Shown here in pieces: positions 1 through 30,454 of a stretch of 30,454 bases of DNA. The stretch lies in the IMG/VR virus record IMGVR_UViG_3300003872_000009, positions 1 through 30,454 of that record; one strand, 5' to 3'. Source of the DNA: a virus. A model generated the notes under the pieces. It made no database searches, was not told where the DNA came from, and saw nothing but the letters and a program-made list of their open reading frames with translations. Each line of letters begins with the position of its first letter. Position 1 is the first letter of the stretch. Made by a program: the position numbers and the translations under genes.

Positions 1-38
1 GCGTATGTAAAAATATTAGAATTTTCTAATATACCGCT

Positions 39-190
39 GGCATGAAGCGTGCTAAGGCAAGCATCATGCCAATGTCAAGTGAAGCTAGACTTGGCATGGC
101 GCGTGCTACGGCAAAGACCGTGCCAATGTCAAGTGTTGCTAGCCATTGGCATAGTCCATGCTATAGCAAGCCGCGTGCCGCTAGGGCGCG
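39..190. repeat. Three degenerate 54-55 bp tandem repeats that can form hairpins
   Basis: Units begin with GGCAT at 39, 93 and 148. Units 1 and 2 share GCGTGCTA, GGCAA and TGCCAATGTCAAGTG in the same order; unit 3 is more diverged and loses the end. Unit 1 folds as TGGCATGA (38-45) against TCATGCCA (64-71), with TGCT/AGCA stacked inside. Unit 2 keeps TTGGCA/TGCCAA (91-96/121-126) with a different interior. Unit 3 keeps the palindrome TGCTATAGCA (159-168). A spurious open frame crosses the repeats but has no start signal, so I treat the stretch as non-coding. It could be a structured leader, a regulatory array or part of an origin; the sequence does not decide. Confidence 0.7.
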
Positions 191-199
191 CTAAGTTAT

Positions 200-414
200 T
201 GAAAACAAAGGCCCGCCAGAAGCCGCTAGAGGCGATTTCTCGCCCCTAGCCATGCCTAGGCATAGGGTAGCGCTAGCACCGCTCATACGCGCCTACACGC
301 GCTCTACGCGCGTATTCGCGTTCTGGCATGGTATGTGCTACGCGCGCGCGCGCGTGCGCGTGCGCGTGCCTTAGAAGTGGCGAGTATGGTGGTGGTGGTG
401 GTGGCAAAAAAAGC
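200..414. other. Non-coding GC-rich stretch with short palindromes and a Z-DNA-prone tract
   Basis: No gene is supported here. The stretch holds the 12-bp palindrome ATGCCTAGGCAT near 253-264, TACGCGCGTA near 305-314 and a run of alternating pyrimidine-purine, almost all CG with a few TG steps, from 341 to 369. Such alternating CG/TG tracts favour left-handed Z-DNA under negative supercoiling. Five GGT triplets follow at 388-402. The tract ends 45 bp upstream of the -35 box of the promoter at 415, so it may influence local supercoiling there; that role is inferred. Confidence 0.55.
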
Positions 415-446
415 TTGACATACTGGCGTAGCGTAGTATGCTACGC
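415..446 (+). promoter_or_regulatory. Sigma70-type promoter overlapping a perfect inverted repeat
   Basis: A perfect -35 TTGACA (415-420) is followed 16 bp later by TATGCT (437-442), four of six matches to the -10 consensus. The inverted repeat GCGTAGC (426-432) / GCTACGC (440-446), with a 7-nt spacer, covers the -10. This is the usual position for a repressor operator, although in this palindrome-rich region it may be part of the general hairpin pattern. It faces the gene at 555. Confidence 0.6.
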
Positions 447-554
447 GATAAGGCCGCGCGTAGCGGCCGCGCCCAACCCGCCGGGGCGAGTGTCGGCGGG
501 AACCCGCAAGCCGCCGCCGCGCTAGGCGCGGCACTGGGCGGCGGGAGGAAAGCG

Positions 555-1013
555 ATGGAGCATAACACCATCTCACAATTCCTACGCCTCACGCTGCGTG
601 AGGCGCTTGGCACCGCCTCCGTCTTTATGACGGAGGCGGAGGCCCGCAAGGCCGTCCAGGGATGGGCGGACAGCGTCAGGGGCGACTGGGACGTCGCCAT
701 CCGGGAGCGGAAGCTCCCGGATGGTATCGTTGTTTTCGAGGGCCGCGCAAGCGGTCCGTTCTCCCGGTACGGGGAACCGTACCGGGGAGAGGCTAGCACC
801 ACCAAGAAATGGGCGGCGCTCCCGCCCATTCACCCGCTCCGGCCCATCGCCCGCGCGCTCAAGGATATCGAGCGCGCGGAGGAAAAACTCCGCGCGCTCT
901 CTGACGAAGAGCGGCGGCGGTGGCGTCGCCGCATTGAGGAAACCCTCCGCCGCGGCGGCACGGAGGCCGTTGCGGAGGCCCTTTGGGCATTCGGGTTCCT
1001 GCGCCGTATGTAG
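555..1013 (+). CDS. Arg/Glu-rich hypothetical protein encoded within the hairpin array
   Basis: The protein has 152 residues and matches no family I recognise. The ATG at 555 is chosen because GGAGG lies a few bases upstream (544-548) and the promoter at 415 faces it; the frame stays open further upstream but without a start signal. The N-terminal third looks globular. The C-terminal half (about residues 90-140) is a highly charged Arg/Glu-rich helix containing DEERRRWRRRIEE, as in nucleic-acid-binding or coiled-coil proteins. The codons are forced to extreme GC at third positions by the overlapping inverted repeats, and the stop TAG sits in the loop of a 14-bp stem. It is followed by three further hairpins and a terminator, so it is probably a single-gene unit. 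Coding status is likely but not certain. Confidence 0.6.
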   Translation: MEHNTISQFLRLTLREALGTASVFMTEAEARKAVQGWADSVRGDWDVAIRERKLPDGIVVFEGRASGPFSRYGEPYRGEASTTKKWAALPPIHPLRPIARALKDIERAEEKLRALSDEERRRWRRRIEETLRRGGTEAVAEALWAFGFLRRM

Positions 1014-1129
1014 CGGCGCAGGAACCCATCCCGCCGCCTTCCGCGTCCCGAGGCGGCGGGGATAAAGAGGGACGCTCCCGGTAAGGCACCGTTTTCCCCT
1101 AGCCATCAGGCTAGGGGGGAGCAAGGCAA

Positions 1130-1189
1130 GGCCGGGGGATTCCTAGTCTAGGCATGTCCGCCTAGGCTAGGGATTCCCCGGCCTTTTTT
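1130..1189 (+). terminator. Very strong rho-independent terminator
   Basis: A 24-bp stem (1130-1153 with 1160-1183), a 6-nt loop and six T residues (1184-1189). Three of the pairs are G-U wobbles that would be C-A mismatches on the other strand, so it acts on rightward transcripts. A separate 9-bp hairpin with loop ATCA (CCCCTAGCC/GGCTAGGGG, 1096-1117) precedes it. It isolates the gene at 555-1013 from the gene at 1218. Confidence 0.9.
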
Positions 1190-1217
1190 GTGGCACACAC
1201 AACGGGAGAACGTAGCT

Positions 1218-1826
1218 ATGAACACCGATACCGCACTTGACCTTGCCATGATGCCCACCATGGGCAGTCTGGAATCGTGGCGACCGTGGCATCATGGCCG
1301 CCATTGGGCGGCCATGACCGCCGAACCCGCGAAGCTGCGCGCCGGCACGAAGCGTGCGCGCGCATGGACACTGGCTATGCGCGAAGCTGGCGCGAGCGAT
1401 GTAGAGCTCGCGCCGATCTATCAGGATCGGCGCGGCCGCGTGGGCGTCCACGTCCACGTATGCGCCAGCATGGCTGCGCCCAAGGGATACGCTGGCGCGT
1501 GGCGGCCGCGCATGGCTGCCGTTCACCTTGCGGCCGTGGAAGCGCTTCACGGCGCGGAAGCGGCCGCCCAGACTCGCGCGGCCTTCGAAGCGGCCGGCGT
1601 GCGCCCAGACTCGATTATCTGGGTAGCGCACCTTATTCCAGGCCTGACCGACAAGGAAGCGGTCATGAAGGCGCTAGACGCGCGCGAGCGCGCGGCCGCG
1701 GCCGCCTTCCAGCAGCAGCAGAAGGCGGCCGCCGAGAAGAAGACCACCACCAAGAAGAAGGCTACGCGCAAGAAGGCCGCGCCCAAGAAGAAGGCGGCCG
1801 CTAAGAAGAAGGCCGCGCGGAAGTAA
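1218..1826 (+). CDS. Protein with histone-H1-like Lys/Ala-rich C-terminal tail
   Basis: The product has 202 residues. The ATG at 1218 follows GGGAG at about 1204; an in-frame TTG at 1188 would overlap the terminator's T-run and is rejected. Residues 1-150 are Ala/Arg/Trp/His-rich and not recognised. From about residue 158 an Ala- and Gln-rich linker leads into a tail of repeated AAKKK/TKKKAT-type units, rich in Lys and Ala with no acidic residue in the last 30 positions. Such tails bind DNA or RNA non-specifically in bacterial H1-like proteins and some phage proteins, so a nucleoid- or RNA-binding role is inferred. The gene contains many perfect inverted repeats and is closed by its own terminator at 1848. 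A ribosomal or nucleoid protein homologue cannot be excluded. Confidence 0.7.
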   Translation: MNTDTALDLAMMPTMGSLESWRPWHHGRHWAAMTAEPAKLRAGTKRARAWTLAMREAGASDVELAPIYQDRRGRVGVHVHVCASMAAPKGYAGAWRPRMAAVHLAAVEALHGAEAAAQTRAAFEAAGVRPDSIIWVAHLIPGLTDKEAVMKALDARERAAAAAFQQQQKAAAEKKTTTKKKATRKKAAPKKKAAAKKKAARK

Positions 1827-1847
1827 CGCGCGCGGCCGCGCCTACGC

Positions 1848-1884
1848 GGGCCCGGGCCCGGAACAGGGCCCGGGCCCTTTCTTG
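1848..1884 (+). terminator. Rho-independent terminator after the H1-like gene
   Basis: Perfect 12-bp arms GGGCCCGGGCCC (1848-1859 and 1866-1877), loop GGAACA, then TTTCTT. The stop codon of the H1-like gene is 22 bp upstream. Confidence 0.85.
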
Positions 1885-2060
1885 TGTCCGCGCGGCCGCC
1901 TGGTCTAGCACGCGCGCGCCTAGCGCGGCCGCGCGGCCGCGCGGAGCGGGGGGGAGGCGGCCGCCGCGCGCGTAAGGAAAATTGCCCTAGATCAGTGTGA
2001 GAAATATCCCCCCCGCTCCCATTTCCATTGCCCATAGCAAAGTATGCCACTTGCCCATGC
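1885..2060. other. Intergenic GC-palindrome tract
   Basis: No gene is supported. Up to about 1975 it is made of overlapping GCGGCCGC, GCGCGCGC and CTAGC words continuing the style of the hairpin domain. It then drops to ordinary composition. I see no promoter or terminator in it. Confidence 0.4.
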
Positions 2061-2067
2061 TCAATGC

Positions 2068-2241
2068 CCATGAAGGCGAACGGGCGCAAAACGCATAAGC
2101 GCGTGGTCATAGCCGCCATGAAGGCGAACGGGCGCAAAAGCGTATGGCCATATAGCCGCACAGTCTCATAGCCGCATATCCGCGAATGGGCGCAAGGCGC
2201 ATATCCTCATATTCGCACGGGCGCGAATGGACAAAAAGCGC
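2068..2241. repeat. Direct-repeat array, possible iteron or regulatory region
   Basis: A 24-bp sequence beginning CCATGAAGGCGAACGGGCGC occurs identically at 2068-2091 and 2116-2139, a 48-bp period. Degenerate versions containing CGCGAATGGGCGCAA (2181-2195) and GCGCGAATGGACAAAA (2221-2236) follow, interspersed with short words of the type CATAGCCGCATATCC. Open frames crossing the array carry the repeats as peptide repeats and have no start signals. Reiterated motifs in a gene-free stretch suggest an origin, a partition or protein-binding site; no direct evidence chooses between them. Confidence 0.6.
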
Positions 2242-2362
2242 GTAGCTGCATATCTGCAAGCTGACGCACAGACGCCCAGACGCGGGCCGCAGTCTTATAA
2301 TGCCTACATCCACAATATCTCTAGCGTCTGTGTGTCCTGTGTAATGGTCCTGAAGGAGGGTT

Positions 2363-2410
2363 ATGGCCTTACATTCTTATAAGGCTTTCTGCTCTTTTTT
2401 CTTGCCGTAG
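2363..2410 (+). CDS. Possible 15-residue leader peptide
   Basis: AAGGAGGG (2353-2360) lies immediately before an ATG that opens a 15-codon frame ending in TAG at 2408-2410. The peptide reads MALHSYKAFCSFFLP. A TATAAT box lies at 2296-2301 without a matching -35. Within the frame, GCCTTA (2366-2371) pairs with TAAGGC (2380-2385) and a T-rich run follows at 2394-2402, an arrangement reminiscent of an attenuator. The short ribosome-binding-site spacing and the tiny length make translation uncertain. Confidence 0.3.
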   Translation: MALHSYKAFCSFFLP

Positions 2411-2461
2411 GTGGAGTTCTGCATTCTTTATAAAGGTGCTATTGGGGATGGTTCGTTTGAA

Positions 2462-2534
2462 GGGAATTTCAATTGGCTGGGGGCTTGTTAAAGAAATCGG
2501 GGGGAAATTTTAATTCGGGTGGGGTAAATTAAAG
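2462..2534. repeat. Repeated G-run plus AAATT motifs upstream of the PP-loop gene
   Basis: Three related words occur within 75 bp: GGGAATTTCAATT (2462-2474), GGGGGGAAATTTTAATT (about 2499-2514) and GGTGGGGTAAATTAAAGG (2518-2534). The 13-mer GGTGGGGTAAATT recurs at 4844-4856, upstream of the leftward gene 4354-4776. They lie in intergenic DNA upstream of oppositely oriented genes, so they may be phage-specific control sites. Confidence 0.45.
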
Positions 2535-2603
2535 GATGTGTTCATTATGGATGCGGGTGGTCGTTTTTGGTGAACGCAGCGTTTATATAAGTAAAATATA
2601 GGT

Positions 2604-2630
2604 TATAATTATTTTCGAACGCAAGGAGGT
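2604..2630 (+). promoter_or_regulatory. -10 box and ribosome binding site of the PP-loop gene
   Basis: TATAAT at 2604-2609 matches the -10 consensus exactly but no good -35 is visible at 16-18 bp. AAGGAGGT (2623-2630) is a near-perfect Shine-Dalgarno, about 10 nt before the ATG at 2640. Confidence 0.45.
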
Positions 2631-2639
2631 CGTAGTCCT

Positions 2640-3416
2640 ATGACCGAGCTTCATGTAATTTCCTTGGGAGCCGGGGTGCAAAGCTCAGCGATGGCGCTCA
2701 TGGCGTCAGAAGGGCTTATAAAGCCAAAGCCTGTGGCTGCCATATTCGCAGATACGGGATGGGAACCGCAGGGCGTTTACAAGTGGCTGAAGGTTCTCGA
2801 AAAACATCTGTCTTTTCCTATAGTTACCGTTTCCAACGGAAACATAAAGGCAGACTTGTTTAGAGCTGCCAGAAACAGAGCGATTACCACAAGAACTCCA
2901 CCGTTTTTTGTGCTTAGCGATGATGGCACCAAAGGAATGCTGAAAAGACAATGCACGGATGAGTATAAGATAAGACCAATAAATAGGTATGTTAGAAAGA
3001 TGCTCGAAGAGAGCAGGGCTCAGAAGGCGGTCCTTTGGATAGGAATATCTACGGACGAGGCCCACAGGGCGAAACCATCCAGAGTGAGATACATAACCAG
3101 AAGGTTTCCCCTTTTGGAGAATGGGATTAGCAGGATCAACTGCCTAGAATACTTCAGGAGCCGGGGGCTGCCCAATCCACCAAAATCCTCCTGCGTGATA
3201 TGCCCATACCACAACGACAACTATTGGAGAGACATAAAGAAGACCAAAGACTGGGAAGACGCGGTATTGCTGGACTCTCTAATAAGAGACGGCATTGGCG
3301 GCAGCACAGGAAAGCTGTTCCTTCACAGATCTCTGCGACCGCTGAAAGACATCGACTTTGGACAAGACCTGCTGGATCACTTTGGAAACGAGTGCGAGGG
3401 AGTATGCGGAGTCTGA
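2640..3416 (+). CDS. PP-loop ATPase, PAPS-reductase-like phage protein
   Basis: The protein has 258 residues. An N-terminal SLGAGVQSSAMA (about residues 8-19) is the pyrophosphate-binding loop of the adenine nucleotide alpha-hydrolase / PAPS reductase family, followed by AAIFADTGWEP, the family's second conserved strand. RQCTDEYKIRPI (about 101-112) and a C-terminal CVICPYHNDNYW (about 184-195) add conserved cysteines. Relatives include PAPS reductases, tRNA-thiolation enzymes and DndC of DNA phosphorothioation; phage stand-alone members are common but their substrate is generally unknown. It probably activates a substrate with ATP for sulfur transfer or reduction, which is inference. It stands alone, with a strong ribosome binding site, and converges on the leftward cluster ending at 3482. 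I see no strong terminator in the 65-bp gap. Confidence 0.8.
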   Translation: MTELHVISLGAGVQSSAMALMASEGLIKPKPVAAIFADTGWEPQGVYKWLKVLEKHLSFPIVTVSNGNIKADLFRAARNRAITTRTPPFFVLSDDGTKGMLKRQCTDEYKIRPINRYVRKMLEESRAQKAVLWIGISTDEAHRAKPSRVRYITRRFPLLENGISRINCLEYFRSRGLPNPPKSSCVICPYHNDNYWRDIKKTKDWEDAVLLDSLIRDGIGGSTGKLFLHRSLRPLKDIDFGQDLLDHFGNECEGVCGV

Positions 3417-3481
3417 ATTAAGGAAAGTGAAGTTGCCTTAGTTGGGGGAGTAGGGGTAAGTTTCTGAAAACAAAGGAAGAA

Positions 3482-3919
3482 TCAGGGGGCGTTTAGTAAC
3501 GCGGACTTGAGCGGATCTTCGTCGCTTATAAAGCGCAGCAGGGCGTAGACCTGATCCAGCGAGACGTGCTTCGACAGGCGCTTGATCTCGGTCCACTGGT
3601 CGCTGGTGATGGAGATATGGGTGCGCAGGAACAGGGTGCCGCTGTAGGCGATGTTTGGCCTTATAAGGTCCAGAAGGTGAGAAGTGGAGGATTCCTGAAG
3701 CGCGGTGTGGTGTGTTGCGGGAGAGACGATGTAGCCGCGAATATATTCCCTATAATCAATGAGATAGGTCACGAACGTGGTGCGGTAGGCTTCCTTCCGG
3801 TCAAGCACGCCGACCGCCACGCGCAGCGTGTGGTCCTTCCTGCGCTTGGAGGCGGACTTGGCGGCATAGTCTGTCACGAGCAGGCTGCCGGGCGTCAGAT
3901 CGCTTTCCGTTACGCTCAT
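3482..3919 (-). CDS. Hypothetical protein, paralogue of the next gene upstream
   Basis: The protein has 145 residues. The ATG at 3919 is preferred because it overlaps the stop of the upstream gene as ATGA; a longer frame reaching 3988 lies wholly inside that gene. It is soluble, with no membrane segment. Its core (LRVAVGVLD near residue 33, ESSTSHLL near 74, then GTLFLRTHISITSDQWTEI near 92) matches by eye the neighbouring product at 3916-4323: LRVTIAIVD, ESVSLH, GIEFERTSLTVESCAWNEI. The two are probably a tandem duplication. Last gene of the leftward cluster. Function unknown. Confidence 0.65.
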   Translation of the reverse strand: MSVTESDLTPGSLLVTDYAAKSASKRRKDHTLRVAVGVLDRKEAYRTTFVTYLIDYREYIRGYIVSPATHHTALQESSTSHLLDLIRPNIAYSGTLFLRTHISITSDQWTEIKRLSKHVSLDQVYALLRFISDEDPLKSALLNAP

Positions 3920-4323
3920 GCCAGCCGCATCATCGCCGCAATGGGTAGAATGCCCATCTCGTCGGCCATGCCCCTGATCTCGTTCCATGCGCAGCTTTCC
4001 ACCGTGAGGCTGGTGCGCTCGAACTCGATGCCATCGAGCTTCCTGCGCTCGCGCAGATTTTGCAGCATCCTGAGTTCGACGGACCTGTGCAGGGAGACGG
4101 ATTCGCTAACCAGTGCGTGTATTGTAAGTTCCTGAAACTTAAGGAAATAAGTCAGGGTGTAGCTGTCGTCCAGAAAGCGCTCCCCACGGCCTGTGTCCAC
4201 AATGGCAATCGTGACGCGAAGGCCATAGTAGCCATCCGCATTGCGCCATCTGGCTCTTATAAGCTCTCCGGGCGCGCCCGTATAGCCAAGCCGCTCCAGC
4301 GTTTCTCTTATGCCGACGCCCAT
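3916..4323 (-). CDS. Hypothetical protein, paralogue of 3482-3919
   Basis: The protein has 135 residues and is translationally coupled to the following gene by a 4-bp ATGA overlap. It shares the order LRV...VD, ES.S.H, G..F.RT....W.EI and a hydrophobic C-terminus with that product, so duplication and divergence is likely. No catalytic motif is recognised. The 5' region carries a cluster of GTATCAG half-sites (4331-4375) that could control it. GC content is higher than in the genes at 7000-10000. Confidence 0.65.
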   Translation of the reverse strand: MGVGIRETLERLGYTGAPGELIRARWRNADGYYGLRVTIAIVDTGRGERFLDDSYTLTYFLKFQELTIHALVSESVSLHRSVELRMLQNLRERRKLDGIEFERTSLTVESCAWNEIRGMADEMGILPIAAMMRLA

Positions 4324-4329
4324 GCCAGA

Positions 4330-4375
4330 TTGATACTGTCGTATCAGTCTGTATCAGTTTTCGGGATTCTGATAC
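4330..4375. promoter_or_regulatory. Phased TGATAC/GTATCA half-sites, candidate operator
   Basis: TGATAC at 4331 and its complement GTATCA at 4341 and 4351 start exactly 10 bp apart. A fourth copy, TGATAC, starts at 4370. The first two form a perfect inverted repeat with spacer TGTC. One-turn spacing places them on the same face of the helix, as for a cooperatively bound repressor. The cluster lies between two leftward genes and overlaps the end of the upstream one. Confidence 0.5.
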
Positions 4376-4776
4376 TTCACGCCAAAAGCGCTCATGGCCC
4401 ACAAAGGCCCCTTCACGGCCAGCTTCTCGTCCGCCATCGCAAGGGAAAGCTGCCTCCGGGGGGACACGACAGAAATGTAGAACAGCGGCGACAGGCTCAG
4501 GCTCAGCTTGGGACGCTCGACCCGAACGCGCCCATCCTTGTAGTCCTCCTCGCTTATAAGATTCAGCATCACCATGTTCCAGTGCTTATAAAGCACTGCG
4601 TGGAACGACCCCTTGAGCGTCACGTTATCCCTCACATGCACAATGTCCAGATTGTCTAGCAGCGGCGTGTGGAGCGTGATGGCCCGATCCACGAACACCG
4701 TGGTGTCCGAAGACGCGCGAAAGAACACCGCATCGGGCGTCTCGTAAACCACGGCATGCTCTTTGGCTCTGTTCAT
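4354..4776 (-). CDS. Hypothetical protein
   Basis: The protein has 140 residues. The ATG at 4776 is chosen because GGAGGG lies 6 nt upstream; an in-frame ATG at 4797 has no such site and would contain it. The product is predicted soluble and beta-rich, with alternating hydrophobic residues (for example TVFVDRAITLHTPLLDNLD and KLSLSLSPLFYISVVSP). I recognise no family. The gene is the first of a GC-richer subgroup of the leftward cluster (3482-4776). The G-run/AAATTTTAA motif at 4844-4864 lies about 70 bp upstream of its start and could mark a promoter. Confidence 0.65.
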   Translation of the reverse strand: MNRAKEHAVVYETPDAVFFRASSDTTVFVDRAITLHTPLLDNLDIVHVRDNVTLKGSFHAVLYKHWNMVMLNLISEEDYKDGRVRVERPKLSLSLSPLFYISVVSPRRQLSLAMADEKLAVKGPLWAMSAFGVKYQNPEN

Positions 4777-4843
4777 TTCGTGCCCTCCAGAAGTCATGGG
4801 GGTCTTTTCCTGAGACGATTGCTGCGCGCGCTGGCGCTGGGCT

Positions 4844-4864
4844 GGTGGGGTAAATTTTAATGGG
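4844..4864. promoter_or_regulatory. Second location of the GGTGGGGTAAATT motif
   Basis: GGTGGGGTAAATTTTAATGGG shares 13 identical bases with the site at 2518-2530. It lies in the 111-bp gap between leftward genes starting at 4776 and ending at 4888. No sigma70 -35/-10 pair is visible in this gap, so a phage-specific promoter or binding site is possible. Confidence 0.35.
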
Positions 4865-4887
4865 ATGTAGAACAGTTTGCCATGGCC

Positions 4888-5301
4888 CTACGATTCCTCC
4901 CGCCTCTCAGCGCGGAATATGTTCTTGGCCAGCATTATGCCAACAGGCACCCCCGGAAGAAGCATTCTCATAGATTCCTGATCGAAGAAAATGCTCGTGT
5001 TGCTGTCGCATAGCAGAAATCCGGCCGGCATGAGCGCCCTAAGCCTGCCGTTCCACTCAACGAACCGCTCTATCTTGTGCAGGTCGAAGTAGGCCTTTCC
5101 GTATTTCTCCCACGATAACGTCTTTTCATCGTCGAAACAGATCCAGAACGATCTTCTCCTTCCGGATAGGAACTTTATTATCGATAACGCCTGATCCTCG
5201 TCCAAAACAGGGAACAGATTGCTTTTGTAAAGCCTTATAACCCAGTTGTAACGTCTAGCTCCTACTGGCTGTGCTCTGTAAAGCTCTGTTAGGAACTTCA
5301 T
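4888..5301 (-). CDS. Hypothetical protein
   Basis: The protein has 137 residues, begins MKFLTELYRA, and has aromatic-rich segments such as SFWICFDDEKTLSWEKYGKAYF and LPGVPVGIMLA. No signal peptide, membrane segment or known motif is evident. Its start overlaps the end of the upstream gene by 47 bp in another frame, so translation is probably coupled; GAGG close to the ATG is a weak ribosome site. It is the last gene of the operon started by the HTH gene at 6087. Confidence 0.6.
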   Translation of the reverse strand: MKFLTELYRAQPVGARRYNWVIRLYKSNLFPVLDEDQALSIIKFLSGRRRSFWICFDDEKTLSWEKYGKAYFDLHKIERFVEWNGRLRALMPAGFLLCDSNTSIFFDQESMRMLLPGVPVGIMLAKNIFRAERREES

Positions 5302-5803
5302 GCCTCAATCGTATCATCATCTTTCTTATAATGGGCCTGTCCTCATCGACTACGGAATCCACTCTGCTCCTGTCGCCCCTCGTATTGTAAAGCGTTAACG
5401 GCAACCTGCTAACGTCGAACCCAGCAGCATTGTTCATTTTTTCTATAAGTTCATGAGGTAGTATTTCTGATATGGGCACATCCATTTTCTTGCCAGTCAC
5501 AACCCTTCGGTAAGGATTCCCTTTGGCGTCATAAAATCCTGTCAATGCTATGGAGTTGATGCTTCCCATATACATCTTTCCTTCCGCCCACACCTTATAA
5601 AGCGGTTCGGTCATGGCAAGATCCAAGTACAGCCTGACCTGCTCATTGGCTGTTACAGATATGAAAAAGGATTCTTTAGGTACGAACAGAAATTGGGACG
5701 CTCCTCTGGCGTCCAAAAGCATTATCGCTTTCGCCTCCTTGATATTGCTGGCCTCGACTATGTAGTAAAAAAGGAGGCCATCCTTTATGGCTGCCAGCAT
5801 CAT
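5255..5803 (-). CDS. Hypothetical protein coupled to an HTH regulator
   Basis: The protein has 182 residues. Its ATG at 5803 overlaps the stop of the HTH gene (5800) by 4 bp, so the two are translated together. The N-terminal half alternates hydrophobic strands (LLFYYIVEAS, QFLFVPKESFFISVTANEQVRLYL), suggesting a beta-rich fold; the C-terminus is basic. No family is recognised. Operon membership suggests a role linked to the regulator, for example as an effector or anti-repressor, but nothing in the sequence proves it. Confidence 0.6.
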   Translation of the reverse strand: MMLAAIKDGLLFYYIVEASNIKEAKAIMLLDARGASQFLFVPKESFFISVTANEQVRLYLDLAMTEPLYKVWAEGKMYMGSINSIALTGFYDAKGNPYRRVVTGKKMDVPISEILPHELIEKMNNAAGFDVSRLPLTLYNTRGDRSRVDSVVDEDRPIIRKMMIRLRHEVPNRALQSTASRS

Positions 5804-6087
5804 GCCGCCAACACTTGTCCGTAGCAGTAATCACAGAGGGCCTTTACGATCTTCTTCCTTGTGCTGACCGGCACGTTATACGAAGCGAAAAACGCTGCCA
5901 GATAGTCGCTGGAAGGCTTGATCATGCCCTTTTCAATTTGATAGATCATCGCAATCGAGTATCCGATAAGCTCGGAAGCCTCCCTTCTGGAGTGGCCCTC
6001 CTTGGTTCGGATAGACGCAAGCATGTCGCCGACGTCCTTGAGAGTGTTCGCAGCACGACCAGACTTTCGACTATTCTTCCTAGCCAT
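5800..6087 (-). CDS. Small HTH (Xre-like) transcription regulator
   Basis: The protein has 95 residues. A basic N-terminus (MARKNSRKSGRAAN) precedes an Xre/Cro-type helix-turn-helix, about residues 20-72, with the recognisable pattern REASELIGYSIAMIYQIEKG followed by PSSDYLAAFFASY. The start at 6087 has AAAGGAGAG upstream. A consensus promoter (6131-6159) drives it leftward, and CTATAC-type sites surround that promoter, so autorepression and control of the divergent rightward genes at 6231-6989 are plausible. This would make 6088-6230 a small two-way switch, which is inference from layout. First gene of an operon with 5255-5803 and 4888-5301. Confidence 0.8.
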   Translation of the reverse strand: MARKNSRKSGRAANTLKDVGDMLASIRTKEGHSRREASELIGYSIAMIYQIEKGMIKPSSDYLAAFFASYNVPVSTRKKIVKALCDYCYGQVLAA

Positions 6088-6130
6088 CGATTTCTCTCCT
6101 TTACCAGCAGAACAATGGAGGTGTGACTAA

Positions 6131-6159
6131 AGTATAGGAGAAACTTTCATTAATGTCAA
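6131..6159 (-). promoter_or_regulatory. Consensus sigma70 promoter for the HTH operon
   Basis: On the minus strand TTGACA (6159-6154) is followed after exactly 17 bp by TATACT (6136-6131), 44 bp before the ATG at 6087. Confidence 0.85.
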
Positions 6160-6199
6160 CTATACCTAATATATTGTTTTGTCTAGTTTTTGCTATACT
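6131..6199. promoter_or_regulatory. Three CTATAC-type sites, candidate operators
   Basis: CTATACT occurs at 6193-6199 (plus) and 6137-6131 (minus, overlapping the leftward -10), with CTATACC at 6160-6166 beside the -35. The copy at 6193 supplies a TATACT -10-like box for the rightward gene at 6231, though no good -35 is visible. Their placement on both sides of the promoter suggests binding by the HTH protein encoded at 5800-6087. Confidence 0.4.
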
Positions 6200-6230
6200 C
6201 CCGCCAAGGCCGGCCAACCGTTCATAAGCT

Positions 6231-6569
6231 ATGATCCTTAGCCTTGTTCCCAAGCTGCTCAAAATCTTGCTCAAGACAAGCAGACACTCCGTATCTGACG
6301 CAGTCAAAGTAACCTTTTCTTGTGTAAAGGTTTTCTATGCGTTGAACAAGCACGATTTAGCCCCAATTTCCATATACACAGACTCTTTTTCTCAAATCTT
6401 TCTTGTGGTAAAGAAAGGCGGCTCTTTCGTCGATATCGTCATCAGTCCAGACAGATTCGTTCTGTCAGTGAGGGGCGATGATGACGGCGATGCGAAGCTG
6501 GTCATTGCAGACGAGCCGACAGGAGAAGAGATAGGTCGTGCGGTAAGGGCAGCGCTCGCGCTCATATGA
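6231..6569 (+). CDS. Hypothetical protein, divergent from the HTH operon
   Basis: The protein has 112 residues. The N-terminus (MILSLVPKLLKILLKTSRH) is a basic amphipathic helix rather than a clear signal peptide. The rest alternates short strands (TFSCVKVFYAL, QIFLVVKKGGSFVDIVI) and ends in an Ala-rich helix. No family is recognised. There is no clear Shine-Dalgarno before the ATG at 6231, so the start is uncertain. It is followed within 11 bp by a small membrane-protein gene. It is one of only three rightward genes inside the leftward cluster, which suggests a separate transcription unit. Confidence 0.55.
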   Translation: MILSLVPKLLKILLKTSRHSVSDAVKVTFSCVKVFYALNKHDLAPISIYTDSFSQIFLVVKKGGSFVDIVISPDRFVLSVRGDDDGDAKLVIADEPTGEEIGRAVRAALALI

Positions 6570-6579
6570 GAGCCGTCAC

Positions 6580-6699
6580 ATGGTGACAGTGACAAAATTC
6601 CTTCTCTTGCTCCAGTCCTTTTGCAAGGATGCGGCCCAGATAATTGCCGGAGGACTTCTTATAGCAGCCATTCTGTTAGCCCTTAACAAACTGATATAG
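6580..6699 (+). CDS. 39-residue hydrophobic mini-protein
   Basis: The frame ATG 6580 to TAG 6697-6699 encodes a short protein with a C-terminal membrane segment (AAQIIAGGLLIAAILLALNK, about residues 18-37) after a short N-terminal helix. It fits tightly between the upstream stop (6569) and the downstream start (6711). The ribosome site is weak. Such one-pass mini-proteins in phages can be holin, antiholin or superinfection-exclusion components; with a two-pass membrane protein next door a holin-like pair is possible but unproven. Confidence 0.5.
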   Translation: MVTVTKFLLLLQSFCKDAAQIIAGGLLIAAILLALNKLI

Positions 6700-6710
6700 G
6701 AGGGCTAGAC

Positions 6711-6989
6711 ATGAAAGAGTTCTATTACTCGAAGACGGCCGACCGAACGAAGAACATATGGGTGGCTGCTCATATCGTTCTTCATCTCGCAGTTTTGGCC
6801 ATCCTTGGCTTCATGGTTGCGTTCCTGTTCACCGATCCTGACCATGCAGCCCCCCTGCTTCTTCCGTTTGCTGTCGGCTATGTGTTCGGCAAGCTGATGG
6901 AAGAAGCAGACACTTTTCTTCGTCGTAAAGCTGGCCTAGATTCGGCCATAGACGAGATAGAGCATATTTGGAGCAATAGGGTCAAGTGA
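6711..6989 (+). CDS. Small two-pass membrane protein
   Basis: The protein has 92 residues, with GGAGGG well placed before the ATG. Two hydrophobic segments are visible: about 18-41 (VAAHIVLHLAVLAILGFMVA) and about 47-63 (APLLLPFAVGYVFGKLM). A charged C-terminal helix follows (EEADTFLRRKAG, DEIEHIW). Size and topology fit a holin-like or membrane-regulatory protein; no endolysin is adjacent, so this is only a possibility. The gene ends 8 bp inside the convergent leftward gene at 6982. Confidence 0.65.
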   Translation: MKEFYYSKTADRTKNIWVAAHIVLHLAVLAILGFMVAFLFTDPDHAAPLLLPFAVGYVFGKLMEEADTFLRRKAGLDSAIDEIEHIWSNRVK

Positions 6990-7254
6990 AGTAGTGTGGG
7001 GGAAGTCGTCTGACAGCCCTTTTTATTACTTTAACCCTTCGCCTGACGGCTTCCCTCAACTTTTCCGTGCTCTGGCCTCTTCTTAACATATCCCTAGAGA
7101 GGGATGACGGTCTATAGTCGAATCTATAGACCGTCTTCCTTCCATTCTTTCTTATAAGAGTTATAGTTCCTACTGTGTCTAAGTCCAGAACGGACAGAGC
7201 ATGAAGTAGCTGCGTCTTGTTGTAGACCTCTATATCAATCTCATTTATAGCCAT
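6982..7254 (-). CDS. Hypothetical basic protein
   Basis: The protein has 90 residues. The first half has strand-like segments (IDIEVYNKTQLLHALSVLD, VGTITLIRKNGRKTVYRF); the second half is strongly basic (SRDMLRRGQSTEKLREAVRR, then VKVIKRAVRR), suggesting nucleic-acid contact. GAGGAG precedes the ATG, which lies inside the end of the upstream gene (14-bp overlap), so translation is coupled. It is the last leftward gene before the convergent membrane cassette. No family is recognised. Confidence 0.6.
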   Translation of the reverse strand: MAINEIDIEVYNKTQLLHALSVLDLDTVGTITLIRKNGRKTVYRFDYRPSSLSRDMLRRGQSTEKLREAVRRRVKVIKRAVRRLPPHYFT

Positions 7255-7474
7255 AGACGGTCTCCTCTTCGAATTCCTTCTTTATGAGGTCGTTAAATTC
7301 AGAATAGGACTCGTCTATCCTATCAAACACAGAAACAGCTTCTTCTACAGAACCAAACTTCTTGACAGTCTTTACTATCCTTCCATTTTTCTCGAACAGA
7401 AGCTCTAATATGTTCCCGTCTCTTATAACCAGAGCATCCAACTCTGGATAGGACAGAACTTTAAAGAAAGTCAT
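7241..7474 (-). CDS. Hypothetical acidic protein
   Basis: The protein has 77 residues from the ATG at 7474; an in-frame TTG at 7480 is the only alternative nearby. It looks like a compact alpha/beta domain: strands around FFKVLSYPELDALVIRDGNI and an acidic C-terminal helix (SEFNDLIKKEFEEE). No known motif. It is a member of the run of short leftward genes between 8581 and 6982. Confidence 0.55.
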   Translation of the reverse strand: MTFFKVLSYPELDALVIRDGNILELLFEKNGRIVKTVKKFGSVEEAVSVFDRIDESYSEFNDLIKKEFEEETVYGYK

Positions 7475-7486
7475 GCCCAAATACTA

Positions 7487-7753
7487 CTACTCAATCTTAT
7501 CAAATATGGACACCACGTTTCTCATCTTCTCAAATTCCTCCTCCATGATGGAAACTGCGAGAAATCTCATTTCGACAGGAAGAGTAGCGTTTTGATCTCT
7601 CAGATCATCCGCCAGATTGTTCATAAGCTCGATAAGATCAGCTACCGATATCTTGGCGTTCTCGAACTTTTCTACCCCGATCTTTGCGGCAGCATGGTGA
7701 TCAGGATAAGGCTTAAGAAGCTCCAGAGCCTTCTCGATGTACGAATTACGCAT
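7487..7753 (-). CDS. Hypothetical helical protein
   Basis: The protein has 88 residues, predicted almost all helical (IEKALELLKPY, SVADLIELMNNLADDLRDQ, EEEFEKMRNVVSIFDK). GAGG lies upstream of the ATG at 7753, and the start overlaps the upstream stop by 8 bp. No family is recognised. Confidence 0.6.
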   Translation of the reverse strand: MRNSYIEKALELLKPYPDHHAAAKIGVEKFENAKISVADLIELMNNLADDLRDQNATLPVEMRFLAVSIMEEEFEKMRNVVSIFDKIE

Positions 7754-8015
7754 TCTTTGCCTCCGGCTGTTGATTGAGCGCTACCGAGAAATAGACGGAC
7801 GCCGCTTTGAATCCCTCACACCAAGCTATGGCTTCTTCTATCGATTCCATTTCTGTCGAAAGCTGGTTTCCCTTCACAAGACCTAATGAATTCCAGTTTG
7901 GATGGTTTACATCTACACCAATTCTTACCCCATTGGCTGTTGGGTGGAATACAAATCCTTGTGCTGTCAAAGCTTCTACGCAGTTGCTCAAGAAAGAGAA
8001 TTCCTTGAACCTCAT
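7746..8015 (-). CDS. Hypothetical small protein
   Basis: The protein has 89 residues. GGAGGG precedes the ATG, which overlaps the previous stop as ATGA. Residues 10-50 contain strands typical of a small alpha/beta domain (GFVFHPTANGVRIGVDVNHP), and residues 58-72 form a helix with a Trp-Cys pair (IEEAIAWCEGFKAA). No function is recognised. Confidence 0.6.
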   Translation of the reverse strand: MRFKEFSFLSNCVEALTAQGFVFHPTANGVRIGVDVNHPNWNSLGLVKGNQLSTEMESIEEAIAWCEGFKAASVYFSVALNQQPEAKNA

Positions 8016-8581
8016 AGTGCCCTCCGGCTAAATCTGCTGTTGGTTATGGACCTTATCTTGCCTAATACGTCTGTAACTTCAGTTTCATCTATTCCCACAA
8101 CGTCTATGAGAGTAGGAACTTGAGACGCACTATTCGCCGTCTCCCGAATTATTCTTACCCACTCACCAAGTTCGTCCACTATGGCTACAGATAGCGGGTG
8201 ATCATATTTTGCCTCTATGACTTTCTTGGGCAAGTCCCTGCTTTTCTTCCTGCTCATTTCCTTAAGTATGTCCAACGACTTGGACGCAAAGAAGGGATCT
8301 TTATAGATCCAGTGGAAGTTGTAGATAGTGTTGTAATTTTGATCGTCTATGCTATCTGTCAACGCATATGTGTAAGATACTGTAAGTGACGTTGATGCAG
8401 ATGCTAGCAAAGTATATTTCTCCCCACTCTTTATCTTTATAGTGTTTGAGCAGATAAAGTGAACTAGGTCTTCATCGTCATCGTATATATCGTAATTGGA
8501 AGCCGCCATAGAGAACGCATAAGAAGGCTCCCCATCCTCCAGTATTACGTAGTTATCGTACTTTTTGTATTTATGGTTCAT
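8012..8581 (-). CDS. Hypothetical protein
   Basis: The protein has 189 residues. The N-terminal 100 residues are rich in Tyr, Asp and Ser with strand-like stretches (KYTLLASASTSLTVSYTYAL); the C-terminal part has helices (SKSLDILKEMSRKKSRDLPK, VDELGEWVRIIRETANSAS). No Shine-Dalgarno is seen before the ATG at 8581, and an in-frame ATG at residue 26 is an alternative. It starts the coupled run 8012-7241. No family is recognised. Confidence 0.55.
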   Translation of the reverse strand: MNHKYKKYDNYVILEDGEPSYAFSMAASNYDIYDDDEDLVHFICSNTIKIKSGEKYTLLASASTSLTVSYTYALTDSIDDQNYNTIYNFHWIYKDPFFASKSLDILKEMSRKKSRDLPKKVIEAKYDHPLSVAIVDELGEWVRIIRETANSASQVPTLIDVVGIDETEVTDVLGKIRSITNSRFSRRAL

Positions 8582-8659
8582 GGAATAGTATTCTAGCGTA
8601 ATATTCGTAGTTTGCTGTCCTATCTATTAAACGCCCTGCTGTTGATCGCGTGTCGGTAT

Positions 8660-9100
8660 CTACTTCTGGAGACCCAGTTCTCGACGTAGAGAATATTCAA
8701 GGGTTCCGCGAAAAAAGTTGTTGATGGCGATTCCCCTGACATAGGCCATCGTAGTGGCCATGCCAACAGTGAAATCGTCAAAACTTCCATCGATCAGCTT
8801 AAGCTCGGCTAGGCATTTCTTGATCTTGCTCTTCACCAGAGCAACCGCGTCCTTATAAAGATTGTCGTCAACGTAGATCTTGACCTTTACGGCCTCTTCC
8901 ATAGAAAGCCTAGAAGAGAGGCAGCCCCCAACAACGTAAGCCTTGAGAGACCTTATGGAATTGTCATCAGACGAGAATTTCTTGAACACCAACTGGAAAG
9001 CTTTTACCTCCCTGTCTGTTGGAAACAGGGTGCTCAAGTCCGCAGAGGATGGATTGGTCGAGAGCGCAAAAACGCCGATTGCAAAAATGATCTTTTTCAT
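8660..9100 (-). CDS. Putative secreted (periplasmic) phage protein
   Basis: The protein has 146 residues. A Sec signal peptide is clear: basic MKK, hydrophobic core IIFAIGVFALS, and a likely cleavage after SSA at about residue 20. The mature part is helical and has two cysteines (GGCLSSR and IKKCLAEL) that could form a disulfide. AAGGAGAG precedes the ATG. An exported product in an early-type cluster could act in superinfection exclusion or envelope stress; the pattern (two Cys, all-helical, about 125 mature residues) faintly recalls Rap1a/Tai-type periplasmic proteins, but I would not assign it. It follows the HTH gene at 9118-9447 by 17 bp. Confidence 0.7.
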   Translation of the reverse strand: MKKIIFAIGVFALSTNPSSADLSTLFPTDREVKAFQLVFKKFSSDDNSIRSLKAYVVGGCLSSRLSMEEAVKVKIYVDDNLYKDAVALVKSKIKKCLAELKLIDGSFDDFTVGMATTMAYVRGIAINNFFRGTLEYSLRRELGLQK

Positions 9101-9117
9101 GTCTTCTCTCCTTTATC

Positions 9118-9447
9118 TTAGATCATCTCTAACGCCGTCTTTATAAGCCTAAGCTTGTCTTCTTCCTTCTTTATGGACTTCAATCTTATGGTGTTTAGCA
9201 CTTCTGCCGCATACCTTATAAGAGTTTCTATCTTGTCCTCAGATACACCTCTATCTCTAAAAGTCTTTATATAGCCCTTCAGAATGTCTAATGTCAAGTG
9301 CGATTTGTCAGTCTCTATGAGGTAGAGAAGCTGATACGAAACGCCTATCTCTCTAGCTAATCCTCTGAATGATAAGTTGACCTGCGTTCTCAGCTCTACT
9401 GCCAACTTTCCAAACCTGTTTCTTGGAGTCCTGCACTCATGGGGCAT
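9118..9447 (-). CDS. HTH (Xre-like) DNA-binding regulator
   Basis: The protein has 109 residues. A helix-turn-helix of the Xre/Cro type spans about residues 25-66, with LSFRGLAREIGVSYQLLYLI as helices 2-3 and LTLDILKGYIKTF after it. A basic/acidic C-terminal helix may dimerise (KSIKKEEDKLRLIKTALEMI). It has its own consensus promoter (9488-9516), and the secreted-protein gene follows by 17 bp, so the two probably form an operon. The rest of the leftward cluster may also be reached by this promoter. Confidence 0.75.
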   Translation of the reverse strand: MPHECRTPRNRFGKLAVELRTQVNLSFRGLAREIGVSYQLLYLIETDKSHLTLDILKGYIKTFRDRGVSEDKIETLIRYAAEVLNTIRLKSIKKEEDKLRLIKTALEMI

Positions 9448-9487
9448 GACAACCTACCTCAGACCAGCAGCTTTTGCCTGAAAAGTA

Positions 9488-9516
9488 ATATTAGACGAAA
9501 ACGGGGTTGTTGTCAA
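9488..9516 (-). promoter_or_regulatory. Consensus sigma70 promoter upstream of the HTH gene
   Basis: On the minus strand TTGACA (9516-9511), 17 bp, TAATAT (9493-9488), 41 bp before the ATG at 9447. It overlaps the 3' end of the gene at 9513-9767. Confidence 0.85.
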
Positions 9517-9767
9517 GATAGCTTTTGGTGTGCCTTTTCCGAGAATGCCAGCCCCTTCTTGAAATGGTTTCTGTGTATTTCTCCTATCATCCTGTCATTC
9601 ATGTTCTTAACGTCTTTCTTCAGTTTTCTCTCTACTTGGGCTCTGGTCCCGGCCGCCCAGCCGTTTATTACCTCATTGCCATCTGTTGTCACAATCTTAT
9701 AGTCAAATCCTCCGTCTCGATGCGATAATATCCTGTATTTGAATATTTCTCTTTTTTTCTTAGGCAT
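9513..9767 (-). CDS. Hypothetical basic protein
   Basis: The protein has 84 residues, basic throughout (MPKKKREIF... and AQVERKLKKDVKNMNDR). GGAG precedes the ATG at 9767, which overlaps the dCMP deaminase stop by 8 bp. The N-terminal half looks like two strands (FKYRILSHRDGGFDYKIVT). No family is recognised. Confidence 0.6.
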   Translation of the reverse strand: MPKKKREIFKYRILSHRDGGFDYKIVTTDGNEVINGWAAGTRAQVERKLKKDVKNMNDRMIGEIHRNHFKKGLAFSEKAHQKLS

Positions 9768-10236
9768 TTACGATCACTCCATCCGAAAGTTTGAACATGG
9801 CAACGCTGGCCTCTCTAGCCAGTTCTTTTGTCAAAATGACCTCGTTTTCGTACCTATTCTCGAATTCGACGTTTTCTTCATAAAATACGCTAGATATCCC
9901 TGTTTGGATTATTTTTGCCATGCATCTAGGGCATGGAATTCTGTTCACGAACAGCGTACATCCAACTAGTGAGCGTCTGGCAAACAGGATGGCGTTCTCT
10001 TCGGCATGAATCACTATGTCCAGCTTGGTATCCCTATCCTCTAGACGATAGCTGGAATCTGCTATGCCAGCAGGAAAACCGTTATACCCCAGAGATACGA
10101 TACGGTTTCCCTGAGCTATAACTGCGCCAACCTTGGTCGAAGGATCTTTAGACCATTTCGATATGTATGAAGCTAGGCCAAGAAACCGCAAAGCCCATTT
10201 GATGTCTATGCGGTAGCCATCAATGCTTTCCAGCAT
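9760..10236 (-). CDS. dCMP deaminase (zinc-dependent cytidine/deoxycytidylate deaminase)
   Basis: The protein has 158 residues from the ATG at 10236, which has GAGGGG just upstream; a TTG four codons earlier is less likely. It converts dCMP to dUMP, feeding thymidylate synthesis or a modified-pyrimidine pathway. The zinc site is complete: HAEENAI (His77, catalytic Glu79) and PCPRC (Cys102, Cys105). DPSTKVGAVI and LGYNGFP are the conserved nucleotide-binding segments. Length is normal for phage members. It lies between small overlapping genes of the leftward cluster. No thymidylate synthase or base-modifying partner is visible in the window. Confidence 0.95.
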   Translation of the reverse strand: MLESIDGYRIDIKWALRFLGLASYISKWSKDPSTKVGAVIAQGNRIVSLGYNGFPAGIADSSYRLEDRDTKLDIVIHAEENAILFARRSLVGCTLFVNRIPCPRCMAKIIQTGISSVFYEENVEFENRYENEVILTKELAREASVAMFKLSDGVIVNA

Positions 10237-10507
10237 CGTTCCCCTCAAGCTCCTTTATAAGATTGGTGATCGTTTCTTCATCTATTGACCTCAGAGCGTC
10301 CCTGACCTCGTCCCATCCAAAATTTGTATATATTACTACGCACGCCATCTTTATAAGCAGCTCCATGCCTTCCTTGAACTCCTCCTTGGTGTTAGCCAGC
10401 AGCGACCTAGCGTGAAGAATAGCAACGTTGCCCGCCATGCGTTTGGCAAACTCCTCCGAGTACATGGGCATGGCAGGCGATGCCTCTGGCACTTCATTCT
10501 TGCTCAT
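10220..10507 (-). CDS. Hypothetical protein
   Basis: The protein has 95 residues starting MSKNEVPEAS; the ATG at 10507 is preferred because AAGGAAGAG lies upstream, although the frame extends to 10540. It is helical, with MAGNVAILHARSLLANTKEE and a moderately hydrophobic stretch (LLIKMACVVIYTNFGW), not long enough for a confident membrane segment. It overlaps the deaminase start by 17 bp and the upstream gene by 14 bp. Function unknown. Confidence 0.6.
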   Translation of the reverse strand: MSKNEVPEASPAMPMYSEEFAKRMAGNVAILHARSLLANTKEEFKEGMELLIKMACVVIYTNFGWDEVRDALRSIDEETITNLIKELEGNDAGKH

Positions 10508-10700
10508 CTTTCTCTTCCTTAGCTTTTCTGATAGCTTCATTGGCGTCCTCTATAGTCGTAGGTTTGCCTAACTCCTCCCAGCGCGTTACTGGGAGCCTCA
10601 TTATGTAAGCAGGGTTGCATGTGGCTCTGACTCCACTAGGCAGCTTTATAAACCCAGTGCCTCCACACCCACATTTCTTTGCATGAAGCTCTATGATCAT
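10494..10700 (-). CDS. Small protein with a half zinc-knuckle
   Basis: The protein has 68 residues. The ATG at 10700 overlaps the upstream stop (TGATG), so it is preferred over the longer frame from 10730. HAKKCGCGGTGFI near the start, with a further Cys at RATC, resembles the Cys-x-Cys-Gly-Gly-Thr-Gly zinc ribbons of DnaJ-type and phage proteins, but only three cysteines are present. The C-terminus is a charged helix. Function unknown. Confidence 0.6.
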   Translation of the reverse strand: MIIELHAKKCGCGGTGFIKLPSGVRATCNPAYIMRLPVTRWEELGKPTTIEDANEAIRKAKEEKDEQE

Positions 10701-10867
10701 CAGTCTGCCATGTCCAGTGCTATCATCCACTCCCTAGCAGGCTCCCTCATGGCCCCCTCTATCTTCTTCTGATTGACCCACAGGTAGTACTGCTCACAGG
10801 CCAAGTCCTTTGTCTTGCAGAGATCTGCATTGGGGCACGAATCGCAGGGACAGGCATTGTTTTCCAT
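10700..10867 (-). CDS. 55-residue Cys-rich protein, first gene of the leftward cluster
   Basis: ATG at 10867 to TGA at 10702-10700, with GGAGGA upstream. The product begins MENNACPCDSCPNADLCKTK and has five cysteines (6, 8, 11, 17, 24) in the pattern C-P-C-x2-C-x5-C-x6-C, followed by EQYYLW and a helix. The spacing suggests a small metal-binding domain, a type common among uncharacterised phage proteins. It is translationally coupled to the next gene and lies 49 bp below a consensus promoter (10916-10944), so it is the promoter-proximal gene of the cluster. Confidence 0.75.
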   Translation of the reverse strand: MENNACPCDSCPNADLCKTKDLACEQYYLWVNQKKIEGAMREPAREWMIALDMAD

Positions 10868-10915
10868 GTCTATGTTCCTCCGGCTTTATAAAGATTGTTG
10901 TGTTGCAGCGGTAGC

Positions 10916-10944
10916 TTTATAGCAGTTCTTGCCAACCCAGTCAA
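10916..10944 (-). promoter_or_regulatory. Sigma70-type promoter for the leftward cluster
   Basis: On the minus strand TTGACT (10944-10939), 17 bp, TATAAA (10921-10916). It starts the leftward genes at 10867, divergent from the head module at 11051. I found no equally good promoter facing the portal gene in this 183-bp gap. Confidence 0.75.
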
Positions 10945-11050
10945 TACTTTTGATGATGGAATAGTATGCTGCTCATAAGTACTTGTTGCTATTTTGTATT
11001 TGATTGCTATCATGCACTCTGTGGTTGGTGTCTCCGCGAGGGTTCCCATA

Positions 11051-12580
11051 ATGGGACTTATAAGCAGGCTGTTCGGGGGCCGTAGCAAGGCTCACACCAA
11101 TCAAGTTAGACAATCTTCTGCTGAGCGCCTAATAATCTCGCCGTTTCACCGTTCTCCTCCGAAGCTGGGAACGGGAGATCTTCTAGCTGCTTATTCGACC
11201 ATGCCGTGGCTTCGTGCTGTGGCGGGAAAGATTGCCACGGCAGTTAGTGTCACGCAGTGGAGGCTTTACGTTATAAGAGACAATTCGGATTCCCAGCGGA
11301 GGATTATAACGCCGCGAGACATTCAGAAAGCTCCAACGAAGGAGCTTCGTGAGCGCAAGATTAGGCAGCTAACAAAGCAGAATGGCAGCGCTACGGTCTT
11401 TAATCTGGAGGAGATAGAGGATCATCCATTGCTGGACCTGCTGGAGCACGGAAACGAGTGGATGACAGGCAGGGACGTCTTCAAGGTCACACAGATTCAC
11501 TACGACCTAGCCGGAGAGGCTTTCTGGCTCATAGAGCGCAACAGGCTGGGCACCCCGGTAGCCATATGGCCCCTTCCGCCCCACTGGATCAGCGACTTCC
11601 CGACTCCAGACAGCCCATATTATAAGGTCCAGTTTGAGACTAGGCAGGTAGATATCCCGGTTACGGAGATTATAAGAATCTGCGACCCAGACCCGCTTAA
11701 TCCTTATGGCCGTGGGACCGGACTGGCTCGGGCTCTCGGTGACGAGCTTGAGACGGACGAGTATGCCGCCAAGCACATAAAGACGTTCTTTTATAATCGC
11801 GCACGCCCCGATCTTATAATCTCTGCCGAGGATCTTACCCCAGAAGATACCCGCCGGCTGGAGCAGGGCTGGCTCGCCAAGATGCGGGGGTTCTGGAACG
11901 CTTATAAGCCCTACTTTATAAACAGAAGGGTGGACGTTAAAGAAATTGGCCAAACTTTTGAAAACATGCAGCTTACCCAGCTTCGCAAGCATGAGCGCGA
12001 CACGATCATTCAGGTCTTCGGCGCTCCGCCAGAGAAGCTGGGCGTCCTGAGCCAGAGCAACCGATCCACCATTGCTGCTGCCGACCTCTTCTGGACTAAA
12101 GATTTGATCATGCCTCGTGTGGAAGTCCTCCGCACGGTCATTCAGTCTCGCCTCGTGCCGTTCTTCGACGAGCGCCTGATCCTCGACTACGACTCGCCGG
12201 TAGTTGAGGACTCGGAGCACGAGCTTCGCGTCATGCAGGCCATGCCTGCGGCATTCACGAAGAACGAGTGGCGGGCTATGGCAAACAAGGACAGTCTGGG
12301 CGAGATCGGCGACGTTTTCCTGCTCCAGCCCGGACAGGTTCAGCTTCCTATGGATCAGGCGGGATTTGCCGGCCAGCTTGAGGACAACATAGGAAATGAC
12401 GAAGAGGACCGGCCGCCTGATGACGAATCGTCAGACGAGCCGGACCGAGAGGACGATCAGAGCACGGCCATGATGCTTACGGCAGAGCAGAAGGAGAAGA
12501 TTTTGCTACATATAAAACAAAGACTAGTAGAACATATCAGAAACAAAAAACTAGTCCAAAAGAGTGGCAGAGACTATTGA
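11051..12580 (+). CDS. Portal protein, HK97 type
   Basis: The protein has 509 residues. The portal is the dodecameric ring at the capsid vertex through which DNA enters and leaves. The start MGLISRLFGG is typical of the family and has GAGGG 8 nt upstream; the frame is open to a TTG at 10994. Recognisable parts are WLRAVAGKIATAVSVTQW, the core HYDLAGEAFWLIERN, IRICDPDPLNPYGRGTG and QVFGAPPEKLG..SNRSTIAAA in the stem/wing region. The C-terminus is acidic and then lysine-rich. No terminase gene precedes it here, unlike the common order. Many TTATAA words (at least nine) fall inside it. Confidence 0.95.
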   Translation: MGLISRLFGGRSKAHTNQVRQSSAERLIISPFHRSPPKLGTGDLLAAYSTMPWLRAVAGKIATAVSVTQWRLYVIRDNSDSQRRIITPRDIQKAPTKELRERKIRQLTKQNGSATVFNLEEIEDHPLLDLLEHGNEWMTGRDVFKVTQIHYDLAGEAFWLIERNRLGTPVAIWPLPPHWISDFPTPDSPYYKVQFETRQVDIPVTEIIRICDPDPLNPYGRGTGLARALGDELETDEYAAKHIKTFFYNRARPDLIISAEDLTPEDTRRLEQGWLAKMRGFWNAYKPYFINRRVDVKEIGQTFENMQLTQLRKHERDTIIQVFGAPPEKLGVLSQSNRSTIAAADLFWTKDLIMPRVEVLRTVIQSRLVPFFDERLILDYDSPVVEDSEHELRVMQAMPAAFTKNEWRAMANKDSLGEIGDVFLLQPGQVQLPMDQAGFAGQLEDNIGNDEEDRPPDDESSDEPDREDDQSTAMMLTAEQKEKILLHIKQRLVEHIRNKKLVQKSGRDY

Positions 12581-12632
12581 CTTCCAAAGTTTTTATGTCT
12601 AGTTTTTCGTCAAACTTGGGAGGACAATCGAG

Positions 12633-14270
12633 ATGCCCGTGAAGCTGCTTGATCGCAAAGAGCTTCTTCAGAGCAAGGAAGCCAGCATTCCTGATGGACT
12701 GATCAGGAAGCAGTTTGTTGCGGACATAAAGGCTTGTCAGGATGACGATGATGCCATGAAGTCCCGCATGGTGACCTTTACGATCAGCACCGGGGCGCGG
12801 GATAGAGAGGGCGACATTATCGATCCCAAGGGCTGGGAGATTGAGAACTATCTTCGCAATCCTGTTGTCCTTTTCGCCCATGACAACCGCCGTCCTCCCA
12901 TTGGTCGCGCAGTAAGCGTCGAAGCTACCGAAAACAGGCTGACTGCTACTGCGGAATTCATGCCGCCCGACATCGATACGTCGGGCTTTTCGGAGACCAT
13001 CTATAGGATGGTCAAGGCCGGCTACCTGAATGCCACATCAGTTGGCTTCCTTCCCAAGGAGTGGGAGCTTATAAGGGAGAAGATGGGCGACGATGAGGAA
13101 GAGAAGGTTACCGGCATCAAGTTTCTGAAGCAGGAACTTCTTGAGTTCAGCATCGTTCCGGTTCCTGCTAACCCAGAGGCTCTGATTGGTGCCAGCAAGT
13201 CTGGCATTGACATCCATCCTCTGGAGCAGTGGTTCGAGGAGGCTCTGGACCAGTGGGCCGAGTATAAGGACATCGTGGCTCTGCCCCGCAAGGATCTGGA
13301 GACCCTTTACACCCTTACCAAGGGGCTTCTTATAAAGCCCCGGCCGACCTCGTCCTCCAACGAGAAGACTGTTATAACGTGGAGCGCCGCTCATCCCAAC
13401 GGTACGATGGTTGCGGACCGGAACGCTTCTTGGGATGGGCCTGCTGAAGTCCGCCGCGCCGACGTGGACGATCTCATGGTCATGTGCGCGTGGCGCGAGG
13501 ACAAGCCCCGCGATGAGCTTGTCAAGGGCGATTTCAAGCTTCCGCACCATCGCGCCTCTGACAAGGCCGTAGTCTGGCGTGGCGTTGTTGCTGCTATGGC
13601 AGCGCTTCTCGGTGCTCGTGGCGGCGTAGACATTCCGGATAACGAGCGGCGTGGCGTCTACCGTCATCTCGCCCGCCACTATCGGGAGGATTTCGACGAA
13701 GAGCCTCCATCGTTTGCGATGGTGGAGCAGCAGGTTCTTCGGTCTGGTGAGTACGAAATGGACTTCGAGACTGGTCAGGTGAAGAAGGTGGAGGGTGGTT
13801 CTATGGAGGTTGGAGACAAGCGGGAGGACGAGAACAAGGATGCTGCCGTGGTTCCCATCGATGCTAGGGAGTACGAGGGCTTGAGCCTCTCTGATCTGAA
13901 CAGCTACGTTTTCCGCCTGTCTATTGGGGCGGTGGACGTCGAGCTTGTTGCTCCGAACATGGATGATATGGCCAAGCTCGTCGAAAATGCTCACCAGATG
14001 CTTGACAAGGTCGCGCAGGTGAACATTTTCGACCACAAGAATTCCGATGACGGTGGCAAAGTGAAGGATCAGGACGAGCCTTCCGCCGTCAGCGGTGATG
14101 ATAAGGACGTTGAGGCTCAGGATAAGGCTCAGACCGCTCAGCCTGAGCGAAAGGATGCTGATGACGATCTTCCAGAGAATCTTCTGGAGGAGATTTGCAA
14201 GGAGCTTCCGTCAATCGTCAGGGACGTGGTCAATTCTGAGGTCGGGAAGATTCGCGGTCGGGTCAACTAA
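12633..14270 (+). CDS. HK97-family prohead protease with fused extra domain and acidic tail
   Basis: The protein has 545 residues, far longer than simple prohead proteases (about 200). Residues 45-190 are the S78 peptidase: LFAHDNRRPPIG gives catalytic His83, YLNATSVGFLP gives Ser136, and EFSIVPVPANPEA closes the domain. Residues about 255-365 form a second domain found in many phage head proteins (KLPHHRASDKAVVWRGVVAA, then GARGGVDIPDNERRGVYRHL). The last 100 residues are very acidic and low-complexity (DDGGKVKDQDEPSAVSGDDK), as expected for an internal scaffold. It probably both scaffolds the shell and cleaves the capsid delta domain and itself. GGGAGG lies before the ATG. Confidence 0.92.
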   Translation: MPVKLLDRKELLQSKEASIPDGLIRKQFVADIKACQDDDDAMKSRMVTFTISTGARDREGDIIDPKGWEIENYLRNPVVLFAHDNRRPPIGRAVSVEATENRLTATAEFMPPDIDTSGFSETIYRMVKAGYLNATSVGFLPKEWELIREKMGDDEEEKVTGIKFLKQELLEFSIVPVPANPEALIGASKSGIDIHPLEQWFEEALDQWAEYKDIVALPRKDLETLYTLTKGLLIKPRPTSSSNEKTVITWSAAHPNGTMVADRNASWDGPAEVRRADVDDLMVMCAWREDKPRDELVKGDFKLPHHRASDKAVVWRGVVAAMAALLGARGGVDIPDNERRGVYRHLARHYREDFDEEPPSFAMVEQQVLRSGEYEMDFETGQVKKVEGGSMEVGDKREDENKDAAVVPIDAREYEGLSLSDLNSYVFRLSIGAVDVELVAPNMDDMAKLVENAHQMLDKVAQVNIFDHKNSDDGGKVKDQDEPSAVSGDDKDVEAQDKAQTAQPERKDADDDLPENLLEEICKELPSIVRDVVNSEVGKIRGRVN

Positions 14271-14282
14271 GGGGTAACGAAG

Positions 14283-15488
14283 ATGAGCCGCATTGACGAG
14301 CTTAAGAGTGTCATCGCTGAGGCGGTGAAGGCTGAGGTGGAGAAGGCTATCAAGCCTCTCCAAGAGAAGAGCACCGACTGGAGCGAGATCATCGCTGCTG
14401 CTGGTGCTCGGTCTCTTGGCGAGCGTATGCAGAACGACAAGGAGGCGCGGACCATCGCCGCCGCCCGTCTCGTTCGTGCCTACGCTGCCGCTCGTGGCGA
14501 CATTGGGCGTGCCGAGCACTTCGCCAAGAAGGCTTGGGATGACGATCTCGGTAAGGTCGTCGTTGCCACCTTCGAGAAGGCAATGGCTGCTGGCGATTTC
14601 ACGGGCGGCGGCTTCATGATCCCGCCTGAGTTCGCGGACCAGATCATCGACCTGCTCCGTCCGCGCTCGGTCGTCAGGGCTATGGGCACCCCCACGGTCC
14701 CGATGCCTCGTGGCACCCTGACGATTCCGAAGCAGACCGGCGATGTGTCGGCTCAGTATGTCGGGGAGAATCAGGACATTACGCAGTCGGCTCCCGCTGG
14801 CGGGCAGATCGTCCTCAGCGCGAAGAAGCTGGCTGCGCTCGTGCCTGTCTCCAACGATCTGCTGAGCGTGACTGCCGGCGACCGCGCGGACCGCTTCATC
14901 CGCGACTCTATGGTTCGCCACATTGCCACTCGCGAGGACCGGGCGTTCATCCGTGACGACGGCACCAACGGCACTCCGAAGGGTCTGCGCTATTGGGCCG
15001 GGTCGTCCTTTGCCTCTGCGGGCACCACGGCGGCCAACATCGAGAATGATCTGGTCAAGATGATCAACACGATGGAGTCGGCCAACGTGGACATGAGCAA
15101 CCCTGTGTGGCTCATGTCGCCCCGGTCCAAGAACACGCTTCTCACCCTCCGCGACGGGTCGGGCAATCTGATCTATCCCGAGATTAGACCCGGCTCCGAT
15201 GGCATGTCGCGGCTGTATGGCTGGCCGGTCTTCACGACCACCAACATTCCCACCAACCTTGGTGGTGGTAGCGATACTGAGGTCTATCTGGTCAATGTGC
15301 CGGACCTCATCATCGCCGAGCAGGGCGGTCTGGAGATCACGGCCTCCGACGAGGCTTCCTACGTCGAGGGGGCCAACCTCGCTTCGGCCTTCAGCCGCGA
15401 TCAGACGGTCATTCGCGCCATTGTCCGCCACGACTTCGCGGTTCAGTATCCCGAGGCGGTGGTGGTCATGACCGGCGTTGCTTGGTAA
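14283..15488 (+). CDS. Major capsid protein, HK97 fold
   Basis: The protein has 401 residues. A charged helical N-terminal delta domain (about 1-100, KAEVEKAIKPLQEKSTDW) precedes the mature shell domain, which begins near GDFTGGGFMIPPEFADQIID. Family signatures follow: VRAMGTPTVPMPRGTLTIP, VPVSNDLLS, REDRAFIRDDGTNGTPKGL, and a C-terminal VIRAIVRHDFAVQYPEAVVV. The upstream protease is expected to remove the delta domain. Codons are GC-rich with ATC or ATT for Ile and almost no ATA, unlike most neighbours, as expected for the most abundant protein. There are no TTATAA words in the gene. Confidence 0.95.
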   Translation: MSRIDELKSVIAEAVKAEVEKAIKPLQEKSTDWSEIIAAAGARSLGERMQNDKEARTIAAARLVRAYAAARGDIGRAEHFAKKAWDDDLGKVVVATFEKAMAAGDFTGGGFMIPPEFADQIIDLLRPRSVVRAMGTPTVPMPRGTLTIPKQTGDVSAQYVGENQDITQSAPAGGQIVLSAKKLAALVPVSNDLLSVTAGDRADRFIRDSMVRHIATREDRAFIRDDGTNGTPKGLRYWAGSSFASAGTTAANIENDLVKMINTMESANVDMSNPVWLMSPRSKNTLLTLRDGSGNLIYPEIRPGSDGMSRLYGWPVFTTTNIPTNLGGGSDTEVYLVNVPDLIIAEQGGLEITASDEASYVEGANLASAFSRDQTVIRAIVRHDFAVQYPEAVVVMTGVAW

Positions 15489-15506
15489 TCGTGGAGGTAA
15501 CGGAAG

Positions 15507-15920
15507 ATGAGCACTCTGCCTCAAGTTCGTGACATTGGTGCCTACATCAAGGCCGTCTCTGGCATTGAGCCGCAGGCGGACGATGGTGCGGCGCAGGTCG
15601 ATGGGGCTACCATCGACCGCAGCGGCTACTACTCGCTGGTTGCTCATTGCCAGACTGGCGCTGTGACTGGTGCTCCTACGGATGTGTCCGTCGAGTTCAA
15701 GGTGCAGGAGTCCAACGACGGCACCACTTGGACGGACGTTCCGGGGGCTACGGTCACGCTGACCGCTGGCAGTGCCTCCGGCGAGATCGACGTGAATCTG
15801 GAGACTGCGGCCAAGAACGTTCGTGTTGTGGCCAACACGACGTTCACTGGTGGCACTGCTCCTACCGTCGAGATCGCCTCGTCCGTCATTCTTGGCGGTG
15901 CCGAGGTTCTGCCTGCGTAA
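15507..15920 (+). CDS. Probable capsid decoration or head-associated protein
   Basis: The protein has 137 residues, with GGAGG before the ATG, 18 bp behind the capsid gene and ahead of a terminator. It is Thr/Val/Ala-rich, beta-type, with the pattern DVSVEFKVQESNDGTTWTDV that recurs in phage structural proteins. Position, codon style (same as the capsid gene) and expected high expression suggest a protein decorating the capsid; no specific family is recognised. Confidence 0.7.
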   Translation: MSTLPQVRDIGAYIKAVSGIEPQADDGAAQVDGATIDRSGYYSLVAHCQTGAVTGAPTDVSVEFKVQESNDGTTWTDVPGATVTLTAGSASGEIDVNLETAAKNVRVVANTTFTGGTAPTVEIASSVILGGAEVLPA

Positions 15921-15932
15921 TGTCGGAACAGG

Positions 15933-15970
15933 GGGCTAGGCAGGCATATGCCCTGCCTAGCCCTCTTTTT
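15933..15970 (+). terminator. Rho-independent terminator after the capsid genes
   Basis: Perfect 12-bp arms GGGCTAGGCAGG (15933-15944) and CCTGCCTAGCCC (15952-15963), loop CATATGC, followed by TCTTTTTT. It separates the capsid pair from the connector genes and may set a step-down in expression. Confidence 0.9.
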
Positions 15971-15997
15971 TAGGATTTTCGCCTGCTGGAGAGGGAA

Positions 15998-16216
15998 ATG
16001 GCAGAGATCAAGAAAGAAGACACAATGGTGGTCAAGTTCCTCCACCATAGCGGGGTCTATCAGCGTGGGGACATAGCGGCCTTCAGGAAGGACAAGGCAC
16101 AGATGCTTATAGACCGGGGCTATGCGGAGGAATTCAGGCCAAAGGAGGTCAAGAACAGAAGAAAGATCACCAAGGAGATGAAGCCTTCTGACAAGGAAGG
16201 TTATGTCACTAAGTGA
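15998..16216 (+). CDS. Small lysine-rich structural-region protein
   Basis: The protein has 72 residues. GGAGAGGG precedes the ATG. The first half (VVKFLHHSGVYQRGDIAAF..RGYAEEF) resembles the short proteins found between capsid and connector genes in many phages, where a residue pattern Y..GD.A.F...A..LI..G.A is usual. The C-terminus is very basic. Role unknown; probably head completion or assembly. Confidence 0.65.
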   Translation: MAEIKKEDTMVVKFLHHSGVYQRGDIAAFRKDKAQMLIDRGYAEEFRPKEVKNRRKITKEMKPSDKEGYVTK

Positions 16217-16222
16217 TGGCTA

Positions 16223-16873
16223 ATGACCATAGTCGTAAAAACTCCTGCTGCCAGCAGCCGTCTGACGACGGTCCAACGCCTATCTGACGAGCTTACTTTG
16301 CCTGACGGAACTGCTCCCGACGACGAGATTTTGGGAGCATTCATCGACGAGGCGTCCGCCTTTATAGAGCGCTACACTGGATTTAGGTTTCCGCAGGAAA
16401 CCATCGTAGAGAAGTTGGGCTCTGATGGCGGCCACAGGTTGATTCTATCTCGCCGGCCAATCAAAAGTATCAATTCCATAAAGTACAAGGGCATTTTGGT
16501 GGATTCCTCAGTCTATGAGATTGAGGATGCTATGGCGGGATTTGTTTGGCGCAATGACTCGAAATGGATAAACACTACTGAGATTTCTGAAGGCATAACC
16601 AGCAAGTTCTATGGACCTAAGAGAAAGGATTACGAGGTCGAGTACATCGCTGGTTTTGTTTTGCCAGATGACGTTAACAGGGATCTGCCCTATGACATAG
16701 AGCGGGCGTGCATAGAATTGTGCAAACTTTACTACTATCGTCAAAAAGCAGATCCAATGGTGCGCCGTGAGCGAATCGGAGATTCTTTCGTCTGGTATCA
16801 GGATTCGGGAGACCGGAGTCTGCCTCCACATATCAAGGCGATCCTCGACCGATGGAAGGATCTCTCGATATGA
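16223..16873 (+). CDS. Head-tail connector (adaptor, gp6-like)
   Basis: The protein has 216 residues. Helical segments (DDEILGAFIDEASAFIERYT and YDIERACIELCKLYYYRQ) flank a beta domain that includes LSRRPIKSINSIKYKG, the layout of the head-completion adaptor family attached to the portal. The genomic position between capsid and connector genes agrees. The start at 16223 is used; no strong ribosome site is seen and it sits 6 bp after the preceding stop. The next gene overlaps its stop as ATGA. Confidence 0.8.
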   Translation: MTIVVKTPAASSRLTTVQRLSDELTLPDGTAPDDEILGAFIDEASAFIERYTGFRFPQETIVEKLGSDGGHRLILSRRPIKSINSIKYKGILVDSSVYEIEDAMAGFVWRNDSKWINTTEISEGITSKFYGPKRKDYEVEYIAGFVLPDDVNRDLPYDIERACIELCKLYYYRQKADPMVRRERIGDSFVWYQDSGDRSLPPHIKAILDRWKDLSI

Positions 16874-17208
16874 CGTTCTACTGGAAATACCTGACCCAGA
16901 AAGCGACTTGGTGGAGTCGTGGCAATGCGGACGGCTTTGGGGGCTACTCCTTCTCTGCCCCGAAGGTTATAAGCGTCCGTTGGGAGGACAAGGCTGTTCA
17001 GATCATGTCTCCAACGGGAGAGGCGAAGATCTCCAGAACGATTGTCTGGGTGAGAGAGACTGACAAGGTAAAGGTTGGCGACTACCTGTATCTGGGCGAG
17101 AGCAAGGCTCCGGACCCTACCAAGATAGACGAGGCTTATGAGGTCCAGGAGGTGCGCAGAACCCCTAGCGTGGACGGCACCAAGACCGAAGTGAGGTGCT
17201 TCCTTTAA
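16870..17208 (+). CDS. Head-tail stopper-like protein
   Basis: The protein has 112 residues. The ATG at 16870 is coupled (ATGA overlap). The product is beta-rich (FYWKYLTQKATWWSRGNADG, VWVRETDKVKVGDYLYLGES) and resembles the small minor-capsid/stopper proteins usually found third after the capsid gene. The assignment rests on position and fold type rather than on a strong motif. Confidence 0.65.
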   Translation: MTFYWKYLTQKATWWSRGNADGFGGYSFSAPKVISVRWEDKAVQIMSPTGEAKISRTIVWVRETDKVKVGDYLYLGESKAPDPTKIDEAYEVQEVRRTPSVDGTKTEVRCFL

Positions 17209-17648
17209 TGGCCCTGTTTCCTAAGAAAATAGACCCAAAAACTGGAGAGGGCATTCTAGAAGCCTATCAGGACTTTGTGCGCCTAGTAAGAACGCAGGCT
17301 TATGAGGGGATAAACAACGCTGCCTACGTCGTCTATGACAAGTCTCAGATTGAGGTACCTGTATACACAGGCGCCCTGAGAGAGAGCGGCAGAGTCGAGG
17401 GTGATAAGAGAGACAAGGCTGAAAATAGCAAGATATTCTATAGGGTTGTTGCCTATGGACTGGGCAAAAAGGTAAATCCTACTCCTAATGCCCCAGATGG
17501 CTATGTAAGATATGCCGTCGAGGTCCATGAGGACATGTCTAGGTCCAGTAGGCCCAAGTTCCTTGAAGACCCTGCCAAAACCTCCTTGCAGGAGCAGACT
17601 CAGAAGGTTTATAAGGCTCTGAAGTCTGTGACTAGGGGTAGCAAATAA
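17208..17648 (+). CDS. Neck/tail-completion protein, HK97 gp10-like
   Basis: The protein has 146 residues. The ATG at 17208 shares a base with the upstream TAA stop. The hallmark VPVYTGALRESGRVEG (about residues 50-65) matches the PV.TG.LR.S motif of the HK97 gp10 family, with YAVEVHEDMSRSSRPKFLED later, also typical. The protein joins the completed head to the tail. Confidence 0.8.
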   Translation: MALFPKKIDPKTGEGILEAYQDFVRLVRTQAYEGINNAAYVVYDKSQIEVPVYTGALRESGRVEGDKRDKAENSKIFYRVVAYGLGKKVNPTPNAPDGYVRYAVEVHEDMSRSSRPKFLEDPAKTSLQEQTQKVYKALKSVTRGSK

Positions 17649-18079
17649 TGCCTCCCTCTGCGCCATCTGTAGACATAAAGGACATGCTGGTAGAGGCAGG
17701 GGTAGGCTCGTTTGGGGGCTCGTCTGGATGGGCCATATTCATAGCTGAGGAACCCCCCTCTCCAGATACCTGCATTACGATCTACGATACCGGGGGCTTC
17801 GATCCGAACCCAAAATTTCTTCTCGACTTTCCTACTATACAAATTCGCATAAGAGGAAACGAAAATGGGTTCGTGGAGGCTTATAATAAAGCTCAGCAGA
17901 TAAAAGACGCTCTTCTGGGGCGAGACGTGGAAGTTCGCAACACGACTCGCTATGATGGTATCTGGATGACTTCGGATATCACTTACATTGGCACGGATGA
18001 CAGGAACCGCCCGGTATTCGTGACCAACTGGCGGATCGCTCGGGAACCGGATTCGGGCACATTCCGGGTGAGCATGTAG
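17648..18079 (+). CDS. Tail terminator-like protein
   Basis: The protein has 143 residues, with the start overlapping the upstream stop by one base. SPDTCITIYDTGGFDPNPKF and PTIQIRIRGNENGF match a family of phage minor capsid/tail terminator proteins that cap the tail tube at the neck. Position just before the major tail protein supports this role. Confidence 0.75.
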   Translation: MPPSAPSVDIKDMLVEAGVGSFGGSSGWAIFIAEEPPSPDTCITIYDTGGFDPNPKFLLDFPTIQIRIRGNENGFVEAYNKAQQIKDALLGRDVEVRNTTRYDGIWMTSDITYIGTDDRNRPVFVTNWRIAREPDSGTFRVSM

Positions 18080-18092
18080 AGAGGACAGAACG

Positions 18093-19127
18093 ATGGCCGC
18101 AAAGACCATTCAGGTTTCCAACAACGGTGGGGCTACTTGGTATACCCTTCCGGGCGGTACTGGAGAATACAGTGAGGAAGCTGGTCAGATTGACGACACG
18201 ATCTTCGGTGCCGCCTATCAGTCTAACGAAGCGGGCATCATTTCGTGGTCTATTAACGCCAACGCCCTTTATAAGGGGTTTGCGGGCTACTTCGCCAAGG
18301 TAAAGCAGCCGGGCACCAGCACGGCGTTCACTGGCGAGGCCATGAGCCTCGTTTCGGGCCAGACCTACCAGATCAACAACGCTGCGATGCAGATCTGGGA
18401 CCGCACTGCCACCTTCGTGGTCTACGACAACGGCACCGACGTGACCAATCAGGTAGTCGAGTTCGACTACCTGTTCGGAAAGATCACGTTCGATGCTGCC
18501 TATACTGTGGTTGGTAGCATCACCATCGATGGGGCCTACTTCCCGATGGTCGATCTGGGCACGGCATCCAGCTTCACGCTGACCCAGACGGCGGATGCCA
18601 TCCAGACCACGGATTTCGCCACTGCTCAGGCAAACGGTGGATATCATACTTACAATCCCGGTCTGAAGACCGTGAGCCTTGAGCTTACGGGCTTCTACAG
18701 CGCGTCCAACAACTTCAGCCAGCTTCTCAACAACCGTCAGGAAGTGATCATCGAGATCAATCCTGATGGTTCTGGCAAGTCTCTGGCTCGTGGCTATTTC
18801 CGTGCCATTACGCACGGCCAGTCGGGCGATGTGGGCGCGCTTGAGGAGGAGACCATCTCGTTCTCTCTCAATGTGCCCGCCGACGACAAGATCAAGAACG
18901 TCTACTCGTGGTATCACGATCCCACGACCACACTTACTCCTGCTGTCCGCATCATTCTTGATGCGTGGGAGCAGGATACGAAGCCTATGGTGCAGTATCT
19001 CTACAATGGCACCAACGGCTATCGTGGCACTGCCGTCGTTACGGACGTGTCTCTGGAGTCTTCTCTTGAGGGCATGAACACGTTTACTGCCAACTTTCAA
19101 GGCGATGGGCCTGTGACTATCGTGTAA
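18093..19127 (+). CDS. Major tail tube protein
   Basis: The protein has 344 residues and is beta-rich. The opening KTIQVSNNGGATWYTLPGGT and the two-domain layout, with a repeated TISFSLNVPAD/TFTANFQGDG-type pattern, are as in tail tube proteins carrying an extra domain. It sits before the frameshifted chaperone gene, the usual place. It shares the GC-rich codon style of the capsid gene and contains a single TTATAA (18269). AGAGGACAG precedes the ATG. Confidence 0.85.
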   Translation: MAAKTIQVSNNGGATWYTLPGGTGEYSEEAGQIDDTIFGAAYQSNEAGIISWSINANALYKGFAGYFAKVKQPGTSTAFTGEAMSLVSGQTYQINNAAMQIWDRTATFVVYDNGTDVTNQVVEFDYLFGKITFDAAYTVVGSITIDGAYFPMVDLGTASSFTLTQTADAIQTTDFATAQANGGYHTYNPGLKTVSLELTGFYSASNNFSQLLNNRQEVIIEINPDGSGKSLARGYFRAITHGQSGDVGALEEETISFSLNVPADDKIKNVYSWYHDPTTTLTPAVRIILDAWEQDTKPMVQYLYNGTNGYRGTAVVTDVSLESSLEGMNTFTANFQGDGPVTIV

Positions 19128-19148
19128 TACAAATGACTAGGAGGGATC

Positions 19149-19475
19149 ATGGCCGACAGGAACGAGCTTAGAAAGAATCTTCTAGGCACCAAGCCTTTTC
19201 GCAGCGAGAAGATGATCCTTTTTGGGCAGGAAATAGAATTGAGGCCGCCATCTGTCAAGGATGCTATTGAGATGGCAGAAAGCCAAAATGACGCTGGCGT
19301 TCTGGTTGACCTGCTCATTAGGTATGCCTATGTTCCAGGCACTAATGAGCGGGTCTTTGAGGAGGGAGATAGGGAGATCATAAACAATTGGCCTGTCGGC
19401 TCATGGATAAAGGAATTTATGGACAAGATGAACAAGCTGTCCAACCTTGATTTGGAGGAAGCTCGAAAAAACTGA
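19149..19475 (+). CDS. Tail assembly chaperone, zero-frame product (gpG-like)
   Basis: The protein has 108 residues, with GGAGGG before the ATG. The segment LFGQEIELRPPSVKDAIEMA is typical of tail assembly chaperones, which bind the tape measure during tail assembly. The gene ends in AAA AAC TGA: a stop directly behind a slippery heptamer. A fraction of ribosomes would shift to -1 and make a longer protein (19149-19669). Confidence 0.85.
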   Translation: MADRNELRKNLLGTKPFRSEKMILFGQEIELRPPSVKDAIEMAESQNDAGVLVDLLIRYAYVPGTNERVFEEGDREIINNWPVGSWIKEFMDKMNKLSNLDLEEARKN

Positions 19476-19669
19476 AGAAGCGTCCTCTGCTGGCCCTCGT
19501 CATGAGGGTTGCAGAGGAGACAGGACACTTCGCTAGGGAGGTGATGGAGCAGCCTATAGATGAGCTGGCCCTGTGGGCAGCATGGATAGAGCTTAAGAAC
19601 AAGGAACAGGAAAAGGCTATAAAGCGCGCTCAGAACAGGGCGCGCATCGTTCGTCCTAGAGGAAGATAG
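19149..19669 (+). CDS. Tail assembly chaperone, -1 frameshift product (gpGT-like)
   Basis: Joined reading: 19149-19472, then -1, continuing 19472-19669 to TAG. The extension adds 65 residues beginning LKKRPLLALVMRVAEETGHF and includes WAAWIELKNKEQEKAIKRA. The full protein of 173 residues would bridge tape measure and tail tube protein, as lambda gpGT does. The extension has no independent start of its own with a ribosome site, and the tape measure ATG follows 3 bp after its stop. Confidence 0.85.
19466..19517 (+). other. Programmed -1 frameshift cassette: slippery site and nested hairpin
   Basis: The slippery heptamer A AAA AAC (19466-19472) is in the correct phase, with the zero-frame TGA at 19473-19475. 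Eleven bases downstream an outer stem CCTCTGC/GCAGAGG (19484-19490/19511-19517) encloses an inner stem CCCTC/GAGGG (19494-19498/19504-19508) around a 5-nt loop. Slippery site, spacing and hairpin are the three standard elements. Confidence 0.9.
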
Positions 19670-19672
19670 CCT

Positions 19673-22600
19673 ATGGCCCTTACTGTAGGAGACGTTGTAT
19701 ACAGGATAGGGGCCGACACTTCGGGCCTCAACAAGGCCCTATCGCAGCTAAACAAGTTCAAAAAGGCGGTAACTGACATTGATGCCGCCGCCAAGAAAGT
19801 AAAAACTTCCCTAGCCAAAGGTATAACCATAAAGGTCAATTATGGGCAGGTAAACTCGGCTATTAAGTCTCTAAATGCGCTGGCTGCCGCAGCCAACAAC
19901 GCAAAAAAGGGGCTATCTGGGCTGACATCTAAAAAGATAAATCTTAATGTGGCTGCTAAAGGAATAAAAGACTCGATAAGCGGTCTAGCCAAGCTAGAGT
20001 CCAAAATAGACTCTGTTGCTAAGAAAGCAAAAGCTCTACAAATAAACGTATCTACTGCTATGGGCAGCGTTGATGCTGCTGCCGAATCTCTAGCGAAAAG
20101 CTATTCTGTCGTAAAAGACAGATCAGACAAGGTATTTAATCAGCAAAAGAAGCAACTGGCCTCCTTAGTTAGACAATACGAAGCATTTAAAACCAGACAG
20201 CAGCTAGCTGGATTGCCTGGAGGCATAGGAGCCAATGTTGCCTCCATGCTTAAGCCATTGCAGGAGCAAATAGAGCTTTTTGACACTGCCTATCAGAAGT
20301 ACAAGAAGTACGCTGCTATATTGGCTCAACAAGGAGAGTTAAAAGGCAACCAGCTAAAAGCCTATAACGAAGCTGTTGCTGTAATGCAAGAACTCAGGGA
20401 AGGCGCTCTTAGCATGGATAAATTCAACGATAGCATTATAAAGGCGCAGAACAGCTTAGCTAAGGCTAACAACGAATTTAAAAAGCTGGTAAACAAACAG
20501 AAGCTTGCGTCCAAGGTCGAGCTTGAGAAGACCGCCGCTGCGACAAAGATAGACGAGCTTAAAAGACAACTAGAATATCTTAAGGCTAACAGAAAACTCA
20601 TAGATGCAGCAGACCAAGCTTATAAGAGGTTTGCTTCCTCTCTGGACAAAATAGCTGATAAAGGAGCTGCTACTGCTGGTCAGCTAGCCAAGGCAAAAGC
20701 AGAATTCCAGCGGGCCTTCACTACTTTGAGCAGGGAAGCCAAGGTTCTGGAAAAGGGAATGACCAGAACGACTCTGGTCATTGGAAACTTCATTGATGGT
20801 ATAAAGTCAGTTGGAACTGCATACGCAGCATTCCTAGTGTTCCAAGGATTGCAGGATGCTATAACAGGATTCTTTGAAATATCGGACGCCACTAAGCTGT
20901 TAAGGACAAGAGTTAGGCAGGTAACCAAAGACGTAGACGAATTCAACGACGCTTGGAGTGGTATTTTTGCCATAGCGGAGAGGACTAGGTCCGATTTCCA
21001 AGCGGTAGGCAAGCTGTACTTCAGAGTTGCTGCTGCTGTTAGGCCATTGGGCCGCTCTCAGGAAGAAGTACTAAAGGTAACAGAAACTGTGAGTGCGGCG
21101 CTGTTGGCTGGTGGTGCGAGCGCGCAAGAAGCATCATCGGCCATTCTTCAGCTCTCCCAAGCGTTCGCCAAGGGTAAGCTCGATGGTGATGAGCTGAGAG
21201 CAGTTCTAGAGAATGCCCAAGTGCTGACCGCCGCTATGGGGCGGCAGTTTGGCATTACGGCTGGCGACGCCAAGTCAATGACTGGCGTGATCATTGAGAT
21301 GGCCCGCCGTGGGGAGCTTACTATTGACAAGTTCTTCAAGGCCATCCTTGACTCTCATGAGGAGATGATCAGCCTCATAGCCGATGTTCCTTTGACTATG
21401 GGGCAGGCATGGTCGCTTTTAAAGAATAGATTGGCTGTTGTCATTGACAAGTTCCAGCAGGCTACGGATTGGTCTGGGAAGCTAGCCGGCTTTATAAAAA
21501 CATTAGCCCTTAATGTGAACGAGCTGACCATAGCATTTATAGGACTTGCTGGCGCTTTGGCCTTCAGAGGCCTCACAAAGGGTGTAAAGCTGCTATCTAG
21601 AGACACTGCCGATGTCGTTAGCAACTTGAAGACCAAGGTCATAGGGCTGATAACAGCATTCAAGTCGTTTGCCGGAATAAAGGGCCTTATAAAGGGTGTT
21701 TTTGCTGTATTCAAGAGAATGCCTCTGGGCAGGCTTTTGACCGCCATAGCAGGCGCATTGTCAGCCGCCGTAGGGGCTTGGACTCTTTATAGGGATAAGG
21801 TTGTTGACGTTGTGGGAGATACACAAGTAACCATAGGGGACTACGTTAGCGCTGTTCTGAGATTTTTTGAGGATATGAAGAATAACGGGATAGATCTTGC
21901 CAAGGGAGCTTGGGAAGGGCTGAAGAATTTTATAACAAAATTTGCAGCAGATACCAAGAACGAGCTTGTCGGCTTTGTCAAGTTCTTCCAAAACTCCTTT
22001 GTTGGAAGAATGCTTATAGGAATAAGAGACCTCATTGCTGACGGATTCAAGTATTTGGTGAATCTCATACCGAGAACTATTGCTAAGGCAATAGCAGCAT
22101 TCTCTAGATTCAAACAGTTCTTGTCGGCTCCAAGCAAGGCGGCATTCTTCAAGGCTTGGGAAGACTTTCAGAAGGATGTAGATAGGATAAACAACACCGA
22201 TTTCCTTTCGAAGGGAATGAATATAGCTCTAGACTATATCGATAAAAAGGTAAAGAATATAAGAAAGTCTGTGTCCGACTTTGGCAATGAATTCGCTAAT
22301 TCCATAAGACAGACTGCTGCCGCAGAGGCCAGACTAAGGAAGAAAAGACAACAGGATCTCAAATACGGAGGACTGGCTAGGCCTGTTCCAGAGGGCAAGG
22401 AACTTGGCCTATCGGAGGAACAAGTAAAGAGCTTGGAGCGGGCTGTAAATGCCTATATGGAGTCCTTGGCCCGCATGAGGATGGAACTTCAGGCTATATC
22501 CAGCATACCTACTGGCAAGTGGGCCAATGACCTTTATAAGGTATTCGGAACGGATTGGGTAAACAGATATGTTCAGGCTCTCATAGAGGTAAAGAATACT

Positions 22601-23623
22601 TATAAGGATCTGAACGAGCGTACTTGGCCCGAATTCAAGAAGCGCACTGGGGTAGCTGCTCAGACGCTGGAGGAGTTTATAAACGCTCAGGTTCGCCTTA
22701 GGCTGACTACTGAGGCCAGTAGGAAGTCGTTGGAGGATACGACGAGTGCGTTTGAGGCCTATTCAAATGTCGTAAAGGAAGCCAGCCGCGCTCAGCAGTC
22801 GATAGGCTCTCTGCTCTCTGGCGGTAAGTCCGCTTTGGATAAGCTAAGGCAGCGGTTTGAAGTTGAGGATCAGATAAAGAACATAGATATAAACGTCTTC
22901 AATAAACAGTTGGAAGCTGCCGGAATGTCTCCAGTCAAGAATATAGAAGAGCTTAAGGCTCGCTGGCTGGAGTTAAAGCAAGTTATACAAGATTCTATGA
23001 GATTTGAAGAGATATTCGAGGAGCTTACTCCAGAGGTAGACAAGATAAATCAGCGATTTGACGAGATGCGTCAAGTCATATTGAGGGTCGTTCCAGCCAG
23101 TGACGAGCTTAGGGATAAGATGTTGAAGAATTTGGAGGAGATGCGGCAGAAGGCATTGGAGGCTGCCGATCCTATAGCTCAGATGGCCAACCAGATAGGT
23201 GATGCCTTTGGCAGAGCATTCGAGGACGCCATAATAGAGGGCCGAAAGCTAAGCGACGTCCTAAAGCAGCTTGAGAAGGATATACTGCGGATAGTTACCA
23301 GAAAGCTTATAACCGAGCCTCTTGGAGACTTCATCTCTGGGGCTATAAAGGGCGGCTTGAGCGGCATATTCCAAGGTGCGTTTGCTCATGGAGGTGAGTT
23401 CAAGGTTGGAGGTGTTGGAGGCATAGACAGCCAGTTGGTTGCGTTTTGGGCTACCCCGGGGGAGACTGTTACTATAACGCCGCCGGGCAAGGATGCTCCG
23501 TCCAGAAACATGAATGTGACTATAAACATAAACACACCTACTGGCACGGTAGATCCCCAGTCTCTTGGACAGATTCAGGCTGCGTTGGCTCGTGCAGTCC
23601 AGCGCGGAGGTAGGAACCTATGA
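19673..23623 (+). CDS. Tail tape measure protein
   Basis: The protein has 1316 residues and sets tail length. Residues 1-390 are a long helical region, Lys/Ala-rich. Residues about 395-590 match the tape-measure N-terminal domain (TRVRQVTKDVDEFNDAWSG, then GGASAQEASSAILQLSQAFA and MTGVIIEMARRGELTIDKFF). Hydrophobic segments near 612-640 and 684-705 may insert in the membrane during DNA delivery. The C-terminus (about 1230-1316) has the usual FAHGGEFKVGGVGGIDS and ATPGETV patterns. The stop overlaps the next start by 4 bp (ATGA). ATA is the favoured Ile codon, unlike in the capsid gene. Confidence 0.95.
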   Translation: MALTVGDVVYRIGADTSGLNKALSQLNKFKKAVTDIDAAAKKVKTSLAKGITIKVNYGQVNSAIKSLNALAAAANNAKKGLSGLTSKKINLNVAAKGIKDSISGLAKLESKIDSVAKKAKALQINVSTAMGSVDAAAESLAKSYSVVKDRSDKVFNQQKKQLASLVRQYEAFKTRQQLAGLPGGIGANVASMLKPLQEQIELFDTAYQKYKKYAAILAQQGELKGNQLKAYNEAVAVMQELREGALSMDKFNDSIIKAQNSLAKANNEFKKLVNKQKLASKVELEKTAAATKIDELKRQLEYLKANRKLIDAADQAYKRFASSLDKIADKGAATAGQLAKAKAEFQRAFTTLSREAKVLEKGMTRTTLVIGNFIDGIKSVGTAYAAFLVFQGLQDAITGFFEISDATKLLRTRVRQVTKDVDEFNDAWSGIFAIAERTRSDFQAVGKLYFRVAAAVRPLGRSQEEVLKVTETVSAALLAGGASAQEASSAILQLSQAFAKGKLDGDELRAVLENAQVLTAAMGRQFGITAGDAKSMTGVIIEMARRGELTIDKFFKAILDSHEEMISLIADVPLTMGQAWSLLKNRLAVVIDKFQQATDWSGKLAGFIKTLALNVNELTIAFIGLAGALAFRGLTKGVKLLSRDTADVVSNLKTKVIGLITAFKSFAGIKGLIKGVFAVFKRMPLGRLLTAIAGALSAAVGAWTLYRDKVVDVVGDTQVTIGDYVSAVLRFFEDMKNNGIDLAKGAWEGLKNFITKFAADTKNELVGFVKFFQNSFVGRMLIGIRDLIADGFKYLVNLIPRTIAKAIAAFSRFKQFLSAPSKAAFFKAWEDFQKDVDRINNTDFLSKGMNIALDYIDKKVKNIRKSVSDFGNEFANSIRQTAAAEARLRKKRQQDLKYGGLARPVPEGKELGLSEEQVKSLERAVNAYMESLARMRMELQAISSIPTGKWANDLYKVFGTDWVNRYVQALIEVKNTYKDLNERTWPEFKKRTGVAAQTLEEFINAQVRLRLTTEASRKSLEDTTSAFEAYSNVVKEASRAQQSIGSLLSGGKSALDKLRQRFEVEDQIKNIDINVFNKQLEAAGMSPVKNIEELKARWLELKQVIQDSMRFEEIFEELTPEVDKINQRFDEMRQVILRVVPASDELRDKMLKNLEEMRQKALEAADPIAQMANQIGDAFGRAFEDAIIEGRKLSDVLKQLEKDILRIVTRKLITEPLGDFISGAIKGGLSGIFQGAFAHGGEFKVGGVGGIDSQLVAFWATPGETVTITPPGKDAPSRNMNVTININTPTGTVDPQSLGQIQAALARAVQRGGRNL

Positions 23624-24489
23624 GCTTTCTTGAGTCGCCGCGATTCCCTGACGACATATCTTACGACTCGTCTGGAGGCCCGGCTTATGAGACCACAGTA
23701 GTGGTCATGAAGTCGGGTTATGAGCAGCGCAACCAGGTGTGGGAGTACCCGCGCTGTCGTTATAATGTGGGATTAGGAGTCAAGTCCATTGACAGGCTCT
23801 ACAGCCTCATCGAGTTCTTCCATTCCGTTGCTGGCAGAGCCTATGGGTTCCGTTATAAGGACTGGTCGGATTATAAATCCTGCCCTGTAGACAAGACTCC
23901 TACGTTCACGGATCAGGTCATAGGAGTTGGAGACGGCGCAACCGTTTCATTTCAGCTAAAGAAAACCTATCAGGTCGGCACTTTTCAGCGCCAGAGGCTT
24001 ATAAGAAAGCCTGTCAGCGGCACTGTTGTCGTGTCCATAGCAGACCTTCAGGATTACAGATGGACCGTAGACACAACTACTGGCATAGTCACTTTTGGCA
24101 CAGATTTGGCTAACAACATAACTGGCGCTACAGCAATTGGCACGACAGAGACCGAATTCACTACGGGATCTGCTCACAACCTAAACGTTAACGATACGGT
24201 GTACTTGTCTGGATTCACTGGCGATTGGGCCGCTCTCAATGGCTTGAGATTTGCTGTTACATCTACACCAGTAAGCACTACGTTCCGTATAGCCTATGAC
24301 TCCAGCGGATTTGCTGCCTATTCATCTAATGGCGGCCAGATCAACACCATCCCACAGGCTGGAGAGCTTATAAAGGCAGGATACGAGTTCGACGTGCCGG
24401 TTCGCTTCGACACAGACGTGCTGGAGACCTCCTTCGAGAGTTATAATCTTGGCACGGCGAACGTGCCGCTAGTAGAAATAAGGGTGTAA
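23620..24489 (+). CDS. Tail protein, DUF2460 / GTA gp12-like, with an inserted domain
   Basis: The protein has 289 residues. FLESPRFPDDISYDSSGGPA, with SGYEQRNQVWEYPRCRYNVG and FRYKDWSDYKS, is diagnostic for DUF2460, the distal-tail protein of GTA-type tails; the C-terminus PVRFDTDVLE is also typical. Residues about 166-236 (from GATAIGTTETEFTTGSAHNL to YSSNGGQI) are an inserted beta domain of the type AHNLNVNDTVYLSGFTG, found as a mobile insertion in many phage tail proteins. The start overlaps the tape measure stop. Confidence 0.9.
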   Translation: MSFLESPRFPDDISYDSSGGPAYETTVVVMKSGYEQRNQVWEYPRCRYNVGLGVKSIDRLYSLIEFFHSVAGRAYGFRYKDWSDYKSCPVDKTPTFTDQVIGVGDGATVSFQLKKTYQVGTFQRQRLIRKPVSGTVVVSIADLQDYRWTVDTTTGIVTFGTDLANNITGATAIGTTETEFTTGSAHNLNVNDTVYLSGFTGDWAALNGLRFAVTSTPVSTTFRIAYDSSGFAAYSSNGGQINTIPQAGELIKAGYEFDVPVRFDTDVLETSFESYNLGTANVPLVEIRV

Positions 24490-24492
24490 GAA

Positions 24493-25569
24493 ATGCCCAA
24501 GAACATTCCTGCCGCGCTGAAGGCTCATCTTCAGCAGGAAGTCACCACTTTGGCTACCTGCTGGAAGGCCACGAGGAAGGACGGTCAGGTATACGGATTT
24601 ACTACTCATTCCTCCGATCTAGTTGTCGATGGCGTCACTTATAAAGCCTCGACCGGTTTCCTTCCCACTACTGCCGAGTCTGCTGCCGATCTGTCCGTAG
24701 ACAACCTGGAGTGTACCGGGATCATCGACTCGGTGGACATAAAGGAGGAGGACATACTGGCTGGCAAGTGGGACGGGGCCAAGGTCGAGATTTTCATGGT
24801 CAACTGGCAAGACCCGTCGATGGGCAAGATCATCCTGCCTGGATGGGGGTGGATTGGCGAGATCACGCTACGGAACGGCAAATTCGTGGCCGAGGTGCGC
24901 GGCCTCGCACAGGCGCTCCAGCAGACCATCGTCGAGCTTATAAGCCCACTCTGCCGTGCGAATCTGGGCGACAACAGGTGCAAGATAAGGCTAGATCCTC
25001 CGGCATGGACTGCAAGTACAGCCTACACGGTCAGGGAGGACTATGCAGCCGAGACGGGCTCAGAGGTCAAACCTGCTACTCCGACCATGCCGTATCGCTA
25101 CTTCAAGTGCGTGACTGCTGGTACGAGTGGCACTACGGAGCCCGCATGGGATACGACTATTGGCAACCAGACGACGGACGGAACTGTAGTCTGGGAGTGC
25201 TACCGAGCACTACAGGTCAATGGAACCGTCAATACCGTTACGGACAGAAGCAACTTCTCTGCCAATCTTGATTCTCAGGACGATCCGGATGGATTTTTCA
25301 CTTTTGGAGTGATCAAATTTACTAGCGGTAAGAATAACGGCGTCGAGCGAGAGGTCAAACAGCATACCAGTAGCGGCGCTAACCCACAATCTTTTCTGCT
25401 GTACGAACCCTTGCCGTTCGATCTTCAGGCAGGCGATACATTTACGGTTACAGCGGGCTGTGACAAGACCCTGCCTCATTGCAGGGACAAGTTCAACAAC
25501 ACTTATAATAGGAGAGCGGAAGACTTCGTTCCTGGTCAGGACGCTCTGATGAAGTTTGGTGGGCAGTAA
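24493..25569 (+). CDS. Tail protein, DUF2163 / GTA gp13-like, with a WxxxT carbohydrate-module-like insert
   Basis: The protein has 358 residues. It is the second tail-tip protein of the GTA-type block. The N-terminal 165 residues fit DUF2163 (VTTLATCWKATRKDGQVYGF, LCRANLGDNRCKIRL) and the C-terminus CDKTLPHCRDKFNNTYNRRA is the conserved cysteine region that may bind a metal cluster. Between them, residues about 172-240 carry an insertion with the pattern WTASTAYTVRE..YRYFKCVTAGTSG..EPAWDT, like the small beta modules inserted in phage tail proteins that may contact sugars. The stop overlaps the next start by one base. Confidence 0.9.
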   Translation: MPKNIPAALKAHLQQEVTTLATCWKATRKDGQVYGFTTHSSDLVVDGVTYKASTGFLPTTAESAADLSVDNLECTGIIDSVDIKEEDILAGKWDGAKVEIFMVNWQDPSMGKIILPGWGWIGEITLRNGKFVAEVRGLAQALQQTIVELISPLCRANLGDNRCKIRLDPPAWTASTAYTVREDYAAETGSEVKPATPTMPYRYFKCVTAGTSGTTEPAWDTTIGNQTTDGTVVWECYRALQVNGTVNTVTDRSNFSANLDSQDDPDGFFTFGVIKFTSGKNNGVEREVKQHTSSGANPQSFLLYEPLPFDLQAGDTFTVTAGCDKTLPHCRDKFNNTYNRRAEDFVPGQDALMKFGGQ

Positions 25570-28500
25570 TGGCCCAGCTAGCATTAGCATTCGCGGGAGC
25601 CTACATTGGAGGCTCCATATTCGGTACGGCATTAGCGACACAGATAGGATGGGCTATTGGTGCCTATCTGGGAGCCAGATTCTTTGGCCCTCAGCTTCCT
25701 GATATCGAAGGGCCTAGAATTTCTGATCTCCAAGTTACTTCTGGTGCAGATTATGGAACTCCCATAACTAAAGTATGGGGTACCATGCGAGTTAACTGCC
25801 CGCTTATTTGGGCAGCCGACATAAAAGAGCGTTCGTACACGAGAAAGGTTGGTGGAGGAAGTGGATGGGGGTCTCAGAAGATAACGGATTATAAGTACTT
25901 TGCCGATTTTGCTGTTTATGTGTGTGAGGGGCCAGTAGTAGCTATAAACAGGATATGGGCTGATTCTGTTTTGATTTATGAGGCGGGTGTTTTCAGGGCA
26001 ATAGACTATAAAAGTCAGGATACGGCGGACTACATCAAAGTAAGGTATGGCAGCATAAGAGCTTACTTGGGAACTGAGGATCAGTTGCCCGATTCTTTAA
26101 TAGAGTCATATCAGGGAGCTGGCAACGTTTCTGCCAATAGAGGTATCTGTTACATAGTTTTTAATGATTTAGCGCTTGAGAAATTTGGCAATAGAGTGCC
26201 AACTATAAGAGTTGAGGTGGTTGCCAATTCTATAAATCAGACAAATTTCTCCTTGAGATTAAGAACCAACAAAATGAACGATTCTTTGTCTACTACTAAT
26301 TCAATTATGTATTCTAACTATTTGAAGAGGATAGTAATCGCATCAAATACTCCTTTGCCCAACTCTTATAGTGCTATAGACGTGTGGGACTTTGATTTGT
26401 ATGGCAATCTTTTCATAAAGACTAGAATAACTAACATATTAGACAACGCTTTTATGGAAACAGGATCTATAAATCCAAATAGATCTGATGAAGCCGTTCT
26501 TCTTTATGTAGAGGTTTCAGGATATACGGGCCGCTATTACATATCTGTATTGGACTTGGTTAGCAGAAAACTTAAGTCAAGACATTTTGTAGGATATGCT
26601 GACGATTATTATGACGTACAAGGTGTGTTTTTGGACAGAGATTCTGGCGTTTACTACATTCCCTATTTCAGGGATGATACTACTGCTGCGAATTCAAACA
26701 GACACGGCACTATATCTAGCACTGGTGCGGTAACGTCGGAGCCGGATGGTAGTGTAGACCCCAACTACTATAATCTAAGTGGTATTTACACCTCATATGA
26801 TTATTACGCAAATGTAGTAAATGGACACCTATATTTAGTTACCGGAACAGACATAGTAAAGATGGATACCAAGGGGCGTGTAATAGGGCATTTTTCTCGC
26901 CCTATAGGTGGAGTTAGTACTGGCACTACGCCAGGTGACTATCAGATAGCGTTTGATGTTTATAACGATATAATATATATGCAAGCTGACAATGGTGGTC
27001 AGCTAGTAATAGAGGCTTTTGATTGCTCGTCAGAGTCATTTATAGACATGACTTGGTCATATAACTATATGCCTTCAGGAATTCCTGCTAGGTGTAGGAT
27101 TCATGTTGATAGTTATAGCAGCATAGTTTATATATTAGAATACGGCAATAGCTACAATTTATATGGCATAAATGTTAAATCTAAATCTCAGGCTTTCTTA
27201 ATAAATAACATTTCGCCCCAAAACTGGAATTACCCAGAATCTTGGACTTCCTTTCCTGTTAATAACGGAAGAGAGATATTTGTCTGGAGGTATGAACAGG
27301 ATTTTATATTAATAGATAACAGTTCACTAAATGTCGATCTAAAATATGTTGTAGACAGCATAGAGTCTAAATTATTGCCCTCTGCTTTTATAGAGAATAC
27401 CAATCTATCTACCATATACGTCAACGGCGTATTTGTTAATAAGCCAATAGATGCATATCAATTTCTAGAGCTTCTAATGTCTGTCTACTTTTTCGACATA
27501 GCCGAGATAGACGGTAAGCTTACTGCCCAACCAAAGGCTTCTAGGATTCCTATAACAACTATAACAGAAGATGACATGCTAGACGATCTTCAGATATCAA
27601 ACCAATCTAGGTTGGAGCTTCCTACAACAGTATCGCTGTCGTACATAGATAAAGCAAACGATTATCAGCAATCTGAGCAGCATGTAGATAAGGTAACAGA
27701 GGCTCTGTCTGGAAGAACCAACAAAATATCTTTGGACGTGCCCATATCACTAAATTCAGACGAAGCGGCTCTGGTAGTAGATTACATGATGGCTGAGGCA
27801 TATACAGCCTCTACTAGATTTTCATTTTCTCTTCCTATGCGCTACTTAGAACTATCCCCGTCAGACGTCATAACCATAAATTACAAAGGAACATATTACG
27901 ACGTCCTTATAAGGAAGATAGGTTATAGCAGCTCTGGGTTATCCATTGAAGGTGTAAGATATAACGCAAACGATTATTCGTCATCTGCAAAGGGGGGACT
28001 TATAAAGTATAAATCTGATGCCTATGACGATCCAGCACTATCTAGAGGGTTCATAATAGATACTGTCAGACTGGACGACGCAGACGACTCTTCTGGAGTT
28101 ATAATTGCTGCTGGTCCAAAGCATAGTGGCACATGGGACAGCGCTTTCGTCTTTTCATCTAAAGACAAGGTTGATTATACCTTGATATCTGTGCTGCCAG
28201 AGGCAGCTACTTATGGAGTTCTTTTGGAAGACCTTTACTTCTATGGAAATAACACTCATTGGGACGAGAATCAGTCCATAAGGATATTAGAGATCAACGG
28301 CAATTTCTCCTCGGCTACGGAGCTAGACGTATTGAATGGAGCTAATTTAATAGCAATAAACAACGAAATATTGCAATTCGTTAACGCAACTAATAATTCA
28401 GATGGCAGCATAAGTCTAAGCAAACTACTAAGAGCTAGAAAAGGAACTGAATGGGCAGCCAAAATTCATCCTGCTGGATCGTTTGTCGTTCTATTAAACG

Positions 28501-29654
28501 AAGAAACAATAGGGTGGTTGGATATTGATATATCAGACGTTGGAACAACCAAATATTATAGATTCGTCACTAATGACACGTCTTTGCAAGACGCGGATGA
28601 ACTAGAATTTTCCTATGCAGCCAACGATATAAAGCCTTTATCTCCTGTTTTCAAGGGAATAGAGGTATTATCTGCTAATAATTATAGAATAAAGTGGGAA
28701 AGAAGAACCAGAATTGGTGGTGAGTGGTTGGATTACACCGACGTGCCTTTAGGAGAGTCTTCCGAAGAGTATGTCATAGATATTTATGATAGAAACTTGG
28801 TAGCAAAATCTGTTGATATAAAAACAAATAACAAATATATAGACATAACCACTTCTAATAAATCTGATATTGTGTATGTAAGTCAAAATTCCAGCAGGAT
28901 AGGAAAAGGATTTCCTATGATAGTCGGAGTAGGATCATACAAAGTAGAGGAAGCTATAGCAGAGTTCTCGCCCATAAACTTATTTGGACTCAATGAAGTA
29001 ACAGGCAGTATTGCATATGATTATATGGGATTTGACGATGCTGACTATGTTAATGGGCCTATACTAGCGCAGCCGTCTATAAACTCATCTGGTTACTCTG
29101 TGAGACTCAATGGAGTAGATAGTCATATAAGAAATAAAACGTGGATTGGCATTACCGGAGGAAATCCTAGAAGCATGGATTTGTGGATAGTTCCCTTCGC
29201 AAATAACGTTAGCAATCCATTGTACTGTTATGGCTATAGTGGGGGATACCAAAGAGGACGATGGTTTTTTGCCATAGATAGAAATACTAAAACACTAAAA
29301 CTTGATATAAGATATGTATGGATAAGAGGATCTACCGTTATAAGAGAAAACAAGCCTTATCATGTAGCGATAACTTTTGCAGGAGGGTCTATAACCAATG
29401 CAAAATTTTATGTTAATGGTCAGGAAGATCCTATTCTTGATGCTTCAGGTCCATATAATGGATCGGATTTTGTAGATACCTATTCTGGAACGGACGTCCG
29501 ACCGTACATAGGAGCCCTTTGGGATACAGGAAATAATGCCACATACTTCTTTAATGGTCTCATAGGAATGTGTTCAGTTTACGATAGGGAACTTACCAAA
29601 GAAGAGGTAAAAGCTCTGTATCTTATAGGCCGTAAGCAATATATGTTTACATGA
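25569..29654 (+). CDS. Tail hub/host-specificity protein with propeller-like insert and C-terminal LamG-like domain
   Basis: The protein has 1361 residues. The first 215 residues (glycine-rich hydrophobic helices, then GPRISDLQVTSGADYGTPIT and DYKYFADFAVYV) and the region about 620-900 (ITEDDMLDDLQISNQSRLEL, MRYLELSPSDVITI) are the hub of GTA gp15-type proteins. The FnIII-like RRTRIGGEWLDYTDVPLGES is at about 1042. Between about 218 and 615 lies a repetitive beta segment (for example YLVTGTDIVKMDTKGRVIGH) suggesting a beta-propeller. Residues about 1138-1361 look like a LamG/concanavalin-type domain ending LIGMCSVYDRELTKEEVKAL. The AT content rises in the insert and tail. It probably binds the host surface. 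A second hub gene follows at 30081. Confidence 0.85.
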   Translation: MAQLALAFAGAYIGGSIFGTALATQIGWAIGAYLGARFFGPQLPDIEGPRISDLQVTSGADYGTPITKVWGTMRVNCPLIWAADIKERSYTRKVGGGSGWGSQKITDYKYFADFAVYVCEGPVVAINRIWADSVLIYEAGVFRAIDYKSQDTADYIKVRYGSIRAYLGTEDQLPDSLIESYQGAGNVSANRGICYIVFNDLALEKFGNRVPTIRVEVVANSINQTNFSLRLRTNKMNDSLSTTNSIMYSNYLKRIVIASNTPLPNSYSAIDVWDFDLYGNLFIKTRITNILDNAFMETGSINPNRSDEAVLLYVEVSGYTGRYYISVLDLVSRKLKSRHFVGYADDYYDVQGVFLDRDSGVYYIPYFRDDTTAANSNRHGTISSTGAVTSEPDGSVDPNYYNLSGIYTSYDYYANVVNGHLYLVTGTDIVKMDTKGRVIGHFSRPIGGVSTGTTPGDYQIAFDVYNDIIYMQADNGGQLVIEAFDCSSESFIDMTWSYNYMPSGIPARCRIHVDSYSSIVYILEYGNSYNLYGINVKSKSQAFLINNISPQNWNYPESWTSFPVNNGREIFVWRYEQDFILIDNSSLNVDLKYVVDSIESKLLPSAFIENTNLSTIYVNGVFVNKPIDAYQFLELLMSVYFFDIAEIDGKLTAQPKASRIPITTITEDDMLDDLQISNQSRLELPTTVSLSYIDKANDYQQSEQHVDKVTEALSGRTNKISLDVPISLNSDEAALVVDYMMAEAYTASTRFSFSLPMRYLELSPSDVITINYKGTYYDVLIRKIGYSSSGLSIEGVRYNANDYSSSAKGGLIKYKSDAYDDPALSRGFIIDTVRLDDADDSSGVIIAAGPKHSGTWDSAFVFSSKDKVDYTLISVLPEAATYGVLLEDLYFYGNNTHWDENQSIRILEINGNFSSATELDVLNGANLIAINNEILQFVNATNNSDGSISLSKLLRARKGTEWAAKIHPAGSFVVLLNEETIGWLDIDISDVGTTKYYRFVTNDTSLQDADELEFSYAANDIKPLSPVFKGIEVLSANNYRIKWERRTRIGGEWLDYTDVPLGESSEEYVIDIYDRNLVAKSVDIKTNNKYIDITTSNKSDIVYVSQNSSRIGKGFPMIVGVGSYKVEEAIAEFSPINLFGLNEVTGSIAYDYMGFDDADYVNGPILAQPSINSSGYSVRLNGVDSHIRNKTWIGITGGNPRSMDLWIVPFANNVSNPLYCYGYSGGYQRGRWFFAIDRNTKTLKLDIRYVWIRGSTVIRENKPYHVAITFAGGSITNAKFYVNGQEDPILDASGPYNGSDFVDTYSGTDVRPYIGALWDTGNNATYFFNGLIGMCSVYDRELTKEEVKALYLIGRKQYMFT

Positions 29655-29655
29655 T

Positions 29656-30081
29656 ATGTGTTTGCGTGAAAAAGTAATAAAGGAAGCCAGAGACTGCCTC
29701 GGCACCCCCTTTGTCCACCAAGGCCGTCTTCCCGGCAAAGGTCTAGATTGTATTGGGTTGGTGCGGTGGCCCCAAGTAGCGCTCGGATTTGGAGACGAAG
29801 ACGAACGCAGGTACAGCATGGCTCCAGATCCGAAGCGCATGAAAGCTCTTCTGGAGCACTATCTTGTGCCTATTCCACGAAGCGAGCTTCGTCCTGCAGA
29901 CATCCTGTGGCTCCGCATAGACGAAATGCCTACTCATTTGGCTATATATACAGGCAAGACGATAATTCATGCTATAAATAGTGGGCCATGCAAGGTTGTA
30001 GAGCATGGATTCAGAGCCCCGTGGCCTAGCAGAGTAGCCGGCGTATTCCGTTATAAGTGGCTGGCGGAGCTTGAGGACTAA
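29656..30081 (+). CDS. NlpC/P60 cell-wall peptidase, GTA gp14-like
   Basis: The protein has 141 residues. EARDCLGTPFVHQG and KGLDCIGLVRW (catalytic Cys32) with MPTHLAIYTG (catalytic His94) are the NlpC/P60 signatures. The tail-associated enzyme opens peptidoglycan for DNA entry. The start lies 1 bp after the upstream stop and has no clear ribosome site, so coupling is likely. The next gene's ATG shares a base with its stop. Confidence 0.95.
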   Translation: MCLREKVIKEARDCLGTPFVHQGRLPGKGLDCIGLVRWPQVALGFGDEDERRYSMAPDPKRMKALLEHYLVPIPRSELRPADILWLRIDEMPTHLAIYTGKTIIHAINSGPCKVVEHGFRAPWPSRVAGVFRYKWLAELED

Positions 30082-30454
30082 TGGCCACCGTAGCCCTAGC
30101 CACAGCGGGATCTTGGCTCGCCAAGACCGTTCTTGGCGAGAGCTTCAAGTTTCTTGGGATATCTGCTGCTGGCTGGGGATGGATGGCAGGTTCTCTTCTT
30201 GGCAGCGCACTGTTTGGTCCCAAGATTCCAACTCAATACGGGCCTAGGATATCCGATCTGAAAGCGCCTTCTGGCGCCTATGGCGTCGCCATACCGAAGG
30301 CGTTTGGGACCATAAAGATAGCAGGTAAGTTTATATGGGCATCTGACATAAGGGAAGTAAAGATAGTAAAGGTTTATAAGAAGAAGTTTTTATTTGGCCT
30401 TATAAAGAAGAAGTATACTGTGGTTACATACGAGTACTATGCCGATTTTGCGGT
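30081..30454 (+). CDS. Second tail-hub protein, GTA gp15-like (partial, runs off the window)
   Basis: The first 124 residues are present. After glycine-rich hydrophobic helices (GWGWMAGSLLGSALFGPKIP) comes YGPRISDLKAPSGAYGVAIP, FIWASDIREVK and YEYYADFAV. This matches, segment for segment, the start of the hub at 25569 (GPRISDLQVTSGADYGTPIT, LIWAADIKERS, YKYFADFAV). It is therefore a paralogue, and in the usual GTA position behind the NlpC/P60 gene. The 25569 gene is the extra copy. The C-terminal part is outside the window, so the domain content is unknown. Confidence 0.9.
   Translation, partial: MATVALATAGSWLAKTVLGESFKFLGISAAGWGWMAGSLLGSALFGPKIPTQYGPRISDLKAPSGAYGVAIPKAFGTIKIAGKFIWASDIREVKIVKVYKKKFLFGLIKKKYTVVTYEYYADFA

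Follow-up and report, generated by a model that had tools for sequence, protein, structure and literature searches.

Perfect inverted repeats of bacteria and viruses lie mainly between genes (PMC13155455). The mitochondrial genes of Nematomorpha carry perfect inverted repeats within functional coding sequence, where imperfect ones are little in excess; template switching has been proposed as their cause (Mikhailov et al. 2019, PMC6649704). In yeast, template switching of the quasi-palindrome type homogenises the arms of inverted repeats in coding DNA, making them identical inside genes and changing several neighbouring codons at once (PMC8604942). Palindromic DNA also occurs within reading frames as the Rickettsia palindromic elements (cited in PMC6649704). 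At the RNA level, phage mRNA is protected by its structure against RegB, a nuclease of T4 (PMC3014915).

Here we describe a phage locus in which protein-coding DNA takes the form of a string of short perfect hairpins. The window, meaning the whole stretch of DNA that was analysed, is the 30,454-base virus record IMGVR_UViG_3300003872_000009. By gene content it is a siphophage fragment, and the nearest matches of its tail protein include phages of Alphaproteobacteria, among others.

Results

Two small gene units at the left end of the window

The hairpin region forms the left end of the window (Table 1) and has a GC content of 0.68. The first-pass annotation had treated it as a single region, which needs correction: it consists of two predicted transcription units, 443-1190 and 1191-1885, the second being weaker. 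By consensus matches, unit 1 has both a promoter and a terminator, as a moron cassette would, and so has the relative described below; a consensus search found no promoter match for unit 2. The predicted transcript of 440-1190 folds at -485 kcal/mol. Both reading frames are intact with start and stop signals, and their GC content by codon position is 0.70/0.53/0.80 for ORF1 and 0.69/0.55/0.79 for ORF2. Transcription and translation of the units, and the time of their expression, are inferred.

Table 1 Features of the hairpin locus and its surroundings (window coordinates unless stated otherwise)
Feature	Position	Strand	Remarks
Sigma-54-like boxes, YTGGCAYR-N5-TGC	37, 91, 146, 323; 72, 126	+; -	Palindromic non-coding spacer 37..340; consensus match only
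Sigma-70-like promoter of unit 1, TTGACA-16-TATGCT	415..442	+	10/12 consensus matches; consensus only
Leader of unit 1	443..554	+	Hairpins 477-500 and 516-532; Shine-Dalgarno GGGAGGAAAGCG
ORF1	555..1013	+	152 aa orphan protein; hairpin-string coding sequence
Stems in ORF1	585-605, 613-639, 697-724, 741-756, 763-786, 808-830, 851-879, 870-899
14-bp hairpin	993..1027	+	ORF1 stop codon in loop
Intergenic hairpins	1030..1117	+	1030-1060 (10 bp), 1096-1117 (9 bp)
Putative intrinsic terminator of unit 1	1128..1190	+	26-nt arms, three G-U pairs, then TTTTTT
ORF2	1218..1826	+	202 aa orphan protein; Lys/Ala-rich tail; weaker hairpin string
Stems in ORF2	1292-1317, 1389-1414, 1409-1434, 1698-1732
Putative intrinsic terminator of unit 2	1848..1884	+	12-bp GC stem, then TTTCTTGT
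Leftward block, including dCMP deaminase gene	Before the rightward structural genes
Portal, head protease, capsid, connector, tape-measure and GTA-like tail genes	Rightward from 10994		Siphophage assignment
Four small cassette genes of the relative	5545-5916, 6242-6460, 7178-7675, 8140-8532 (relative)		Each followed by a terminator-like stem

No homologue of ORF1 was found in viral contigs, genome contigs, phages, plasmids, 385 alphaproteobacterial genomes, Pfam or PADLOC, and none of ORF2 in viral contigs, plasmids, Pfam or PADLOC. For ORF2 there was one weak PHROG match together with short weak genome matches, several of them within its Lys/Ala tail, and AlphaFold2 run without an alignment returned low confidence. 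The tail itself (1720-1823) is Lys/Ala-rich and resembles histone H1. In a third relative (L170), a gene for a 173-aa protein whose tail is Gly/Lys-rich (7630-8148, minus strand) adjoins a cluster of sigma-54-like boxes and has no significant similarity to ORF2.

Several other features lie nearby. An exact 24-nt direct repeat, CCATGAAGGCGAACGGGCGCAAAA, occupies 2068-2091 and 2116-2139 in the long non-coding stretch 3' of ORF2. The cassettes adjoin a PAPS-reductase-like gene (2640-3416), which also matches the PADLOC SspD model (E 8e-18) and is missing from each of the six relatives that were examined over their full length. Isolated perfect hairpins with arms of 10-12 bp occur elsewhere in the window (7106-7135, 15933-15963, 18450-18473, 20758-20782 and 30117-30140), some of them inside genes and some terminator-like.

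Hairpins exceed expectation under shuffling

The first-pass annotation had reported more than fifteen consecutive perfect inverted repeats, and our count bears this out: 477-1884 holds 17 (arm of at least 8 bp, loop of 3-12), whereas dinucleotide shuffles averaged 0.66, with no more than 4 in any of 200. All the hairpins it had measured are present, namely those of 14 bp (993-1006/1014-1027), 12 bp (697-708/713-724 and 870-881/888-899) and 11 bp (613-623/629-639 and 1292-1302/1307-1317); further 12-bp stems lie at 1698-1732 and 1848-1877. In codon-preserving shuffles, which keep both protein and codon usage, ORF1 stood out with 7 perfect repeats of at least 8 bp against 0.81 and a folding-energy (MFE) z of -7.7, and ORF2 with 4 against 0.83 and a z of -4.4; in neither case did any of 200 shuffles reach the observed count. 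The portal, capsid and PAPS reductase genes of the same phage, used as controls, showed hairpins at chance level. By the same criteria, the first 2 kb of the window hold 20 perfect repeats and the remaining 28 kb hold 11. The earlier proposal that coding DNA is shaped into a string of hairpins more than GC bias would explain thus withstood codon-preserving shuffles, and it was replicated in an independent relative. Chance and GC bias are ruled out as explanations by the two kinds of shuffle and by the many equally GC-rich ORFs that lack such strings.

Two finer points of that annotation stand in part. The GGAA and GCAA loops of GNRA type are found as described, at 709-712, 773-776 and 747-750, but they are not a general feature: no perfect stem listed for the relative has a GNRA loop, and GNRA enrichment was dropped as an explanation. 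The G-U pairs reported at 742/755 and within the 1128-1185 stem also exist, but three of the four sit in the terminator, so strand asymmetry within coding sequence had to be assessed on pooled data from two phages.

The hairpins have no sequence or spacing in common with each other. Copies of one mobile palindromic element, of the Rickettsia type or REP, were rejected for want of a common repeat sequence. Rfam covariance models yielded sub-threshold matches only, and a known Rfam RNA was rejected in the absence of a match at gathering score.

A relative carries hairpin-string genes at the same locus

When IMG/VR was searched with capsid and portal profiles, the relative that was clearly closest was IMGVR_UViG_3300028400_000004 (L148), a contig of 83,753 bp and 33% GC whose capsid and portal proteins are 62% and 53% identical to those of the window phage. 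A scan of this contig revealed a hairpin cluster at 7.2-8.7 kb, where 1.5 kb holds 14 perfect stems of 9 bp or longer. Two of its four small cassette genes, 7178-7675 and 8140-8532, are hairpin strings (MFE z -11.4 and -5.8 in codon-preserving shuffles; GC 0.67 and 0.65), and the other two fold more weakly (z -3.7 and -2.9 for 5545-5916 and 6242-6460). A 71-nt promoter and leader occurs there in 97% identical copies at 7103-7173 and 8063-8133, before two differing reading frames, as if coding parts had been swapped behind a fixed leader.

Gene order is shared: in each phage the cassettes are followed by the leftward block, the dCMP deaminase gene and then portal, and the distance from the hairpin genes downstream to the portal gene is 9-10 kb. 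The proteins of the hairpin genes show no detectable similarity between the two phages, and the other genes of both lack the hairpin-string build.

Within the 33% GC relative, the genes of 7178-8532 stand out at 65-67% GC, and another GC-rich island is found at about 34.8-36.2 kb. The unpaired third positions of its hairpin genes are GC-rich too, which means that the high GC does not serve stem stability alone; selection for stability as its entire cause is therefore unsupported. The cassettes may come from a GC-rich gene pool, and the relative's cassette genes are probably arrivals from one.

The sigma-54-like box pattern was picked after viewing both phages' loci. It occurs 6 times in the first 340 bases of the window, 7 times in the relative's cassette region (5227-7983), and as 3 tandem boxes in L170 (6811-6882, about 14 kb upstream of the capsid gene); elsewhere in 3 Mb it is rare.

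Across 263 loci (3.9 Mb, for the most part from related phages and prophages), no phage or prophage apart from these two exceeded 5 stems per 1.5 kb. When the 3,833 ORFs of this DNA were ranked by perfect hairpins, the top four were the two genes of the relative, ORF1 and a frame that overlaps ORF2. Searching viral contigs with the relative's promoter element and the sigma-54-like box gave no more hairpin cassettes, and the further, more distant relatives recovered with capsid and portal profiles all lacked them.

Stems follow predicted transcripts and the plus strand

Perfect stems of at least 9 bp numbered 10 in unit 1 (0.06 expected) and 6 in unit 2 (0.12 expected), and 7 and 5 in the relative's main units. 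The four predicted transcripts had MFE z values of -16.1 (unit 1), -8.6, -11.6 and -7.4. The spacers flanking the hairpin units contained 0 or 1 perfect stem each, near expectation, although some of them also fold better than shuffles; farther off, an AT-rich spacer of the relative (5000-5470) has a clear excess of perfect stems. In both phages, then, the hairpins are mostly confined to predicted promoter-to-terminator units.

An A-C pair corresponds to a G-U pair on the opposite strand, so that a bias between the two points to one strand. Pooled over the four genes, stems of at least 9 bp numbered 21 under strict Watson-Crick pairing, rising to 36 if G-U was admitted and to 23 if A-C was. The difference of 13 compares with -1.0 +/- 3.0 in shuffles (0/300 reach 13), in a test that treats stems as independent, and a conservative count of gains only gave 15 (G-U) against 2 (A-C). 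A count of G-U pairs at isolated mismatches (6:0) was too small and was superseded by the pooled test. The bias of G-U over A-C points to plus-strand RNA.

Predicted unpaired fractions were higher in the start regions (0.43-0.64) than in the gene bodies (0.34-0.39) of all four genes, and GC by codon position is coding-like in each of them. The codon-phase distribution of stems, 12:8:2 for phases 2:3:1, was not clearly different from shuffles. Taken together, confinement to transcripts, the G-U bias, more open starts and the coding signature favour an mRNA that is translated and under selection to fold locally.

Perfect stems account for most of the excess

At 10 bp, 15 perfect stems were found against 0.5 expected, and 10 stems with one mismatch against 4.8. 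The coding regions of MS2 and Qbeta served as positive controls for RNA-selected structure. Their folding z values (-4.5 to -9.8) are similar to those of the hairpin genes, but they hold 7 perfect stems of at least 8 bp in 7.2 kb, against 22 in 1.95 kb here (about 1 versus about 11 per kb). Similar folding with roughly tenfold fewer perfect stems in the RNA phages suggests that template switching at the DNA level probably generated the arms, and it is the simplest source for them. Palindrome growth by this route, one of the meanings first proposed for the region, thus holds up and forms part of our model.

The share of fold excess that survived synonymous shuffling was 0.11-0.22 here and 10-17% in random sequences on which palindromes had been imposed blind to the frame. 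This measure does not separate selection from template switching and was set aside as a discriminator.

Discussion

The explanation we prefer, with a probability of a little under one half (about 0.48), is that the region holds accessory cassettes whose mRNAs are selected as strings of local hairpins, with arms that arose by template switching and nuclease protection as the likely use. The region would be a pair of moron-like siphophage cassettes, each with a small orphan protein and an intrinsic terminator. Template switching would copy one arm onto the other, and selection on the plus-strand RNA would then retain arms that give a string of short local hairpins with a more open start site. 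A chain of GC-rich stems of 9-15 bp would leave scant single-stranded RNA for endoribonucleases specific for single strands, the candidates being host RNase E and the RNases of abortive-infection or toxin systems, and most of the stems would be shorter than RNase III cuts well. The suggestion of nuclease resistance draws on short stems with few single-stranded stretches, the accessory-gene setting and the RegB precedent of T4. An mRNA protected from RNases, as the first-pass annotation had offered among its meanings, is kept in our model, where the hairpin string is the part seen in the data and protection is what it may provide. The evidence base is two phages and four genes.

A purely mutational origin without function is less probable, yet it deserves serious weight. 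Here a locus susceptible to template switching or to quasi-palindrome correction, perhaps through single-strandedness in transcription or replication, would let weakly constrained orphan genes gather short perfect palindromes, as may have happened in the mitochondrial coding palindromes of Nematomorpha. The excess is mainly one of perfect stems, at a density far above that of RNA-phage coding regions; this fits a DNA-level copying process and counts against our preferred explanation. So do the GC-rich unpaired third positions of the relative's genes, those spacers that also fold better than their shuffles, and the surplus of perfect stems in the relative's AT-rich spacer. The fold surviving synonymous shuffling equals that of codon-blind imposition, the hairpin genes are orphans, and a like argument has been made for other coding palindromes (PMC6649704, PMC8604942). 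Mutation alone sits poorly, however, with hairpins that are largely confined to transcripts while non-coding neighbours are near expectation for perfect stems, with the bias of G-U over A-C, with the more open start regions, and with the absence of hairpin strings from both phages' other genes. On balance we hold RNA-level selection to be likelier than a purely mutational origin, at roughly five to three.

The same signals bear on the remaining alternatives. Structured non-coding RNAs acting as decoy, sponge or scaffold, with incidental reading frames, would account for the very stable predicted transcripts, the orphan proteins and the putative promoter and terminator of unit 1, but we judge them improbable: all four genes have the codon-position GC of coding genes, Shine-Dalgarno sites and more open starts are present, the relative reuses one leader before two different reading frames, and Rfam gave no match at gathering score. 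The RNA scaffold suggested earlier loses ground with that protein-coding signature in four of four genes. A DNA-level element (a replication origin, a packaging site or a cruciform-based recombination site) is more improbable still. Perfect inverted repeats, a position at the end of a contig fragment and palindromic boxes in the spacer would suit it, yet the stems sit in transcribed coding sequence and not in spacers, are asymmetric between strands and lack a common sequence or spacing; with hairpins largely confined to transcripts, the packaging or replication region of the first-pass annotation is unlikely. As for an artefact of chance, GC bias, amplification or chimeric assembly, both hairpin phages are metagenomic contigs, and in the window the region is GC-rich and lies at a fragment end. 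Both kinds of shuffle, the intact frames with their start and stop signals, the ORFs of equal GC content without such strings, and an independent contig whose corresponding locus is built in the same way, largely refute this, leaving it hardly credible.

Unrelated genes, from a pair of genomes that differ widely in GC content, converge on one hairpin-string form of mRNA, which suggests that the messenger itself has a property open to selection. If that property is protection of the mRNA, phages would have a sequence-encoded defence against the RNases used by many anti-phage systems; if the origin is mutational, the locus is one of the clearest examples in nature of protein sequence written by template switching. 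A bolder and rather doubtful proposal is that these genes are a distinct class of phage accessory genes, with "armoured messenger" mRNAs, strings of perfect hairpins that would survive RNase-based host defence. New genes would arrive through exchange of cassettes, and template switching under selection on the RNA would bring them into hairpin form.

Comparison with known systems

Phage morons are accessory single-gene cassettes with their own signals and atypical GC, placed between conserved modules. The hairpin cassettes resemble them in being single orphan genes, with one putative promoter and leader before two different genes in the relative; morons are not known to be built as hairpin strings. 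Rickettsia palindromic elements are copies of one repeat, whereas the phage hairpins have no mutual sequence similarity. MS2 and Qbeta (Leviviricetes) are alike in that their coding RNA folds into local stem-loops well beyond synonymous shuffles, but their stems are imperfect and the RNA is the genome, whereas the hairpin genes have perfect stems in the mRNA of a dsDNA phage. In yeast, template-switch events are single and scattered; in the phages whole genes are built of such repeats. The likeness to Nematomorpha lies in perfect inverted repeats in coding sequence beyond chance, with imperfect ones little in excess. Nematomorpha repeats reach 284 bp and lie in conserved mitochondrial genes, whereas the phage hairpins have arms of 8-15 bp set back to back in orphan genes, are largely confined to transcripts and carry a plus-strand G-U bias; long repeats (tens to hundreds of bp) encoding conserved protein are absent, the longest perfect coding arm being 14 bp. 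The hairpin genes thus differ from each family compared in at least one tested feature, and the coding palindromes are the nearest to them.
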